Positions 1 through 55,946 of a stretch of DNA of 55,946 nt are shown in pieces. A program made the position numbers and the translations under genes. The notes below the pieces were generated by a model. It saw nothing but the letters and a program-made list of their open reading frames with translations, ran no database searches and had not been told where the DNA came from. The stretch's first letter is position 1. Each line of letters begins with the position of its first letter. Source of the DNA: Nitrospirota bacterium (lineage in GTDB: Bacteria > Nitrospirota > Nitrospiria > SBBL01 > JAADHI01); contig JAJDBV010000070.1 in assembly GCA_029261165.1 (NCBI GenBank), forward strand, positions 1 to 55,946, read 5' to 3'.

Positions 1-498
1 TAAAATGTGAGAAAAGAGTGTATTATTATGAGCCATGGCCTAATTCTCCTTTTTGATTCAATGAGTTATCGCAAACCCATTTTACCAAATCGGCTCGGAA
101 TTAGGCCATCTTTTTCATCCGTTAACGGGACAGTAATGATCTTCTATAAGACCTGCAAACCCGTCCCCGATGGAGACTTTATTGAGATCTTTTGTAAGTG
201 TTCGTTGGAGGGTGCGAAAAAAGGAATGTTAAAGGGTTTTATCGTCGGGCAAGGGAGGTTTGGTTAAGGGGCCGACAGAGGTTGTGGAGAACGATGGTTA
301 TCCTCATAACCCTTTCCACCAGACCAACAAAGAGAAAAAAATCACCATTACGAACCACTCTGATATTTTCCCACTGCGGCCCTAGTGTTGGTAAAGACAA
401 AAAGAGAGGGGTCTTTTTGTCCCAAGCTCTTAATGTGTGACCCCTGTAACTGGGATAGGTGTTTCTCGCCTACGAAAGACCTGTGCCTGGCCTGTACA
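1..498. other. Upstream stretch without a confident gene
   Basis: AT-rich sequence before the first recognisable gene. Several short overlapping open frames exist on the + strand but none shows a family motif or a convincing ribosome binding site. One frame, open from about 233 to the tag at 383-385, reads like the tail of a protein but has no start, so a decayed or frameshifted gene of the glycan locus is possible. I see no RNA gene or repeat here. Confidence 0.4.
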
Positions 499-1371
499 AT
501 GATGATGAAAAGGATAGGACCGTATAAAGTTTTTTTTGACCAGGTACACCGATTTAGTCAAAACTCTAAACACAATGACCCTAAAGAAAAATTTGCTGGA
601 GCAAATGCCCATATTCCCGCAGATGTACGGAGCATACTTGATGTTGGTTGTGGGCGTGGAGACTTTTTAAACTACGTGTCCGACGGTTACCTTAAGGTAG
701 GAGTTGACATGTGCGCTGCTCCCCTGTCATGTCTCAATTCGCCTGTTGCAGTTTGTAATATTGACAGGTTACCTTTTTCTGATAACCAGTTTGACTTAGT
801 TACGTGTTTTGAGGTTGTGGAGCACCTGCAGTACACTGAATTTTGTAATATATTGCTCGAACTGGAACGCGTAAGCCGGAAATATATAATTATCTCAGTC
901 CCTAATCAAGAGTCTTTACAGCAATCTCTGGTTTGTTGTCCGAAATGTTGTTGTTTATTTAATCCAAGTTGGCATGTACGATCTTTCAACGAGTCGTCTT
1001 TACGAGGTATTTTTCGTGGTTTTCGAATGATTGAGTGCAATCCTTGCGGGCCAAAAACTCGTCAGCATAATTCGCAATTGGTAAGACTACTTCGTTGTTG
1101 GGCTCCAAGGCGTCCGCCGTTATTGGCAACGTGCCCACAGTGTGCTTATTCAGAAGCCACTGAAAGGCACTCATCTGAGGGTGGGCTCTCCAATAAGGTG
1201 ATCCAATCAGAAAGGGTTATTCTTTCTAAAATACAAAGAACTGCCAGACACATCTTCGAACTTCTATTTATTAGATTTCAGAAGAAAAAATACTGGTTAC
1301 TCGCCTCATATGAGCGTACGGGAGAATCCTTGACCAAAGAGACTGAACAGTCTCTAAGAAGAGCAAGGTAA
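499..1371 (+). CDS. Class I SAM-dependent methyltransferase with zinc-ribbon-like cysteine pairs
   Basis: About 290 residues. The SAM-binding motif I reads ILDVGCGRGDF (about residues 47-57), followed by an acidic motif (VGVDM) and the motif-IV-like DLVTCFEVVEHL typical of Methyltransf_11 proteins. A CPKC pair followed by WHVRSF, and a later CPQC, resemble the zinc-binding insertion of some methyltransferases in polysaccharide clusters. The substrate is probably a sugar or lipid-linked glycan (inference from the neighbours). The start is uncertain: three consecutive ATGs occur at 499-507, no good Shine-Dalgarno is visible, and the frame stays open back to 385. It ends 3 bp before the flippase gene, so the two are probably co-transcribed. 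Codon use is AT-rich like the next three genes. Confidence 0.75.
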   Translation: MMMKRIGPYKVFFDQVHRFSQNSKHNDPKEKFAGANAHIPADVRSILDVGCGRGDFLNYVSDGYLKVGVDMCAAPLSCLNSPVAVCNIDRLPFSDNQFDLVTCFEVVEHLQYTEFCNILLELERVSRKYIIISVPNQESLQQSLVCCPKCCCLFNPSWHVRSFNESSLRGIFRGFRMIECNPCGPKTRQHNSQLVRLLRCWAPRRPPLLATCPQCAYSEATERHSSEGGLSNKVIQSERVILSKIQRTARHIFELLFIRFQKKKYWLLASYERTGESLTKETEQSLRRAR

Positions 1372-1374
1372 CCA

Positions 1375-2913
1375 GTGGATAGCAAGAAAAAACAACCTCT
1401 TTCAGCTCAGTCTTGGACTTCTGCATCACTTCTTCTTGTTCTTGTAGCTCTTGTAAGTAAGGGGATTGGGTTTTTCCGGGATATTCTTGTGGCCAAATAT
1501 TTTGGGGCCAGCCTGCAAGTAGATGCCTTCATGGTTGCCTTATCTTTGCCTATGCTGGTTCTTGGAGGGTTAGGTTTTGCCCTCTCTACAGCCTTAGTTC
1601 CAATTTACAGAAAAGCTACAGTAAGTAGTGGGGCAACTCAAGCAAACAAACTTGCTGGTAGTGCAGTGGGAGTAGTAGTCGTCGTGTCTATCTCTCTCGC
1701 ACTGATAGTCACCATTATACCGCACTACTTTATTGACTTAATTGTACCATTACTTTCTGAATCGACGAGAACTCTAACTATTAAATTTACGCGATGGTTG
1801 GGGTTATATGTTATAGGTTTGAATCTCGTTTATACTCTGACTGCAATCTACCACTCATGCCACCATTTTAAAATCCCTGCTTTTAGTGACCTTCTATTTA
1901 GCGCTAGCATTATTCTCGTTATGATCGGCTTTTATTTGCCTCTAGGAATCTATTCGTTAATATATGGTCACATTTTAGGGATTTTTCTTTGTGCAGGGAT
2001 TCAACTCTATTTTCTTTCTAAGAAAGATCTTCCTGGTTTTGGATTTAATCTTGAAATATCCAATGTCAAAAGCCTTCTTCTTTGTGCAACTCCAATACTT
2101 CTCTTTGATTTTTCATTACAAGTTGGCACTATAATTGAAAATTATTTTGCTTCTGGGCTTGCTGAAGGGAGCATTGCAGCGCTGAACTATGCAAAGAGAT
2201 TGAGCATCGCTATCATTGCTTTGGTCGCGGTCAATATTTCCAAAGGTGTTTTTCCGACCCTTTCCGAATTATATTTAGAACAGAAGCGAGATGAAACGAG
2301 AGACTTATTTTTGAAAGTAAATAAGCAATTAATTTTCGCATTCACCCCATTATCGGTTTTTCTATTTGCCTTTAGGAGTGAGATCATAAAAGTTCTTTTT
2401 ATGCGCGGGGCATTTGATCATGAGGCATTAGAACTAACATCTACCGCCTTCCTTTTTTACGCGGCAGGATTGGTAATAGTTGCAATTGAGCCTGTTTTTA
2501 TTCGCGCGTGCTATGCGTTTTCTGACTCCAGGACACCTTTATTCTCATCGTTTCTGAGTATTCCCTTTGTGATCTTACTAACGTATATTCTTACACCTAT
2601 TATGGGTTTGTCTGGTATTGCACTTTCAACTAATATAGGATTTCTAATCCGGTTATTGATTCAAGTTTTTTATCTCCAAAAGAAACTCGGAGGATTGGTC
2701 TTCGGAGAATTGTTAAAAGTCGGGATTGCTTCCTTTATTTTGGCTTTAGTGTCGCTTGTACCGATTTCAATGCTTTCAACTGATTCTTTTTTAAGTATTG
2801 TAATTTCTGCGATAAGTTTTTTCATAATATACCTTGTCCTGGCATGGTATTTAATAAATAGTGAAGTCAGGCCCTTGTGGCAATTATTGAGACAAAAGAT
2901 TTCTCATGTTTAG
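1375..2913 (+). CDS. MurJ/MviN-family lipid-linked oligosaccharide flippase
   Basis: 512 residues, almost entirely hydrophobic, with about 12-14 predicted membrane segments. The N-terminal region GIGFFRDILVAKYFGAS and the later VLFMRGAFDHEA are characteristic of the MurJ (MVF) branch of the MOP superfamily. The family flips lipid II across the inner membrane. Inside a polysaccharide locus the same fold often serves as the Wzx-like exporter of undecaprenyl-linked repeat units, which I consider more likely here. The start is GTG at 1375, with an AAGG ribosome site a few bases upstream overlapping the end of the methyltransferase gene. Membership is secure from sequence; the substrate is inferred from context. 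Confidence 0.85.
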   Translation: MDSKKKQPLSAQSWTSASLLLVLVALVSKGIGFFRDILVAKYFGASLQVDAFMVALSLPMLVLGGLGFALSTALVPIYRKATVSSGATQANKLAGSAVGVVVVVSISLALIVTIIPHYFIDLIVPLLSESTRTLTIKFTRWLGLYVIGLNLVYTLTAIYHSCHHFKIPAFSDLLFSASIILVMIGFYLPLGIYSLIYGHILGIFLCAGIQLYFLSKKDLPGFGFNLEISNVKSLLLCATPILLFDFSLQVGTIIENYFASGLAEGSIAALNYAKRLSIAIIALVAVNISKGVFPTLSELYLEQKRDETRDLFLKVNKQLIFAFTPLSVFLFAFRSEIIKVLFMRGAFDHEALELTSTAFLFYAAGLVIVAIEPVFIRACYAFSDSRTPLFSSFLSIPFVILLTYILTPIMGLSGIALSTNIGFLIRLLIQVFYLQKKLGGLVFGELLKVGIASFILALVSLVPISMLSTDSFLSIVISAISFFIIYLVLAWYLINSEVRPLWQLLRQKISHV

Positions 2914-3002
2914 AAAAGACCCTGTGGGGCAGAGTCATACTACTCAGGATAAATTGGTCCTCATCGGTAGTACCTGGAATATTTAAGGTCAGAGAAATAA
3001 GT

Positions 3003-3833
3003 GTGGAATTGAACTACAGTATAGCAAGAAACTTAGACCGAATAGCCTCACTATTGCGTACTATTGGTCTTAGTAGTATCACACGGCTATGCCGTGATCT
3101 GATATCTCGAATGTTCAAGGAGGGAATTACAATAAAAGTGGGAGGCTCCCGCCTTTGCGGTTCCATCCGAGATAGAGCTTTTGTATATAAAGTTGGAGAG
3201 GGATACTTCGAACCCCAAACGGTAAAGGCTTTTTTGGAAGCGCTAAAACCTGGCATGGTGGTAATGGATATTGGTGCATACTTGGGTTACTATACCATTT
3301 TTGCTGCCGAGAAGGTTGGTCCGTCGGGAAAAGTTTATGCATTTGAACCAGACCCCCAAAATTACTCTTTACTGGAACATAATATTAGGATAAACGGTTA
3401 CAAAAATGTTGTAGCGATTAGGAAAGCTGTTTCAAACAAAACTGGTACGCTGAAATTCTATCAACATTCTTATGATCCAAGCATGGGAAGTCTTATTTTC
3501 CGGAAGGGATGCCAACGGGTAGTGAATGTCGACTGTGTCAGTGTAGACGAATTCCTAGTAAATCATCAAGTTGACATTATCAAAATGGATGTAGAAGGGT
3601 CGGAGGTCTTTGCTCTGCAGGGAATGTTGAGGACTATTGGGGATTCTCCAGGTTTAACGTTATTTGTTGAACTCAACCCTGGGGCTCTCATGGAAGCAAA
3701 GAGTTCCTCTCAAGAACTATTGAACAAATTAAAACGATTGGGTTTTGATAATGTTATACAGATTGATAGAGATGACAAAGTTAATGGAGAACTTGTATTG
3801 TGCAACCTGTTTTGTAGAAGGGGTTTGAAGTAG
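3003..3833 (+). CDS. FkbM-family methyltransferase
   Basis: About 276 residues from GTG 3003. The FkbM signature is clear: VVMDIGAYLGYYTIFAA (SAM motif I), then VYAFEPDPQNYSLLEHNI, and VDIIKMDVEGSEVFALQG, which carries the family's DVEGxE motif. These enzymes O-methylate sugars or small molecules, so modification of a glycan residue is the likely role. The frame is open upstream to a GTG at 2877, which would overlap the flippase gene by 37 nt. I prefer 3003 because it gives a normal N-terminus and lies downstream of an AAGG at 2985-2988, though the spacing is long. The gene ends one base before the O-antigen-ligase gene. Confidence 0.82.
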   Translation: MELNYSIARNLDRIASLLRTIGLSSITRLCRDLISRMFKEGITIKVGGSRLCGSIRDRAFVYKVGEGYFEPQTVKAFLEALKPGMVVMDIGAYLGYYTIFAAEKVGPSGKVYAFEPDPQNYSLLEHNIRINGYKNVVAIRKAVSNKTGTLKFYQHSYDPSMGSLIFRKGCQRVVNVDCVSVDEFLVNHQVDIIKMDVEGSEVFALQGMLRTIGDSPGLTLFVELNPGALMEAKSSSQELLNKLKRLGFDNVIQIDRDDKVNGELVLCNLFCRRGLK

Positions 3834-3834
3834 A

Positions 3835-5082
3835 ATGGAACAACTGCTTGTACCTTTATATGCTGTTTTTCTGGCTCCAACAAAGTACAACTTTATTCGC
3901 CAAACCTATATGCCATCCTTTATCTCTCCGTCCCTTTTTTTGTGTTTTACTATTCTTCTGGGAGTTTTTGTTAAAGTATTATTCATCGGGGGAAGACTTC
4001 CTGTTATACCTAAGCGACTTTGGATCCCATATGTTAGCATGCTCGTATTGATGATGTTGAGTCTTTTTTATACCCCTAATTTTGAATATGGTTTGAAAAA
4101 GGTATTTGAGTTTATGTTTACTACAACTGTAGCGTGTTTCATCCCTTTTTTCTTATTTAGGAATCTCCTTATAATTTCGCGCTTTCTCGGAACGATACTT
4201 CTTATAGGTATTGTTTTTGTTGTCGTTATTTTGATTGCAAATCCCTATTCAACTTCTTTTGAATTTAAAACGAAGATAGGATCGAATTATCTATTAATAC
4301 AACACATGTCTGGAATGGCGGGGTTGATAATACTTTATTATTACGTGATGCGAGCTAAGTCAGTTAGATATACTATCTGGTTATTTTCTTTGTTTGTGAC
4401 AATTATGGGTGTAATACTATATGTGGGTGGCAAAGGACCTGTTCTGGCGTTTGTCGTTACAACCTTTTTCATGTCCATTAAATCTGTAAAAGTTACAAAA
4501 AGAATTTCACTACTGTTACACAGTAAGCGCCAACTATTGTTCCCAATTTTAGTGATTGTAACGGGTTCGGCAGTACTCACATTTTTTATGTTTACACAAG
4601 ATTTCAGCGCATTGATATGGCGAATTGGGTTCATCTTTTCAGGAGAACATTATTCCCAAGTTGAAAGGTTAGAAAATGCTAGAATAGCTCTGACTTTATT
4701 CCAACAAAACCCTTTCTTTGGGGTCGGGATTGGAGGGTTTAGTGCGCATTCTTTTGTATTAGAGGGAGTTGAGAGGTTTAGATACCCTCATAATATTATT
4801 ATAGAAGTTCTTAGCGAATTGGGGTTGGTTGGCTTCTTGTTATTTTCATTTATTATAACTTTTTCTTTCCGCCATCTACTCAGTATTCAAAAAAAATATT
4901 TAAATTCACATTTTCCTACAGTATTTATTGCTTTGTTTTTATTTACGTTTTTAAACGCTATGACTTCCCAGGACATTACTAATCCGGCACTTTTTTCTTT
5001 TATTGGCATCTCTTTTGCGTTGAAAATAGCTGTTAATAATGAAGAACTTGAAAAAAATAGCCGGTCAAATTTCAGTATATGA
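3835..5082 (+). CDS. O-antigen ligase / Wzy-type polymerase family membrane protein
   Basis: 415 residues with about 10-12 hydrophobic segments and a larger periplasmic loop near the C-terminal third. The loop carries NPFFGVGIGGFS and RYPHNIIIEVLSELGLVG, which match the conserved Wzy_C/WaaL signature (PHNxxLE...GxxG). Proteins of this family either ligate finished O-antigen to lipid A core or polymerise repeat units; sequence alone does not separate the two. It sits directly after the FkbM gene with no spacer and shares its AT-rich composition. It is the last gene of that AT-rich block. Confidence 0.83.
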   Translation: MEQLLVPLYAVFLAPTKYNFIRQTYMPSFISPSLFLCFTILLGVFVKVLFIGGRLPVIPKRLWIPYVSMLVLMMLSLFYTPNFEYGLKKVFEFMFTTTVACFIPFFLFRNLLIISRFLGTILLIGIVFVVVILIANPYSTSFEFKTKIGSNYLLIQHMSGMAGLIILYYYVMRAKSVRYTIWLFSLFVTIMGVILYVGGKGPVLAFVVTTFFMSIKSVKVTKRISLLLHSKRQLLFPILVIVTGSAVLTFFMFTQDFSALIWRIGFIFSGEHYSQVERLENARIALTLFQQNPFFGVGIGGFSAHSFVLEGVERFRYPHNIIIEVLSELGLVGFLLFSFIITFSFRHLLSIQKKYLNSHFPTVFIALFLFTFLNAMTSQDITNPALFSFIGISFALKIAVNNEELEKNSRSNFSI

Positions 5083-5143
5083 CACGTCATTTATCGAAAA
5101 GCACAGATTATCTTCTACATATTTTTTGCGATGGTGACAAGTT

Positions 5144-6439
5144 ATGCATGTTTGGCTAATTACAATAGGGGAACCTCTCCCTACTGACGGTAATGGTGGG
5201 GATCGGTTACTTCGTGCTGGCACTCTCGCCATGATGTTGGCCAAGGGTGGGCATGAAGTGGTGTGGTGGTCGTCGACCTTCGATCATGTGCGCAAGCAAC
5301 AGCGTTTTGCTACCGATACCACGCTCCACCTGGAAAGTGGCGTTTTATTAAAGTTGCTGCATGGTTGTGGTTATACACACAATAAGTCACTTCTGCGAAT
5401 GATTGATCATACAATTCTCGCACGGAAATTTTCGTGCCAGGCTGAAGAGATGCACTGCCCACATGTTATACTTTGTTCCCTTCCACCTCTGGAACTACCG
5501 ATAGCCGTTACAAGCTATGGCAAGTTGCATGGTGTCCCAGTGATATTGGATGTGAGGGATCTCTGGCCGGATATCTTCCTGGAGGTTGTACCACGGTGGT
5601 TGCGGCCTTTGATGAAGCTTGGGCTTACTCCAATTTGGAGGCAGGCGCGTACTGCGTGCCAAAATGCGTTTGCCATCACGGGGAATTCTCCTGGATTTGT
5701 AGAATGGGGGCTTAGACGTGCTCAGCGTTCGGCCACGGACCTGGACCACTATTTTCCATTTGGTTACGCAATTCCAATGCTTACGGATGGTGAGCGGGAA
5801 AGTACCAATTATTTCTGGAGTAAATATGCCCTGCACGAAGGAGACGCCGAATTTACGGTTTGCTTCTTTGGCACCTTTAGCAATCAATTTGATCTGGAGG
5901 CCGTAATCGACTCTGCAATAATGCTTCAGGCGGAAGGTGCGGGTGTCCGGTTTGTATTGTGCGGGGCGGGAGAACGTTTAAAAGCTTTGAAAACCAGGGC
6001 TAGGGGTTGTAACTCTGTTATTTTCCCGGGTTGGGTAGGCCGGGCCGAGATTTGGACCCTCATGGCACTTTCGGATGTAGGGATTGCGCCTTATCGAAAT
6101 CACGCGGGGTTTGTTGACAATTTGCCCAACAAACCTATTGAGTATATGGCGGGCGGACTCCCCGTCGTATCTGGTCTTCATGGGTATCTTGAAGAATTCC
6201 TAGACCACAACCAGTGTGGTGTAAACTACACACTTGGTGATGCGCGATCACTACGTGACGTTATTGTATGTTTGAAGGAGAATAGGGCGCAAGTACGCAT
6301 GATGTCTAAGAAAGCATGCCAGGTATTTTCAGAAAAATTTGACGCCGAAAAGGTTTACGGTAAAATGATGGTGTATTTACGAGATGTCATTGCGGCCTAT
6401 TCTGTACGATCCATGCTTAGGAAGGATCATGAAAACTGA
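5144..6439 (+). CDS. GT4-family glycosyltransferase (WbuB-like)
   Basis: 431 residues. The N-terminal half begins MHVWLITIGEPLPTDG and carries VILDVRDLWPD, a motif shared with WbuB-like GT-B transferases that add amino sugars to lipid-linked acceptors. The C-terminal half has the nucleotide-sugar site, with FFGTFSNQFDLEAVI, FVLCGAGE and the E-x7-E-like region around FVDNLPNKPIEYMAGGLPVV. The fold and class are clear; donor and acceptor are not. Base composition becomes noticeably more GC-rich from this gene on than in 1-5,090. The end overlaps the next gene by 11 nt, indicating an operon. Confidence 0.85.
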   Translation: MHVWLITIGEPLPTDGNGGDRLLRAGTLAMMLAKGGHEVVWWSSTFDHVRKQQRFATDTTLHLESGVLLKLLHGCGYTHNKSLLRMIDHTILARKFSCQAEEMHCPHVILCSLPPLELPIAVTSYGKLHGVPVILDVRDLWPDIFLEVVPRWLRPLMKLGLTPIWRQARTACQNAFAITGNSPGFVEWGLRRAQRSATDLDHYFPFGYAIPMLTDGERESTNYFWSKYALHEGDAEFTVCFFGTFSNQFDLEAVIDSAIMLQAEGAGVRFVLCGAGERLKALKTRARGCNSVIFPGWVGRAEIWTLMALSDVGIAPYRNHAGFVDNLPNKPIEYMAGGLPVVSGLHGYLEEFLDHNQCGVNYTLGDARSLRDVIVCLKENRAQVRMMSKKACQVFSEKFDAEKVYGKMMVYLRDVIAAYSVRSMLRKDHEN

Positions 6440-7205
6440 TTTTACTACTGTGACCGAGCTGGCAGACGATAAAGTTCCGATCGAGCAGCTTGAGCGTCTG
6501 GCCCACCGCTACTATTGGGCGGGCGAATACTGCCGGGGCAAGGATGTGCTCGAAGTAGCCTGTGGTGCAGGTCAGGGTTTGGGGTATCTGGCCTCTCTGT
6601 CTAATAGCGTACACTCCGGTGATATTACCCCGGCACTTGTTGCCCGCGCCAGTGCTCATTATGGTACCCGTCTTCAAATCGTGGAAATGGACGCCCAAGC
6701 ACTACCCTTCTCTACCAGTAGTCTGGATGTGGTGATTTTGTTTGAGGCTATTTATTATCTACAATCTGCAGAAGCCTTCGTGAATGAATGTCGGCGGGTG
6801 TTACGGCCTGGCGGAAGTGTACTGATTGTTACCGCTAACAAGGATTTGTATGATTTTAATCCGAGTCCATTCTCTCAACGATATTACGGGGTAGTGGAAT
6901 TGGGTAATCTGTTCGGTGGGAGTCACTTTTCGTGTGAGTTCTTCGGCAACATGCCTGTGGATGCTGCTTCGTGGCGTCAACGGATTTTCCGCCCCATTAA
7001 GACGCTGGTAGTGAAATTGGGTTTCATGCCAAAAACGATGGCAGGCAAGAAGCTGCTCAAGCGCCTGATATTTGGTCGTCTAGTCCCTATGCCAGCCGAG
7101 ATCAACTGGGATACGGCACCCTATACGCCGCCGATGCCACTTAGTCCAGTTCAGCCCAATCGTAAGTTTAAAGCCATATACCTCATTGCAACTCGGGTGG
7201 AGTGA
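6429..7205 (+). CDS. Class I SAM-dependent methyltransferase
   Basis: 258 residues from ATG 6429, chosen because an AGGAAGG ribosome site lies 3-9 bases upstream. The frame is open further back but has no such signal. SAM motif I is VLEVACGAGQGLGYLA (about residue 40), then SGDITPALVARA, and LDVVILFEAIYYL with the ECRRVLRPGGSVLIV strand that follows in Methyltransf_11 proteins. The C-terminal third is specific and unassigned. It is translationally coupled to the glycosyltransferase by an 11-nt overlap, so it probably modifies the same sugar or its precursor. Confidence 0.8.
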   Translation: MKTDFTTVTELADDKVPIEQLERLAHRYYWAGEYCRGKDVLEVACGAGQGLGYLASLSNSVHSGDITPALVARASAHYGTRLQIVEMDAQALPFSTSSLDVVILFEAIYYLQSAEAFVNECRRVLRPGGSVLIVTANKDLYDFNPSPFSQRYYGVVELGNLFGGSHFSCEFFGNMPVDAASWRQRIFRPIKTLVVKLGFMPKTMAGKKLLKRLIFGRLVPMPAEINWDTAPYTPPMPLSPVQPNRKFKAIYLIATRVE

Positions 7206-7234
7206 TGCACTGACATTATGTAAGGAGATTTGCC

Positions 7235-8086
7235 ATGCAAGTAGCACGATTAACTAAGATTCAATCTGCCTTGAACGAAAGAGACAGCATTTCCGATGAG
7301 GAATGGCTTAGTTCTCTCGATGATCGTAAGAGTAAGGAGCTTGCATTTCATGACAAGGATCGAGATCGAGCAAAGGTCTCGTCAATGGATGGCGATACCT
7401 ATGAGCGTTTTTATGGTAATAAAAAATACTATGCTGCCACCGAGTTGTCAAAAGAATACGTACAAGCTTGGATCGTCGAAAATGCCGTTGGAAAGGTGTT
7501 CTTGGACTATGCTTGTGGGAATGGGTCGAACGGGATCGCTGCAGCTAAGGCTGGAGCAGTGTTGTCAATTGGTCTTGATATTAGCCGGGTTTCCGTTCAG
7601 AATGCTCAGGCGGATGCTAAGGAGGCCGGGGTTGAGGAGAACACCCGTTTTATACAAGGTGATGCTGAGAATACGCGTTTGCCTGATAATTCAATCGACA
7701 CGGTAATATGTAGTGGGATGCTACATCACTTGGATCTTTCTCATGCTTTTCCAGAGTTGAGGAGGATTCTTGTTCCAGGTGGGAAGATTCTTGCGGTAGA
7801 GGCACTCGATTACAACCCGGCGATCAAGTTGTATCGCTGGCGTACGCCAGCGATGCGGACGGAGTGGGAGGCTGCGCATATTTTGAGCCTCAAGGATGTG
7901 GAATTTGCAAAGCGTTTCTTCAATGTAGAAAATGTTCGATATTGGCATATTACAAGTATTTTGGCGCCACATCTTGGCTTTGTACCACATTCTATGTTTA
8001 GCTCGGTTGACTCCTTGCTTACGCGATTGCCACTTATCAAGCTTATGGCGTGGATGTTCACTTTCGAATTGATTAAAAAATATTAG
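7235..8086 (+). CDS. Class I SAM-dependent methyltransferase
   Basis: 283 residues starting at ATG 7235 with a TAAGGAGA ribosome site. An N-terminal region of about 75 residues (SDEEWLSSLDDRKSKELAFH, then YERFYGNKKYY) precedes the SAM-binding core: VFLDYACGNGSNGIAAA, IGLDISRVSVQNA, FIQGDAENTRLPDNSIDTVI and LHHLDLSHAFPELRRILVPG. That N-terminal extension is seen in methyltransferases of glycan and secondary-metabolite clusters; its role is unknown to me. It lies between another methyltransferase and a sugar aminotransferase, so N- or O-methylation of an amino sugar is plausible, as inference only. Confidence 0.8.
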   Translation: MQVARLTKIQSALNERDSISDEEWLSSLDDRKSKELAFHDKDRDRAKVSSMDGDTYERFYGNKKYYAATELSKEYVQAWIVENAVGKVFLDYACGNGSNGIAAAKAGAVLSIGLDISRVSVQNAQADAKEAGVEENTRFIQGDAENTRLPDNSIDTVICSGMLHHLDLSHAFPELRRILVPGGKILAVEALDYNPAIKLYRWRTPAMRTEWEAAHILSLKDVEFAKRFFNVENVRYWHITSILAPHLGFVPHSMFSSVDSLLTRLPLIKLMAWMFTFELIKKY

Positions 8087-8098
8087 AGAGAGAAAGTA

Positions 8099-9232
8099 AT
8101 GACAATTCCATCTACCCGTACCATTCCCTTTTTCAATTATTCCGCTTTGTTCATGGAGCAGGAACCGGAGTTGACTCATATCATTAAGGATGTGTGTCGA
8201 CGCGGAGCCTATATTCTCCAGAAAGACCTGGTCGAATTCGAGAGTCGCCTGGCCGAATTTATGGGTGTAAAATATGCCTTCGGTGTGGCTAATGGCACAG
8301 ACGCCATCTGGTTGGGGCTTATGGCTGTGGAGATAGGGTCCAAAGACGAAGTGATTTTTCCTTCTCATACATATGTTGCGACGGCCGCCTCTGTGCATTT
8401 CGTAGGGGCCACACCAGTGCTGGCAGAGATTGGCCCCGACCATATGCTTGATCCTGCCTCAGTGGAGTCCCTCATCACAACGCGCACCAAGGCAATCATG
8501 CCGGTACAGATTAACGGGCGGACATGTAATATGGATCTTCTGCAAGCCATTGCCGATAAACACGGGCTTATGATCCTAGAGGATGCGGCGCAGGGACTCG
8601 GCTCCAAATTCAAGGGTCGGTCCGCAGGGAGCTTTGGTAGATTTGGTACCATTAGTTTTTATCCTGCAAAGCTTTTGGGCTGCTTTGGTGATGGCGGCGC
8701 GATCGTAACGAATGATGATGCGATCGCTGAGAAAATCGCACTGCTGCGAGATAATGGGCGCAATGCGGAAGGCCGTGTGGTGGCATGGGGTTTCAATTCT
8801 CGGCTTGATAATCTTCAGGCTGCTATCTTGAATTTTAAACTTAAAACTTTTCCGGATGATATTGTGCGTCGCCGCACCATTGCCGCGCACTATCAGGCGC
8901 GGCTTGGAGAGTTGAAAGAGCTTGCTTTGCCCCCTTCCCCGGAGGATGACCCGCGCCATTTTGATGTATACCAGAACTACGAAATAGAAGCGGATCGCCG
9001 TGACGAACTGCGTGACGACTTAGAGAACAAGGGGATCCGCACCATTATCCAATGGGCGGGCACCCCGGTACACCAATTTCATGAATTGGGCTTCACGAAT
9101 GTGATGCTGCCCAATACCGATCGTTTCTTTACCCGTTGCCTGATGTTGCCCATGAACACCGTGCTTTCCGACGACGATGTAGACTATATCTGTGACAAGA
9201 TTTGTGATTTTTACAGGCATGAGGTGCCCTGA
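8099..9232 (+). CDS. DegT/DnrJ/EryC1/StrS-family sugar aminotransferase
   Basis: 377 residues, the usual size for this PLP-dependent fold-type I family. The sequence shows the glycine-rich phosphate region FGVANGTDAIWLGL, the ILEDAAQGLGSKF segment that holds the PLP-contacting Asp, and the Schiff-base lysine in SFYPAKLLGCFGDGGA, followed by the conserved GFNSRLDNLQAAIL. The family converts keto-sugar nucleotides to amino sugars with glutamate as the usual donor. The stop of this gene overlaps the start of the E1-alpha gene by one base, so the two reactions are probably coupled in one pathway. The exact sugar cannot be read from the sequence. Confidence 0.88.
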   Translation: MTIPSTRTIPFFNYSALFMEQEPELTHIIKDVCRRGAYILQKDLVEFESRLAEFMGVKYAFGVANGTDAIWLGLMAVEIGSKDEVIFPSHTYVATAASVHFVGATPVLAEIGPDHMLDPASVESLITTRTKAIMPVQINGRTCNMDLLQAIADKHGLMILEDAAQGLGSKFKGRSAGSFGRFGTISFYPAKLLGCFGDGGAIVTNDDAIAEKIALLRDNGRNAEGRVVAWGFNSRLDNLQAAILNFKLKTFPDDIVRRRTIAAHYQARLGELKELALPPSPEDDPRHFDVYQNYEIEADRRDELRDDLENKGIRTIIQWAGTPVHQFHELGFTNVMLPNTDRFFTRCLMLPMNTVLSDDDVDYICDKICDFYRHEVP

Positions 9233-10287
9233 TGGGCGTGGATAATTTTGATCTGGGGGCTTTGGCCGATCCAACGAAATCCCATGACTCTATCAAAATC
9301 GACGGAGAAGATCCCGTTTTTCTGAAGTCTCAATTTCGCCAGATGTTGACCATACGTTTGGTGGAAGAGCACTTGGCGGCAATGCGTAAAGAGGGCGTCA
9401 TCGGTGGCCCTGTGCATCTTGGTGCCGGACAAGAAGCCGTCGCAGTTGGGGTGTCAACGTCTTTGCGAAATACCGACCGTATCTTTGGTGCGCATCGTTC
9501 ACACTCCCATGTCCTTGCGATGGGTGGAAGTATTCATGGTCTTTTTGCCGAGGTCCTGGGTAGAGAGACGGGGCTTTCGCGGGGGATGGGTGGCTCCATG
9601 CATTTGTGGGATCAGCCTCGTGGTTTCTATGGCTCAGTGCCGATTGTTGCTGGCACGGTGGCTCTGGCGACGGGTGCTGGTTTGGCGGCCAAGATGTCCG
9701 GAACAGATGATATTGGAGTCGTTTATTTTGGGGATGGTGCCATAGAAGAGGGTGTGGTACACGAGTCGCTTAATCTCGCGCGTATGTTACAGGTGCCAGT
9801 GCTGTTTGTGATTGAAAATAATTTATTTTCAAGCCATATGCACATCTCATTACGACAGCCCCATGACGCCACTTCCCGTTTTGCAGCGGCACACGATATT
9901 CGCTTTGATACTGTGGATGGGAATAATGTCGTTGCTGTTAAAAATGCGGCACAACGCCTTATTAATCATTCTAGGTCCGGCGAGGGTCCAGGATTTTTAG
10001 AAGCGGTGACATATCGTTTGTATGGGCATGTAGATTGGCGTGAAGATATTGATGTCGGAGTCAGGCGCTCTACTGAAGACCTTGCTAATTGGCGAAAAAG
10101 GGATCCCATTAAGCGGCTGTTTCAAGGCATGGAAGAGGCCGGTATTTTTTCTCTTGATGAGCAAAATTTATGTGAGGCTGAGATCCGGAAAGATATTGAT
10201 GAAGCGTGGGCACAGGCTTTACGCGATCCTTATCCATCTCCAGACACTTTGTTGGATCGGGTATATACAAAACAGGTGATGGGTTAA
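9232..10287 (+). CDS. ThDP-dependent dehydrogenase E1 component, alpha subunit (pyruvate/acetoin type)
   Basis: 351 residues with the E1-alpha architecture. GGPVHLGAGQEAVAVG and the GAHRSHSHVLAMGGS region (substrate and ThDP contacts) are followed by RGMGGSMHLWD and the ThDP/Mg motif GDGAIEEGVVHESLNLA ending in VLFVIENN. E1 subunits decarboxylate a 2-oxo acid and pass the acyl group to a lipoyl E2. No E2 or E3 gene is present anywhere in this window. Wedged between a sugar aminotransferase and an E1-beta gene in a glycan locus, it more likely makes a modified sugar or side chain than acetyl-CoA (inference). Confidence 0.87.
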   Translation: MGVDNFDLGALADPTKSHDSIKIDGEDPVFLKSQFRQMLTIRLVEEHLAAMRKEGVIGGPVHLGAGQEAVAVGVSTSLRNTDRIFGAHRSHSHVLAMGGSIHGLFAEVLGRETGLSRGMGGSMHLWDQPRGFYGSVPIVAGTVALATGAGLAAKMSGTDDIGVVYFGDGAIEEGVVHESLNLARMLQVPVLFVIENNLFSSHMHISLRQPHDATSRFAAAHDIRFDTVDGNNVVAVKNAAQRLINHSRSGEGPGFLEAVTYRLYGHVDWREDIDVGVRRSTEDLANWRKRDPIKRLFQGMEEAGIFSLDEQNLCEAEIRKDIDEAWAQALRDPYPSPDTLLDRVYTKQVMG

Positions 10288-11279
10288 TGGAAACCAGGGT
10301 GCAATATAATTACGGAACGGCAATTCGCTCTGCTTTTGAATATCTCCTTGAGAAATATCCCGAAGTTTTTGTCATTGGACAGGGCCTCTGGAGTCCGTGG
10401 TATGTCGGTAACACGATGACGGATCTTGACAAGAAGTTTGGCAAAAGTCGTGTCATTGATACACCGGTGTCTGAATCGGCCTGTACCGGGACAGCCGTCG
10501 GTGCATCACTCGCCGGTATGAAGCCTATCGTTGTCCATCCTCGAATGGATTTTATGCTTTACGCTATGGATGCAATCGTGAATCAGGCGGCGAAGTGGTC
10601 TCACATGACAGGAGGGCAGGGCCACCCTGGCGTGACAATTCGGGCGATTATTAATCGCGGTGGAGAGCAGGGCGCCCAACATTCACAGGCTTTACATTCC
10701 TGGTTCGCCCATGTTCCGGGTTTGCGCGTTGTCATGCCAGCGACTGTGGGGGATGCACGCGATTTGTTGATCGCCTCTGTTTTATGTGAAGATCCCGTGA
10801 TGTATATTGACGATCGGTGGCTTTATGACCAAACGGATCAACTTGCCCCGATAAAAGAATTGGATCTTGCCAGCCTTCATCCGCAATGTTTGGGCGTGGG
10901 GAGTGACTTGACGCTGGTTTCTTCAGGTTTTTCAACCCGACTCGCTGTTGAGGCACGTGAAGCACTGTTAAAGGAAGATATTTCTGCTGAAGTTATTGAT
11001 TTGAGACTTCTGAATCCCTTACGCATTGAGCTTATCGTGCAATCGGTCATGAAAACGGGAAGATTGTTGGTGATAGATGGGGGATGGCGTACTTGCGGCT
11101 TGGCTGGAGAAATTATTGCTTCTACGGTTGAAAAGATTCCTGTTGATCTCTTGAGGAAACCTCCTGTACGTATCACCCTCCCGGATGCACCTGCCCCGAC
11201 CTCACGTGTTCTGGAGAAAGCGTACTACCCAACGAAAAAAATGATTGTTTCCAAAGTACATGAACTCCTTAAATGTTAA
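10287..11279 (+). CDS. ThDP-dependent dehydrogenase E1 component, beta subunit
   Basis: 330 residues from ATG 10287, whose A is the last base of the E1-alpha stop codon; the longer open frame back to 10206 is not needed. The transketolase-type pyrimidine-binding domain is at the N-terminus (GTAIRSAFEYLLEKYP, then DTPVSESACTGTAVGASLAG with the catalytic Glu). The C-terminal transketolase domain carries DLTLVSSGFSTRLAVEA and VIDLRLLNPL. It forms the heterotetrameric E1 with the upstream alpha subunit. The 1-base overlap guarantees co-translation. As for its partner, no lipoyl E2 is visible nearby. Confidence 0.87.
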   Translation: METRVQYNYGTAIRSAFEYLLEKYPEVFVIGQGLWSPWYVGNTMTDLDKKFGKSRVIDTPVSESACTGTAVGASLAGMKPIVVHPRMDFMLYAMDAIVNQAAKWSHMTGGQGHPGVTIRAIINRGGEQGAQHSQALHSWFAHVPGLRVVMPATVGDARDLLIASVLCEDPVMYIDDRWLYDQTDQLAPIKELDLASLHPQCLGVGSDLTLVSSGFSTRLAVEAREALLKEDISAEVIDLRLLNPLRIELIVQSVMKTGRLLVIDGGWRTCGLAGEIIASTVEKIPVDLLRKPPVRITLPDAPAPTSRVLEKAYYPTKKMIVSKVHELLKC

Positions 11280-11381
11280 TCCCCCCCAATAAGTGACAAA
11301 ATATTTCTTAATATCCTAAGATCAATTACTTCTGTTGAAGTTTGATGTCATCTATTTAGGGTTCTGAGTAAGCAATAGATT

Positions 11382-12134
11382 ATGAAACGACTCTTGGATA
11401 TCATTGGTTCTTTTTTCGGGTTGCTGGCGACGAGTCCGATTTTGTTTCCGGTGATGTTTATGGTTTGGTGGCAGGATAAGCACTCCCCTTTTTACATTGC
11501 TCCCCGTGTGGGAAGCAACAATCGGCAATTCAATATGATTAAATTGCGTTCGATGCGGGTGAATGCGGATAAAAGTGGCGTGGATTCGACCAGTGCAAAC
11601 GACCAACGTATTACAAAAGTTGGACACTTTATCCGCCGTTATAAGCTGGATGAACTTATACAGCTTTGGAATGTGCTTAAAGGTGACATGAGCCTTGTAG
11701 GCCCACGTCCTAATGTGAAGAAAGAAACGGATCTTTACACGCCTGCTGAACGTAAATTGTTAGATGTACAGCCGGGCATCACCGACTTCTCCTCGATTGT
11801 TTTTTCAGACGAAGGCGATGTTTTAAAAGACTACCCTGATCCAGATATTGCGTACAACCAGTTAATCCGGCCCGGGAAGAGTTTGTTGGGACTTTTTTAT
11901 ATAGACAAAAGGTCTTTCCTGGTTGATGTGAAATTAATTTTGTTGACAATCCTGGCAATCGTGTCACGGGACCGTGCTTTAAATGCCGTCCAAAGCTTGA
12001 TGAAAAAATTAGGTGCAGCACCTGCTTTGATCGAGCTTGCAGGTCGCCGTAATAAGTTGTTTCCTATGCCCCCCCCTGGCAGGAGGACCATTGTGACTTC
12101 AAGAGAGAGCGAGCTGGAAGAAGAAACGCGATGA
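11382..12134 (+). CDS. Small-type phosphoglycosyl transferase (PglC/WcaJ-like sugar transferase)
   Basis: 250 residues with the bacterial sugar-transferase domain. An N-terminal re-entrant membrane helix (MKRLLDIIGSFFGLLATSP) is followed by the catalytic core (FYIAPRVGSNNRQFNMIKLRSMR, LDELIQLWNVLKGDMSLVGPRP). The enzyme moves a sugar 1-phosphate from its UDP carrier to undecaprenyl phosphate and so starts repeat-unit synthesis on the cytoplasmic face of the inner membrane. The C-terminal 50 residues are basic and poorly conserved. A second, fused copy of the same domain lies 2 kb downstream, so the locus may start two glycans or may have merged two loci. Confidence 0.87.
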   Translation: MKRLLDIIGSFFGLLATSPILFPVMFMVWWQDKHSPFYIAPRVGSNNRQFNMIKLRSMRVNADKSGVDSTSANDQRITKVGHFIRRYKLDELIQLWNVLKGDMSLVGPRPNVKKETDLYTPAERKLLDVQPGITDFSSIVFSDEGDVLKDYPDPDIAYNQLIRPGKSLLGLFYIDKRSFLVDVKLILLTILAIVSRDRALNAVQSLMKKLGAAPALIELAGRRNKLFPMPPPGRRTIVTSRESELEEETR

Positions 12135-12159
12135 AGCAGAGATTGATAAAAGAGAGAAC

Positions 12160-12188
12160 TTGCAAAATTTGGCAACTTTGCATATACT
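12160..12188 (+). promoter_or_regulatory. Sigma-70-like promoter with inverted repeat before TA pair
   Basis: TTGCAA (12160-12165), 17-bp spacer and TATACT (12183-12188) lie just before the toxin-like gene at 12198. The spacer holds an inverted repeat, TGCAAA (12161-12166) and TTTGCA (12177-12182), well placed for repression by the downstream helix-turn-helix protein. Seen by eye; activity is inferred. Confidence 0.5.
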
Positions 12189-12197
12189 GGGTCTGAA

Positions 12198-12488
12198 ATG
12201 AGCGAGCGCCGTAGCTATGTCGTTAAGATGGTGGTCAATGGCAGGGAAGTCAATGAGATCATTATCGATCCGCATTATGAAACCAAGCATTTAAACATTG
12301 ATGATGCCCTGATCTTGAAATTGGTTAAATACTTGGACGGTAGAGAATTTCTGCCGGACGAGCATGATGGTGAATGGGAGTACTTCATGTTGGATCGGAT
12401 TAAGCATCAAGGAAAGTTCTATCGTCTTGTCTGGTGCATGCGGGACCATTGCCTATTTATTGGAGTGATTAACTGCTTTAGGAGGTAA
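12198..12488 (+). CDS. Putative toxin of an HTH-type toxin-antitoxin pair
   Basis: 96 residues. I do not recognise a named motif with certainty. The ending (YRLVWCMRDHCLFIGVINCFRR) resembles small RelE-fold-like toxins that end in a GV(I/V)NA(F/Y)RR-type strand. The main argument is context: the gene is followed 3 bp later by an XRE-type regulator preceded by a perfect GGAGG site, and a promoter with an inverted repeat lies directly upstream, the usual layout of a toxin-first HigBA-like operon. An unrelated small conserved protein is the alternative. Confidence 0.6.
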   Translation: MSERRSYVVKMVVNGREVNEIIIDPHYETKHLNIDDALILKLVKYLDGREFLPDEHDGEWEYFMLDRIKHQGKFYRLVWCMRDHCLFIGVINCFRR

Positions 12489-12491
12489 TTT

Positions 12492-12830
12492 ATGAAAAAA
12501 AGTCGGACTCGGGGAAAATTTCCGGACGATGCGACGCTAGAAAGGGTTCGCGACAAGCTGTCTGATCCGAACTACTCAGGGGGTAACATCGCATTGCCTG
12601 CGGACGCCTCGGAAATAGATCGCGCGAAGTATCAACTTTGTCAGCTGATTGCCCGGTACCAAAGAGAGCATGGTCTTCTTCAAAAGGACGTCGCCGGCCG
12701 GATCGGCGCGGATGCGTCACGTGTCAGCGATATCCTGAGGGGAAAGATCGAGCGCTTTACCTTGGATCGGCTTATCGCTTATGCCGAAAAATTGCACACA
12801 GGTCTTAAAATTAAGATCATCGCGGCCTAG
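12492..12830 (+). CDS. XRE-family helix-turn-helix antitoxin/regulator
   Basis: 112 residues. The C-terminal half is a Cro/XRE HTH: LCQLIARYQREHGLLQKDVA, then GRIGADASRVSDILRGKIER, followed by FTLDRLIAYAEKL, as in HigA-like and HTH_37 proteins. The N-terminal 45 residues are charged and would contact the toxin. A strong ribosome site (AGGAGGT) precedes ATG 12492. It is probably an autoregulating antitoxin acting on the inverted repeat at 12161-12182. Confidence 0.75.
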   Translation: MKKSRTRGKFPDDATLERVRDKLSDPNYSGGNIALPADASEIDRAKYQLCQLIARYQREHGLLQKDVAGRIGADASRVSDILRGKIERFTLDRLIAYAEKLHTGLKIKIIAA

Positions 12831-12834
12831 CACG

Positions 12835-12863
12835 GTAAGCTTGCGAAAAAAGCGGAAGCTTAC
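12835..12863 (+). terminator. Hairpin after the HTH gene
   Basis: GTAAGCTT (12835-12842) and AAGCTTAC (12856-12863) form an 8-bp stem with an A-rich loop that can extend by two more pairs across one mismatch. It starts 4 bases after the antitoxin stop codon. There is no T-run, so it is a possible end-of-operon structure rather than a classic intrinsic terminator. Confidence 0.35.
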
Positions 12864-12864
12864 T

Positions 12865-12966
12865 AGTGACAGCGCCAAGATCCGCCGGGAACTCTATTGG
12901 ACGCCTCCCTATTCGATGGACCAAGGGCTTAAGGTGACTGCAGAATGGTTTAAAAAGCAATTGTGA
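12865..12966 (+). pseudogene. 3' remnant of an NAD-dependent epimerase/dehydratase
   Basis: The frame ending at 12966 reads SDSAKIRRELYWTPPYSMDQ and then GLKVTAEWFKKQL, the typical C-terminus of GalE-like nucleotide-sugar epimerases, where S-K-I-R-R-E-L-G-W-x-P is strongly conserved. Only about 34 codons remain. Upstream of it the sequence is the TA pair and a hairpin, with no start and no Rossmann fold. The epimerase was therefore probably lost by insertion or deletion when the TA module arrived. Recognition of the tail is good; the history is inferred. Confidence 0.65.
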
Positions 12967-13017
12967 GTTTTAAGTTTTTAGTTTTGGGTTGGAAGAATGG
13001 GTGTCGTTAAAGGATGA

Positions 13018-13132
13018 CCTAACTCCTGCAAGTGGTCCTAGCACCGCTACTTTGAGCATCCTTACCGTGAAGGCAACACAGCATAATCCCTTGATTCGGC
13101 GACCGAATGTCGGGTTACTTGCAGGAGTTAGG
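13018..13132. repeat. 115-bp element with 16-bp perfect terminal inverted repeats
   Basis: CCTAACTCCTGCAAGT (13018-13033) recurs as its exact reverse complement at 13117-13132, enclosing 83 bp with no open reading frame. Inside lies a smaller dyad around ATTCGGCGACCGAAT. The outline fits a miniature inverted-repeat element, but I see no convincing target-site duplication. It lies between the epimerase remnant and the second TA pair. Confidence 0.55.
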
Positions 13133-13189
13133 TATAAGGCAGAGCTTGATAAAAGAGAAGAGCTATGCCTTCTCCTTGCAAATCATTGG

Positions 13190-13226
13190 TTGAAGAACGG
13201 GGTATATCATGATATTATGATATACC
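13190..13226 (+). promoter_or_regulatory. Promoter overlapped by a palindromic operator, RHH-PIN module
   Basis: TTGAAG (13190-13195), 17-bp spacer and TATTAT (13213-13218) lie upstream of the antitoxin at 13250. The -10 box sits in the loop and right arm of a perfect 10-bp inverted repeat, GGTATATCAT (13201-13210) and ATGATATACC (13217-13226). Such a layout is standard for autorepression by ribbon-helix-helix antitoxins. Confidence 0.65.
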
Positions 13227-13249
13227 TATAGTCTCTTAGAGGAGAGCAT

Positions 13250-13504
13250 ATGAGACGCTATTCAGGAAAGTTGTTGCTAAGGGTACCGGAAAATCTTCAC
13301 CAAGAGCTGGCTAAAGAGGCGTTTGATAGTGGACGATCGATGAACCAACTCTGCTTAGAGGCCTTGTTGGCCAGAAAGGCCCTTAAAGGTTATGACCCAT
13401 GGAAATCAATCGAGGCAATCTGGCAGGAAAATCAAAATGTGGATCCTGCAAAGTTAGAAAAAGATATTTCAAAGGCCTTGAAGGAAGTCAGACATGCCCG
13501 GTAA
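13250..13504 (+). CDS. Ribbon-helix-helix antitoxin (HicB-C/Arc-like)
   Basis: 84 residues. The N-terminus MRRYSGKLLLRVPENLHQEL, then AKEAFDSGRSMNQLCLEAL, is the Arc/MetJ ribbon-helix-helix pattern found at the C-terminus of HicB-type proteins (LRVPxxLHxxLxxxAxxxGxSLNQxxxxxL). The remaining 40 residues would wrap the toxin. AGGAGA precedes the ATG by 4-9 bases. The stop overlaps the PIN gene start by 11 nt. It probably binds the palindrome at 13201-13226. Confidence 0.82.
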   Translation: MRRYSGKLLLRVPENLHQELAKEAFDSGRSMNQLCLEALLARKALKGYDPWKSIEAIWQENQNVDPAKLEKDISKALKEVRHAR

Positions 13505-13919
13505 GCTTCGGGCCGTGGTTGATACCAATATCTTTGTGAGTGGACTGATCCATCAGAAGGGCATACCGGGGCAAATCCTAAAGGCCTTAAGATCCGACAT
13601 ATTCGAATTAATCACATCCGCTGAGATCAACGAGGAAATTTTAGAGGTACTTCAGCGCCCCCGGATCAGAGAAAAATATCACATAGGCGATCGAATTATT
13701 GACATTGGAGCGATATTGTACACACAAGCCACTTTGGTGGAACCGAAACATCGCGTGAAAGTGTCTCGTGACCCGGATGATAATAAATTTCTTGAAGCCG
13801 CCCTTCAAGGAAGAGCAGACTATATTGTAACAGGGGATAAAAAGGATTTGCTTATTTTGAATGAGTATAGGAAGGTTCGAATCATTACACCTTCCTTGTT
13901 CATCGAGATTATTTCATGA
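13494..13919 (+). CDS. PIN-domain toxin ribonuclease (COG1569 type)
   Basis: 141 residues. The PIN acidic residues are visible: VVDTNIFVSGL (first Asp), SAEINEEILEVLQRPRI (Glu), SRDPDDNKFLEAALQGRADY (Asp pair) and IVTGDKKDLL (last Asp). This matches the putative PIN toxins of the COG1569 family, which cleave RNA with Mg ions. The 11-nt overlap with the RHH gene upstream supports a type II TA pair. All active-site acids are retained, so the toxin looks intact. Confidence 0.85.
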   Translation: MPGKLRAVVDTNIFVSGLIHQKGIPGQILKALRSDIFELITSAEINEEILEVLQRPRIREKYHIGDRIIDIGAILYTQATLVEPKHRVKVSRDPDDNKFLEAALQGRADYIVTGDKKDLLILNEYRKVRIITPSLFIEIIS

Positions 13920-14230
13920 GATAAGGGAATAGGGGCAAGCGGTTCCTCCTCTCGTCCGCCACATCGCCGATGCCCTTCTCCGCCTCGCAGTAGAAACTTC
14001 CCGTTTCTGCCCCGTATTATCCCGGAAATAATATGGCAAATAGAGCCCTAATTCCGAAATCTCGGAATGAGAATGATTATATCTTTGACGAATATCTCCA
14101 TATAATGTATAAAGATGTTGGTTTAAGAAGAGGCCTTGTATCGATTGGTTTCAGTTTGATCAGGGGGCTCTTGATTCCTAAGAATTTCGAATTGCATTTG
14201 TTGTTGTATCTATAAGTCGTGGACCCCCTT
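13920..14230. other. Intergenic stretch between TA module and fused transferase gene
   Basis: About 310 bp without a convincing gene. A short frame from 14033 to 14215 (60 codons) has no ribosome site and no recognisable motif. The start of the stretch reads, in one frame, like a fragment of a coding sequence (PPLVRHIADALLRLAVETS), possibly a leftover from the same rearrangement that truncated the epimerase. I see no clear promoter or RNA. Confidence 0.35.
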
Positions 14231-16771
14231 ATGGTAAAGCGTCTCTTTGATTTTTCTGTTTCCTTGCTCGGTCTTTTCCTTCTCTCACCATTTTTCATCG
14301 TTATTGGCGTGATGATCAAGGCGACCTCATCCGGTCCGGTCTTTTTCCGTCAAAAAAGGGTTGGTAAGGGGTTCCGGCCATTTAATATCTATAAATTCCG
14401 GACGATGGCTGCTGGGGCCACAGCAGCCGGACCTTCCATTACAATCGGTGAGGATCCCAGAATCACTCCCCTTGGAAGGTGGCTACGGGGTTTGAAGATC
14501 GATGAGTTTCCTCAGTTGATCAATGTTTTAAAGGGCGAGATGAGCCTTGTCGGTCCGCGCCCCGAGCTCCCTGCTTATGTTGAGGCGTTTCAGGAAGATT
14601 ATAAGGTGATCCTGAAGGCCCTGCCGGGGATAACCGACCTTGCCTCGATTGCGTTCAGAGATGAGTCGGCCCAATTGGCCCGGTCTGAAGCGCCGGAGCG
14701 GTTCTACGTCGAATCCATTCTTCCCAAAAAGGTGAAGTTTGCAAAGACCTATGTTCAAAATCAATCCTTTTTTCTTGATCTGAAGATCCTTTTTGCGACG
14801 TTTACGACCGTCTTTCTTTCTCTGCCGTCCCCTTTTAAAGAGGAGAAGGCACAGGAGAAAAAACGGGTCAAGGAGGTGATCCTGGATTCCCGGACACCGA
14901 TCATTTTTCTGTTGCATTTCGTGGCAATAACCTCGTGTTACTACTTGGCCTTTTGGCTCCGATTTGATGGGGATATCCCACTGCCTCATGCCAATCTATT
15001 CTTGCAAACACTCCCGCTGGTCTTGTTTATCCGATTTGCGGCACTCTACTCTTTTGGACTCAACCAGGGTCTGTGGCGTTATGCGGGTCTTCGAGACCTG
15101 CTGAGTATTGGATCGGCAGTCATGGCGAGTTCGGTCGCCATCTGGGGGGTCTTAACAATTATTCCCTGGGGGGGTGTTCCCCGGTCGATTTATCTTATTG
15201 ACGGTTTTTTGCTCTTATTGGCCTTGTCGGTTCTCCGCGTCACAAAGCGCATTTATGCAATCTTGATCCAGACAGAGGTGGGAACTCGGCGTGTCTTGAT
15301 TATTGGCGCGGGGAATGCCGGGGAGATGATCGCACGCGAGATGAACCAAAACAGCACCTATCCGAAACGACCTGTTGCCTTTATCGATGACAATCCGAAG
15401 AAGTGGGCCAAGAAGATCCACAATATTCCAGTGATCGGAAATTGTGATGAGATGGAAAGAGCCGTTGCAAGCGTGCAAGCGGATGAGATTCTGATCGCCA
15501 TTCCCTCAGCGACCCCGGCACAGATGAAGAGGATTATCAAGCAATGCAAGGCGATGAAGCTCCCCATGAAGAGCCTTCCGAATATCAGTGCCCTTATTGA
15601 TGGAAAGGTTTCAGTGACCGACATTCGAAACCTGGATATTGAGGACCTCATCGGGAGGGCCGAGATCCGGATCAGCGATCCGGGGGTGGCTTCAAAGATT
15701 AGGGGGAAAAGGGTTTTGATTACCGGGGCGGGCGGGTCGATTGGCTCAGAACTCTGTCGGCAGGTGGCGGCGCTTCAACCGGAGCAGTTGATCCTCTTTG
15801 AGCGAAGCGAGAATAATCTCTACCACATCGAGCTGGACATCCGGGAACGATTCCCTTCCGTTTCTCTGAAGTGTTTCGTTGCGGACATCCTGAATACGGA
15901 AAAGCTTGATCAGGTTTTTTCGTTGCACCGTCCTCAGATTATTTTTCATGCGGCGGCGTACAAACATGTGCCGATGATGGAGAGGGAGCCATTGGAGGCG
16001 GTCCGAAATAATATTATCGGTACCTCTCAGGTGATGAAAGCCGCGAATCGATACGGGGCAGAGGAGTTTGTCCTGATTTCCACCGACAAGGCGGTCTCCC
16101 CGACGAGCGTCATGGGGGCAACGAAGCGAGTCGCTGAGATGATGGTCCAATATTTTGATACCATAGGTCAGACGAAGCTCGTTTCTGTTCGCTTTGGAAA
16201 TGTGCTGGAGAGTGCTGGAAGTGTTGTTCCCCTTTTTCGAGAGCAGATTAAGAAAGGGGGCCCGGTCAAGGTGACGCACCCCGAAATCAGACGATACTTT
16301 ATCACGATTCAGGAAGCGGTGCAGTTGGTGCTTCAATCCGCGGTCTTGGGCGATGGAGGAGAAATATTTGTTCTGGACATGGGAGAGCCGATCAAGGTGA
16401 TTGATCTGGCGAAAACGATGATTATTCTTTCGGGTTTTTCACCTGACGAAGAGATTCCGATCCAGTTAATCGGTCTGCGCCCCGGAGAGAAGTTGGTTGA
16501 ATCTCTCTTTGAAGAGAATGAGGAGATTGTTCAAACCCGGCATGAGAAGATACGACTGGCACGCAATGGAAACGGCAACGAGAAACTCCCTGCTTATATT
16601 GAAAAATTTGCCGCAATGAACAACCAAACAGAGACGATCGAGATCAAATTACTCTTAAAAGAATTGATCCGAAGTTATCAGAGCGAAGGACTCCCTACAG
16701 AATTAAATGCTCAAACTGAGAAAGTAGGCAATTCTCGGAAGACCCCTTCAGCAGTATCCCCATCCCCGTAA
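14231..16771 (+). CDS. Fusion of phosphoglycosyl transferase and PglF/WbpM-like UDP-sugar 4,6-dehydratase
   Basis: 846 residues in one frame. Residues 1-200 form a small phosphoglycosyl transferase (MVKRLFDFSVSLLGLFLLSP, VFFRQKRVGKGFRPFNIYKF, then IDEFPQLINVLKGEMSLVGP and PGITDLASI). Residues 225-340 hold about four membrane helices. At about 355-505 there is a Rossmann domain (RRVLIIGAGNAGEMIA). From about 515 to 800 is the SDR domain, with GAGGSIGSE and STDKAVSPTSVMGATKR. The Ser-Met-Lys arrangement, with Met where most SDRs have Tyr, is that of membrane UDP-HexNAc 4,6-dehydratases. One protein would thus make the keto-sugar and initiate the lipid-linked glycan. ATG 14231 gives the canonical N-terminus; a GTG at 14219 is an alternative. 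Confidence 0.88.
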   Translation: MVKRLFDFSVSLLGLFLLSPFFIVIGVMIKATSSGPVFFRQKRVGKGFRPFNIYKFRTMAAGATAAGPSITIGEDPRITPLGRWLRGLKIDEFPQLINVLKGEMSLVGPRPELPAYVEAFQEDYKVILKALPGITDLASIAFRDESAQLARSEAPERFYVESILPKKVKFAKTYVQNQSFFLDLKILFATFTTVFLSLPSPFKEEKAQEKKRVKEVILDSRTPIIFLLHFVAITSCYYLAFWLRFDGDIPLPHANLFLQTLPLVLFIRFAALYSFGLNQGLWRYAGLRDLLSIGSAVMASSVAIWGVLTIIPWGGVPRSIYLIDGFLLLLALSVLRVTKRIYAILIQTEVGTRRVLIIGAGNAGEMIAREMNQNSTYPKRPVAFIDDNPKKWAKKIHNIPVIGNCDEMERAVASVQADEILIAIPSATPAQMKRIIKQCKAMKLPMKSLPNISALIDGKVSVTDIRNLDIEDLIGRAEIRISDPGVASKIRGKRVLITGAGGSIGSELCRQVAALQPEQLILFERSENNLYHIELDIRERFPSVSLKCFVADILNTEKLDQVFSLHRPQIIFHAAAYKHVPMMEREPLEAVRNNIIGTSQVMKAANRYGAEEFVLISTDKAVSPTSVMGATKRVAEMMVQYFDTIGQTKLVSVRFGNVLESAGSVVPLFREQIKKGGPVKVTHPEIRRYFITIQEAVQLVLQSAVLGDGGEIFVLDMGEPIKVIDLAKTMIILSGFSPDEEIPIQLIGLRPGEKLVESLFEENEEIVQTRHEKIRLARNGNGNEKLPAYIEKFAAMNNQTETIEIKLLLKELIRSYQSEGLPTELNAQTEKVGNSRKTPSAVSPSP

Positions 16772-16831
16772 AGGAAAATAAAAGCCACTTGCTTTGCACG
16801 CGGATGAATGGCAGCCTGGAGCGAAGCGGAC

Positions 16832-16848
16832 GGACACAAGCTGTGTCC
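16832..16848. terminator. Short hairpin between convergent genes
   Basis: GGACACA (16832-16838) and TGTGTCC (16842-16848) form a 7-bp stem with a 3-base loop in the gap between the fused transferase gene and the convergent Wzi gene. There is no T-run, so a terminator role is only suggested by position. Confidence 0.3.
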
Positions 16849-16888
16849 TCTTACTCGTCACCGATGACGCCTCACGGTCGTTCACCGC

Positions 16889-18190
16889 TTAAAACGCCAT
16901 CACAAGCGATACGATGCCGTAATGGTTGCGGCCGGTTTGTGAGGAGGGGGTCTGTTGTATGGGGTTTTCAGAGCGATCCAGGTTCTTGATCCGCTCGTAT
17001 TGATACCGGAATGCGTAGGTCAGTTTTGCAGTATGAAGATAAACGAGGTCTCCACCGAATCTCCCGAACTCTTCCGGGGTCGGGGTGGAGAGGCCATGCC
17101 GCTCCCGATCAAAATCGATCCCGACCTTCCATTGTCTTGAAAGGGGGGTCGTCACCCTTGCAAAAAAATCGTCTGCGTCCGGCCCCATGTGATGGCCGAT
17201 AACCTCTCCACGATAAGTATAGCCTGAGGTATAAGTACCATGTCTATACCAGACCGGTCCGTCACTATTGATGTTGTTGTCTGCGTATTCGATTAAGAGA
17301 CTTTGCCCGTTGACGGTCCACTCAAGCCCTGTGAGGATGGCCGGTTTGCTTGGGCGAAAACCGGCTTCGTCTTCCCCGCCATATTCACCATAGATCTCCA
17401 GGCGATTTCCCGGCGATCCTCCTCCGACGGGAAGAGTGATCCTGAAATCGATACCGGCAAGCTCATTGACTTCAAATTTTCCGCCCTGGTTCGGGTCGCT
17501 GAAATAGATTGTAAAAAAGTCACTTAGGTCGAATGAAGGTCTCCCCCCGCCGCCGAAGATGGTGATCCGGGAAAACCCGATTGAGAGCCAGTTAAACGGG
17601 TGATAGTCGATTCTTAAGCCGGAGAGACGTGGCCGGGAGACATTACGGTTTGCCTCAAGTTCTGTCAGGAAAAAAGTTGCCTCAAAGGGGCCGAGGCCTG
17701 AGAGGGGTCCGGGAAGGTGAAAAGGCTTGTCAGACCCGAGTTGAACCAGGTCAAATGGAAAGGCATTGTTGGAGAGAATGAGCGCCCCATGACGCCCGGG
17801 ACCCCACCAGAGCGATTCACGCCCGACTTTCAGGACGAGGTTATTATCGACGATACGGACATAACCTCGACGGATGATGACATCGTCTTCTTCCCTTGAA
17901 TGCGTGGAAACCGGCTCAAGTAAAAAGGAGACATGGGCGTTCATCGTGGAACGGCTGGATAAGATATTTTGTATATTGAGCCGTTTGTCCCATCGATCTC
18001 CGAAATGATTTTCGCGTAAACGGTTTTCCTCACCCCCCAGGTCTACCCACCCGATTTCGGTTTTGAGTTGGTTGCTGGTTTCACTCTCTTCTGCGACGGA
18101 GTTGATCGGAGCAAGGAGGAGAAGCGTGAGGCAAATAAAAGTAAGCGAGGGGGTGAATCTGTATTTTAGAACGGACACCCTTATCCCCAC
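16889..18190 (-). CDS. Wzi-family capsule-assembly outer-membrane protein
   Basis: 433 residues from GTG 18190. An N-terminal signal peptide (hydrophobic FICLTLLLLAPINSVA) is followed by a beta-barrel-like sequence. The segment GRESLWWGPGRHGALILSNN is the hallmark of Wzi proteins, which anchor capsule to the outer membrane as an 18-strand barrel. Alternating aromatic strands continue to the terminal YGIVSLVMAF, which ends in Phe as barrel proteins do. Its start overlaps the ferredoxin stop by 10 nt. It shows that the glycan made by the upstream locus is probably surface-attached. A GTG at 18178 is another possible start. Confidence 0.85.
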   Translation of the reverse strand: MGIRVSVLKYRFTPSLTFICLTLLLLAPINSVAEESETSNQLKTEIGWVDLGGEENRLRENHFGDRWDKRLNIQNILSSRSTMNAHVSFLLEPVSTHSREEDDVIIRRGYVRIVDNNLVLKVGRESLWWGPGRHGALILSNNAFPFDLVQLGSDKPFHLPGPLSGLGPFEATFFLTELEANRNVSRPRLSGLRIDYHPFNWLSIGFSRITIFGGGGRPSFDLSDFFTIYFSDPNQGGKFEVNELAGIDFRITLPVGGGSPGNRLEIYGEYGGEDEAGFRPSKPAILTGLEWTVNGQSLLIEYADNNINSDGPVWYRHGTYTSGYTYRGEVIGHHMGPDADDFFARVTTPLSRQWKVGIDFDRERHGLSTPTPEEFGRFGGDLVYLHTAKLTYAFRYQYERIKNLDRSENPIQQTPSSQTGRNHYGIVSLVMAF

Positions 18191-18507
18191 ATCTCATCCG
18201 GTACGGCCAGGCGTTCGACCGGTCGCCCTTGGGTGATGTGTTCTTCCATGATTTCTTCGATATCAGAGGGCTTCACGCCCCGGTACCAGACGGCGTCCGG
18301 ATAGACCACCACGGTTGCTCCCATCGGACAAGGGCCCAGACAACTCGATTCAGTGACAAGAACTTGTCCGAAGAGTTCCTTCTTTTCCATCTCTTCATAA
18401 ATCGCAGGAATGATCTCCTCGCTCCCTTTTTCGCCGCAGGATCCACGGGGATTTCCTGGAGGTCGCTTTGTCGTGCAGACAAGAATGTGGTACTTCGGTT
18501 TCGGCAT
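18181..18507 (-). CDS. Thioredoxin-like [2Fe-2S] ferredoxin
   Basis: 108 residues. Cysteines at about 11, 24, 56 and 60 (ILVCTTKRPPG..., GSCGEKG, SSCLGPCPMGATVVVYP) are spaced as in the thioredoxin-fold [2Fe-2S] ferredoxins related to NuoE and the Azotobacter Shethna protein. VWYRGVKPSDIEEIMEEHI matches the C-terminal part of that family. Its electron partner is unknown. It overlaps the Wzi gene by 10 nt, so the two share a transcript, although no functional link is evident. Confidence 0.85.
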   Translation of the reverse strand: MPKPKYHILVCTTKRPPGNPRGSCGEKGSEEIIPAIYEEMEKKELFGQVLVTESSCLGPCPMGATVVVYPDAVWYRGVKPSDIEEIMEEHITQGRPVERLAVPDEMWG

Positions 18508-18609
18508 AAGATCTCCTTATATGGACGGGTGATACGTTTGGATTTTCATTTCAACAAAAGCTTCTATTTGTAGCATAGAGGTGCAATTCACTTCAATTGC
18601 AAGATCCTG

Positions 18610-18638
18610 TTGACAAAAAAAAAGTGAAGGCGTAGATT
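18610..18638 (+). promoter_or_regulatory. Sigma-70-like promoter for the zapB-like/zapA operon
   Basis: TTGACA (18610-18615), 17-bp spacer and TAGATT (18633-18638). The start codon at 18661 follows at a suitable distance, with a GAGG ribosome site between them. The box and spacing are near consensus, read by eye. Confidence 0.6.
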
Positions 18639-18660
18639 TAAGAAATATTTCGAGGATGCG

Positions 18661-18903
18661 ATGGAATTAGAGCAATTAGAAACCCTGGAGTCGCGTATCC
18701 AGGAGATGGTTGAGTTCATTAAGCGCCTGAAAAGTGAGAAGGCACAGTTGGAAGCAACGCTGGGTCGGCGCGAAGAAGAATTTCAATCTCTTCATGAGGA
18801 GCGCGGAAAGGTCCGTCTTCGGATCGAGGCCCTCGTGGGGAAGCTGGATCATCTTGAAAAAGACGTATGCGTCCCGGATGAGGAAGCGCTGATTGAGGAA
18901 TAA
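18661..18903 (+). CDS. Small coiled-coil protein, ZapB-like
   Basis: 80 residues that are almost wholly heptad-patterned (LEQLETLESRIQEMVEFIKR, LKSEKAQLEATL), i.e. one long coiled coil, as in ZapB and related division proteins. Placement directly before zapA, with which it overlaps by 11 nt, supports a role at the division septum. Coiled coils give weak homology evidence, so the name rests mainly on size, pattern and position. Confidence 0.65.
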   Translation: MELEQLETLESRIQEMVEFIKRLKSEKAQLEATLGRREEEFQSLHEERGKVRLRIEALVGKLDHLEKDVCVPDEEALIEE

Positions 18904-19198
18904 ACTTCAGGTCGACATCTTTGGACAGAAGTATACCTTAAAGGGGGATGCTGACGAGGAATATGTTAAACGCCTGGCTTCCTATGTCGATCAAAAGATG
19001 AATGAAATGGCGGCGCATACGCCGGACAATCTATTTTCAAAGCTGGCGATTCTCACCTCGATTAACATTACACATGAACTCTTCCAGTTGAAAGCGGACC
19101 AGAAGGAGCGTGCCGCTGTAATTGGGGGAAAGACGCAGGACCTTATTGAGAGTATAGAAGAACAGTTTGAAGCTTTTAAATTGGAGGACCTGTCCTGA
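18893..19198 (+). CDS. zapA: Cell division protein ZapA
   Basis: 101 residues. The N-terminal globular part (VDIFGQKYTLKGDADEEYVK, then RLASYVDQKMNEMA) is the conserved ZapA domain, and the C-terminal half is the coiled coil used for tetramer formation. ZapA cross-links FtsZ filaments at the Z-ring. The start is TTG 18893, inside the end of the preceding gene; no ATG lies in a suitable place. A 6S RNA gene follows, the arrangement seen in many proteobacteria and relatives. Confidence 0.88.
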   Translation: MRNKLQVDIFGQKYTLKGDADEEYVKRLASYVDQKMNEMAAHTPDNLFSKLAILTSINITHELFQLKADQKERAAVIGGKTQDLIESIEEQFEAFKLEDLS

Positions 19199-19225
19199 TT
19201 CCGCAATCGCAAAATCAGGATGTTC

Positions 19226-19254
19226 TTGAAATTTAGCCTTAACTTTGATAGGAT
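19226..19254 (+). promoter_or_regulatory. Promoter of the 6S RNA gene
   Basis: TTGAAA (19226-19231), 17-bp spacer and TAGGAT (19249-19254) place a start near 19261, just before the closing stem of the 6S RNA. Confidence 0.5.
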
Positions 19255-19261
19255 TTTGACA

Positions 19262-19450
19262 GATTAAAGGGTGTCCCTGCCTTGTGCGTAGGTGGTTTGT
19301 CTTCAAACCTAACAACGACAGCAAGGGGGCCGAGTCCAAGGAGACTGTGTGCACGTTCCGCCCCAAGTGGAAAAGCCTAACGTCTTCGTCTTGGTGCCCA
19401 CCTAATTACCCGGGTTTGAGCTGATCGCCCTTACGGCAATGCGGGGACCT
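19262..19450 (+). ncRNA. ssrS: 6S RNA
   Basis: About 185 nt between zapA and rarA, the classical location. The 5' end (GGTGTCCCTGC from 19269) pairs with the 3' end (GCGGGGACC, 19441-19449), and GTAGGTGG near 19288 pairs with CCCACCTA near 19400, giving the long closing stem. A large internal bulge with GGGCCGAGTCC and CGTTCCGCCCC-like strands resembles the open-promoter mimic that traps sigma-70 RNA polymerase. TTTTGTTTT after the closing stem would end transcription. Exact ends are estimated. Confidence 0.85.
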
Positions 19451-19493
19451 TTTGTTTTAATCCGGGTCATTTCCTGGATCTATTCCAGATAAA

Positions 19494-19517
19494 CTGCTGT
19501 TTCGTCTGAAACAGCAG
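19494..19517 (+). promoter_or_regulatory. 10-bp perfect hairpin in the rarA leader
   Basis: CTGCTGTTTC (19494-19503) and GAAACAGCAG (19508-19517) form a perfect stem with a 4-base loop. No T-run follows, so it is a leader structure or part of an extended terminator for the 6S RNA. It lies 44 bp before the rarA start. Confidence 0.4.
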
Positions 19518-19560
19518 CGCGCCGGTCCTCACACTACTACTCCTTAAGAATAGAGGTCGT

Positions 19561-20862
19561 ATGGCTTACCCTCTTGACGCAGCCTCTCCTTTGGCTTGGC
19601 GATTGCGCCCACGGGATTTCTCGGAGTTCCTTGGGCAAGAACATCTTATGGCCCCGCAAAAGTTTTTGCGCCGTGCCATCGCGGCGGATCGGGTTTCCTC
19701 ACTCATTCTTTTTGGGCCGCCGGGCTGCGGTAAGACAGGCTTGGCGCATTTGATTGCGAGATACAGCAAGGCGGTTTTTTCTGATTTAAACGCCGTTACC
19801 TCCGGCATCGCTGACATACGTCGGGTCATTGCTGCGGCACGAAAGGAAAAGGCCGCATCAGGACGAAAAACCCTCCTGCTGATTGATGAAATACACCGCT
19901 TCAACAAGGTGCAGCAGTCGGCCCTCCTCCCCGATGTCGAGAAGGGGAACATTACGCTTGTCGGTGCCTCCACGCAGAACCCCTTCTTTTCGATTATTCC
20001 TGCCTTGGCTTCACGGTCTCAAATTGTGGAGCTCAAGCCGCTTCCGGATGAAGCCCTTCAAGGTTTGATTCGTCGGGCGATCCAAGATCCGGAACGCGGA
20101 TTTGGAAAATTAAAGATTCAACTCTCAAAAGAGGCGGAGCATCATCTCATTCAGATGACCGAAGGGGATGCCCGACGGCTTTTCAATGCCTTTGAAATCG
20201 GCGTGGCGACGACGCCCCCCGATGCGGAGGGCGTCGTCCATTTTGATCTTACTGTCGCAGAGGAATCGATTCAGAAGAAGGGCCTGGTCTATGAGAATAA
20301 AGAGAGCCACTATGACACGATTTCTGCCTTTATCAAAAGTATGCGGGGTTCGGATCCGGACGCGGCGGTTTATTGGCTGGCAAAAATGATTTATGCGGGG
20401 GAGGATCCCCTTTTTATCGCCCGACGCTTGATGATTTGTGCTGCCGAGGATGTGGGAAATGCAGACCCCGAAGCCCTTTGCGTGGCGGTCTCAGCCTTTC
20501 ATGCCCTGGAGGCGATTGGAATGCCGGAGGGGAGAATTCCCCTGGCAGAGGCGACCATCTATATTGCCACCGCGCCGAAGAGCAACGCCTCTTATCTCGC
20601 AATAGACGCGGCACTTGATGATATCTCGTCGGGCCGCGTGATGGCAGTTCCCGCGCCGCTTCAAGATGCCCATTATCCCGGCGCGAAACGCCTGGGAAGA
20701 GGCACAGGCTATCTCTATCCGCATGACGACCCGGACCATCACATCTCCCAGAAGTATCTTCCTGAGAAGAGGGAGTTTTATAGGCCGTCAAATCAGGGGA
20801 GAGAGAAGGAAATCGCCGAGCGGCTTCGGTGCTGGCGTGAGAAAGGCAAGGCGCGTTTGTAG
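19561..20862 (+). CDS. rarA: Replication-associated recombination protein A (RarA/MgsA), AAA ATPase
   Basis: 433 residues. The N-terminus PLAWRLRPRDFSEFLGQEHL, the Walker A motif GPPGCGKTG, the Walker B motif LLIDEIHRFNK and the sensor ASTQNPFFSI are exactly as in the RarA/WRNIP1 family. The C-terminal tetramerisation region includes YWLAKMIYAGEDPLFIARRL and the ending YLPEKREFYRP. It acts at stalled replication forks with the clamp-loader machinery. ATG 19561 follows a weak GAGGT site. Confidence 0.93.
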   Translation: MAYPLDAASPLAWRLRPRDFSEFLGQEHLMAPQKFLRRAIAADRVSSLILFGPPGCGKTGLAHLIARYSKAVFSDLNAVTSGIADIRRVIAAARKEKAASGRKTLLLIDEIHRFNKVQQSALLPDVEKGNITLVGASTQNPFFSIIPALASRSQIVELKPLPDEALQGLIRRAIQDPERGFGKLKIQLSKEAEHHLIQMTEGDARRLFNAFEIGVATTPPDAEGVVHFDLTVAEESIQKKGLVYENKESHYDTISAFIKSMRGSDPDAAVYWLAKMIYAGEDPLFIARRLMICAAEDVGNADPEALCVAVSAFHALEAIGMPEGRIPLAEATIYIATAPKSNASYLAIDAALDDISSGRVMAVPAPLQDAHYPGAKRLGRGTGYLYPHDDPDHHISQKYLPEKREFYRPSNQGREKEIAERLRCWREKGKARL

Positions 20863-20910
20863 GGAACCGTTCGCAGACGGTGAAAGCTTTTAGTCGTGCC
20901 TGAAGCCGTT

Positions 20911-20983
20911 ATTCCCGTCTACGCGGGAATCCATAAGCCCCACATTTTGAACAAACTGGATTCCCGGTTAGACATTCGGGAAT
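20911..20983. repeat. Pair of REP-like ATTCCCG...CGGGAAT hairpins
   Basis: Two short inverted repeats built on the same arms, ATTCCCG/CGGGAAT, at 20911-20930 and 20960-20983 in the gap between rarA and xseA. This type of sequence recurs many times in numerous bacterial genomes as a REP-like intergenic repeat. It may also act as a transcription or mRNA-stability boundary. Confidence 0.5.
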
Positions 20984-21036
20984 GGCGCATTGCAATTTTT
21001 TAGCATTTTGTTTGGGTTTCCGAAGGAGAAGGTTGT

Positions 21037-22428
21037 ATGGTTCAGACCGATCGGCCGGGGCACAAGATCCTCAAGGTTCACGAATTGACGACCCGCATTC
21101 GTGTGGAAACGGAACGGACATTTTCCAATGTCTGGGTCGAAGGCGAAGTTGTCGACCTGAGATCGCCGTCCTCCGGCCATCTTTATTTTGTACTAAAAGA
21201 TGCTGCCGCCCAGATCAGGGCGATTATCTTCCGGGCGCATGGACGTTTTCTGAAGTTTACCCCGAAAGAGGGAAAATCGGTCCTGATTCGAGGACATCTC
21301 ACCTTTTACGAGGCACGCGGTGAATACCAACTGATCGTAGACTATATTGAGCCGAGGGGGAGTGGAGCCCTTCAGGCCGCTTTTGAGGCCTTGAAAGCTT
21401 ATCTTCGTCGGGAAGGCCTTTTTAAGGTCGAGCGGAAAAAGCCGATTCCTCAATTTCTCACACGAATCGGTCTCCTGACTTCACCCACCGGGGCCGCCCT
21501 CCAGGACATTCTCAAGGTCTTTCAGGAGGCCAAGCTCCCAATCCAAATTATCGTTTATCCCGTTGCCGTCCAGGGAGAGGGCGCTCCCGGGGAAATTGTG
21601 GAGACATTGGATGCCGTGAACCGTATTCCTTCCTCGCAACAGCCTGATCTTCTGATCCTGACGCGTGGCGGTGGATCACTTGAAGATCTTGCCGCATTTA
21701 ATGAGGAGGGGGTGGCGCGTGCGATCTCCCGGTCTGAGCTTCCGGTGATGACGGCCATTGGACATGAAACAGATACGACGATTTCTGATTATGTGTCGGA
21801 CCTGCATGTTCCTACCCCATCAATTGCTGCGGAAACAGTGGCCCGGCGTGTCCGGTCGATATTGGAGCAGTTTACGTGCCTGGATCAAGACTTGATACGT
21901 TTGATGCGGACGAAAATTGAAGGCGCGCAAAACCAGCTGAAGGTCGCATTACGGCTTCTCAGTGATCCGACTCGACGGATCGGCCATGTCCGGGATCAGC
22001 TGACCCAATTACGCATCCGCCTTCATCAGGCCATGGTGCGGACACTAGAGGCGCGCCGGGGGAGACTTATCCAAGGCCGCCAGGGGCTCTTTCATCTGAA
22101 CCCGATAGACCGCCTCCAGGAATTCAGACAGCGACTTGACCAGGTCAACCGGCAACTGCTCAAAGAGGGGAGGGTCTTCATCTCCCGGGAGCGAAGCACG
22201 CTCCTGGCTCAGATGGAACAATTGCATCTCTTAAGTCCCTTAAATATCCTGAGTCGGGGCTATAGCATTACCCAGAAACTGCCTTCTCTGAAGATTATCC
22301 GGGATGCCGCAGAGGTGAGTGAGGGCGATCGTCTTCGATTGGCGTTCCATCAGGGGAGAGTGACTTGTACTGTCGTCGAAAAAGACGCGGCCTCTTCTCC
22401 TTTAAACGGGGTGGACAAAAAATCGTGA
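21037..22428 (+). CDS. xseA: Exodeoxyribonuclease VII large subunit
   Basis: 463 residues. The N-terminal OB fold (ILKVHELTTRIRVETERTFS, NVWVEGEVVDLRSPSSGHLY) is followed by the catalytic domain with RIGLLTSPTGAALQDIL, the diagnostic TRGGGSLEDLAAFNEE and AIGHETDTTISDYVSDLHVP TPS, then a long coiled coil and the C-terminal LSRGYSIT. With XseB it degrades single-stranded DNA to oligonucleotides without needing a metal ion. GGAGAAGG precedes the ATG. The stop overlaps the yjbQ start by one base; xseB follows after a repeat element. Confidence 0.94.
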   Translation: MVQTDRPGHKILKVHELTTRIRVETERTFSNVWVEGEVVDLRSPSSGHLYFVLKDAAAQIRAIIFRAHGRFLKFTPKEGKSVLIRGHLTFYEARGEYQLIVDYIEPRGSGALQAAFEALKAYLRREGLFKVERKKPIPQFLTRIGLLTSPTGAALQDILKVFQEAKLPIQIIVYPVAVQGEGAPGEIVETLDAVNRIPSSQQPDLLILTRGGGSLEDLAAFNEEGVARAISRSELPVMTAIGHETDTTISDYVSDLHVPTPSIAAETVARRVRSILEQFTCLDQDLIRLMRTKIEGAQNQLKVALRLLSDPTRRIGHVRDQLTQLRIRLHQAMVRTLEARRGRLIQGRQGLFHLNPIDRLQEFRQRLDQVNRQLLKEGRVFISRERSTLLAQMEQLHLLSPLNILSRGYSITQKLPSLKIIRDAAEVSEGDRLRLAFHQGRVTCTVVEKDAASSPLNGVDKKS

Positions 22429-22859
22429 TGAGGCAGATGACCGGTGAGATCACAATGAAGACCTCTGGCCGGAAGCTCTATGATCTGACCGAAAAAGTTG
22501 ATTCATGGACGAAGGCAAACTCAATTGAAACCGGCCTTCTGACGCTTTATATCCGTCATACTTCGGCCTCGTTATTGATCCAGGAGAACCATGACCCAGA
22601 GGTGCTTCTGGACATGGAGCGTTTCTTTGACCGGCTGGTTCCTCAGGGGGACCCGCTTTTCCGCCATACGACGGAAGGGCCGGATGATATGCCGGCACAT
22701 ATCCGCGCGGCCTTGACGGCGACTTCGCTGGCCGTTCCGGTCCAAGGCGGTCGGCTTGCCCTCGGCACCTGGCAGGGGATTTTCCTCTATGAGCACCGCA
22801 CCGCCGGACATCTCAGAACGGTGCTGACCCATCTTATCGGCGAAGAAACGGTGATGTAA
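22428..22859 (+). CDS. YjbQ-family protein (UPF0047)
   Basis: 143 residues. The family signature is clear: LLTLYIRHTSASLLIQENHD, then HIRAALTATSLAVPV and GTWQGIFLYEHRTAGH, with the metal-binding His residues. Members have thiamine-phosphate synthase activity in vitro; the cellular role is uncertain. ATG 22428 shares its A with the xseA stop, so the pair is coupled; ATG 22437 is an alternative. The stop codon (22857-22859) lies inside the terminal repeat of the downstream dispersed element. Confidence 0.88.
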   Translation: MRQMTGEITMKTSGRKLYDLTEKVDSWTKANSIETGLLTLYIRHTSASLLIQENHDPEVLLDMERFFDRLVPQGDPLFRHTTEGPDDMPAHIRAALTATSLAVPVQGGRLALGTWQGIFLYEHRTAGHLRTVLTHLIGEETVM

Positions 22860-22996
22860 CTGCTCAGGTCACTCATCTTTTCCTCCATGGCGGCGTGGCT
22901 GCGGTGCTCGAATCCTCACGTATAGACACATACGCTGTGGTTCTGCGCGCCTCGCGCCTTGCCCTGGAGAAAAATCCAAGCAACCTGAGCAGTTAC
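22856..22996 (+). repeat. Dispersed inverted-repeat element, copy 1
   Basis: 141 bp with 14-bp perfect terminal inverted repeats (22856-22869 GTAACTGCTCAGGT; 22983-22996 the reverse complement). The interior contains CTCGAATCCTCACGTAT, CATACGCTGTGGTTCTGCG and CCTCGCGCCTTGCCCT, shared with the copies at 27165, 35406 and 37898. The left end supplies the TAA of yjbQ. It separates xseA-yjbQ from xseB. Confidence 0.8.
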
Positions 22997-23108
22997 GTCG
23001 GGCCTTATTCCTTATTCCGAAATTAAAAAAGACGAATTGAAAAAGGACTTGACCTCTTGTTGCCTCCTTGTATACTCTCAGGAGTAGATTTTATCTTATG
23101 GAGCTGGA

Positions 23109-23369
23109 GTGGCGCACCTAAAGTTTGAAGAGGCTCTCTCCCGTCTGGAAGAGGCAGTTAAGTTGCTGGAAAAAGGGGACCTTCCCCTGGAGGACTCTCT
23201 CAAGGTTTTTGAGGACGGGATCCGGTCTTCGAAAAATTGTCTCAAAGTGCTGGAAGAGGCCGAAAAGAAGGTCGAGGTTCTCGTTCAGGACAGGAAGAGA
23301 AAAAAGCGCATGCGCTCCCTTGATCTTGTGGAAAACCATCCGACGGAAGGAACCGCATCAAATGAGTAA
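23109..23369 (+). CDS. xseB: Exodeoxyribonuclease VII small subunit
   Basis: 86 residues from GTG 23109. The whole conserved core is visible (KFEEALSRLEEAVKLLEKGD, then LPLEDSLKVFEDG and LEEAEKKVEVL), a helical hairpin that binds the coiled coil of XseA. About 20 C-terminal residues are extra. It overlaps ispA by 8 nt. The separation from xseA by yjbQ and a repeat element is unusual but the function should be unaffected. Confidence 0.92.
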   Translation: MAHLKFEEALSRLEEAVKLLEKGDLPLEDSLKVFEDGIRSSKNCLKVLEEAEKKVEVLVQDRKRKKRMRSLDLVENHPTEGTASNE

Positions 23370-24372
23370 GGAGAGGGCGGTGTCTCCCAGGGCCGTGGCC
23401 TCTCCTTCCGCTTCTGAGGCGCCAGACATCCTGCCCTCAGGGAATAAGGTTTTGAATGGATCAGGGCACACGGCGCTGGATCCGCTTCAGGTCTATCTGG
23501 CGCAGCGAAAGGAAGAGGTCGATCGCCTCCTTCAGTCGTATTTGCCGAGGACCTCATGTGAACCGGCATTGATCCATGAGGCGGTTCGGTATTCCTTGTT
23601 TGCCGGCGGGAAGCGGCTTCGGCCGATTCTTTGTATCGCGGCATGCGAAGCGGTGGAAGGAAATGTTGCGCGGGCCCTTCCCTTTGCGGCTGCGATTGAG
23701 CTGATGCACACCTATTCCCTGATCCATGACGATCTCCCTGCTATGGACAACGACACCTATCGACGTGGGAAACTGACCAACCATAAGATGTTCAGTGAAA
23801 GTACCGCAATTCTGGCGGGAGATGCCCTTTTAACCGCGACCTTTACCATGCTGGCCGAAAAAGGTTTAAGCGGGTCGATTTCTCCAAGGCGGATTCTATC
23901 CATCATCCTGGAACTGGGTGCGGCGTGTGGAAGTGCAGGCATGGTGGGGGGGCAGTTGCTTGATATCGCCTCCCAGGGAGGGGAAGAGATTAATCTGGAT
24001 AAACTGGTAAAAATTCACTCGCTTAAAACAGGGGCATTATTTCGAGCCTCTATCCGGATGGGTGGCATACTGGGGAGCGCCGGTCCCAAGAAGCTGACCG
24101 CTTTGACCCGCTTTGGTGAGAAGGCGGGCCTGGCCTTTCAGATTGCCGACGATATTCTCGATGTGGAGGGAGATGCCGCCTTAATGGGAAAATCGGTCGG
24201 CCAGGACCAATCGAAAGAAAAATGGACTTATCCCGGATTTTTGGGTCTGGCGCGTGCAAAGAAAGAGGCGGAAACACTCGTTGAGGATGCCTTGGCCGCA
24301 CTGGAACGCTTTGGTTCAGAGGCGGATCCCTTACGGCAGATTGCAAAATACATGGTGGATCGGAAAAAGTAG
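23362..24372 (+). CDS. ispA: Short-chain polyprenyl diphosphate synthase (farnesyl/geranylgeranyl type)
   Basis: 336 residues from ATG 23362. The motifs are GGKRLRPILC (IPP binding), the first aspartate-rich motif LIHDDLPAMDND, GDALLTATF, GGQLLDI, KTGALFRASI and the second aspartate-rich motif FQIADDILDVEGD, ending with GKSVGQDQSKEKWTYP. This is the IspA-like class; the sequence does not decide between C15 and C20 product. About 45 low-complexity N-terminal residues precede the normal start of the family, so an internal start is possible. It sits between xseB and dxs, a common isoprenoid arrangement. Confidence 0.92.
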   Translation: MSKERAVSPRAVASPSASEAPDILPSGNKVLNGSGHTALDPLQVYLAQRKEEVDRLLQSYLPRTSCEPALIHEAVRYSLFAGGKRLRPILCIAACEAVEGNVARALPFAAAIELMHTYSLIHDDLPAMDNDTYRRGKLTNHKMFSESTAILAGDALLTATFTMLAEKGLSGSISPRRILSIILELGAACGSAGMVGGQLLDIASQGGEEINLDKLVKIHSLKTGALFRASIRMGGILGSAGPKKLTALTRFGEKAGLAFQIADDILDVEGDAALMGKSVGQDQSKEKWTYPGFLGLARAKKEAETLVEDALAALERFGSEADPLRQIAKYMVDRKK

Positions 24373-24423
24373 CATAGCGTTACGTAATGTGAATATTTGT
24401 TGGGTAAAAAGGAAATAGCCTAG

Positions 24424-26391
24424 ATGCGGTTACTAGATAAAATAGACGCGCCGAGTGATCTGAAGAAGATTCCAAGGGAAGCGCTTCCTCAATTGGCCCA
24501 GGAGATTCGTGATGAGATCCTCCGGGTCATTTCCGGAAAGGGAGGCCATCTTGGGGCAAGCCTCGGGGCAGTTGAGCTTACGATTGCACTGCATACCTGT
24601 TTCGACGCTCCTCAGGATCGGCTTGTCTGGGATGTGGGTCATCAGGCATATCCCCACAAGTTATTGACCGGAAGGCGAGAGCAGTTTTCGACTTTAAGGG
24701 AATATCAGGGAATCAGCGGGTTTCTCTCCAGGGCGGAAAGTCCCTACGATACCTTCGGCGCAGGCCATGCCGGAACGTCTATTTCAGCAGCGCTCGGGAT
24801 GGCAGAGGCGCGTGATCATCATGAGGAGAAATACCATGTAATCGCCATTATCGGGGACGGTTCAATGACCGCCGGAATGGCCTATGAAGCACTCAATCAT
24901 GCCGGGGCCTTGAAGCGGAACCTCATTGTCATCCTGAACGACAATGAGATGTCGATTTCAGAAAACGTCGGTGCCTTTTCCGCATATTTGAACCGGATTA
25001 TTACTGGGCCGCTCTACACAAAGGTCAAGAGTGAGACGACAACCCTGCTGAAGAATATACCGAAGATCGGTGGGCCGATGCTGAAGGCGGCCAAGCGCGC
25101 CGAAGAATCGGTCAAGGGCATGATTGTCCCCGGACATCTTTTTGAGGAGCTCGGATTTCGATATATCGGCCCGATTGACGGGCATCGACTGGATCACCTC
25201 TTGACCACGTTTGACAACGTCAAGCAACTGGATGGTCCCCTGTTGATCCATGTCATCACAAAAAAGGGCAAGGGCTTTCCTCCGGCGGAAGCCGACCCGG
25301 CGGCATTTCATGGGACCTCTGCTTTCGATTTATCGACCGGTATCGGGAAAAAGAAGGGAGGCATCCCATCCTATACCAGCATCTTCTCTAAAGCGCTCAT
25401 CCGGCTGGCCGAGCAGAATTCAGAAATCGTTGCAATCACGGCCGCAATGCCTGCGGGAACGGGCCTGAGTGGGTTCGCAAAGGCCTTTCCAGGCCGTTTT
25501 TATGATGTCGGCATTTCGGAGCAACACGCGGTGACGATGGCCGCCGGTATGGCAGCCGATGGGCTTCGTCCGGTCGTGGCCATCTATTCAACTTTTTTAC
25601 AGCGTGCTTTTGACCAGATTGTCCACGATGTGGCCTTGCAGAACCTGCCGGTTGTTTTTTGCCTCGACCGGGCAGGACTGGTTGGTGCCGATGGTCCGAC
25701 ACACAACGGGGTCTTCGACATCTCCTACCTGAGAGGGATCCCGAATATGACGCTCATGGCTCCCAAGGATGAGAATGAATTACAACACATGCTGGCCACG
25801 GCGCTAAAGCATCAGGGTCCGGTCGCCATCCGCTACCCCAGGGGAGAAGGGATCGGTGTTCCACTTGACGAGAGAATGATGGTCCTCCCGATCGGGAAGG
25901 GGGAGGTCCTCAGGGGAGACCTGGTGAAAAAATGGGATGTTGGCCTGGTCGCGATTGGGAATATGGTCCATGCCGCGTTGGAGGCCGCAAGCATCCTGGA
26001 GGGGGTAGGCATTGTCGCCGGTGTTGTGAATGCCCGATACATCAAACCGATTGACCGCGAGTTGCTTGTGGCCGTCGCAAAGCGGTGCTCCAAGATGATT
26101 ACGCTGGAGGAGCAGGTACTGGCGGGTGGATTTGGCGAGTCGGTACTTGCTTCTCTTGAGGGTGATAAAATTGAGAAAGGTGCGCCGCAGGTTGATGTCA
26201 GACGGATTGGGCTCCCGGATCAATTTATCGAGCACGGCGCGCAGAAAATTCTACATAAAAATAATGGCTTGGACCCTGAAAGCATCTCCAGCCTGGCGAT
26301 TGATTTTGTCGGAGGACGGACAAAAACTCTCCTTCGGGAACCCGGGGCGGGAAGCGGTCTCCGATCTCCTAAAGCAGCCGTTCGAAAATAA
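24424..26391 (+). CDS. dxs: 1-deoxy-D-xylulose-5-phosphate synthase
   Basis: 655 residues. The first step of the MEP isoprenoid pathway condenses pyruvate with glyceraldehyde 3-phosphate using ThDP. Visible features are [35 protein letters not shown], the ThDP motif [20 protein letters not shown] ending in [23 protein letters not shown], and [20 protein letters not shown] followed by [15 protein letters not shown]. The C-terminus is about 20 residues longer than usual and basic. Together with ispA it supplies undecaprenyl and quinone precursors. Confidence 0.95.
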
Positions 26392-27168
26392 ATGTTTTCC
26401 GCTTCAAAGAAATCAATTAAGGAGCGCCTGGATACCCTGCTCCACTCACGCCGCTTTGCAGAAAGCCGTGAAAGGGCGAAGGCGCTTATCCTCTCCGGTG
26501 CCGTGATCGTCGACGGGGAAAAGATGGATAAGGTCGGCCTCCGTGTTCGGGTCGATGCCGAGATTGTCGTTAAAAAGAAAGCTTTCCCGTATGTCAGCCG
26601 GGGCGGGATCAAGTTGGAATGGGCCTTGGAGACCTTCCATATTGATGTTGTTGGAGCGATGGCGATTGATGTGGGAGCCTCGACGGGTGGTTTTACGGAT
26701 TGTCTCCTTCAGAAGGGCGCCGAGAAGGTCTATGCGGTTGATGTCGGCTATGGTCAACTCGCATGGCGGCTTCGCCAGGACCCACGAGTGGTTGTCATCG
26801 AACGGCAGAATATTCGTACCCTGTCGGCGGAAAAAATTTCCGATCAGATTAGTTTGGCCACAGTGGATGTATCATTTATCTCTCTTGAAAAGGTGATTCC
26901 TAACATCCTTCCGTTTCTGGGGGTGGACGCTGTATTGATCACACTGGTTAAACCTCAGTTTGAGGTTGGAAAAGGAGAGGTAGGGAAAGGGGGAATCGTC
27001 AGGAACCCCGAAAAACATCAAAAGGTTCTGGAGCGTATTTGCCACAAAGCGGATGCCTGGAACTTAGAGGTCCTTGGAACAACAACATCTCCCATCCTGG
27101 GTCAAAAAGGGAATACGGAATTTTTGGTTTATTTTAAGAAAATTGAGACAATAGTGAAGAATAAGTAG
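26392..27168 (+). CDS. tlyA: TlyA-family rRNA (cytidine-2'-O)-methyltransferase / hemolysin-like protein
   Basis: 258 residues. An N-terminal S4 RNA-binding domain (RLDTLLHSRRFAESRERAKA, then GAVIVDGEKMDKVGLRV) is followed by an FtsJ-like methyltransferase fold with AIDVGASTGGFTDCLLQKGA, YAVDVGYGQLAWRLRQDPRV, TVDVSFISLEKVIP and LVKPQFEVGKGEVGKGG. Characterised members methylate 16S and 23S rRNA. The start directly abuts the dxs stop. The stop TAG (27166-27168) is part of the left end of the next dispersed repeat. Confidence 0.9.
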   Translation: MFSASKKSIKERLDTLLHSRRFAESRERAKALILSGAVIVDGEKMDKVGLRVRVDAEIVVKKKAFPYVSRGGIKLEWALETFHIDVVGAMAIDVGASTGGFTDCLLQKGAEKVYAVDVGYGQLAWRLRQDPRVVVIERQNIRTLSAEKISDQISLATVDVSFISLEKVIPNILPFLGVDAVLITLVKPQFEVGKGEVGKGGIVRNPEKHQKVLERICHKADAWNLEVLGTTTSPILGQKGNTEFLVYFKKIETIVKNK

Positions 27169-27321
27169 CTGTTCAGATTGCCTAGATTTTTCTTTATGGC
27201 AAGGCACGAGGAGCGCAGGACCGGAACGTATGGTCCATACGTGAGGATTCGAGTACCGCAGAAACGCCACCATGGAGGATGGGTCTCGCGAAGCCAAAAG
27301 ATAGGTGAGCTGAATAGTTAC
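27165..27321 (-). repeat. Dispersed inverted-repeat element, copy 2 (opposite orientation)
   Basis: 157 bp with imperfect terminal repeats (GTAGCTGTTCAGAT at 27165 and CTGAATAGTTAC ending at 27321). On the minus strand the interior reads CTCGAATCCTCACGTAT, then CCATACGTTCCGGTCCTGCG and CTCCTCGTGCCTTGCC, clearly related to copies 1, 3 and 4. A central CGTATGG/CCATACG dyad can form a hairpin. The left end provides the tlyA stop codon. Confidence 0.75.
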
Positions 27322-27350
27322 AAGAATACAGCATTGGAGATAAAACAAAT

Positions 27351-28265
27351 ATGAAAATACTGGTGACAGGCGGCGCCGGCTTCATCGGCTCCCACTTGGT
27401 GGATCGCCTGATTCAGGAAGGGTATCAAGTGGTTGTTGTTGATGATCTTTCCAGCGGGAAGAAAAAAAATATCAATAAAGAGGCCGCATTCTATAAAATG
27501 GATATCCTCAGCAAGCGTATTGAGCGGGTCTTCCGGAAAGAACAGCCTGAGCTCATTTGCCACCTTGCGGCCCAGATGGATGTTCGGAGATCTGTAGCCG
27601 ATCCGGCATTTGACGCAAAGACGAACATCATGGGTCTCCTGAATCTTCTTGACGCTGCCGTTCGACACGGAACCCGACGGATAATTTTTGCCTCTTCCGG
27701 TGGGGAAATTTATGGGGAACAGGAGCTCTTCCCCGCACCGGAAGGGCATCCATGCCATCCGCTTTCTCCCTGCGGGGTTAGTAAGCTGTCGAGTGAGCAT
27801 TACCTGTACTACTATCAAAAAGCCAGCGGCCTGGAGTATACGACCTTACGATATGGTAATGTCTATGGCCCTCGACAGGATCCGAACGGAGAGGCCGGTG
27901 TCGTGGCCATTTTCACGCAAAAGATGCTGAAGGGAGAACAAGCCATCATCAATGGAAATGGGATGCAGACACGAGATTATGTTTTTGTGGATGATGTGGT
28001 CGATGCCAATATGGCGGTCATCAATATGGAGGTCGCGGGGACGTTTAATGTCGGTACGGGGAAAGAAACCTCGGTAAATCAGCTTTATAGGCATCTCCTT
28101 GATGCGACGGCTTCCACTGCAAAGGAAATTTACGGACCGGAAAAAAAGGGAGAACAGTTTCGTAGTGTTCTCGATTGGCAGAAGGTGAATAAGGCGGTGG
28201 AGTGGGAGCCGCGTGTGTCTCTGGAAGAGGGGTTGACCCGAACCGTGGCGTTCTTCAAGGGCTGA
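27351..28265 (+). CDS. GalE-like NAD-dependent epimerase/dehydratase with altered catalytic motif
   Basis: 304 residues of the extended SDR family. The N-terminus KILVTGGAGFIGSHLVDRL (NAD binding), the CHLAAQMDVRRSVADP region, FASSGGEIYGE (catalytic Ser region) and TLRYGNVYGPRQDP with GNGMQTRDYVFVDDVVDANM are typical of UDP-glucose 4-epimerase-like proteins. The catalytic YxxxK motif reads CGVSK here: codon TGC at 27771-27773 replaces the expected TAC/TAT, within SPCGVSKLSSEHY. This would remove the proton-relaying tyrosine. Either activity is reduced or altered, or the base is a sequence error. The rest of the gene looks intact. Confidence 0.87.
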   Translation: MKILVTGGAGFIGSHLVDRLIQEGYQVVVVDDLSSGKKKNINKEAAFYKMDILSKRIERVFRKEQPELICHLAAQMDVRRSVADPAFDAKTNIMGLLNLLDAAVRHGTRRIIFASSGGEIYGEQELFPAPEGHPCHPLSPCGVSKLSSEHYLYYYQKASGLEYTTLRYGNVYGPRQDPNGEAGVVAIFTQKMLKGEQAIINGNGMQTRDYVFVDDVVDANMAVINMEVAGTFNVGTGKETSVNQLYRHLLDATASTAKEIYGPEKKGEQFRSVLDWQKVNKAVEWEPRVSLEEGLTRTVAFFKG

Positions 28266-28303
28266 TCGAAGGGGATGACATCGTATTTTTATTGGAGGGA
28301 AGC

Positions 28304-28540
28304 ATGGCGGCAAAAAAAGTGACAGTGATTAATAAACTTGAGAAACAGGTTAAGGCATTAAAAGTCAAAATTGGGAAGAAAGACGGGGCTAAGGATGTTG
28401 CCGAAAAACGAGGACTCAGAAAGAAACTGAAGCGGGCACAGCGAAGAAGTAAACGCATGGTTGTACGTGCGGCTTCCATTGAGGCGAAAGCTAGGAAGAA
28501 AGGATCTGAGGGGTCAGCAGAGAAAAAAGAAGAGGCCTAG
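28304..28540 (+). CDS. Small basic protein of unknown function
   Basis: 78 residues from ATG 28304, which has a strong TTGGAGGGA ribosome site. It is extremely rich in Lys and Arg (LKVKIGKKDGAKDVAEKRGL, RKKLKRAQRRSKRMVVRAAS) and largely helical, with an acidic-basic tail. I do not recognise a family. The composition suggests nucleic-acid or ribosome binding. A frame open further upstream would overlap the epimerase and is not needed. Confidence 0.65.
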   Translation: MAAKKVTVINKLEKQVKALKVKIGKKDGAKDVAEKRGLRKKLKRAQRRSKRMVVRAASIEAKARKKGSEGSAEKKEEA

Positions 28541-28554
28541 GCCTATAGGAAAAA

Positions 28555-29466
28555 ATGACACCGTTTATAAAAGTTGGATTAGCGCTCGGGGGAGGCGGGG
28601 CCAAAGGGATCGCGCATCTTGGCGTTTTGAAGGTGCTTGAGGAAGAAGGGATTCTGTTTCACCTGATTGCCGGGACAAGCTTTGGCTCCATCGTCGGCGC
28701 GATGTATGCCCAAAACCCGCATGTAGATCCCGTCCGTGAACGGGTAATCAAGTTTTTAGGAAGCAGTCGGTTTAGACGTACGAAAATATTTTTTATTAAA
28801 AAGCACTACGAGCAGAAAAAAACAACGGATTTCATTTCAAGTATCCGATCCTATCTTCAGAAGGGGATATTCTGGGGGATTTCCCTGCAGCGCACTTCCT
28901 TTATCCCCGAAACAGATTTTCTCGACCAACTCAGTCACCTTCTGGATGAAAAAGAAATCAGTGAGACGGCGATTCCCTTTGCGGCCGTTGCAACAGATCT
29001 CATTGACGGTGAGGAAGTGGTCCTGACCAAAGGGCCGATGAGAGAGAGCGTGGCGGCCAGTTGTGCAATCCCAGGTGTTTTTCCGCCGATCAAACTCGCG
29101 AACTCATTACTGATTGACGGAGGGTGGGTCAATCAGATTCCGGTAGAGCCATTAAGGCAGCTCGGTGCGAATTTCACCATTGCGGTCGATATATCAGAAG
29201 AAAAAAAATCTTCCGATGGTCTCAACAGTGGACTCGATATCGTTCTCAGGTCTGGCGAAATCACACGAAGGGCACTCTCTAAGCTGCAGATATCAAAGGC
29301 TGATCTGGTAATCTCTCCCAAGATAGATGATATTCACTGGTCGGATTTTTGGCGGTACAAAGAGGCGATACAGAGAGGAGAAGAGGCGGCACGCCTCAAA
29401 GTCGATGAACTCAAGCAACTCATCCTGAGGAGGCAGATCAAAAACCTGTTCAAACTCAATGTTTAG
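28555..29466 (+). CDS. Patatin-like phospholipase (RssA/YchK type)
   Basis: 303 residues. The oxyanion loop GLALGGGGAKGIAHLGVLK, the nucleophile elbow GTSFGS (GxSxG, Ser at about residue 43) and the Asp of the dyad in LLIDGGWVNQIPVEPLR are all present, as in bacterial patatins of the RssA/NTE group. These are serine hydrolases acting on lipids; the substrate is not defined. No signal peptide is visible. It is likely co-transcribed with the small basic gene 14 bp upstream. Confidence 0.88.
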   Translation: MTPFIKVGLALGGGGAKGIAHLGVLKVLEEEGILFHLIAGTSFGSIVGAMYAQNPHVDPVRERVIKFLGSSRFRRTKIFFIKKHYEQKKTTDFISSIRSYLQKGIFWGISLQRTSFIPETDFLDQLSHLLDEKEISETAIPFAAVATDLIDGEEVVLTKGPMRESVAASCAIPGVFPPIKLANSLLIDGGWVNQIPVEPLRQLGANFTIAVDISEEKKSSDGLNSGLDIVLRSGEITRRALSKLQISKADLVISPKIDDIHWSDFWRYKEAIQRGEEAARLKVDELKQLILRRQIKNLFKLNV

Positions 29467-29487
29467 GAGTCCGGGAGGCATCACAGC

Positions 29488-29655
29488 TTGGCAAAATGGG
29501 AATATAAAACAGCGCGACTGGCTGGGGTCCAAATTGAAAACCAGCTTAATTTTCTCGGAGAACAGAACTGGGAATTGATACAAGTTGTCTACCAGCCTGA
29601 AGAGGATTACCCCTTTTTTTGTATCTTAAAAAAATCGTTGGAGCGATTTTCTTGA
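29488..29655 (+). CDS. Small DUF4177-like protein
   Basis: 55 residues starting at TTG 29488, with GGGAGG nine bases upstream. It reads AKWEYKTARLAGVQIENQLN, FLGEQNWELIQVVYQ and then YPFFCILKK. The W-E-Y-K start, the LNxxGxxxWELVxV middle and the FxLKK end are the DUF4177 pattern. The function is unknown. The stop overlaps the likely start of the diguanylate cyclase gene (shared TTGA), which suggests translational coupling. Confidence 0.65.
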   Translation: MAKWEYKTARLAGVQIENQLNFLGEQNWELIQVVYQPEEDYPFFCILKKSLERFS

Positions 29656-31769
29656 GGCGTTTTGCTTTATCCCTTCTGTTTCTTTTTGCTGTCGGTGGCG
29701 CATTGCTCCCCGCGGGCATCTACACGATGGGTCAATCTCTCTGGTGGTTGGTCCTGGCCACGCTTTCGCTGTCACGCCTTTATGACCGAATCAAAAGGAA
29801 ACACTCTCAGAGCTTGATGGACATCGAGGTCTTATCGCTTGTCCTTCTCTTTATTCATGCCGTTTCCGAGAATACGGGCGGTATGCATTCTCCCTTCCTT
29901 GCCTCCTACGTCATTATCGTTCTTCTGTCTTCTCTTTATGCCAATTTCACCAAGAATATGGCCGTTGTCGCAGGGATTATATTTCTGGAAATTACTCCCG
30001 TTCTCCTTGTCCCGCCAGATGAGGGGATGTCCATCCGTTTATTTTTTCCGTTCATCATCCTCGCCTTAATCCCATCGATTGTGCGGGTCTTTCTCCAATC
30101 ACAGCAACTGGAGAAAGAGGTGCTTCAGGAACAATATGAACGCATTCAGGACGGTGTCGCGTCATTAGAGGTTTCCCTGTATCCCGATGAAAGGGGGAAC
30201 GGAGCCCAACTCCTGGAGGAAAAGAAAGAGGAAGAAGCCGCTGCCTATGCAGATCAAATGGAAACAAATCTCGAAAATCTCTTGCAATTGATTCAGTCAA
30301 GCCATCCAGAAGTGACCCGGTCTGTCGTCATGTTAAACAACCCCGAAAAGGAATATCTTTGGGTCTGTGCAGCGAAGGGAAGAGACGATCATGTTGGTAT
30401 TCACCGTAAGAAGGTTCTCTTGGGGAAGGGACTTCTGGGTTGGATTGCAAAGGAGGGGCAAACGGTCTTGATTTCGGATCTTCGAAATCACAATGAGCGT
30501 CTGGATTACGATGACGGATCTGTTCCCATCTGTTCTCTGATTGTCGTTCCCATCATTGATGAGGGTAGGCTGGAAGGACTCATTTGTATTGACAGCACGA
30601 AAGATCATGCCTTTTCAGAACGTGACAAGAAGCTGGTCGAACATGTTGCAAAAGAGATTATCCGCGTTCTCCATTACTATAGAGGCCAGCAGCGTTTGAG
30701 TGCACAGACAAAAGAGCATGCCACCCTGCTCAAATTTACGAAAAATCTGGGGTCGAAACTTGATTTGACGCATCGTTTGGAGGCAACGATCTCTTCGGCG
30801 AAAGAAATCATCGACTTTGAAGCCTGTTTCATTTTTCTGGTTGAGCCGGGAGAACGCCGGATGACGGTCAAAGCTGTCCGCGGCTATGACACGGAGATTA
30901 TCGGCCATTCCTTTCCAATTACGAACGGTTTGCTGAGTCTGATCGTTAAGAATCGCCAGGACCTTGCTTTTTCAAACACGCTGTATGCCAAGATGGAAAC
31001 GCCTCCTATTTTACGCCGTAAGGAGAACAAGATTTTTCCGGACGGATGTAAGATTCGCCTCCCTTCCCACTCCTTTCTTGGTCTTCCGATGCAAATTGAG
31101 GATCAGATGATTGGAGTGGTTCTCTTTTCATCTGAAAAAGATGATGCGTTTACGACCTATAATCGCCATATTCTAAAAATTATGTGTAATCATGTTGCCG
31201 TCTCGATTAATGAAGCGAAAGCCCATGATCAGGTGAAGCGTCTTTCCGTCACCGATGGGCTGACCGGACTTCTGAACCATCGACGCTTCCAGGAACGTCT
31301 TTTAGAGATGTTTGACCTTGTGAATCGCCATCCAGCACCGTTTTCCCTGTTGATGATCGACATTGATCACTTTAAGAAAGTCAACGATACCTTTGGGCAT
31401 CCGGCGGGAGATGCCGTGATCAAGAAGGTTTCAAGTATCTTGACAAAACTAGTCCGGAAGGTAGATGTCGTTGCCCGCTACGGGGGAGAAGAGTTTGTTG
31501 TTCTCCTGGTCAAAACAGATTCCGCCCTGGCGTTTAAGATGGCGGAACGGATCAGAAAGGCGATAAAATCGAATCCCGCCTCTTGGAAGGGGGAAAAGAT
31601 TACAACGACCGTCAGCATCGGAATCAGCGGACAACCGGAAGATGCAACGCGGCGGGAAGATTTTGTCGCCTATGCGGATCGTGCCCTGTATGCTTCGAAA
31701 CAAGGCGGCCGAAACCGGACCACGCTTTATAAAGATGTGAAGGTGACGACGCTGTCTGAAGCGGGATGA
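29652..31769 (+). CDS. Membrane diguanylate cyclase with two GAF domains
   Basis: About 705 residues from TTG 29652, chosen because GGAG lies 8 bases upstream; the frame is open to 29619. The N-terminal 170 residues hold five or six membrane helices and are followed by a coiled coil. A GAF domain (about 205-345) contains GKGLLGWIAKEGQTVLISDL, and a second (about 365-530) contains SFLGLPMQIEDQMIGVVLFS. The C-terminal GGDEF domain has SVTDGLTGLLNHRRF, DIDHFKKVNDTFGH and the active-site RYGGEEF. RKVD, the RxxD product-inhibition site, lies at the expected position upstream of it. It should make cyclic di-GMP, often linked to exopolysaccharide control. Confidence 0.9.
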   Translation: MRRFALSLLFLFAVGGALLPAGIYTMGQSLWWLVLATLSLSRLYDRIKRKHSQSLMDIEVLSLVLLFIHAVSENTGGMHSPFLASYVIIVLLSSLYANFTKNMAVVAGIIFLEITPVLLVPPDEGMSIRLFFPFIILALIPSIVRVFLQSQQLEKEVLQEQYERIQDGVASLEVSLYPDERGNGAQLLEEKKEEEAAAYADQMETNLENLLQLIQSSHPEVTRSVVMLNNPEKEYLWVCAAKGRDDHVGIHRKKVLLGKGLLGWIAKEGQTVLISDLRNHNERLDYDDGSVPICSLIVVPIIDEGRLEGLICIDSTKDHAFSERDKKLVEHVAKEIIRVLHYYRGQQRLSAQTKEHATLLKFTKNLGSKLDLTHRLEATISSAKEIIDFEACFIFLVEPGERRMTVKAVRGYDTEIIGHSFPITNGLLSLIVKNRQDLAFSNTLYAKMETPPILRRKENKIFPDGCKIRLPSHSFLGLPMQIEDQMIGVVLFSSEKDDAFTTYNRHILKIMCNHVAVSINEAKAHDQVKRLSVTDGLTGLLNHRRFQERLLEMFDLVNRHPAPFSLLMIDIDHFKKVNDTFGHPAGDAVIKKVSSILTKLVRKVDVVARYGGEEFVVLLVKTDSALAFKMAERIRKAIKSNPASWKGEKITTTVSIGISGQPEDATRREDFVAYADRALYASKQGGRNRTTLYKDVKVTTLSEAG

Positions 31770-31786
31770 GCTGAATCGTTAATCCT

Positions 31787-33211
31787 TTATTCAGTTTTAA
31801 TTTTTTTTAACGCGTTCCCCGCGGCCTTGTTCAAGACCCGTCCGACATTCCCTGCTGCATACGTTCGGACAGCAAGATCCGGGTCTTTGAGGCTTTCTTT
31901 GAGGAGAGGAAGGGCCTTGATCCCTCCGATCTCCCCCAGGGCCCGGATCGTGGCGATCCGGACGCGCGTTGCTGTATCCTGCATCGACTCAGACAAGAGT
32001 CGAAACGCCTCTTCTCCTCCTATTTTCCGGAGTGAGCCGATCGCGAAATGTCGAATCGCGTAGTCCTCTGCCGTCAAAGCGTCCCGATAGATGGAGAACT
32101 TCTTTTTCCCCAGATAGTGTAAGCCCTCGGCGGCCGAGACCTGAACAATGACATCGCTGTCGCCGAGTAATTTTGTCAGGAGTGGAATGGCCCGTTGATC
32201 CCCGAGTTTTCCAAGTGATGTGGCTGCGGCTGCCCGAACGGAAGGAACCGGGTCAGAGAGCGCTTTTACCAAGGGGGAATAGAGATCACCTGAAGAAATA
32301 TCCCCCATTGCTTCTGCCGCGTACATTCGGAGAGACTCATCAGGGTCCGCAATAAAATCGACGAGAAGAGGCACGGCCTCCTTCATCTTGCTACGCCCGA
32401 GAGCGGCGGCTCCTGCCGATCTCGGATTGGATTCCAGCCCTTGGATGATCTCAAGCATTTTTGGAAAGGCGTCTTGATCTCCCCATTTTGCCATGGCTGC
32501 GAGTGAGAAAAGCTGGACGGTAATATCGGCATCATCCGAAAATGTCGCGAGAAGTTTGTTGAGCGCAGCACCATTCTGCTCTCCTCTTTTGCTGTTCTCT
32601 TCTGCCATGTCATCAATGGCCTTCACGGCTCCGACGCGTACCATCCCATCCGGATCGTTCCCGGCCGCCATGAACAGCTTTAAGGCATCCGGGCCACCCA
32701 GAAGGCCGATCGATTCGACTGCGAAAAACCGGACAAAGGTTTCCGAATCTCTCAGGCCCGGAATAATGAGAGGGGTCAATTTTACGTCTCCCATTTCTCC
32801 AACGGCCTTAACCGCGGCGCTTCTGACAAATAAGTTTTCATGAGAAAGGGAGAGCTTAATGATGCCGATTGAGATCTCTTTCAGAAGCGGGATGGCCAAC
32901 TCCGGATACCGTTTTTCAACCACTTCAAGGCTTCGAAATGCCGTCTCGATTGATCCTTGTGAGACATAAGAAAGTGCTTTTATGCGGTGGGCGGGCAAAG
33001 AGTCGGGCATTTTCTGGAGGAGACTGTCACTCAAGGAAAGTGCGCGGTTAAAATCCCCCTGTGCATATGCTTGCTCCGCTTCGGCAAGCGCATTATCTGA
33101 AGACGGGGTGCATCCCAGTACGGTGAGGAACGAAGAGAAGAGGACGACAAATCGAATCAGGCGCATTAGATGATGCTTGGGGCTGGATGGAAAACATTTT
33201 TTTATATTCAA
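31787..33211 (-). CDS. HEAT-repeat lipoprotein
   Basis: 474 residues. The N-terminal signal (VVLFSSFLTVLGC) ends in a lipobox with Cys34, so the mature protein is a lipoprotein. A short TPR-like segment (AEQAYAQGDFNRALSLSDSL) comes first. About ten HEAT/PBS-lyase-type repeats follow, e.g. VRSAAVKAVGEMGD, VRVGAVKAIDDMAE, VRAAAATSLGKLGDQRAIPL and VRIATIRALGEIGG. Such repeats bind proteins; the partner is unknown. TTG 33211 has a GAGGAG site; ATG 33166 would give a more typical signal length. Confidence 0.85.
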   Translation of the reverse strand: MNIKKCFPSSPKHHLMRLIRFVVLFSSFLTVLGCTPSSDNALAEAEQAYAQGDFNRALSLSDSLLQKMPDSLPAHRIKALSYVSQGSIETAFRSLEVVEKRYPELAIPLLKEISIGIIKLSLSHENLFVRSAAVKAVGEMGDVKLTPLIIPGLRDSETFVRFFAVESIGLLGGPDALKLFMAAGNDPDGMVRVGAVKAIDDMAEENSKRGEQNGAALNKLLATFSDDADITVQLFSLAAMAKWGDQDAFPKMLEIIQGLESNPRSAGAAALGRSKMKEAVPLLVDFIADPDESLRMYAAEAMGDISSGDLYSPLVKALSDPVPSVRAAAATSLGKLGDQRAIPLLTKLLGDSDVIVQVSAAEGLHYLGKKKFSIYRDALTAEDYAIRHFAIGSLRKIGGEEAFRLLSESMQDTATRVRIATIRALGEIGGIKALPLLKESLKDPDLAVRTYAAGNVGRVLNKAAGNALKKIKTE

Positions 33212-33250
33212 GGTAGACTCCTCATGACTTGTTACAATGGCAGTATAAGT

Positions 33251-35002
33251 TCATCTCCTCCTGAAGAATGAGAGCAGGAGGATCAGTGACGACAATAGAA
33301 TCGATATGCTCAGTAAGATCCCTTCAAGACTTCTATGATCGTGGACGATATTTCGATAAAGAAGCGTCATCACGACGATAAAAGTTGTGAGGATGGTCCG
33401 ATAAGCGAGGCGGTAGATCTTTGACAGAATCTGGGTGAGATCTTCCGAGTGCATTTCTGTCCTGAAATGTCCCCGATTGGAGAGATCCACCAAGGTTCGT
33501 AGTGCGACTGGAAGTTCAAGGAGGGAAGAGACAATCTCTTGCCCTTTGGAAAAAATCTCACTCAACCAATCGGTCGGTGAGATAAATTTTTTGGCATGGG
33601 GTTTTGCCAATTCAATGATGTTCAGACTCGGATCAAGTTGGGAACAAAGCCCGTTGAGCATCCCTGCGGTTCGTCCGAACAGGATAAAATGATTGGGGAT
33701 TTGAAGCGAAGGGTATACGTGAAAAAGGGTTTCGAGATCCTGTGCGACTTGGGTGATGGTGATGTTTTTAAACGATCGCGGGGCGATATCCCGGTAACGA
33801 TCCATAAAAAAACGGACCACATTCTCTACATCTTCTATTTTTTCGCTCCGAGAGATGAAGCCGAGGTCGAGGAGGGCGTGCGTGATTCCAGAGTTTTCCC
33901 GGTCGATGATCGCAAGGATCATCTTCTCAATCCCACGGTGGATTGAGGGGGCGATCGGCTGCATCAATCCGAAATCGACAAAGACCAGGCGGGGGCCTGG
34001 CTGGACAAAGAGGTTTCCCGGATGCGGATCTCCGTGAAAAAATCGATGCTGCAGGATCTGCTTCATGTACGATTCTACCAGGAGGGTTGCCACCGAGGTC
34101 GTATCAATGCCGGCTTCTTTTATCTTGTCAAACCGGTTGATCTTGATTCCCTCTACGAATTGAAGCGTCAGAACACGTTTGGTGGTAAAGGGCCAAATCA
34201 CATCCGGGACAATGATGCGGTCATCTCCCTCGAAATTTTTCCGAAATTGTTCGGCATGATGGGCTTCGTCTACATAGTTTAACTCTTGATGGACAATCTT
34301 TGAAAATTCGCTATAGAGAATATCAAATCGGATTCTGGGGAAGATTTTTTGAAGGACCCAGATAATCGATCGAATGGCTTTTAAATCGGTCTCTACGATC
34401 GATTCAATTTTGGGGTATTGAATCTTGACGGCCACCCGTGTCCCGACAGATTGGTGTTCAGCCAGAGCAGATTTCAGCGTGGCCTCATGGACCTGCCCCA
34501 GGGATGCAGAGGCAATGGGGTTTTCGTTGAAAGTTTGAAATATGGACGAAGGCGGCGCGCCGAGTTCTTCAATAAATCGCGCCTGGATTCCGGGGAAAGG
34601 GGCTGGGGGGACCTGATCCTGAAGGAGGGAAAGGGTTTGGGTATATGACTCAGGCAGGAGATCAACCCGTGCGCTCATAAACTGGCCGACCTTGATCAGC
34701 AATCCTTTTAATGAAAGAGCCGTCTGTTGTAATCTAAGCGCATTTTTCTTATGGATGTTCTCTTTCCATCGCTTTCCACGCTCCCTGGAAAGAAAGGGAG
34801 AAACAATCGTAAATATAAAATAGTCGAGTAAAATTTGGAAGGCAAGCCAGCAGATCCGAATTGCCCGTGTTCTCAGATTTGTAGAGGTTGCTGAGGAATA
34901 GTTTGCTCCTGGAGCCGCATCCGAATGCTCTGATGTCTCATGCCTTGAAGGGGTGGGCAGTTCGTCATGTATTTCTTTTGTTTTTGACAATAACAACCTC
35001 AA
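33251..35002 (-). CDS. ABC1/UbiB-family atypical kinase (AarF-like)
   Basis: 583 residues. The family's KxGQ motif is in GLLIKVGQFMSARVDLLPE. The Ala-rich loop is ENPIASASLGQVHEATL and the ion-pair Lys is in RVAVKIQYPKI. The catalytic part is FHGDPHPGNLFV followed by FVDFGLMQP. Two C-terminal hydrophobic segments anchor it in the membrane. These proteins are ATPases that support ubiquinone or other isoprenoid-lipid handling. No ubi genes are nearby, so the lipid is open. The start (TTG 35002) is uncertain: the first 50 residues are poorly conserved. Confidence 0.88.
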   Translation of the reverse strand: MRLLLSKTKEIHDELPTPSRHETSEHSDAAPGANYSSATSTNLRTRAIRICWLAFQILLDYFIFTIVSPFLSRERGKRWKENIHKKNALRLQQTALSLKGLLIKVGQFMSARVDLLPESYTQTLSLLQDQVPPAPFPGIQARFIEELGAPPSSIFQTFNENPIASASLGQVHEATLKSALAEHQSVGTRVAVKIQYPKIESIVETDLKAIRSIIWVLQKIFPRIRFDILYSEFSKIVHQELNYVDEAHHAEQFRKNFEGDDRIIVPDVIWPFTTKRVLTLQFVEGIKINRFDKIKEAGIDTTSVATLLVESYMKQILQHRFFHGDPHPGNLFVQPGPRLVFVDFGLMQPIAPSIHRGIEKMILAIIDRENSGITHALLDLGFISRSEKIEDVENVVRFFMDRYRDIAPRSFKNITITQVAQDLETLFHVYPSLQIPNHFILFGRTAGMLNGLCSQLDPSLNIIELAKPHAKKFISPTDWLSEIFSKGQEIVSSLLELPVALRTLVDLSNRGHFRTEMHSEDLTQILSKIYRLAYRTILTTFIVVMTLLYRNIVHDHRSLEGILLSISILLSSLILLLSFFRRR

Positions 35003-35100
35003 GGATGAATCCTAACTCTATCAAGATTCAAGCACGGGTACAAGGGAACCGTTTTCTCGATAACGTAAAAAAGAGGTTGAAAAGGGAGATTGAAAAGGGC

Positions 35101-35129
35101 TTGACAGGAGAATGTCAAAGGGGTATCAT
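35101..35129 (+). promoter_or_regulatory. Near-consensus promoter before the Com-like gene
   Basis: TTGACA (35101-35106), 17-bp spacer and TATCAT (35124-35129). The -35 box is also the left arm of a TTGACA/TGTCAA dyad (35101-35118). The -10 box runs into the large palindrome that follows, so a repressor there would block transcription. Confidence 0.65.
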
Positions 35130-35173
35130 CATTCATGATATTGATAATAGATATCAATATCATGAATGATGAT
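35125..35173. promoter_or_regulatory. Perfect 22-bp-arm palindrome, probable operator (Fur-box-like)
   Basis: The left arm 35125-35146 and right arm 35152-35173 are exact reverse complements around a 5-bp centre. The inner part, GATATTGATAATAGATATCA, is AT-rich and recalls the GATAAT repeats of Fur boxes. It overlaps the -10 box and the expected transcription start. As RNA it would form a very stable 5' hairpin. Fur is an inference from appearance only. Confidence 0.6.
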
Positions 35174-35202
35174 CTTCGTTGTCTAGCTGGCAGGATGTTG
35201 AG

Positions 35203-35409
35203 ATGAAGCATGTCAAACCGGTAGAGAAACCATCCACGCAGGAGCCTTCTGATCCACAGGATTTTAGATGTTTCTGCGGGAGCTTGATGGCCCGGTTTTG
35301 TCAACATGGGCTTGAGCTGAAGTGTAAACGATGCAAACGCCTCCATATTGTTCCGGCATCGGAGATTCAGTTCGACGTGTTTCCAGAGAAATTGACCAAG
35401 CCCCAGTAA
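35203..35409 (+). CDS. Com-like zinc-ribbon protein
   Basis: 68 residues from ATG 35203, which has an AGG site eight or nine bases upstream; a TTG at 35179 is an alternative. The core FRCFCGSLMARFCQHGLELK followed by CKRCKRLHIV has the CxC...CxxC layout of the Com family, named after the phage Mu translational regulator that binds mRNA. Chromosomal homologues are common and mostly unstudied. It is preceded by a strong promoter and the large palindrome and ends inside a dispersed repeat that supplies its stop codon, so it is a stand-alone, tightly regulated gene. Confidence 0.75.
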   Translation: MKHVKPVEKPSTQEPSDPQDFRCFCGSLMARFCQHGLELKCKRCKRLHIVPASEIQFDVFPEKLTKPQ

Positions 35410-35543
35410 CAATTCAGCTCGCCCATCTAAGGCTCCATGGCGCGTTGCTGCGGTGCTTATCCTCACGTATAAACTAGACGGTTGCGGTTCTACGCTTTCC
35501 GCGTCTTGCCCTGAAGCCTTATCCAGGAAACCTGAATCGTTAC
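35406..35543 (+). repeat. Dispersed inverted-repeat element, copy 3
   Basis: 138 bp. The ends are GTAACAATTCAG (35406-35417) and CTGAATCGTTAC (35532-35543), 11 of 12 complementary. The interior keeps GGCTCCATGGCG, TGCTGCGGTGCT, ATCCTCACGTATAAAC, GGTTCTACGCTTTCCGCG and CTTGCCCTGAAG from the other copies. The left end carries the TAA of the Com-like gene (35407-35409). Confidence 0.75.
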
Positions 35544-35572
35544 TGAAAACCTTCACAAATAAGATGGCTCAT

Positions 35573-36121
35573 TTAAAGGCGGGCCATGACCCCCTCATTG
35601 ATCTCTTTGGCTTTGTCCTCGCCGACCAAGAGCGTGACCAAACGGAAGGCAAACTCCATGGCCGTGCCGGGAGAACGGCTCGTGATCCATCTCTCATCAA
35701 CGACCACCCGGTCTTCGGAATAATCAACGCCCTCCATCATCGAACGCACGGAGGGGTGGCTTGTTGCGCGCTTCCCAGTTAAAAAACCATACATACTTAG
35801 AATGGATGGCGCGGCGCAGATGGCGGATACTGACGCTCCGCTTGCAACGGCATTTTCCAGAATCTTTTTGACGCGTGGATCTTTTCCAAGGTGCTTGGTG
35901 CCGGGCTGTCCTCCAGGGAGAACAACCATGTCGAAAGTGTGATCAACCACCTGATCGATTGAGATGTCGGCCATCACCCGTATCTTCCGTGATCCGATGA
36001 TCGAACCTTCTATCGTGCCGGCCATGGTGACATCGATCCCGGCCCGCCGAAGAATGTCGACCACGGTGATCGTTTCGATCTCTTCAAATCCAGGGGCTAA
36101 GGGAACCAGAACTTTTTTCAT
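35573..36121 (-). CDS. DJ-1/PfpI/YajL-family protein
   Basis: 182 residues, the full family length. KKVLVPLAPGFEEIETITVV carries the conserved Glu, VVLPGGQPGTKHL follows, and the nucleophilic Cys is in SVSAICAAPSIL, with the C-terminal RSPGTAMEFAFRLV. This is the DJ-1/YajL/ThiJ group. Members act in protection against oxidative or carbonyl stress; deglycase activity has been claimed and disputed. The gene overlaps the gamma-carbonic-anhydrase gene by 4 nt. Confidence 0.9.
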   Translation of the reverse strand: MKKVLVPLAPGFEEIETITVVDILRRAGIDVTMAGTIEGSIIGSRKIRVMADISIDQVVDHTFDMVVLPGGQPGTKHLGKDPRVKKILENAVASGASVSAICAAPSILSMYGFLTGKRATSHPSVRSMMEGVDYSEDRVVVDERWITSRSPGTAMEFAFRLVTLLVGEDKAKEINEGVMARL

Positions 36122-36642
36122 GTCATTGCGTCTCTCTGTTTTAAATAAACTTCAGCGAGATCGACGTAATTTTGTGCGGATTGAGAGAGAAAGGCCGATT
36201 CTTCCGCCGTGAGTTCTCGTTTGACACGGGCAGGTGCTCCAAAGGCCAATGAGCCGGGCGGAATCTTCATCCCTTCGGTCACAACAGCCCCGGCTCCAAT
36301 GATTGTTCCCTCTCCGATGACGGCGCCATCTAGCAGAATGGCGCCCATCCCGATCAGGACACGATCTTCCACTGTGCATCCGTGCAGGGTGACCTGATGC
36401 CCAACGGTAACCTCGTTTCCGACAATGAGTGGATGGGTCTTGCGTGTGACGTGGAGAACGGAAAGGTCCTGAATGCTCGTCCGTTTGCCAATCCGGATAT
36501 AATGGACATCGCCCCGGACGACGGTACCGAACCAGATAGAGCTGTATGCGCCGATCTCCACATCTCCGATTACCTGAGAGGAATTCTCGATGAAAACGCT
36601 GGGCGGAAATTGAGGTCTTTTGTTCATGAAGGTATGAATCAT
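36118..36642 (-). CDS. Gamma-class carbonic anhydrase-like protein (left-handed beta helix)
   Basis: 174 residues built of hexapeptide repeats (IGDVEIGAYSSIWFGTVVRG, VLIGMGAILLDGAVIGEG). The metal-binding histidines appear as LHVTRKTH and VGHQVTLHGC, spaced as in Cam and YrdA proteins, and the interface Arg-Asp pair is in VVRGDVHYIRIG. It is a trimer with Zn or Fe between subunits. Many members of this size (YrdA/PaaY) have weak or different activity, so carbonic anhydrase function is not assured. ATG 36642 follows GGGA. Confidence 0.88.
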   Translation of the reverse strand: MIHTFMNKRPQFPPSVFIENSSQVIGDVEIGAYSSIWFGTVVRGDVHYIRIGKRTSIQDLSVLHVTRKTHPLIVGNEVTVGHQVTLHGCTVEDRVLIGMGAILLDGAVIGEGTIIGAGAVVTEGMKIPPGSLAFGAPARVKRELTAEESAFLSQSAQNYVDLAEVYLKQRDAMT

Positions 36643-36778
36643 GACTGATCCCGACGACAGTTAACTCATAATATTTTCAGAGCATAGCATGCCAGAAATC
36701 ATGTCGCAAGCGGGTGAGACCTGTTCAGGAACAGTTATTTTTGTTCCAAAATTTCGGAATGCGAGAAGACATACTTCC

Positions 36779-36807
36779 TTGACACAATCAGGGGAAAAGT
36801 GTAAATA
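36779..36807 (+). promoter_or_regulatory. Promoter of the tRNA-Gly gene
   Basis: TTGACA (36779-36784), 17-bp spacer and TAAATA (36802-36807), with transcription expected to start about 12-14 bases before the tRNA. Confidence 0.7.
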
Positions 36808-36826
36808 TTTCGACAATTCATCCTTG

Positions 36827-36901
<75 letters not shown>

Positions 36902-36904
36902 TCT

Positions 36905-36933
36905 ACCCCAACCTTTTGAGGTTGGGGTTTTTT
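36905..36933 (+). terminator. Intrinsic terminator after tRNA-Gly
   Basis: ACCCCAACC (36905-36913), loop TTTTGA, GGTTGGGGT (36920-36928), then a T-run to 36933. It is a perfect 9-bp GC-rich stem with a U tail, four bases after the tRNA. Confidence 0.93.
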
Positions 36934-36990
36934 GTTAATGGCTTCTTTTGAGCGATATGGGAAGGGTCCGTGCTTGAACTGGAGAAATAA

Positions 36991-37893
36991 ATGGAAATAG
37001 GCGAAGTCCTCCTTGAAAGTCATCTCTCTGCGCTCGGTCAAGCCCTCCGGGGAAAGGTCCGGGATATTTATGACCTGGGAGAGTCTCTTCTCTTCGTTGC
37101 CACTGACCGGATTTCTGCGTTTGATGTTATTCTGCCGGAAGGAATTCCTGGAAAGGGAAGCATCCTGACGCAACTCTCTCTTCATTGGTTCGACTGGCTT
37201 TCAAAGCGGGATCATCCCGTTGCTCACCATGTCCTGACGGCGGACTTTGATCACTATCCGAAAAAATGCGCTCCCTATCGGAAGTTGTTGGAAGGGCGGA
37301 GCATGATTGTCCGGAAGGCCGAACCGCTTCCGGTGGAGTGCATCGTCCGGGGATATCTCTCCGGTTCGGGGTGGAAGGAGTATCTTCAAAAGAGGTCAGT
37401 CTCGGGGGTCAAGCTGCCGGAGGGTCTGGTGGAGTCCGCCCGCCTTCCGGAGCCGATTTTTACACCCTCCACCAAGGCCGCCGTGGGAAGTCATGACATG
37501 AATATTTCCTTTGAGAAAATGGAATCCTTAGTCGGTACAGGTGTGGCAGAGGAGGTCCGGACTCTCAGCCTCCAGATCTATCAGGCGGCGGCGAAAAAAG
37601 CCGAAGCGTGTGGACTGATCATCGCGGATACAAAAATGGAATTTGGCCTTGATCCAAAGACCCAGGAGCTTATTCTGATTGATGAGCTTCTTACGCCCGA
37701 TTCGTCCCGTTTCTGGCCGCAGTCATCCTATGCTCCAGGAAAAAGCCAAGCGAGCTTTGATAAGCAATTTGTAAGAGACTATCTCCTCTCAATCAACTGG
37801 AATGGAACGCCGCCGCCACCTCATCTACCGGAGAAGGTGGTTCAACAAACCCGGGAGCGTTACGTCGAGGCATTAAAGCTTTTGACGACATAA
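36991..37893 (+). CDS. purC: Phosphoribosylaminoimidazole-succinocarboxamide synthase (SAICAR synthetase)
   Basis: 300 residues, the longer PurC type. It shows RGKVRDIYDLGESLLFVATD, RISAFDVILPEGIPGKG, VRGYLSGSGWKEY, IIADTKMEFGL and LIDELLTPDSSRFWP with SYAPGKSQASFDKQFVRDYL, which are the diagnostic SAICAR synthetase motifs. It joins CAIR and aspartate with ATP in purine synthesis. A GGAG site precedes ATG 36991. It stands alone behind the tRNA terminator and is followed by a dispersed repeat element. Confidence 0.95.
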   Translation: MEIGEVLLESHLSALGQALRGKVRDIYDLGESLLFVATDRISAFDVILPEGIPGKGSILTQLSLHWFDWLSKRDHPVAHHVLTADFDHYPKKCAPYRKLLEGRSMIVRKAEPLPVECIVRGYLSGSGWKEYLQKRSVSGVKLPEGLVESARLPEPIFTPSTKAAVGSHDMNISFEKMESLVGTGVAEEVRTLSLQIYQAAAKKAEACGLIIADTKMEFGLDPKTQELILIDELLTPDSSRFWPQSSYAPGKSQASFDKQFVRDYLLSINWNGTPPPPHLPEKVVQQTRERYVEALKLLTT

Positions 37894-37897
37894 ATTT

Positions 37898-38038
37898 GTA
37901 ACGATCCATCACACCCCTCTTTCCCTCCATGGAGGCGTTGCTGTGGTGCTCGAATCCTCATGTATAAACCATACGCTCCGGGTTCTGCGCTCCTCGCGCC
38001 TTACCCTGAAGGAAAATAGTGGCATGCTGAACCGTTAC
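37898..38038 (+). repeat. Dispersed inverted-repeat element, copy 4
   Basis: 141 bp with outer ends GTAACGATCCA (from 37898) and GCTGAACCGTTAC (to 38038). The interior CCTCCATGGAGGCGTTGCTG, CTCGAATCCTCATGTAT, CCATACGCTCCGGGTTCTGC and CTCCTCGCGCCTTACCCTGA matches copies 1 and 2 most closely. Unlike the other three copies it starts four bases after a stop codon (purC) rather than over it. Confidence 0.78.
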
Positions 38039-38083
38039 TGTAGATGATCATCTTAATTGATCGGCATTTATGGGGTAGTATTC

Positions 38084-39178
38084 ATGATAGATCAAGAAGC
38101 ACTTCGAGAGACTTTAAAGAAGGTGCTGAATCAGCGCCTTCATATTCCGGCGAAAAAAATTCACATGGAACAACTGGCCGGAGACGCCTCCAACCGCTCT
38201 TACTGCCGTCTCTCCTGGAAAGAGGACCACCCCTTTCGTTCTCTCATTGTGATGGTCCTGGACGATCCCGAAGCCTTTAAGGCTTCAGAAGAAGCAGAAA
38301 GCGGGACCAGCCCTTCAATAGGAGAGATCCCGTTCATCAACATTCAGAAACACCTTTTCGCTTGCAAGCTGCCTGTGCCTGAAATTATTGACGCGAATCC
38401 TGAAGAAGGATGGCTCCTCCTGGAAGACCTGGGAGATGTGACTCTGGCTGGGGAAATTGAGGGAAAACTTCAAGACAGGTCGCTTCTGCTTGATTTTTAT
38501 CAAAAGGCGATTGACGTTTTAATTACGCTTCAGATCAATGCCAGCATCGCACCGAACCCGCCAAGCATCGCCCACCATCGTCAATTTGATCATGCGCTCT
38601 TTCTCTGGGAATTTGATCATTTTATTGAATATGGCATCGAGAAGCGTAATGGAATGGCCTTGCCGAGGAAGAGAAAGGAAGAGATCCGATTCTGCTTCTC
38701 AGAGATCTCCTCCCTTCTTGTGCAAATCCCTGTGGTTTACACCCACCGGGATTACCATAGCCGGAATCTGATGGTTCAATCGGGGCCGAGCGGGAAGCGG
38801 ATCCGCCTGATCGATTTCCAGGATGCGCTCATGGGTCCTCCTCAGTATGACCTGGCCTCACTCCTGCGTGATTCCTATATCGACCTCCCCGAAGAGATCG
38901 TTGATGCCCTGATCGTTTATTACATTGAGGAATCAGAACATCGTGCAAAGAAAAAAATAGAGAGGGAAAACTTTCGTGAGCTTTTTGATCTGGTTAGTAT
39001 TCAGCGCAACCTGAAGGCGGCGGGACGCTTTGTCTATTTCGATCGAGTGAAGCATAAACCTCAATACCTTCCTCATGTCCCCCCAACCCTCGAAAAGGTC
39101 AAACGAAACCTCCTTAAACACGCAAAGCTCCACTCCCTCCATCGCCTTCTGATGCCCCATGTGGAGGAGTTTCAATAA
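38084..39178 (+). CDS. AmgK-like anomeric N-acetylmuramate/GlcNAc kinase (aminoglycoside phosphotransferase fold)
   Basis: 364 residues from ATG 38084, preceded by GGGGTAG; frames open further upstream lack a better site. The kinase fold shows GDASNRSYCRL, LLLEDLGD, the catalytic loop THRDYHSRNLMV and the metal-binding LIDFQDALMGPPQYDLASLL, all typical of the APH family members used in cell-wall recycling. AmgK phosphorylates MurNAc and GlcNAc at C1. The MurU-like nucleotidyltransferase follows after one base, which is the main reason for the assignment. Confidence 0.82.
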   Translation: MIDQEALRETLKKVLNQRLHIPAKKIHMEQLAGDASNRSYCRLSWKEDHPFRSLIVMVLDDPEAFKASEEAESGTSPSIGEIPFINIQKHLFACKLPVPEIIDANPEEGWLLLEDLGDVTLAGEIEGKLQDRSLLLDFYQKAIDVLITLQINASIAPNPPSIAHHRQFDHALFLWEFDHFIEYGIEKRNGMALPRKRKEEIRFCFSEISSLLVQIPVVYTHRDYHSRNLMVQSGPSGKRIRLIDFQDALMGPPQYDLASLLRDSYIDLPEEIVDALIVYYIEESEHRAKKKIERENFRELFDLVSIQRNLKAAGRFVYFDRVKHKPQYLPHVPPTLEKVKRNLLKHAKLHSLHRLLMPHVEEFQ

Positions 39179-39179
39179 A

Positions 39180-39899
39180 ATGAAAGCGATGATTCTGGCG
39201 GCGGGCCTGGGCACCCGGCTTCGTCCGCTTACCAATGACATCCCGAAGCCTCTCTTGCCGGTGGGGGGACAGCCTCTGATCTATCATCATCTTCAGCGAT
39301 TAAAAAAATATGGGATCACGGAGGTTTTTATCAATGTTCACTATCACGGGGATAAAATTATTCAGAAGGTGGGCAATGGAGATCGTTTTGGAATGAAGAT
39401 CACCTATTCAGAAGAACCGGAAATATTAGGGACCGGCGGGGGGATTAAGAAAATTCAAACTGCCCTTGGCACCGAAGCATTTTTTGTAATGAATGCAGAT
39501 ATCCTGGTTAGTCTGGATCTTGAGCCCTTGGTTTCCTTTCATCAAGAGAAAGGAGGGTGCGCAACGCTGGTTCTTCGGGAGGAAGCGGAAGTCAACACAT
39601 ATGGCGTGATTGCGCTTGATCCCCAAGATCAAATACGGGATATTCTTGGAAAGGTTCGATCAAAAGAAGAACGCGGCATGCGCCGTTTGATGTTTACCGG
39701 GATTCATATCATAGAGCCGAAGGTTTTTAATTTTATCCCATCCGGTCAGTTCTACTCCATTATAGATGCTTACATTGAGATGCTTCTCCAGGACAAGAGA
39801 ATAGCCGGTTACCTTATGGATGGGTACTGGAATGATATCGGGATCTTGGAGCGGTATGAACAGGCCAATCGCGATTTTAAACGAGGGCTTGTACGGTAA
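39180..39899 (+). CDS. MurU-like sugar-1-phosphate nucleotidyltransferase
   Basis: 239 residues from ATG 39180. The N-terminus MKAMILAAGLGTRLRPLTND, then IPKPLLPVGGQPLIYHHL, is the nucleotidyltransferase signature. EPEILGTGGGIKKI and VMNADILVSLDLEP give the metal-binding Asp, and GYWNDIGILERYEQANRD closes the protein. The short length, without a C-terminal beta-helix, matches MurU, which makes UDP-MurNAc from MurNAc-1-phosphate. Paired with the AmgK-like kinase it would let recovered wall sugars bypass de novo synthesis. A hexose-1-phosphate uridylyl/guanylyl role for glycans is the alternative. Confidence 0.82.
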   Translation: MKAMILAAGLGTRLRPLTNDIPKPLLPVGGQPLIYHHLQRLKKYGITEVFINVHYHGDKIIQKVGNGDRFGMKITYSEEPEILGTGGGIKKIQTALGTEAFFVMNADILVSLDLEPLVSFHQEKGGCATLVLREEAEVNTYGVIALDPQDQIRDILGKVRSKEERGMRRLMFTGIHIIEPKVFNFIPSGQFYSIIDAYIEMLLQDKRIAGYLMDGYWNDIGILERYEQANRDFKRGLVR

Positions 39900-39910
39900 T
39901 AGTTGACGGG

Positions 39911-40348
39911 CTATTTGTACTGACAGGTTCCAAACCAGCGGATGCGGTTCTTCGCAATGACGCGGTAAAGATTTCTAGCGACCCATGAAAATCCGGGAAA
40001 AAGAAACAAGATCGAGAAGACCCTTCCGAGCGGGAGGACCAGAAGTACCCGTCGGAAGGCATCTATTCCGATGGAAACAGGGTGGTCTGTCTCTACAAGG
40101 CGCATGGCATCAATGTTGTTCTGTCCTATCAGGTCCGGGCTGATTTTTGTTGCTTCTTTTGATTGAAAGGGGAGAAACTTGATTCGGTGTTTCCAGTCCC
40201 ACCTTTCGAGAACAACTTTGGAAGCCACGCAGAGGCGGCACTCGGCGTCGTAGATCAAGGTTCTAGGAATTAAGACCTGCCCGGATTCGGGACATCCCCC
40301 ATCCTCTTCCTTATTCTTCGTTAAGTACTTGGGCGATATGTTTGACAT
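39911..40348 (-). CDS. DCC-family thiol-disulfide oxidoreductase-like protein (DUF393)
   Basis: 145 residues. LIYDAECRLCVASKVVLE carries the D-x2-C-x2-C motif of the DCC family, followed by IKFLPFQSKEA and GIDAFRRVLLVLPLGRVFSI in the usual order, with a final IAKNRIRWFG. The family is predicted to be a thioredoxin-like redox protein; the substrate is unknown. The ATG lies 38 nt inside the end of the GlcD-GlcF gene, so the two are co-transcribed. Confidence 0.85.
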   Translation of the reverse strand: MSNISPKYLTKNKEEDGGCPESGQVLIPRTLIYDAECRLCVASKVVLERWDWKHRIKFLPFQSKEATKISPDLIGQNNIDAMRLVETDHPVSIGIDAFRRVLLVLPLGRVFSILFLFPGFSWVARNLYRVIAKNRIRWFGTCQYK

Positions 40349-43058
40349 CCACCCCTCCCTTTAATCCATTATTAAGTTGAATCATGCAGGCCGGGCAGGA
40401 GGTTACGACCGTCTCTGCACCGCTGGCCGCAATCCCGCGCCGTTTTCGTTCAAAGATTTCCGCCGACTGCTTCGGATTCTTGATACAGAATGTCCCTGCG
40501 CCACCGGCACATCGATCCGCATCCGGCATTTCGACAAACTCAATATCCGAGTTCTGGCGAAGGAGACGACGGGGCGCGTCATTCACACCCGCCGCACGGA
40601 GATGGCAGGATGAATGATAGGTCACGCGTCTTTTTTTTGTCTGCATATTTCCATTGGCTTGAGCTGTTTCCGGACGCCGATCGGCCATGAATTCTGAGAT
40701 GTGGACGACCTTTTCGGCCAGACGCTTCGCCTTCAGGTGATCTTCTCCTTCAGGAAAGATCGAGGCGTAGTCCTTCAACATGAAAGTACAGGATGCACAG
40801 CCGGTAATGACTTTTTCAAAACCTTCCATCGCATCCATGTTGAATCGGGCGTCCTCCCGGACGCGATTGATCAAGCCATAGGTTTGGACCGGTGTTCCCG
40901 AACAGCGCTGGGGCGGTAGGGCCGGTTCAACGCCGTTCTTTCTCAAAAGGCCGATGACGGCGTCTCCTACTCCATCATCAATATAGTTGGCGGCACATCC
41001 GTGAAAATAAGCGGTAGAACACTGCGTGTTGGTGAGCTCGGCATACCGTTCCCGCAGAGGTCTTTTGGCAAGCCGAGGAAGAACCATGTTGGCCGGGATA
41101 CGGGCCGTCGGTGCAAGGCCTTTCAACCAGGGGAGGCTACAATATTCAATCAGGAGGCGGACGGGCCGGTTATCCCAGATTGGCTGTGTCCAGGCGGCAA
41201 CTTTCAGGAAGGATTCAAAGAGGCTGCGTTTGGACTGGAAGGTAAAGATCGCCTCGGCTGTCTTGTTTGGATGGGCCTCCCTTTTCTTTAGAATCAGCTC
41301 GGAGACATCTATTCCGGCGGGACAGATGGTACGACACGATTTGCAATTGATACAGGCCTCTACGACGCGGGCAGACTTTTCATAGGAATAATTTGGATCA
41401 GTCACGATATGAAACCATCCCCGCGCAGCATTCGACTCTTCACCGACAACATCATAGACGGGACAGACCGCGTTACATTTCCCGCAGGTGGCGCAGGGTT
41501 TTGTGTAACGTTCGTAGTCAATGAGATCTGTAAAGGAATGATCTGAGATCTTCACTCCCGGATTGAGGAGGTTTTCCGGATCAAACAGGCGTTTCACCTC
41601 TTTGAACAAGGCATATATTTCAGGCCCGTAAAGGTCTTCCAATAACTCGGCCCGGATCCGGCCGTCTCCATGTTCACCACAGAGAGAGCCGCCAAAGCGG
41701 TTGATCACGACCTGATGGATCTCATGATACAGGGCGGTCATTTTTTCAAAGTCGACAGGGTCATTCAAGTTCAACAAGGGGTTGATATGGGCATTGCCAT
41801 CGCCGATATGGCCGTAGATCGCGACCTTCACTCCTCTCTCGGAAAATTTCGCCTCTAGGAAAGGGATCAACTCCGGAATCCGATCAGAGGGTACAACAAC
41901 ATCATCGACAAAATGGATGGGTTTTTTCTTTGTATCGTATCGATAGAGTATTGGATTGACCGCCCTACGCACCTTCCAGAGTGTCGCCTGTTTCGCCGGG
42001 TCGAAGGCGAGGGTCGGCGGGTCACATAAAGGGGTTTTTTCAAGAGAGGAGAGAAGGGCCTCCATCTTTTTTTGAGCCGATTCATCGAACTCGACAAGGA
42101 GCATCACTGCAGCGTGCTGTGGAATGTCATGGGCGGCGCGGCCGATCAGGTCGAGCGTGGCGCTGTCCATCATTTCAAGGGCACTGGGGGAGAGCAGGAG
42201 AATGTTCCTGACCGCTTCGCCAAGATCAGACAGGGCCTTAAAATAGACCAGGGCCGTCGCGATTTCAGGAGGGGAGGGAACGAGTTTGATCTTCGCCTCT
42301 CTCACCAGGCCCAGCGTCCCCTCACTTCCGATGAAAAGTTGGTGCAATGGGAAGCGGCCCTGTGTCATTCCTTCTGCGAGGGCAAACAGATTGTATCCGC
42401 TAGAATTCTTTGAGACCTTACGCTTTTTCGATAGAATGAGAGCGCGGTTTTTCCTGACCAATTCGACTAACATTTTTATTGGTGGGTTATCCAGGAGGAG
42501 TTTTTGGAATGTGGGGTCCTCGAGGTGATACTCCTTCGCCGCAATCCAATTGCCGTTAGAGAGAAGGACCTCCATCTCAAGCACATTATCTTTTGTTGCC
42601 CCGTATTTGAGGGAGTGTGCGCCTGCGGCATTGTTTCCCAGCATCCCTCCCAGTTTGCACATCTCGCCGCTTGAAGGATCAGGAGCAAACATGAAACCCT
42701 GAATAGAAAGCCGACGATTTAACTCGGCATAGGTCATTCCGGGTTCAACCCGGGCCCATTGTTCCTGATCATGAGTTTCCAGGATACGATTCAGGCGGGA
42801 AAACTCAAGGATGAGCCCTTCTCCAATTGCATTTCCCGTGAGGTTGGTTCCTCCGCTTCGGGCGGTGAGCGGGACCTGATTTTCCCGGGCATATTGCAGC
42901 GCCAATGTCAGATCGGCCTGGGAAGTAATCAGGACGATCGCTTTCGGCGTCACCTTGTAGATACTGGCATCGATTGCATATGCCGTGATGGCGGGGGCAT
43001 CGGATAAGACCTTCTCCTGTCCGAGTAAATCCCTTAATTGCTTGAGATCAAAAGGCAT
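40311..43058 (-). CDS. FAD-linked oxidase fused to iron-sulfur domain (GlcD-GlcF / D-lactate dehydrogenase type)
   Basis: 915 residues from ATG 43058. The N-terminal 460 residues are an FAD_binding_4 and FAD-oxidase C domain (VPLTARSGGTNLTGNAIGEG, MLGNNAAGAHSLKYG, IGSEGTLGLV, AIYGHIGDGNAHINPLLN and GEHGDG). A 4Fe-4S ferredoxin pair follows (CATCGKCNAVCP and CINCKSCRTICP). The C-terminal part has two CCG-like cysteine-rich domains (SSCHLRAAG, CAGGAGTF, TSCPACMIQL). Such fusions oxidise D-2-hydroxy acids (glycolate, D-lactate) and pass electrons to the quinone pool. The frame is open to a TTG at 43094, but that codon lies within the -35 box. Confidence 0.9.
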   Translation of the reverse strand: MPFDLKQLRDLLGQEKVLSDAPAITAYAIDASIYKVTPKAIVLITSQADLTLALQYARENQVPLTARSGGTNLTGNAIGEGLILEFSRLNRILETHDQEQWARVEPGMTYAELNRRLSIQGFMFAPDPSSGEMCKLGGMLGNNAAGAHSLKYGATKDNVLEMEVLLSNGNWIAAKEYHLEDPTFQKLLLDNPPIKMLVELVRKNRALILSKKRKVSKNSSGYNLFALAEGMTQGRFPLHQLFIGSEGTLGLVREAKIKLVPSPPEIATALVYFKALSDLGEAVRNILLLSPSALEMMDSATLDLIGRAAHDIPQHAAVMLLVEFDESAQKKMEALLSSLEKTPLCDPPTLAFDPAKQATLWKVRRAVNPILYRYDTKKKPIHFVDDVVVPSDRIPELIPFLEAKFSERGVKVAIYGHIGDGNAHINPLLNLNDPVDFEKMTALYHEIHQVVINRFGGSLCGEHGDGRIRAELLEDLYGPEIYALFKEVKRLFDPENLLNPGVKISDHSFTDLIDYERYTKPCATCGKCNAVCPVYDVVGEESNAARGWFHIVTDPNYSYEKSARVVEACINCKSCRTICPAGIDVSELILKKREAHPNKTAEAIFTFQSKRSLFESFLKVAAWTQPIWDNRPVRLLIEYCSLPWLKGLAPTARIPANMVLPRLAKRPLRERYAELTNTQCSTAYFHGCAANYIDDGVGDAVIGLLRKNGVEPALPPQRCSGTPVQTYGLINRVREDARFNMDAMEGFEKVITGCASCTFMLKDYASIFPEGEDHLKAKRLAEKVVHISEFMADRRPETAQANGNMQTKKRRVTYHSSCHLRAAGVNDAPRRLLRQNSDIEFVEMPDADRCAGGAGTFCIKNPKQSAEIFERKRRGIAASGAETVVTSCPACMIQLNNGLKGGVDVKHIAQVLNEE

Positions 43059-43064
43059 GGAAGG

Positions 43065-43094
43065 AGTATAGCAGGAAGGAAAAGATCTTGACAA
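43065..43094 (-). promoter_or_regulatory. Promoter suggesting a leaderless GlcD-GlcF transcript
   Basis: On the minus strand TTGTCA (43094-43089), 18-bp spacer and TATACT (43070-43065). The -10 box ends 6 bases before ATG 43058, so transcription would begin at or next to the start codon. Confidence 0.5.
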
Positions 43095-43141
43095 TGTGGC
43101 GGGTTAATCCCTTTTTTCACACGGAGCATGAAAGTTTTCCA

Positions 43142-43169
43142 TTGAAAAAATGTTGTGATGGCGTATACT
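43142..43169 (+). promoter_or_regulatory. Promoter upstream of the ammonium transporter gene
   Basis: TTGAAA (43142-43147), 16-bp spacer and TATACT (43164-43169), giving a leader of about 100 nt before ATG 43276. No sigma-54 box was found by eye. Confidence 0.5.
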
Positions 43170-43275
43170 CCTGAAAAACCGTTTCTTGCAAGGGACAATG
43201 GAGTCCTTGGATATTTCCTTGATGCTGGATTTCTTCGTGCCGGGGAAACCGTATTTTGATGGAGGTTTCAAACCC

Positions 43276-44592
43276 ATGTTGAAAGGACAAAACAGGTTCA
43301 CCCTTCTTTTCTTTATTCCGCTGGCCATATTTCTTATTGATGTTTCAAGAGTACAGGCTGCGGGTGTTTCACAGGAAATGTTTACGGTCAACAACACTTG
43401 GATGTTGGTGGCGACCTTCCTTGTGTTTATCATGCATCTTGGCTTTGCGACGCTTGAAGCAGGGTTAACACGGGCCAAGAATACGACGAACATCTTGTTC
43501 AAGAATACTGCCATTGTCGCCATCGGGTTGCTGACCTATGCGCTCGTTGGTTTCGGCCTCATGTATCCGGGTGATTTCAATGGTTTTATCGGGTTGGCAG
43601 GGGTCGGCATCAGTGTGCCGCCTGGGGATGCTGGTTTGATTGGCTATGCGGACGGCGCCTATACTTACTATACGGACTTTATCTTTCAGGCGATGTTTGC
43701 CGCAACAGCAGCCACAATTGTCTCCGGAGCGGTTGCGGAACGGGTCAAACTCGGCAGCTTCCTGATCTTCTCTACCATTTATGTGGCCTTCGTTTATCCG
43801 ATCGTGGGGTCATGGAAGTGGGGAGGTGGTTGGTTGGATAAAATGGGTTTTTACGATTTTGCCGGTTCGACCCTGGTTCACAGTGTTGGGGGATGGGCTG
43901 CCTTGGCCGGTGTCCTGATTCTGGGGCCGCGCTTCGGGAAATATGTGAATGGCAAGATCAAGCCGATTCTGGGGCATAACCTTCCTCTGGCAACGATCGG
44001 TGTTTTTCTGCTCTGGCTGGGTTGGTTCGGTTTTAACGGCGGTTCGGTCTTGTCCGCAGACCCGGGCCTGGTTTCTTTGGTTTTTGTCACGACGACCCTG
44101 GCCGCGGCGGCAGGAGTGATTGCCGCGATGTTGACCTCATGGATGGTTCAGAAGAAACCCGATTTAACGATGATTTTAAATGGAAGCCTTGCAGGTCTTG
44201 TCGGAATTACGGCGAGTGCCGACAGTGTTTCGGTCACATCATCCATTATCATCGGAGCTGTTGCGGGGGTGATGGTCGTTTACTCTGTGATGTTCTTTGA
44301 TAAAATAAAGATTGACGATCCGGTCGGCGCGCTCTCCGTCCACCTTGTTTGCGGAATCTGGGGGACCTTGGCTGTCGGCATTTTCAGTACGAATCCTGAA
44401 CATAGCCTTGTTGTCCAGTTAGTCGGCGTTCTTGCCTACGGGGTGTTTTGTTTTCCCGCCGCTTATGGTCTCTTCTTCATGATCAAGAAGACGATAGGGA
44501 TACGCGTCAGTGAGGAAGAGGAACGTCGCGGGCTCGATTTCTCCGAGCACGGCATGGATGCCTACAGCGGGTTTCAAATCACAGATCTATAA
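43276..44592 (+). CDS. amt: Ammonium transporter Amt
   Basis: 438 residues from ATG 43276, chosen for its GGAGGT site nine bases upstream; the longer frame to 43186 lacks one. A cleavable signal (FTLLFFIPLAIFLIDVSRVQ AA) is followed by 11 membrane helices. Conserved pore features are visible: FATLEAGLTRAKNTTNILFK, the first pore His in STLVHSVGGWAALAGV, FGFNGGS, and the second pore His in ALSVHLVCGIWGTLAVG. It takes up ammonium as a trimer. No PII (glnK) gene is adjacent, which is unusual since the pair is normally linked. Confidence 0.93.
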   Translation: MLKGQNRFTLLFFIPLAIFLIDVSRVQAAGVSQEMFTVNNTWMLVATFLVFIMHLGFATLEAGLTRAKNTTNILFKNTAIVAIGLLTYALVGFGLMYPGDFNGFIGLAGVGISVPPGDAGLIGYADGAYTYYTDFIFQAMFAATAATIVSGAVAERVKLGSFLIFSTIYVAFVYPIVGSWKWGGGWLDKMGFYDFAGSTLVHSVGGWAALAGVLILGPRFGKYVNGKIKPILGHNLPLATIGVFLLWLGWFGFNGGSVLSADPGLVSLVFVTTTLAAAAGVIAAMLTSWMVQKKPDLTMILNGSLAGLVGITASADSVSVTSSIIIGAVAGVMVVYSVMFFDKIKIDDPVGALSVHLVCGIWGTLAVGIFSTNPEHSLVVQLVGVLAYGVFCFPAAYGLFFMIKKTIGIRVSEEEERRGLDFSEHGMDAYSGFQITDL

Positions 44593-44664
44593 AAAGGGCA
44601 TCTCATTCAAAGCGTTCACCTTATCCCCGATGAACGAACAAAGGTGCAGCCATGCAAGCCCGTT

Positions 44665-44904
44665 TTATAACTTGCTGTGCGTCCCGTCGCAAAAGGGTTT
44701 GGTCCCGGACTGCTTACACCCGCACCACGCGACCCTTTTCTTTATGTCGATTTTCACCTCCAGAGGCGTAAACTCGGTCCCGCTGTGAGAGCCGTCGCAG
44801 AAAGGCTGTCCTTTTGATCGACCGCAGCGGCACCAATAATAAGTTCCCGGTTCCATTTCCTGAACATATGGCCTCTTCTGTGGAATCGTTGGTTCGGTCA
44901 TCAT
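44665..44904 (-). CDS. CDGSH iron-sulfur domain protein (double)
   Basis: 79 residues from ATG 44904, with a G-rich ribosome site; a second ATG is at 44901. It carries two complete CDGSH motifs, CRCGRSKGQPFCDGSH and CGCKQSGTKPFCDGTH, each giving the 3-Cys/1-His [2Fe-2S] site. Double-CDGSH proteins of this size occur in many bacteria with a presumed redox or iron-homeostasis role. It lies convergent to amt with a 70-bp gap. Confidence 0.9.
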   Translation of the reverse strand: MMTEPTIPQKRPYVQEMEPGTYYWCRCGRSKGQPFCDGSHSGTEFTPLEVKIDIKKRVAWCGCKQSGTKPFCDGTHSKL

Positions 44905-45022
44905 GCCCCCCTTTTTTTGTCTATCCCTCCGCAAGTTTCATCATATGATGTCCAGTGGGAAAGAGTCAATTCCCGCCGAATAAAACCTGGATTCTATGGC
45001 GGGATTTAAGCTTTCCAATATC

Positions 45023-45051
45023 TTTACATTGAGATTGTAATGCAATAATAT
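45023..45051 (+). promoter_or_regulatory. Promoter of the nucleotidyltransferase TA-like pair
   Basis: TTTACA (45023-45028), 17-bp spacer and TAATAT (45046-45051), about 30 bp before the start codon at 45083. Confidence 0.5.
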
Positions 45052-45082
45052 AAAAACACCGCTTTAGAGGGTTGCGCTTATC

Positions 45083-45583
45083 ATGAAGCTTATCAGTCTC
45101 GAAACCATTCTTCGTAGGCTCAAAGATGAAAACGCGCGATACTTGATCGTCGGCGGCCTTGCAGTGGCTGCGCATGGGTATGGCCGGGTGACATTCGACC
45201 TCGATCTAGTTGTCCAATTACAGGCCGATAACGTGAAACGAGTTATAAAGGCACTTGAATCACTGGGGTATCGTCCGACTGTTCCTGTGTCCATCGAGGA
45301 CTTTTCCGATAAAAAAAAACGCCAACGATGGTTCCGGGATAAGGGGATGGTTGTCTTCCCGCTACAGAGCAACAACCATCCGGAAACACCGGTCGACCTC
45401 TTTATTGCCGAGCCTTTCGATTTTGATATGGAATACGACAAGGCGATGATCGGAGAGGTTTTGCCTGGATTAAAGTCCCACTTTGTCGCAATGGATACGC
45501 TTATTCGCATGAAGGAAGTGTCTGACCGGGAAAAGGACCGTGAAGATATCCGGCAACTGAAATTGTTGAAGGAGGACGGGTGA
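45083..45583 (+). CDS. Nucleotidyltransferase of an AbiEii/MNT-like type
   Basis: 166 residues. ARYLIVGGLAVAAHGYGRVT followed by FDLDLVVQL is the G-G-x(n)-D-x-D core of minimal nucleotidyltransferases (DNA-polymerase-beta fold). VDLFIAEPFDFD supplies the third acidic position, and the helical end ALIRMK-like segment (TLIRMKEVSDREKDREDIRQ) is typical of the DUF6036/AbiEii group. Some relatives are TA toxins that nucleotidylate tRNA, others are antitoxins. Its stop overlaps the start of a small partner gene, supporting a two-gene module. Confidence 0.72.
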   Translation: MKLISLETILRRLKDENARYLIVGGLAVAAHGYGRVTFDLDLVVQLQADNVKRVIKALESLGYRPTVPVSIEDFSDKKKRQRWFRDKGMVVFPLQSNNHPETPVDLFIAEPFDFDMEYDKAMIGEVLPGLKSHFVAMDTLIRMKEVSDREKDREDIRQLKLLKEDG

Positions 45584-45762
45584 TGTCAAATCGCCGAAAG
45601 CCACAACTCTCCGGCTGGGAAGCGCATCATCTGGCGCAGCTCAGGTATTTTCGTTCGTTGACGCTGCGTCAAAAATTGGAAGCCGTTGAAGGGATGGCGG
45701 ACGTCGTCCGCCGTTTTCAGCAGATGCGGGCGGAAGGAAGATTTAAGACAAAGACCCCGTAG
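45583..45762 (+). CDS. Small partner protein of the nucleotidyltransferase
   Basis: 59 residues. ATG 45583 uses the last base of the nucleotidyltransferase stop codon. It reads RRKPQLSGWEAHHLAQLRYF, RSLTLRQKLEAVEGMADVVR and then RFQQMRAEGRFK. It is helical and basic, with no named domain that I recognise. Co-translation with a nucleotidyltransferase suggests an antitoxin or adaptor. Whether this small gene neutralises or activates its partner cannot be read from sequence. Confidence 0.6.
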   Translation: MSNRRKPQLSGWEAHHLAQLRYFRSLTLRQKLEAVEGMADVVRRFQQMRAEGRFKTKTP

Positions 45763-45894
45763 CGATTTCAGCATCCTGCCACGCGAGAAAACCGAACGGA
45801 AATTCAACTTACCGTGGCTGTAGCCGCATCGCTTGATTTGGTCAGCCTGGATTTCAGGTCCCTGTTTGAGGGTCAAGAAAACAATTTTGTCCAT

Positions 45895-46014
45895 TCAATC
45901 GGACAGGCGTTTGAGCGCTTTTCCATGTTTTCTGTTTCCTTCTGCCAGGGCCTCTTTGAAAGCCTTTTGTCGTTTTTCATCCCGGGTGGGAGAAAGCAGA
46001 TTTGTCTTTTTCAT
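45895..46014 (-). CDS. Possible 39-residue basic protein
   Basis: A short minus-strand frame reads KKTNLLSPTRDEKRQKAFKE, then ALAEGNRKHGKALKRLSD. It is strongly helical and charged and looks more protein-like than its surroundings, resembling an antitoxin or regulator fragment. There is no clear ribosome site. The remaining gap (45763-45894 and 46015-46176) shows no gene I can support. Confidence 0.35.
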   Translation of the reverse strand: MKKTNLLSPTRDEKRQKAFKEALAEGNRKHGKALKRLSD

Positions 46015-46176
46015 ATTGTTCCGATAACATGCCGAACAACACCCCTCATCAGTATAAAAGGTCTAAGACCTGCCTCGTGTGAATCAATAAATAAGTTAAT
46101 AAACCGTGAGTGATTGAGAAGGAGAGATGGAAGGTGGCAGAGCGTTATGAAAAGATTCGGAGTCGCTGCTGGTTCG

Positions 46177-46551
46177 TCAAGACCGGAACCGGGCCAGGTC
46201 GAAAGAGAGTTGGCGGTGATGCTTAATGGAAAGGAAGATGAGTTTAGGTCCTCGAAGGAGGTAGAGGAGAAGGTAGTCGTCCACCACAAACTCCCGGAGA
46301 TCATCCTCTTTTTTCATCTTAGCCTTGAGTTTTCGGATGAGGGTTTGCGCCTCCCGGGAATGGGGCGGAAGTTCGGGGAAAGGGTGACCGGACCGTGGAT
46401 AGCGGCTCAACAGAGGAACAATGTCGTTAAAGAGCCTGTCGAGAAGATGGTTGAAGGCGTGTGAACCCTCGGGGTTCAGAAAAGATTCAAGCGTATCGAG
46501 GTTGCGGACGAAGTTCTCGGTAAAGACCGGCGACCGGAGGCTACCGGCCAT
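46177..46551 (-). CDS. RelE/ParE-like toxin
   Basis: 124 residues from ATG 46551, which overlaps the end of the antitoxin gene by 11 nt. PVFTENFVRNLDTLESFLNP with LLDRLFNDIVPLLSRYPRSG is the two-helix start of the RelE/ParE fold. LREFVVDDYLLLYLLRGPKL and IFLSIKHHRQLSFDL form the beta-sheet with the terminal basic strand. Family members cleave ribosome-bound mRNA or poison gyrase. It follows a Phd/YefM-type antitoxin. Confidence 0.72.
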   Translation of the reverse strand: MAGSLRSPVFTENFVRNLDTLESFLNPEGSHAFNHLLDRLFNDIVPLLSRYPRSGHPFPELPPHSREAQTLIRKLKAKMKKEDDLREFVVDDYLLLYLLRGPKLIFLSIKHHRQLSFDLARFRS

Positions 46552-46822
46552 AGCGGGCAAGCAGTTTCTTGAGTGAGATCGTTTTTCCCGCGCCGACATC
46601 TTCGACACCTTGGACCGCCTCCTCCAGCAAGATAAGGTGGATATGCTCTGCCTCTAGGCGGTGGTAGTAATCGAGACGGTCGGTGTCGATCAGGGCGGCG
46701 CAGCTTTCGCCGTTCTTCGTGATGATCTTCTCACTTCCTTCACGGCTGACCTCTTCGCAAAGTGCGGTGAGTTTTGCCCGGACCTTTGTCAGCGGGATGA
46801 TATCTTTTGGGGAAATGGACAT
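46541..46822 (-). CDS. Phd/YefM-family antitoxin
   Basis: 93 residues. The N-terminus SISPKDIIPLTKVRAKLTAL, then CEEVSREGSEKIITKNGESC and AALIDTDRLDYY, is the Phd/YefM DNA-binding fold (I-P-L-T-x-x-R-x-x-L; T-x-N-G-x-P/S-x-A-V/A-L). The C-terminal 40 residues wrap the toxin. AAGGAGG lies 6 bases upstream of the ATG. It likely represses its own consensus promoter. Confidence 0.85.
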   Translation of the reverse strand: MSISPKDIIPLTKVRAKLTALCEEVSREGSEKIITKNGESCAALIDTDRLDYYHRLEAEHIHLILLEEAVQGVEDVGAGKTISLKKLLARYGR

Positions 46823-46845
46823 GAAGCCCTCCTTCTCTTATAGAA

Positions 46846-46876
46846 ACATTATAAATAGCGTACAGAATAATGTCAA
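46846..46876 (-). promoter_or_regulatory. Consensus promoter with overlapping operator, Phd-RelE module
   Basis: On the minus strand TTGACA (46876-46871), 17-bp spacer and TATAAT (46853-46848): both boxes are exact consensus. An inverted repeat, ACATTAT (46846-46852) and ATAATGT (46867-46873), straddles them, so antitoxin binding there would shut the promoter. Confidence 0.78.
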
Positions 46877-47118
46877 ATATGAAGGCCTCATCTTGGTTGT
46901 AGATGAAGAAAAAGTTTCCAGATTGAACATGTGGCACCTGATTGTGGGCGGGAAGATAATCGTATTTCAAGTCGGTGGCAGATAAGGTAACGATATTTCC
47001 CTTTCGTGACATGATATTACCGGACGCAGTACCAACTCAAGCGGACAGAGGTGAAATAAGCGTTCAGCTTCCTTCTGGGAATGAGGCATTCCGTCGAGGG
47101 ACGGGGGTATGTCCGACC

Positions 47119-47185
47119 TTGTCACTTCGGCCCGTCCCGAGCAAAGCGAGGGATCTTAGGTTTCTCCCCTTGGTCGAGATGAAAT
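47119..47185. repeat. Probable dispersed intergenic repeat
   Basis: The segment holding TTGTCACTTCGGCCCGTCCC, GAGCAAAGCGAGGGATCTTA and TTTCTCCCCTTGGTCGAGAT has the wording of a repeat that occurs in many bacterial genomes (the reverse complement contains GATCCCTCGCTTTGCTCGGG). Only one copy lies in this window, so the call rests on recall. The rest of 46,877-47,301 shows no gene; a possible -10-like GATAAT (47226-47231) precedes cas3. Confidence 0.4.
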
Positions 47186-47301
47186 GTTGTTGAGATTGGT
47201 TTTTATGAAAAAGCCTTGAAGAAGTGATAATATTTTTCGGGGGAGGTGTGACCTTATCTGTCACGGGGGTGTTGTAGGTTATCTAAAATACCAGAGGGAT
47301 T

Positions 47302-49584
47302 ATGTCAATTTATTACGCACATTCTGGTCCTAAAAATAGTTCTTTTCCAGATAACAGCAAGGAGGACTGGCACTTGCTCCGAGAGCACCTTGCCTCAGTG
47401 GGCAAAGAAGCCGCAAAAAAAGCGGCCTTTTGGGAAGGAGAAGCCGAAGCAGAACTCGCAGGGCTTTTACACGATTTGGGCAAGTACGCATTCAGTTTTC
47501 AAAAAAGGCTGGAGGGCAAAGCGAGTGGTGTCAATCACTGGTCTCAGGGGTCGTACTGGGCTTGGAAGAACGAGGCCCATCTAGCAGCTTTTGCAATTTA
47601 TGGACACCATGTGGGCATTCCATCTTGTGCAGATTTGAGTGGCCTAGGAAAATATCCAGATGATGAACGTCGAACATGGAATGTAACGGAGGAACTCTCT
47701 GAACTGAAAAACCGCTTCGAACAAGACGGACTCTCTCTCCCAATCATAAAACCAACAACCATTCCAGTTAAAGAAAAAACGCGGATTGCGATGGCCGTCC
47801 GCATGTTGTTTTCTGCGCTCTGTGATGCTGACTTTATCGATACAGAAGCACATTTTAATCAGTACTTTCCTGAATCCCGACCCAAAGCGCCGCAGCTTCA
47901 AGCAGAAAAAGCGTTGAAGTTACTCCTGAATCACATAAATGGAAAAGCAAAACAAAAAGATGCGAAAGCTCAGAGGGTCTATGAGACCCGCCAATTGGTG
48001 CTTCACGATTGCCTTAATCAAGCGGAAACTAATGGGCGTCTTTTTACCCTGACAGCACCCACGGGGTCCGGGAAAACATTGTCATCCCTGGCCTTCGCTT
48101 TAAAACACTCTTCGGTTCATCACCTTCGACGCATCATCATTGTGATTCCTTATCTCAGTATTATCGAGCAAACGGCAAAAGAACTGAGAGAAATATTCGG
48201 TCCTGTTTTTGGAGAGCAATACATCCTTGAACATCACAGCATGGCGGACCGAACTCGGACAGAAACCAAGGATCAGGAAGAAAAAGATGCTGAAGACGAA
48301 ATGGAACGAAACCGGAGATCCCTCTCCCAAAACTGGGATGCACCCTTAATTGTGACAACCTCAGTTCAATTTTTTGAAAGCCTATTTTCAAATAGATCAA
48401 CGACTTGTCGCAAGCTCCACAATATTGCCAAATCGGTTGTCTACTTTGACGAGGTTCAAACACTGCCTCCTGATTTAGCCGTTTCGACACTGGAAACCCT
48501 GAATGCCCTGATGCAGGATTACGGTGTGACCGTTGTTTTTGGTACGGCAACGCAGCCCGCCTTTAAGTCATTATCAGTGTCTATCTCTGGTGGATGGCAG
48601 CCGAAAGAAATACTGAATGATACTGAAAAAATATTCAGCAGCCTTAAAAGGATTATGCCGGTTTGGCCCTCGTCACAAAAAGAAAGAATGGAATGGGCTG
48701 AAGTTGCAAGTGAATTGGCACAACGAAACCAAGCACTTTGTATTGTAAATTTAAAAAAACATGCAGCAGAACTGACTCAGGAAATGCTTAAAGCCATTCC
48801 TGAAGAATATAAAACATCTCTTTTTCATTTGAGTACCGCACTCTGTCCTATGCACCGGCAAGCAATTTTAAAGGAGGTTCGCGCAAAGCTGAAAAACGAA
48901 GATCGAGTTTATCTTATAGCGACACAATGTATCGAGGCGGGGGTCGATATTGATTTTCCCGTTGTGTGGCGGGCGATAGGACCATTGGAGGCCTTGGCAC
49001 AAGGCTTCGGTCGTTGCAATCGGGAAGGACGATTACGGCCGGAACAATGTGAAGCAAAGATATTTATCCCGATGGATGATCAGATTCCGATGCCTGATTA
49101 TGACCAAGCCACCTCCATTGCAAGTACATATTTTTGGAAAGAAGATCTTCAATCTCAAAAAGTATTTGACAAATATTTTAAAAAACTATACAGTAACATA
49201 AATATTATGGGAGGCGGAGGCATCACGCAACAAATGCTGAAAACAGCAATGGGAGAATTGGATTTTCCAGAGATTTCAAAAAAATATCGGCTCATTGATA
49301 GTGACACCATCTCTGTCGTTGTGCCGTACAAAAAGGGGGAAGATATTGGCCGAAAATTAAAACAAAAGGGACTTAATATGAAAGCCTTGCGTGCCCTCAT
49401 GCACAAGGCACAGCCCTATGTGGTCAATGTCTACCGGAATCAACTGCTTTGGAATCAAGAGATAAAGTCCAGCGTAGACCCCGTCCCCGGTGATCTAAAG
49501 GGCGGATGGTATCTCTGGACGAGAACGTACGATGAGAGAATAGGCATCTTCACAAAATTATCGGATGAAGAATGGGTCGTATGA
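47302..49584 (+). CDS. cas3: CRISPR-associated helicase/nuclease Cas3 (type I-C)
   Basis: 760 residues with an N-terminal HD nuclease and an SF2 helicase. HD features: the first His in YYAHSG, GLLHDLGKYAFSFQKRL, the HHVG segment and CDADFIDTEAHF. Helicase features: Walker A LTAPTGSGKTLSSLAFAL, motif II YFDEVQTLPPDLA, motif III FGTATQ and motif VI GFGRCNREGR. It degrades target DNA recruited by Cascade. All key residues that I can see are intact. It heads the operon, with cas5c starting 28 bp downstream. Confidence 0.95.
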   Translation: MSIYYAHSGPKNSSFPDNSKEDWHLLREHLASVGKEAAKKAAFWEGEAEAELAGLLHDLGKYAFSFQKRLEGKASGVNHWSQGSYWAWKNEAHLAAFAIYGHHVGIPSCADLSGLGKYPDDERRTWNVTEELSELKNRFEQDGLSLPIIKPTTIPVKEKTRIAMAVRMLFSALCDADFIDTEAHFNQYFPESRPKAPQLQAEKALKLLLNHINGKAKQKDAKAQRVYETRQLVLHDCLNQAETNGRLFTLTAPTGSGKTLSSLAFALKHSSVHHLRRIIIVIPYLSIIEQTAKELREIFGPVFGEQYILEHHSMADRTRTETKDQEEKDAEDEMERNRRSLSQNWDAPLIVTTSVQFFESLFSNRSTTCRKLHNIAKSVVYFDEVQTLPPDLAVSTLETLNALMQDYGVTVVFGTATQPAFKSLSVSISGGWQPKEILNDTEKIFSSLKRIMPVWPSSQKERMEWAEVASELAQRNQALCIVNLKKHAAELTQEMLKAIPEEYKTSLFHLSTALCPMHRQAILKEVRAKLKNEDRVYLIATQCIEAGVDIDFPVVWRAIGPLEALAQGFGRCNREGRLRPEQCEAKIFIPMDDQIPMPDYDQATSIASTYFWKEDLQSQKVFDKYFKKLYSNINIMGGGGITQQMLKTAMGELDFPEISKKYRLIDSDTISVVVPYKKGEDIGRKLKQKGLNMKALRALMHKAQPYVVNVYRNQLLWNQEIKSSVDPVPGDLKGGWYLWTRTYDERIGIFTKLSDEEWVV

Positions 49585-49612
49585 TTTAACCGAACAAAAA
49601 AGGAGGGTTTAC

Positions 49613-50326
49613 ATGGGCATAAAATTATTGGTTCGAGGGCCTTTCGCCTGTTTTTCCCGCCCTGAGATGAAGGTGGAGCGCATGAGTTACCCTGCTCTTA
49701 CGCCTTCTGCGGCAAGGGGCATATTGGAAGCCATCCTGTATAAACCGCAATTTCGCTGGAAAATCCGCCGTATCCATGTATTGAACCCGATCAAGTTCAT
49801 TGGCCTGAGACGCAACGAAGTCCAAGGCAAAATTTCCACGTCAAAGGTCAAGCAGTGGATGAAACGGAAAGGCATTCCAAGCCCCCTCTTTGCCGATGCG
49901 ATGGGGCGAGACCAGGGGGGAGAAGGTATTGGCCGCACGCAACGGAACACGGTTGCGCTCAAAGATGTTGCCTATGTCATTGAAGCTGATGCCTGGGTGC
50001 GTCCTGAAATCAAGGAAACACCCCGAAAATATTACGAGTGCTTCCAAAGAAGAGTGAATCGCGGTCAGTGTTTTTCTCAGCCGGTTCTCGGTTGTCGCGA
50101 ATTTGTCGGCTACTTTGAATCTGCGCCGGAACACTTTGAAACGATCTCTGACACACGAAATCTCGGCCTCATGCTTTACGATGTTTTTGATCTAGATAAG
50201 CAAAGCGACGGTTATGCTAAGCCCTTTATTACCTTGTTCAGCCCGGAAATGGAAAATGGCGTGATTGAAGTTGAGGACTATGTTTCGGTCAAAAAAAGAC
50301 ACATTGCGGGAGGGTACGATGCTTGA
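49613..50326 (+). CDS. cas5c: Cas5c (Cas5d), crRNA-processing endonuclease of type I-C
   Basis: 237 residues from ATG 49613, with AGGAGGG upstream. GIKLLVRGPFACFSRPEMKV followed by ERMSYPALTPSAARGILEAI is the Cas5d start. In type I-C this protein replaces Cas6: it cuts the repeat RNA at the base of the stem and stays bound to the 5' handle. The C-terminal half keeps NRGQCFSQPVLGCREFVGYF. The gene overlaps cas8c by 8 nt. Confidence 0.94.
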   Translation: MGIKLLVRGPFACFSRPEMKVERMSYPALTPSAARGILEAILYKPQFRWKIRRIHVLNPIKFIGLRRNEVQGKISTSKVKQWMKRKGIPSPLFADAMGRDQGGEGIGRTQRNTVALKDVAYVIEADAWVRPEIKETPRKYYECFQRRVNRGQCFSQPVLGCREFVGYFESAPEHFETISDTRNLGLMLYDVFDLDKQSDGYAKPFITLFSPEMENGVIEVEDYVSVKKRHIAGGYDA

Positions 50327-52010
50327 ACAATTGGTCAAATATGCGGAACGGGAAAATTTAGGAGCCGATCCCTGTTTTGAATCTAAAGAGGTCAAATGGG
50401 CGATTGTTTTGGACAAAGATGGCGCATTCATCGGGGTGACGCCACTCGGCAGCCCTGAAGAACTTAGGTGGAGAGGGAAGATCTTTCCACAGGCACCGCT
50501 AACTCCAGGAAGCGAACTTCAGTCCGGAGGCAAGAGCCATTTTCTTTCCGAAATCGTCGAAACCGTCTTGTGCCTGTTTCCAGAAAAAGAAAAAGGGACC
50601 AAAACATTAGAACAAATGAAGGAGTCCATAGAGGAAAAACACCACTACTTTATCGGTCTGATCAAAGAATCCTTTCAGGACGGCGTAAAAATATTTGAAC
50701 CCATTGTCCGTTTTTTTGAAAATTCAAAAGAAATCGAGAGTGCTCAACATAGCCTTGCTGCTTACAAGCACCTCAAGACAACCGACATTATTACTTTTGA
50801 TGTAGATGGAGAATGCGTATTGGAACAAAACGACTGGCATTCGTTCTGGCGAAATAAACGGGAACCATCCAAAAAACCGGATAACTTAAAAGAAGAAAAA
50901 GTGCCCTGCTTTGCCACGGGTATTCTGGCGTCTCCAATACGGACGCATGGGAAAATTAAAGGCATTTGGGGTGGTAATCCAACCGGCACTGCACTGGTAG
51001 CAAATGACAAAGATGCCTTTCAGTCTTACACCCTCGAAAAATCAAAAAATGCCGCTGTCTCCGTGGAAGCAGAAAGCCGTTACCGGGCGGCACTGCAATC
51101 ATTGATCAAAAAAGCAGTTCCTTTAGGGGGTGTTCAGTTTATTTACTGGACGCAAGAAGAAACCGATACTGATCCGGTTGGGTGGATTAATGACCCTGAC
51201 CTCCTGGAAGGGGGGCTTAAGCGCACTCTTCAAGCCATTCACGAAGGAGGGCACAAACCAGACCATGATGTAGCCAATACCTTTTACGGCTGTGCCCTGA
51301 ATGGAAATGGGGGGCGTATTGTCATCCGTGATTGGTGGGAGACCTCTTTGGAGGCTGTTTGTGAAAATGTGACTACCTGGTTTGAAGACACTTCTATTGT
51401 AAAGAACAAAGACGGCGCAATTGCTGTTACCCCTAAATTCTATACATTTCTATCCGTCCTTGTAAGAAAAAAGAAGGGGATACCCCAGGTGGGTGACCTT
51501 CCAAAACACATCCCGACTCAAGTCGTGCGGGCGGCACTTTGTGGTTTTCCCTTGCCGCGTGCGGTTTTGGATAAAGCCATTGAACGGCACATTATCGAAG
51601 TCAGGGACGGCAATGTCAGAGCAGAACGTATGGGTTTGGTCAAAGCCTACCTTAACCGAGCAGGAGGAGAAAAAATGACAGAAGGACTCAATAAAGAATC
51701 AAAAAACACCGCTTATCAATGTGGCCGTCTATTCGCGATGTTTGAGAAAATCCAACGTGAAGCCTTGGGAAAAGTCAATGCCAACGTCGTGCAAAAATAT
51801 TACGGGGCTGCATCATCAACACCTGGATTGGTCATGGGCCGATTATTCCGAACGGCCCAGCACCACCTCGGGTCAATCGACAAGCCAAGGTACTATCAAG
51901 ACGTAATCGGAGAAATCACGCAAAAGATTGGAGAGAACTTCCCGCCCTCACTTAAGTTAGAAGATCAGGGACGATTTGCGCTCGGATATTACCATCAAAG
52001 AATAGGGTAA
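50319..52010 (+). CDS. cas8c: Cas8c (Csd1), large subunit of type I-C Cascade
   Basis: 563 residues from ATG 50319, with GGGAGG upstream. MLEQLVKYAERENLGADP, later FPQAPLTPG, the HHYFIGLIKESFQDG region and KNAAVSVEAESRYRAALQSL are characteristic of Csd1. The C-terminal part has SVLVRKKKGIPQVGDLPKHI, YQCGRLFAMFEKIQREALGK and VMGRLFRTAQHHLG. The protein recognises the PAM and, in I-C, an internal start yields the small subunit (Cas11c). Such an internal start may exist near 51,675, where ATGACAGAAGG follows AGGAGGAG. Confidence 0.93.
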   Translation: MLEQLVKYAERENLGADPCFESKEVKWAIVLDKDGAFIGVTPLGSPEELRWRGKIFPQAPLTPGSELQSGGKSHFLSEIVETVLCLFPEKEKGTKTLEQMKESIEEKHHYFIGLIKESFQDGVKIFEPIVRFFENSKEIESAQHSLAAYKHLKTTDIITFDVDGECVLEQNDWHSFWRNKREPSKKPDNLKEEKVPCFATGILASPIRTHGKIKGIWGGNPTGTALVANDKDAFQSYTLEKSKNAAVSVEAESRYRAALQSLIKKAVPLGGVQFIYWTQEETDTDPVGWINDPDLLEGGLKRTLQAIHEGGHKPDHDVANTFYGCALNGNGGRIVIRDWWETSLEAVCENVTTWFEDTSIVKNKDGAIAVTPKFYTFLSVLVRKKKGIPQVGDLPKHIPTQVVRAALCGFPLPRAVLDKAIERHIIEVRDGNVRAERMGLVKAYLNRAGGEKMTEGLNKESKNTAYQCGRLFAMFEKIQREALGKVNANVVQKYYGAASSTPGLVMGRLFRTAQHHLGSIDKPRYYQDVIGEITQKIGENFPPSLKLEDQGRFALGYYHQRIG

Positions 52011-52067
52011 ATTTTTACATTGCGCGTGTGAAGAAACACTGATCAAAAACAACCGGAGGAGAACACA

Positions 52068-53057
52068 ATGAGTCAGCCCATTCAAAACCGATACGATTTT
52101 TTACTTTTGTTTGACTGTGCGTCAGGAAATCCAAATGGTGACCCGGATGCGGGCAATGCACCACGGATGGACCCTGAAGATATGCACGGCCTGGTCAGTG
52201 ATGTAGCCATTAAACGAAAAATTCGGAACTATGTCGAGATGGCCAGAGGGAATGAAAGCCCCTACAATATTTTTATCGCCCATCACGGCCATCTCAACGA
52301 AACCATCCGCATTGCCCATGACAAAGTCAAAGAAGAAGGCCCGGAAAAATATGGCAAGGTCAAAGGAAAAATATCACGGGATCAAGTCGAGTTGGCGAGG
52401 CAATGGATGTGCCGACACTTCTACGATGTGCGGACCTTTGGCGCAGTCATGAGTACCGGTAAGGATGCGGGTCAAGTTCGTGGCCCGGTGCAGCTCACTT
52501 TTTCACGTTCGCTTGATCCGATCTTACCGATGGACATATCGATTACGCGCATGGCCGTCACCGACCCGAAAGAAGCCAAGTCACAGGATGAAACAGCGGA
52601 AGCGACATCCAGCGATCCCCCCTACCAAACCATGGGGCGCAAAAATATGATCCCCTATGGCCTCTATGCCTGCCAGGGTTTTATCAGCGCACATTTTGCA
52701 CAGCAACCCAAGGGAACCGGTTTCTGTGAGGAAGATCTTTCATTGCTATGGGAAGCGCTTGAAAACATGTTTGATCATGACCGTTCTTCCTCAAAAGGGA
52801 TGATGGCAATACGGGGGTTGAAGATATTCAAGCATGTCGGCACAGACACAAACCTGGAACAACGCGCACGGCAAGCCAAACTCGGATGTACTCCCGCCCA
52901 AAAATTAGTAGAACTCGGGCAGGTTGTCGAAGTAAAAAAAAACGAAGAAGCGATGCAGAAGGACGTCTTGAATGTTCCAAGGAAGTTTTCGCATTACAAG
53001 GTCATTATCCACAAAGATAGAATCCCAACAGGGGTGGAGTTAATCGAAAGGGTTTAA
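52068..53057 (+). CDS. cas7c: Cas7c (Csd2), backbone subunit of type I-C Cascade
   Basis: 329 residues. [20 protein letters not shown] followed by [20 protein letters not shown] is the family signature. Further evidence is [20 protein letters not shown] with [17 protein letters not shown], and [17 protein letters not shown]. Multiple copies coat the crRNA spacer. GGAGGAG precedes the ATG at a good distance. A somewhat longer insertion (about 185-200, [20 protein letters not shown]) is normal for the family. Confidence 0.95.
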
Positions 53058-53060
53058 CTT

Positions 53061-53687
53061 ATGGGTGATGTGGAACTCATTCACATCTCATCGCTCAATC
53101 AATATGGATACTGTCCTCGCCGCTGTGCGCTGATTTATGTCGAGCAGTCCTTTGATGAAAATATCTACACGATGCGTGGAAATGATTTGCATGAGCGGAC
53201 GGACAAACCCGAAGAAAGTGGATGGGAGGAAGGGATTCGGGTAGAGAGGGCGCTACCGCTTTGGCACACGCAATTGGGCCTTATCGGGAAAGCAGATGTT
53301 GTCGAGTTCCACGGAAACACCCCTTATCCGGTGGAATACAAATCGGGCCGTTTGCGAAAGTTTACAAATGACGACCTTCAACTCTGTGCGCAGGCAATTT
53401 GCCTCGAAGAAATGACCGGAAAGGAGGTTTCAAAAGGCGCGATCTTTCATCATGGTTCGCGAAGGCGACGAGAGGTCGTTTTTCGTCAAGACTTACGTGG
53501 CCTTGTTAAGGAAACGGTTCAAAACATCCGGGAACTGCTTTCATCACAGGTTATTCCACCACCTGTCAATGACCAGCGATGTTCGAATTGCTCTCTACAA
53601 GAGTCATGTATGCCGTCGGCGGGTGGAAAACAGGACCAGACGCTATTCGCACAGAAGGAGCTTTTTCAGATTCCTTATTTGAGCTGA
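53061..53687 (+). CDS. cas4: Cas4, RecB-like nuclease of CRISPR adaptation
   Basis: 208 residues. Cysteines of the 4Fe-4S cluster are at YCPRRC and near the end (RCSNCSLQESCMP). The RecB-type nuclease core is LIGKADVVEFHGNTPYPVEY KSG, followed by the QLCAQAICLEEMTG motif with the QxxxY-like position occupied by I. Cas4 trims prespacers and sets PAM orientation together with Cas1-Cas2. It begins three bases after cas7c. It normally abuts cas1, but here a gap of about 500 bp follows. Confidence 0.93.
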   Translation: MGDVELIHISSLNQYGYCPRRCALIYVEQSFDENIYTMRGNDLHERTDKPEESGWEEGIRVERALPLWHTQLGLIGKADVVEFHGNTPYPVEYKSGRLRKFTNDDLQLCAQAICLEEMTGKEVSKGAIFHHGSRRRREVVFRQDLRGLVKETVQNIRELLSSQVIPPPVNDQRCSNCSLQESCMPSAGGKQDQTLFAQKELFQIPYLS

Positions 53688-53688
53688 T

Positions 53689-53726
53689 GTATCCACCCCG
53701 CTCTGTGAGGGGGTGAGGATTGAAAT
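53689..53726 (+). repeat. Solitary diverged CRISPR repeat between cas4 and cas1
   Basis: It begins two bases after the cas4 stop. The last 15 conserved bases, GGGTGAGGATTGAAA, are identical to the array repeat, so the crRNA handle is preserved. The first half differs. The stem is CACCCC (53694-53699) with GGGGTG (53710-53715), against CACCCG/CGGGTG in the array: the innermost pair changed on both sides and still pairs. It should still be cut by Cas5c. No second good repeat follows. Confidence 0.75.
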
Positions 53727-54186
53727 ACTGTCTAGTTATTTCTTGATATCATATGCCCCTCGCGGCGGGCACTAGTAAGAAGCCGAGGGCAGCCAGCCCA
53801 TTGTTGGAGCAGTCATTTACATCGAATTCAAAGAGAACATCTGTTGTGTGGAAAAGGGAGTGTGGCGGAATAGGTAGACGCAGGAAGTGCAGTGAGAGCA
53901 AGGTGCCTGGAGCCTGGGTACACATTACCTCGACCAAGAGGGGAGAAAAAAGAGAGCTGAAATGCTTGTACACTGCAAGGTCTGTCAGTTAGTAGAGGCT
54001 ATTATGCTGACAGTAGGACATCTTGGCGTCCGAGATCCCCAAAAAACTTGCTCATATATGGTGCAAATCCATATCTACCCTTTTCCACACAACGCCGGTG
54101 GGTCTGTCAGGTGTTTGAAAAAGGAGAAAACAATCAAAGTGATCCGCTTGTGATCAGACGACAAGTAAAAGGGTTGAGAATTGGCT
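53727..54186 (+). other. Unexplained insert between cas4 and cas1
   Basis: About 460 bp in a place where genes usually overlap. It begins with the spacer-like sequence after the diverged repeat (ACTGTCTAGTTATTTCTTGA). At 53856-53881 it holds a segment matching the 5' part of tRNA-Leu. At 53982-54013 there is a long hairpin, CTGTCAG...CTGACAG with extra inner pairs. Frames exist (53753-53992, 79 codons, basic) but lack ribosome sites and motifs. I favour a non-coding or regulatory locus, possibly related to CreTA or CreR guide RNAs; decay of an old insertion is the alternative. Confidence 0.5.
53856..53881 (+). other. tRNA-Leu 5'-half-like segment
   Basis: GGGAGTG, TG, then a D arm with stem GCG/CGC and loop GAATAGGTAGA: 26 bases that match the start of bacterial tRNA-Leu. 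After this the anticodon and T arms cannot be formed and no GTTCGAATC-type loop is present. It is a fragment or mimic, not a functional tRNA. Confidence 0.45.
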
Positions 54187-55218
54187 ATGCACCAGCTATT
54201 AAATACCTTGTACATCACGACCGAAGGGGCCTATCTCCACCTCGACCACGACACTCTGAAGGTTGAGATCGAAAAAGAGACCCGGCTGCAGGTGCCTGTT
54301 CATCATCTGGGCGGGATTGTCTGCTTTGGCAACATCATGCTGAGTCCGGCAGCGATGGCGCGTTGCGCGGCGGACGGTCGCTTTGTGGTGCTTCTTGATC
54401 GAAATGGCCGGTTTAAGGCCCGTGTTGAAGGGCCGGTTTCCGGTAATGTTCTCTTGAGGAGTGCGCAACATGAGGCAATGACCGATAAAGAAAAATCACT
54501 CGATATCGCTAAAAATATGGTCGCGGGGAAGATACAAAACACAAGGCAGATTGTCCTCCGTGGTGCAAGAGAGGCGAAAGCTGAAGACGATGAAAGAAAC
54601 CTGAAAAAGACCTCAGAATCACTTGCAGGTGCCTTGTCCCGACTTCCGAAGGCCAACAATATTGACCAGGTTCGGGGAATAGAAGGAGAATCTGCAAGAG
54701 CCTATTTTTCGTCGTTTGATTGCATGGTGCGTGAGGATCGGGAAACCTTCCGTTTTAATGGCCGAAACCGCCGTCCGCCCCGTGACTCAGTGAACGCCCT
54801 GCTCTCTTTTCTCTATGCGTTACTGATGAATGACTGTGTGGCCGGGGCGGAAGGCGTGGGACTTGATCCGCAAATGGGTTTTCTCCATGCGATCCGACCC
54901 GGGAGGGCCGCGCTGGCCCTGGATCTTATGGAAGAGGTTCGCTCCGTGCTGGCGGACCGCTTGGCCCTGACATTGATCAACCGGAAGCAGATCCAGGCGA
55001 AACACTTTATCGACAGGCCGGGGGGCGCGGTGCATTTGGATGACCGCGGACGGAAGGAAGTTGTCATTGCCTACCAAAAACGGAAGCAGGAAGAGATTAC
55101 GCACCCGCTTTTGAATCAAAAAATGCCGCTTGGCCTGGTTCCGCATGTGCAGGCACGTTTACTTGCCCGTACTCTGAGGGGCGACATGGCAGCGTATATC
55201 CCTTATCTTTATCGTTGA
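54187..55218 (+). CDS. cas1: Cas1, CRISPR integrase (type I-C)
   Basis: 343 residues from ATG 54187; a TTG at 54181 is less likely. [20 protein letters not shown] is the usual I-C start. The metal-binding residues appear in [12 protein letters not shown] (Glu), [20 protein letters not shown] (His, with Asp and Glu in the last part). YAYLM-type helix content is present in [20 protein letters not shown]. With Cas2 it inserts new spacers at the leader end. All catalytic positions look intact. Confidence 0.95.
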
Positions 55219-55225
55219 GGATTTT

Positions 55226-55516
55226 ATGCATATTGTGGTGACATACGATATCTCAACGGAAACGCGGGAAGGCCGGAGACGATTGCGGCGTCTCGCCTTA
55301 CAGTGCAAAAATTTCGGGCAGCGGGTACAGAAATCGGTTTTTGAATGTGATGTCAACCCGATGCAGTATGAAGAGTTTATCCGGAGGCTCTTGAGTATCA
55401 TCGAAAAAAAGGAAGACAGGCTTCGGATCTATCGTCTTACCGAACCCAAAGAGAAACATATTGAAGTGTATGGTCTGGATGGAACGGTTGATTTTGATGC
55501 GCCATTGCTGGTTTAA
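55226..55516 (+). CDS. cas2: Cas2
   Basis: 96 residues. [20 protein letters not shown] followed by [20 protein letters not shown] is the Cas2 ferredoxin-like fold with the conserved Asp in [16 protein letters not shown] is the last strand. The dimer bridges two Cas1 dimers. It begins 7 bases after cas1, with GAGG upstream of the ATG, and is followed by the CRISPR leader. Confidence 0.95.
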
Positions 55517-55695
55517 ACGCGAACCGCCAGCGATTGTGAAAAAGACCATAGGTTCGCGAATCATGTAACATATTGAAAAAGCAAAAGACTTTCGAGTCGA
55601 GGTACAGAATCTTTTTTATTAATGCAGTGGAGGATGAGATGTTCGCGTTTTCTATTCAGCAAGTTTTAGAAAACAAAGGACATTTCACCTGTACT
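55517..55695 (+). promoter_or_regulatory. CRISPR leader
   Basis: AT-rich stretch of 179 bp between cas2 and the first repeat. It starts with an inverted repeat, CGCGAACC (55518-55525) and GGTTCGCG (55551-55558), a motif often found just after cas2 in type I-C loci. It should hold the array promoter and the Cas1-Cas2 docking site. Confidence 0.7.
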
Positions 55696-55946
55696 GTAGC
55701 ACCCGTCCTTCGGGGCGGGTGAGGATTGAAACTCTACAGGCCATAGGGGGAGCACGGTCGCCCTTGATGGTAGCACCCGTCCTTCGGGGCGGGTGAGGAT
55801 TGAAACCCCTGAGACATCGACCTGGGCTTGCATTGAAATATGTAGCACCCGTCCTTCGGGGCGGGTGAGGATTGAAACAAACCCCTCCCCCGGAACATTC
55901 TTTGATTGCATGATGTAGCACCCGTCCTTCGGGGCGGGTGAGGATT
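55696..55946 (+). CRISPR. Type I-C CRISPR array, start (runs off the window)
   Basis: Three complete 37-bp repeats (55696-55732, 55770-55806, 55842-55878) and a fourth cut by the window end (from 55915). They are identical over the bases seen. Each starts GTAGCACCCGTCC and ends GGGTGAGGATTGAAAC, with a stem CACCCGTCC/GGGCGGGTG closed by TTCG. Spacers are 37, 35 and 36 bp. No degeneration at this end, as expected for the leader-proximal side. Confidence 0.98.

Follow-up and report, generated by a model that had tools for sequence, protein, structure and literature searches.

A candidate CreR-like guide between cas4 and cas1 of a subtype I-C CRISPR operon, beside a phage-type tRNA-Leu-like RNA

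The stretch of DNA analysed here (the window; 55,946 nucleotides, contig C67 of genome G000, a Nitrospirota bacterium) carries a complete subtype I-C operon in the order cas3-cas5c-cas8c-cas7-cas4-gap-cas1-cas2-array, the subtype being assigned from NCBIfam. The window also holds a 6S RNA at 19271-19451 (Rfam RF00013). The parts of the operon on which the following analysis draws are:

47302..49584, + strand: cas3 (TIGR01587, TIGR01596), which holds the predicted target promoter
49565..50326, + strand: cas5c (Cas_Cas5d, TIGR01876), the expected repeat-processing nuclease and the first gene behind the predicted internal promoter
53061..53687, + strand: cas4 (TIGR00372)
54187..55218, + strand: cas1 (type I-C Cas1c, TIGR03640)
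55696..55946, + strand: start of the regular I-C CRISPR array (RF01322)

Between the cas4 stop codon at 53687 and the cas1 start, which is either TTG at 54181 or ATG at 54187, there is a gap of 493 or 499 bp, respectively; the remaining cas junctions overlap or span at most 57 bp. The initial annotation had the coordinates of this gap right and singled it out as abnormally wide, as is borne out by some 20 Nitrospira-type I-C loci in which cas4 and cas1 are separated by about 4 bp. Among close relatives, an enlarged gap is present only in three of the same family: G006 (loci L039/L121; 507 bp), G001 (loci L040/L122; 594 bp), and the truncated G005, where the contig is broken and cas4 is missing. 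In I-C loci further removed from the window, other genes have been inserted independently at the cas4-cas1 junction (PIN/MazE-type, HEPN/nucleotidyltransferase, BRO-like), implying that the junction tolerates, or attracts, cargo. Recurrent independent insertions of toxin-antitoxin or BRO-like genes are seen at L039, L040, L074, L075, L076, L077, L083, L088, and L107. The gap of the window contains the following features:

53689..53726, + strand: psiR1, the first degenerate I-C repeat, with stem CACCCC/GGGGTG and the 11-nt handle AGGATTGAAAT; conserved in place in G006 and G001
53727..53749, + strand: psiS, the spacer-like part, ACTGTCTAGTTATTTCTTGATAT, its first 15 nt being the conserved seed
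53750..53785, + strand: psiR2, a candidate second degenerate repeat with stem TGCCC/GGGCA; weak in the window, strong in G006
53819..53842, + strand: toxin-antitoxin leader remnant ACATCGAATTCAAAGAGAACATCT, homologous by alignment to the antitoxin leader in G001
53843..54093, + strand: the entire tRNA-Leu-like structured RNA, with a 16-bp closing stem (53843-53858 with 54078-54093)
53863..53881, + strand: tRNA-Leu-like D arm TGGCGGAATAGGTAGACGC, with 27 nt identical to a cyanophage tRNA-Leu
53896..54053, + strand: insert domain replacing the anticodon arm, closed by GAGCAAG/CTTGCTC (53896-53902 with 54047-54053)
54056..54074, + strand: T arm ATATGG-TGCAAAT-CCATAT, with a 6-bp stem and a loop that carries G55, a feature shared with the phage family

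psiR1 shares 15 identical 3′ bases, GGGTGAGGATTGAAA, with the array repeat GTAGCACCCGTCCTTCGGGGCGGGTGAGGATTGAAAC, its final base being T, not C, and none of 2000 dinucleotide shuffles of the region gave as good a local alignment; the Rfam CRISPR-DR9 model matches it only below threshold (E=0.5). The innermost stem pair has changed from G:C in the array (CACCCG/CGGGTG) to C:G in psiR1 (CACCCC/GGGGTG), which folds at −14.3 kcal/mol. Alignment, shuffles, and fold thus uphold the earlier description of a repeat whose 3′ handle is intact and whose stem has changed in a compensated way. That description also held the repeat to be lone, which is probably wrong. The second repeat of G006, ATTGCATCTGTCCTTCGGCTAGATGC, begins 26 nt after the first, keeps the array-repeat loop GTCCTTCGG, and has a fully compensated stem; 10 of 2000 shuffles scored as well (P 0.005), and its fold has a z score of −4.97 as against +0.34, a stability that is not unusual, for psiR2 of the window. 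The latter, TGCCCCTCGCGGCGGGCA, lies ∼23 nt after psiR1 and was equalled by 173 of 5000 shuffles (P 0.035), which on its own is only suggestive of a true second repeat. Viewed together, the two genomes indicate that the window repeat is probably not solitary, a more decayed second copy standing behind psiR1. The repeat-spacer-repeat layout is that of the CreA/CreR mini-CRISPRs (PMC8501985).

Comparison of the cas4-cas1 gaps of related I-C loci, a check proposed in the initial annotation, found handle and seed conserved in G006, whose handle AGGATTGAAAT is exactly that of the window, and a decayed repeat in G001 with a stem that is different yet paired (CCTTC/GAAGG); stems are thus re-paired with different bases in all three genomes (G000, G006, and G001), the only ones from which this guide unit is known. 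Directly behind the identical handle, 13 of the first 15 spacer-like bases are identical between G000 and G006 (binomial P ∼0.0003 at a background of 0.4). The similarity of the spacers fades past ∼25 bases, and handle plus seed form the best conserved stretch of the gap between these two genomes, which belong to different genera. Their cas genes agree at only 35% of 4-fold degenerate sites (183/522; cas4 34%, cas1 41%), i.e. synonymous divergence is saturated.

Downstream of the repeat, G006 has a HicB/HicA-like pair in which the HicA frame is interrupted by a stop and HicB is assigned by resemblance only (Pfam is silent), and G001 has an antitoxin/ParE pair. In both copies of the HicA-like frame (L039:5796-5970 and L119:3297-3465) one and the same codon is an in-frame stop, as TAG in the one genome and TAA in the other, and an open, conserved frame follows it. 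In the G001 locus the cas4 tail, the decayed repeat, and the antitoxin start are present twice (L040:3586-3740 and 5364-5480), a partial duplication.

Such neighbors bear on the possibility that the unit is a nonfunctional relic, i.e. what is left in the cas4-cas1 gap of an old ectopic mini-array or array end, at a site that repeatedly receives toxin-antitoxin genes and phage elements. The weakness of psiR2 in the window, the single decayed repeat left in G001, a G006 guide without a target (below), and a junction that has taken up both a phage-type RNA and toxin-antitoxin pairs (HicA; ParE with its antitoxin) are all consistent with a relic. We nevertheless consider it unlikely, given that no part of the gap is better conserved than handle and seed although divergence is saturated, that the stems are compensated, and that the spacer-like part matches an internal promoter of the operon beyond what shuffled and real-spacer controls give. 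That match lies in cas3:

49180..49194, − strand: predicted guide target, protospacer ACTGTATAGTTTTTT, PAM side GTT; the sole other match in the genome
49166..49194, + strand: predicted internal promoter TTGACA-17-TACAGT at the cas3 3′ end, ahead of cas5-8-7-4-guide-1-2

The bases at positions 6 and 12 are flipped out in type I effectors. The match was found with these two positions ignored and with no PAM requirement: over positions 1-15 the guide agrees with 49180-49194 at 13 of 13 remaining positions, and mismatches occur only at 6 and 12. In the 2.9-Mb genome the pattern ACNGTNTAGTTNTTT occurs only in the guide itself and at the cas3 site, ∼4.5 kb upstream in the same operon. Composition-matched shuffled guides matched the operon as well in 2 of 4000 cases. 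Both guide and target region are AT-rich, which favors chance matches, and several targets and matching schemes had been tried before the cas3 site stood out. As a control, real I-C array spacers matched somewhere in the operon in 1 of 967 cases and in the promoter segment in none (0/967).

Target site and predicted promoter coincide to the base, guide position 1 falling on the last base of the −10 element. Within 9 kb, 11 promoter-like matches were found as against 9.3 expected by chance, and this one, a consensus match inside coding sequence, has the joint best σ70-like score (10/12) and the sole perfect −35; it sits in the 51-nt stretch of cas3 with the lowest GC content (13.7%, versus 44.6% gene-wide).

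The main weakness of the target assignment is the PAM, since the site has GTT and the canonical I-C PAM, TTC, is absent. The seed-only search next to a TTC PAM that the initial annotation had suggested gave no target in the gap, the region upstream of cas3, the whole window, or the G006 and G001 loci, and the cas3 site appears only when the PAM requirement is dropped; trans targets with a TTC PAM in three genomes were fewer than in a reversed-pattern control, with no locus in common. It is on account of this failed PAM test (GTT, not TTC) that we call the guide CreR-like and not a proven CreR member.

The G006 guide matches the promoter of the window at positions 12 and 16, where the window guide mismatches, as expected if spacer and target share ancestry; the fit of both guides is as expected if both derive from a spacer that once matched the cas3 promoter. 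The G006 guide has no target in its own genome, possibly because the cas3-5-8-7 module has been exchanged there: identity to the window is 69-88% for cas4-cas1-cas2, as against 31-54% for the cas3-5-8-7 module of G006 and mostly 30-54% for the effector genes of G006 and G001 together, and such an exchange may have orphaned the guide. In G006, one site whose PAM position reads TGC was set aside as being at chance level, since two of its seed mismatches are not at flipped positions. G019, with a cas3 67% identical, has neither guide nor promoter.

We scanned 80 I-C loci for handles outside arrays, and about a tenth of them have ectopic repeats at gene junctions. In four loci a repeat plus spacer upstream of cas5 matches the locus's own cas5 promoter region:

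L058, Nitrospira: position 12 the sole mismatch; PAM side TTT; 0/2000 shuffles; cas5 as the next gene read from its sequence
L105, Capsulimonadaceae: PAM side TTT; 0/2000 shuffles
L061, Entotheonella: mismatches only at 6 and 12; PAM TTC; 73/2000 on a simple score
L065, Geobacter: 12/15; PAM TTC; 70/2000 shuffles

For L061, L065, and L105 the next gene was identified as cas5 by profile. The matches of L058 and L105 are strong by themselves, and those of L061 and L065 stand at P ∼0.04. A clear two-repeat mini-CRISPR lies between cas7 and cas4 of a Binatota I-C locus (L057:3456-3550), with no target within its contig. Moorella and Desulfovirgula have a single spacerless I-C repeat directly ahead of a cas4 or cas5 ribosome-binding site (L064:5238-5272, L067:3486-3521, L098 near 1848, and L100:1842-1878), possibly a Cas5c autoregulatory cut site. 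Target tests for the ectopic repeats of L057, L064, L067, L098, and L100 gave nothing convincing.

By analogy with the Moorella and Desulfovirgula loci, the window repeat could be a Cas5c cut site without a target, at which operon mRNA would be cleaved between cas4 and cas1, uncoupling or destabilizing the cas1-cas2 mRNA; a compensated stem with a handle is what Cas5c reads. We regard this reading as very unlikely, since it leaves the conservation of the spacer seed and the unique promoter match unexplained.

About half of the gap, overlooked in the initial annotation, is taken up by the tRNA-like RNA. The segment 53843-54093 folds far better than shuffles (z=−4.35), and ARAGORN and the Rfam tRNA models find nothing there. 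Pattern scans of viral contigs (L127-L469) yielded at least 284 distinct relatives in which the D arm is accompanied by a T stem of 6 bp and an acceptor stem of 7 bp. The 284 sequences listed have 159 different acceptor stems and inserts of 47 to 216 nt, encode CCA in five cases, and are called by ARAGORN in three. Across 40 distinct scaffolds, 99.1% of cells pair, compared with 70.9% in shuffles, and covariation is 0.778 versus 0.180; independent evidence comes from the stems only, the search patterns having prescribed the letters of the D arm and T loop.

Like tRNA-Leu and tmRNA, these RNAs have a D arm (identical to that of tRNA-Leu) and a T arm, to which the phage relatives add an acceptor stem of 7 bp. 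Unlike both, they have no anticodon arm and a 47-216-nt insert in its place, a 13-bp acceptor plus T helix, the T-loop TGCAAAT, and a rarely encoded CCA. For two samples of ten loci Rfam gave no match at the elements other than a partial rliG overlap in one (L401). Since no sampled element was called tRNA or tmRNA and rliG covers only part of one relative, we rejected an assignment of the RNA to tRNA, to tmRNA, or to any known Rfam family. Members occur in Listeria phage B025 and in phages of Weissella and Lactobacillus, including Lactobacillus phage LP65, and Listeria phages related to B025, PSA among them, give partial matches; the phage records inspected (B025, LP65, and others) have no RNA annotation at the elements. 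No consistently conserved neighbors were found, only a tendency toward the interval between late regulators and HNH/terminase genes or toward tRNA clusters. These observations point to a large phage RNA family on a tRNA-Leu scaffold, apparently undescribed and absent from Rfam. A tRNA-like match in G094 proved to be a CRISPR spacer matching tRNA-Leu and no family member. In a Nitrospira array that adjoins a Cas4-Cas1 fusion, one spacer (L126, near 1492-1528) matches the D-arm region of tRNA-Leu and is apparently directed against a phage tRNA gene.

The window copy has the D arm, the insert, and the 6-bp T stem with its TGCAAAT loop; its acceptor pairing is only 4/7, and a 16-bp stem is found further out instead. 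Judged by these features, it is a derived relative of the phage family that has lost the normal acceptor pairing and gained an outer stem. A search of 296 Nitrospirota genomes with one spacing class found the RNA only in the window. The 16-bp inverted repeat was also considered as the mark of a transposon or MITE, which was rejected, as no second genome copy and no target duplication were seen. The G001-type leader remnant to the left of the RNA suggests that the RNA probably replaced or broke a toxin-antitoxin pair like that of G001. Our best guess is that the RNA is cargo of phage origin that possibly serves the cas mRNA as a processing element. A more elaborate proposal, which we consider distinctly unlikely, makes the gap a two-part RNA device, in which a CreR-like guide would be joined by a captured phage tRNA-Leu-scaffold RNA whose closing stem was remodelled to work inside the cas mRNA, either as a processing or insulating element between the Cascade and adaptation genes or as a CRISPR-held RNA toxin.

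A role in addiction, with the guide repressing a toxin in the gap (the tRNA-like RNA, or the protein toxins of the relatives) as in CreTA or CrePA, appears highly improbable. Toxin-antitoxin genes do lie directly downstream in G006 and G001, and known CreT RNAs act on tRNA supply (PMC8501985), but no target with PAM and seed is found in the gap of G000, G006, or G001, and the protein toxin-antitoxin pairs of the relatives at the same place carry no guide target. The mini-ORF after the RNA (AAGGAG, spacing 12, GTG ATC CGC TTG TGA) has no doubled rare codons of the CreT kind, the relatives of the tRNA-like RNA live in phages, and the G006 HicA frame has a stop. With no toxin target found, CreTA is unsupported. 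Of the CreA/CreR-like guide RNA originally proposed, the guide half thus finds support, in its CreR form, in seed conservation, compensated stems, and the promoter match; the toxin half falls for want of a target and a CreT-like mini-ORF.

The best explanation, to which we assign a probability of roughly 0.65, is that 53689 to ∼53785 is a decayed repeat-spacer-repeat mini-CRISPR within the cas operon, yielding a crRNA-like, CreR-like guide that would autorepress its own operon. We infer from the sequence that the unit is transcribed and that Cas5c cuts the operon RNA at the repeat stem or stems, giving a predicted guide that starts near 53716 with the 5′ end AGGAUUGAAAU, and that the 11-nt handle would load it into I-C Cascade. 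The first 15 nt of the guide, for which the match is computed, would then bind the cas3-internal promoter at 49166-49194. Since pairing ends after position 15, the promoter would be blocked rather than destroyed, as the CreA/CreR precedent suggests. The position of the promoter ahead of cas5-cas8-cas7-cas4-guide-cas1-cas2 would make the loop one of negative feedback, Cascade and adaptation genes being lowered when free Cascade is plentiful. The neighboring tRNA-like RNA would be a separate phage-derived insertion.

If correct, this proposal would extend guide-based Cas autorepression to subtype I-C, with an in-operon guide acting on a cas3-internal promoter and feedback predicted on cas5-8-7-4-1-2, not on cas3. 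It would also supply a search rule, namely ectopic repeats at I-C gene junctions whose spacers match the cas5 promoter. Independently of how the guide is read, the RNA in the gap exposes a large tRNA-Leu-like phage RNA family with strong covariation.

Among known systems, the solitary repeat units termed Racrs (PMC10651486) likewise present an ectopic repeat mimic as an RNA gene. Unlike the window unit, which lies between cas4 and cas1 and has a conserved seed, Racrs are located on mobile elements (virus or plasmid) away from cas genes. CreA of CreTA (PMC8501985, PMC9458426, PMC10097628) has two diverged repeats around one spacer in a cas locus, a layout that the window shares to the extent that psiR2 is a candidate second repeat, and likewise shows partial complementarity. 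It differs in that neither a target at a toxin promoter nor an RNA toxin resembling CreT was found in the window. In CrePA, a protein toxin is under a CreA guide (PMC12737573). Protein toxin genes adjoin the guide in the relatives only, the window having none, and instead of KilA-N proteins the toxins there are HicA and ParE, each accompanied by an antitoxin of its own and lacking a guide target.

The closest resemblance is to CreR, the cas-regulating RNA of types I-B, I-E, and V-A (PMC13131331; Liu et al., 2023, as cited in PMC12737573), in which the loop senses free Cascade (PMC13131331; PMC12737573). We found no CreR in subtype I-C in the literature searched, which excluded the original 2023 CreR paper's own locus list. 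The candidate unit of the window differs from CreR in its subtype, in the expected processing by Cas5c, in the position of the guide between cas4 and cas1, in a predicted target that is a promoter within the cas3 coding sequence 4.5 kb upstream, and in the non-canonical PAM GTT. In common with CreR, it has one or more degenerate repeats, a conserved handle, a spacer of limited complementarity to a cas promoter, and no toxin target, and the expected outcome is Cas autorepression.
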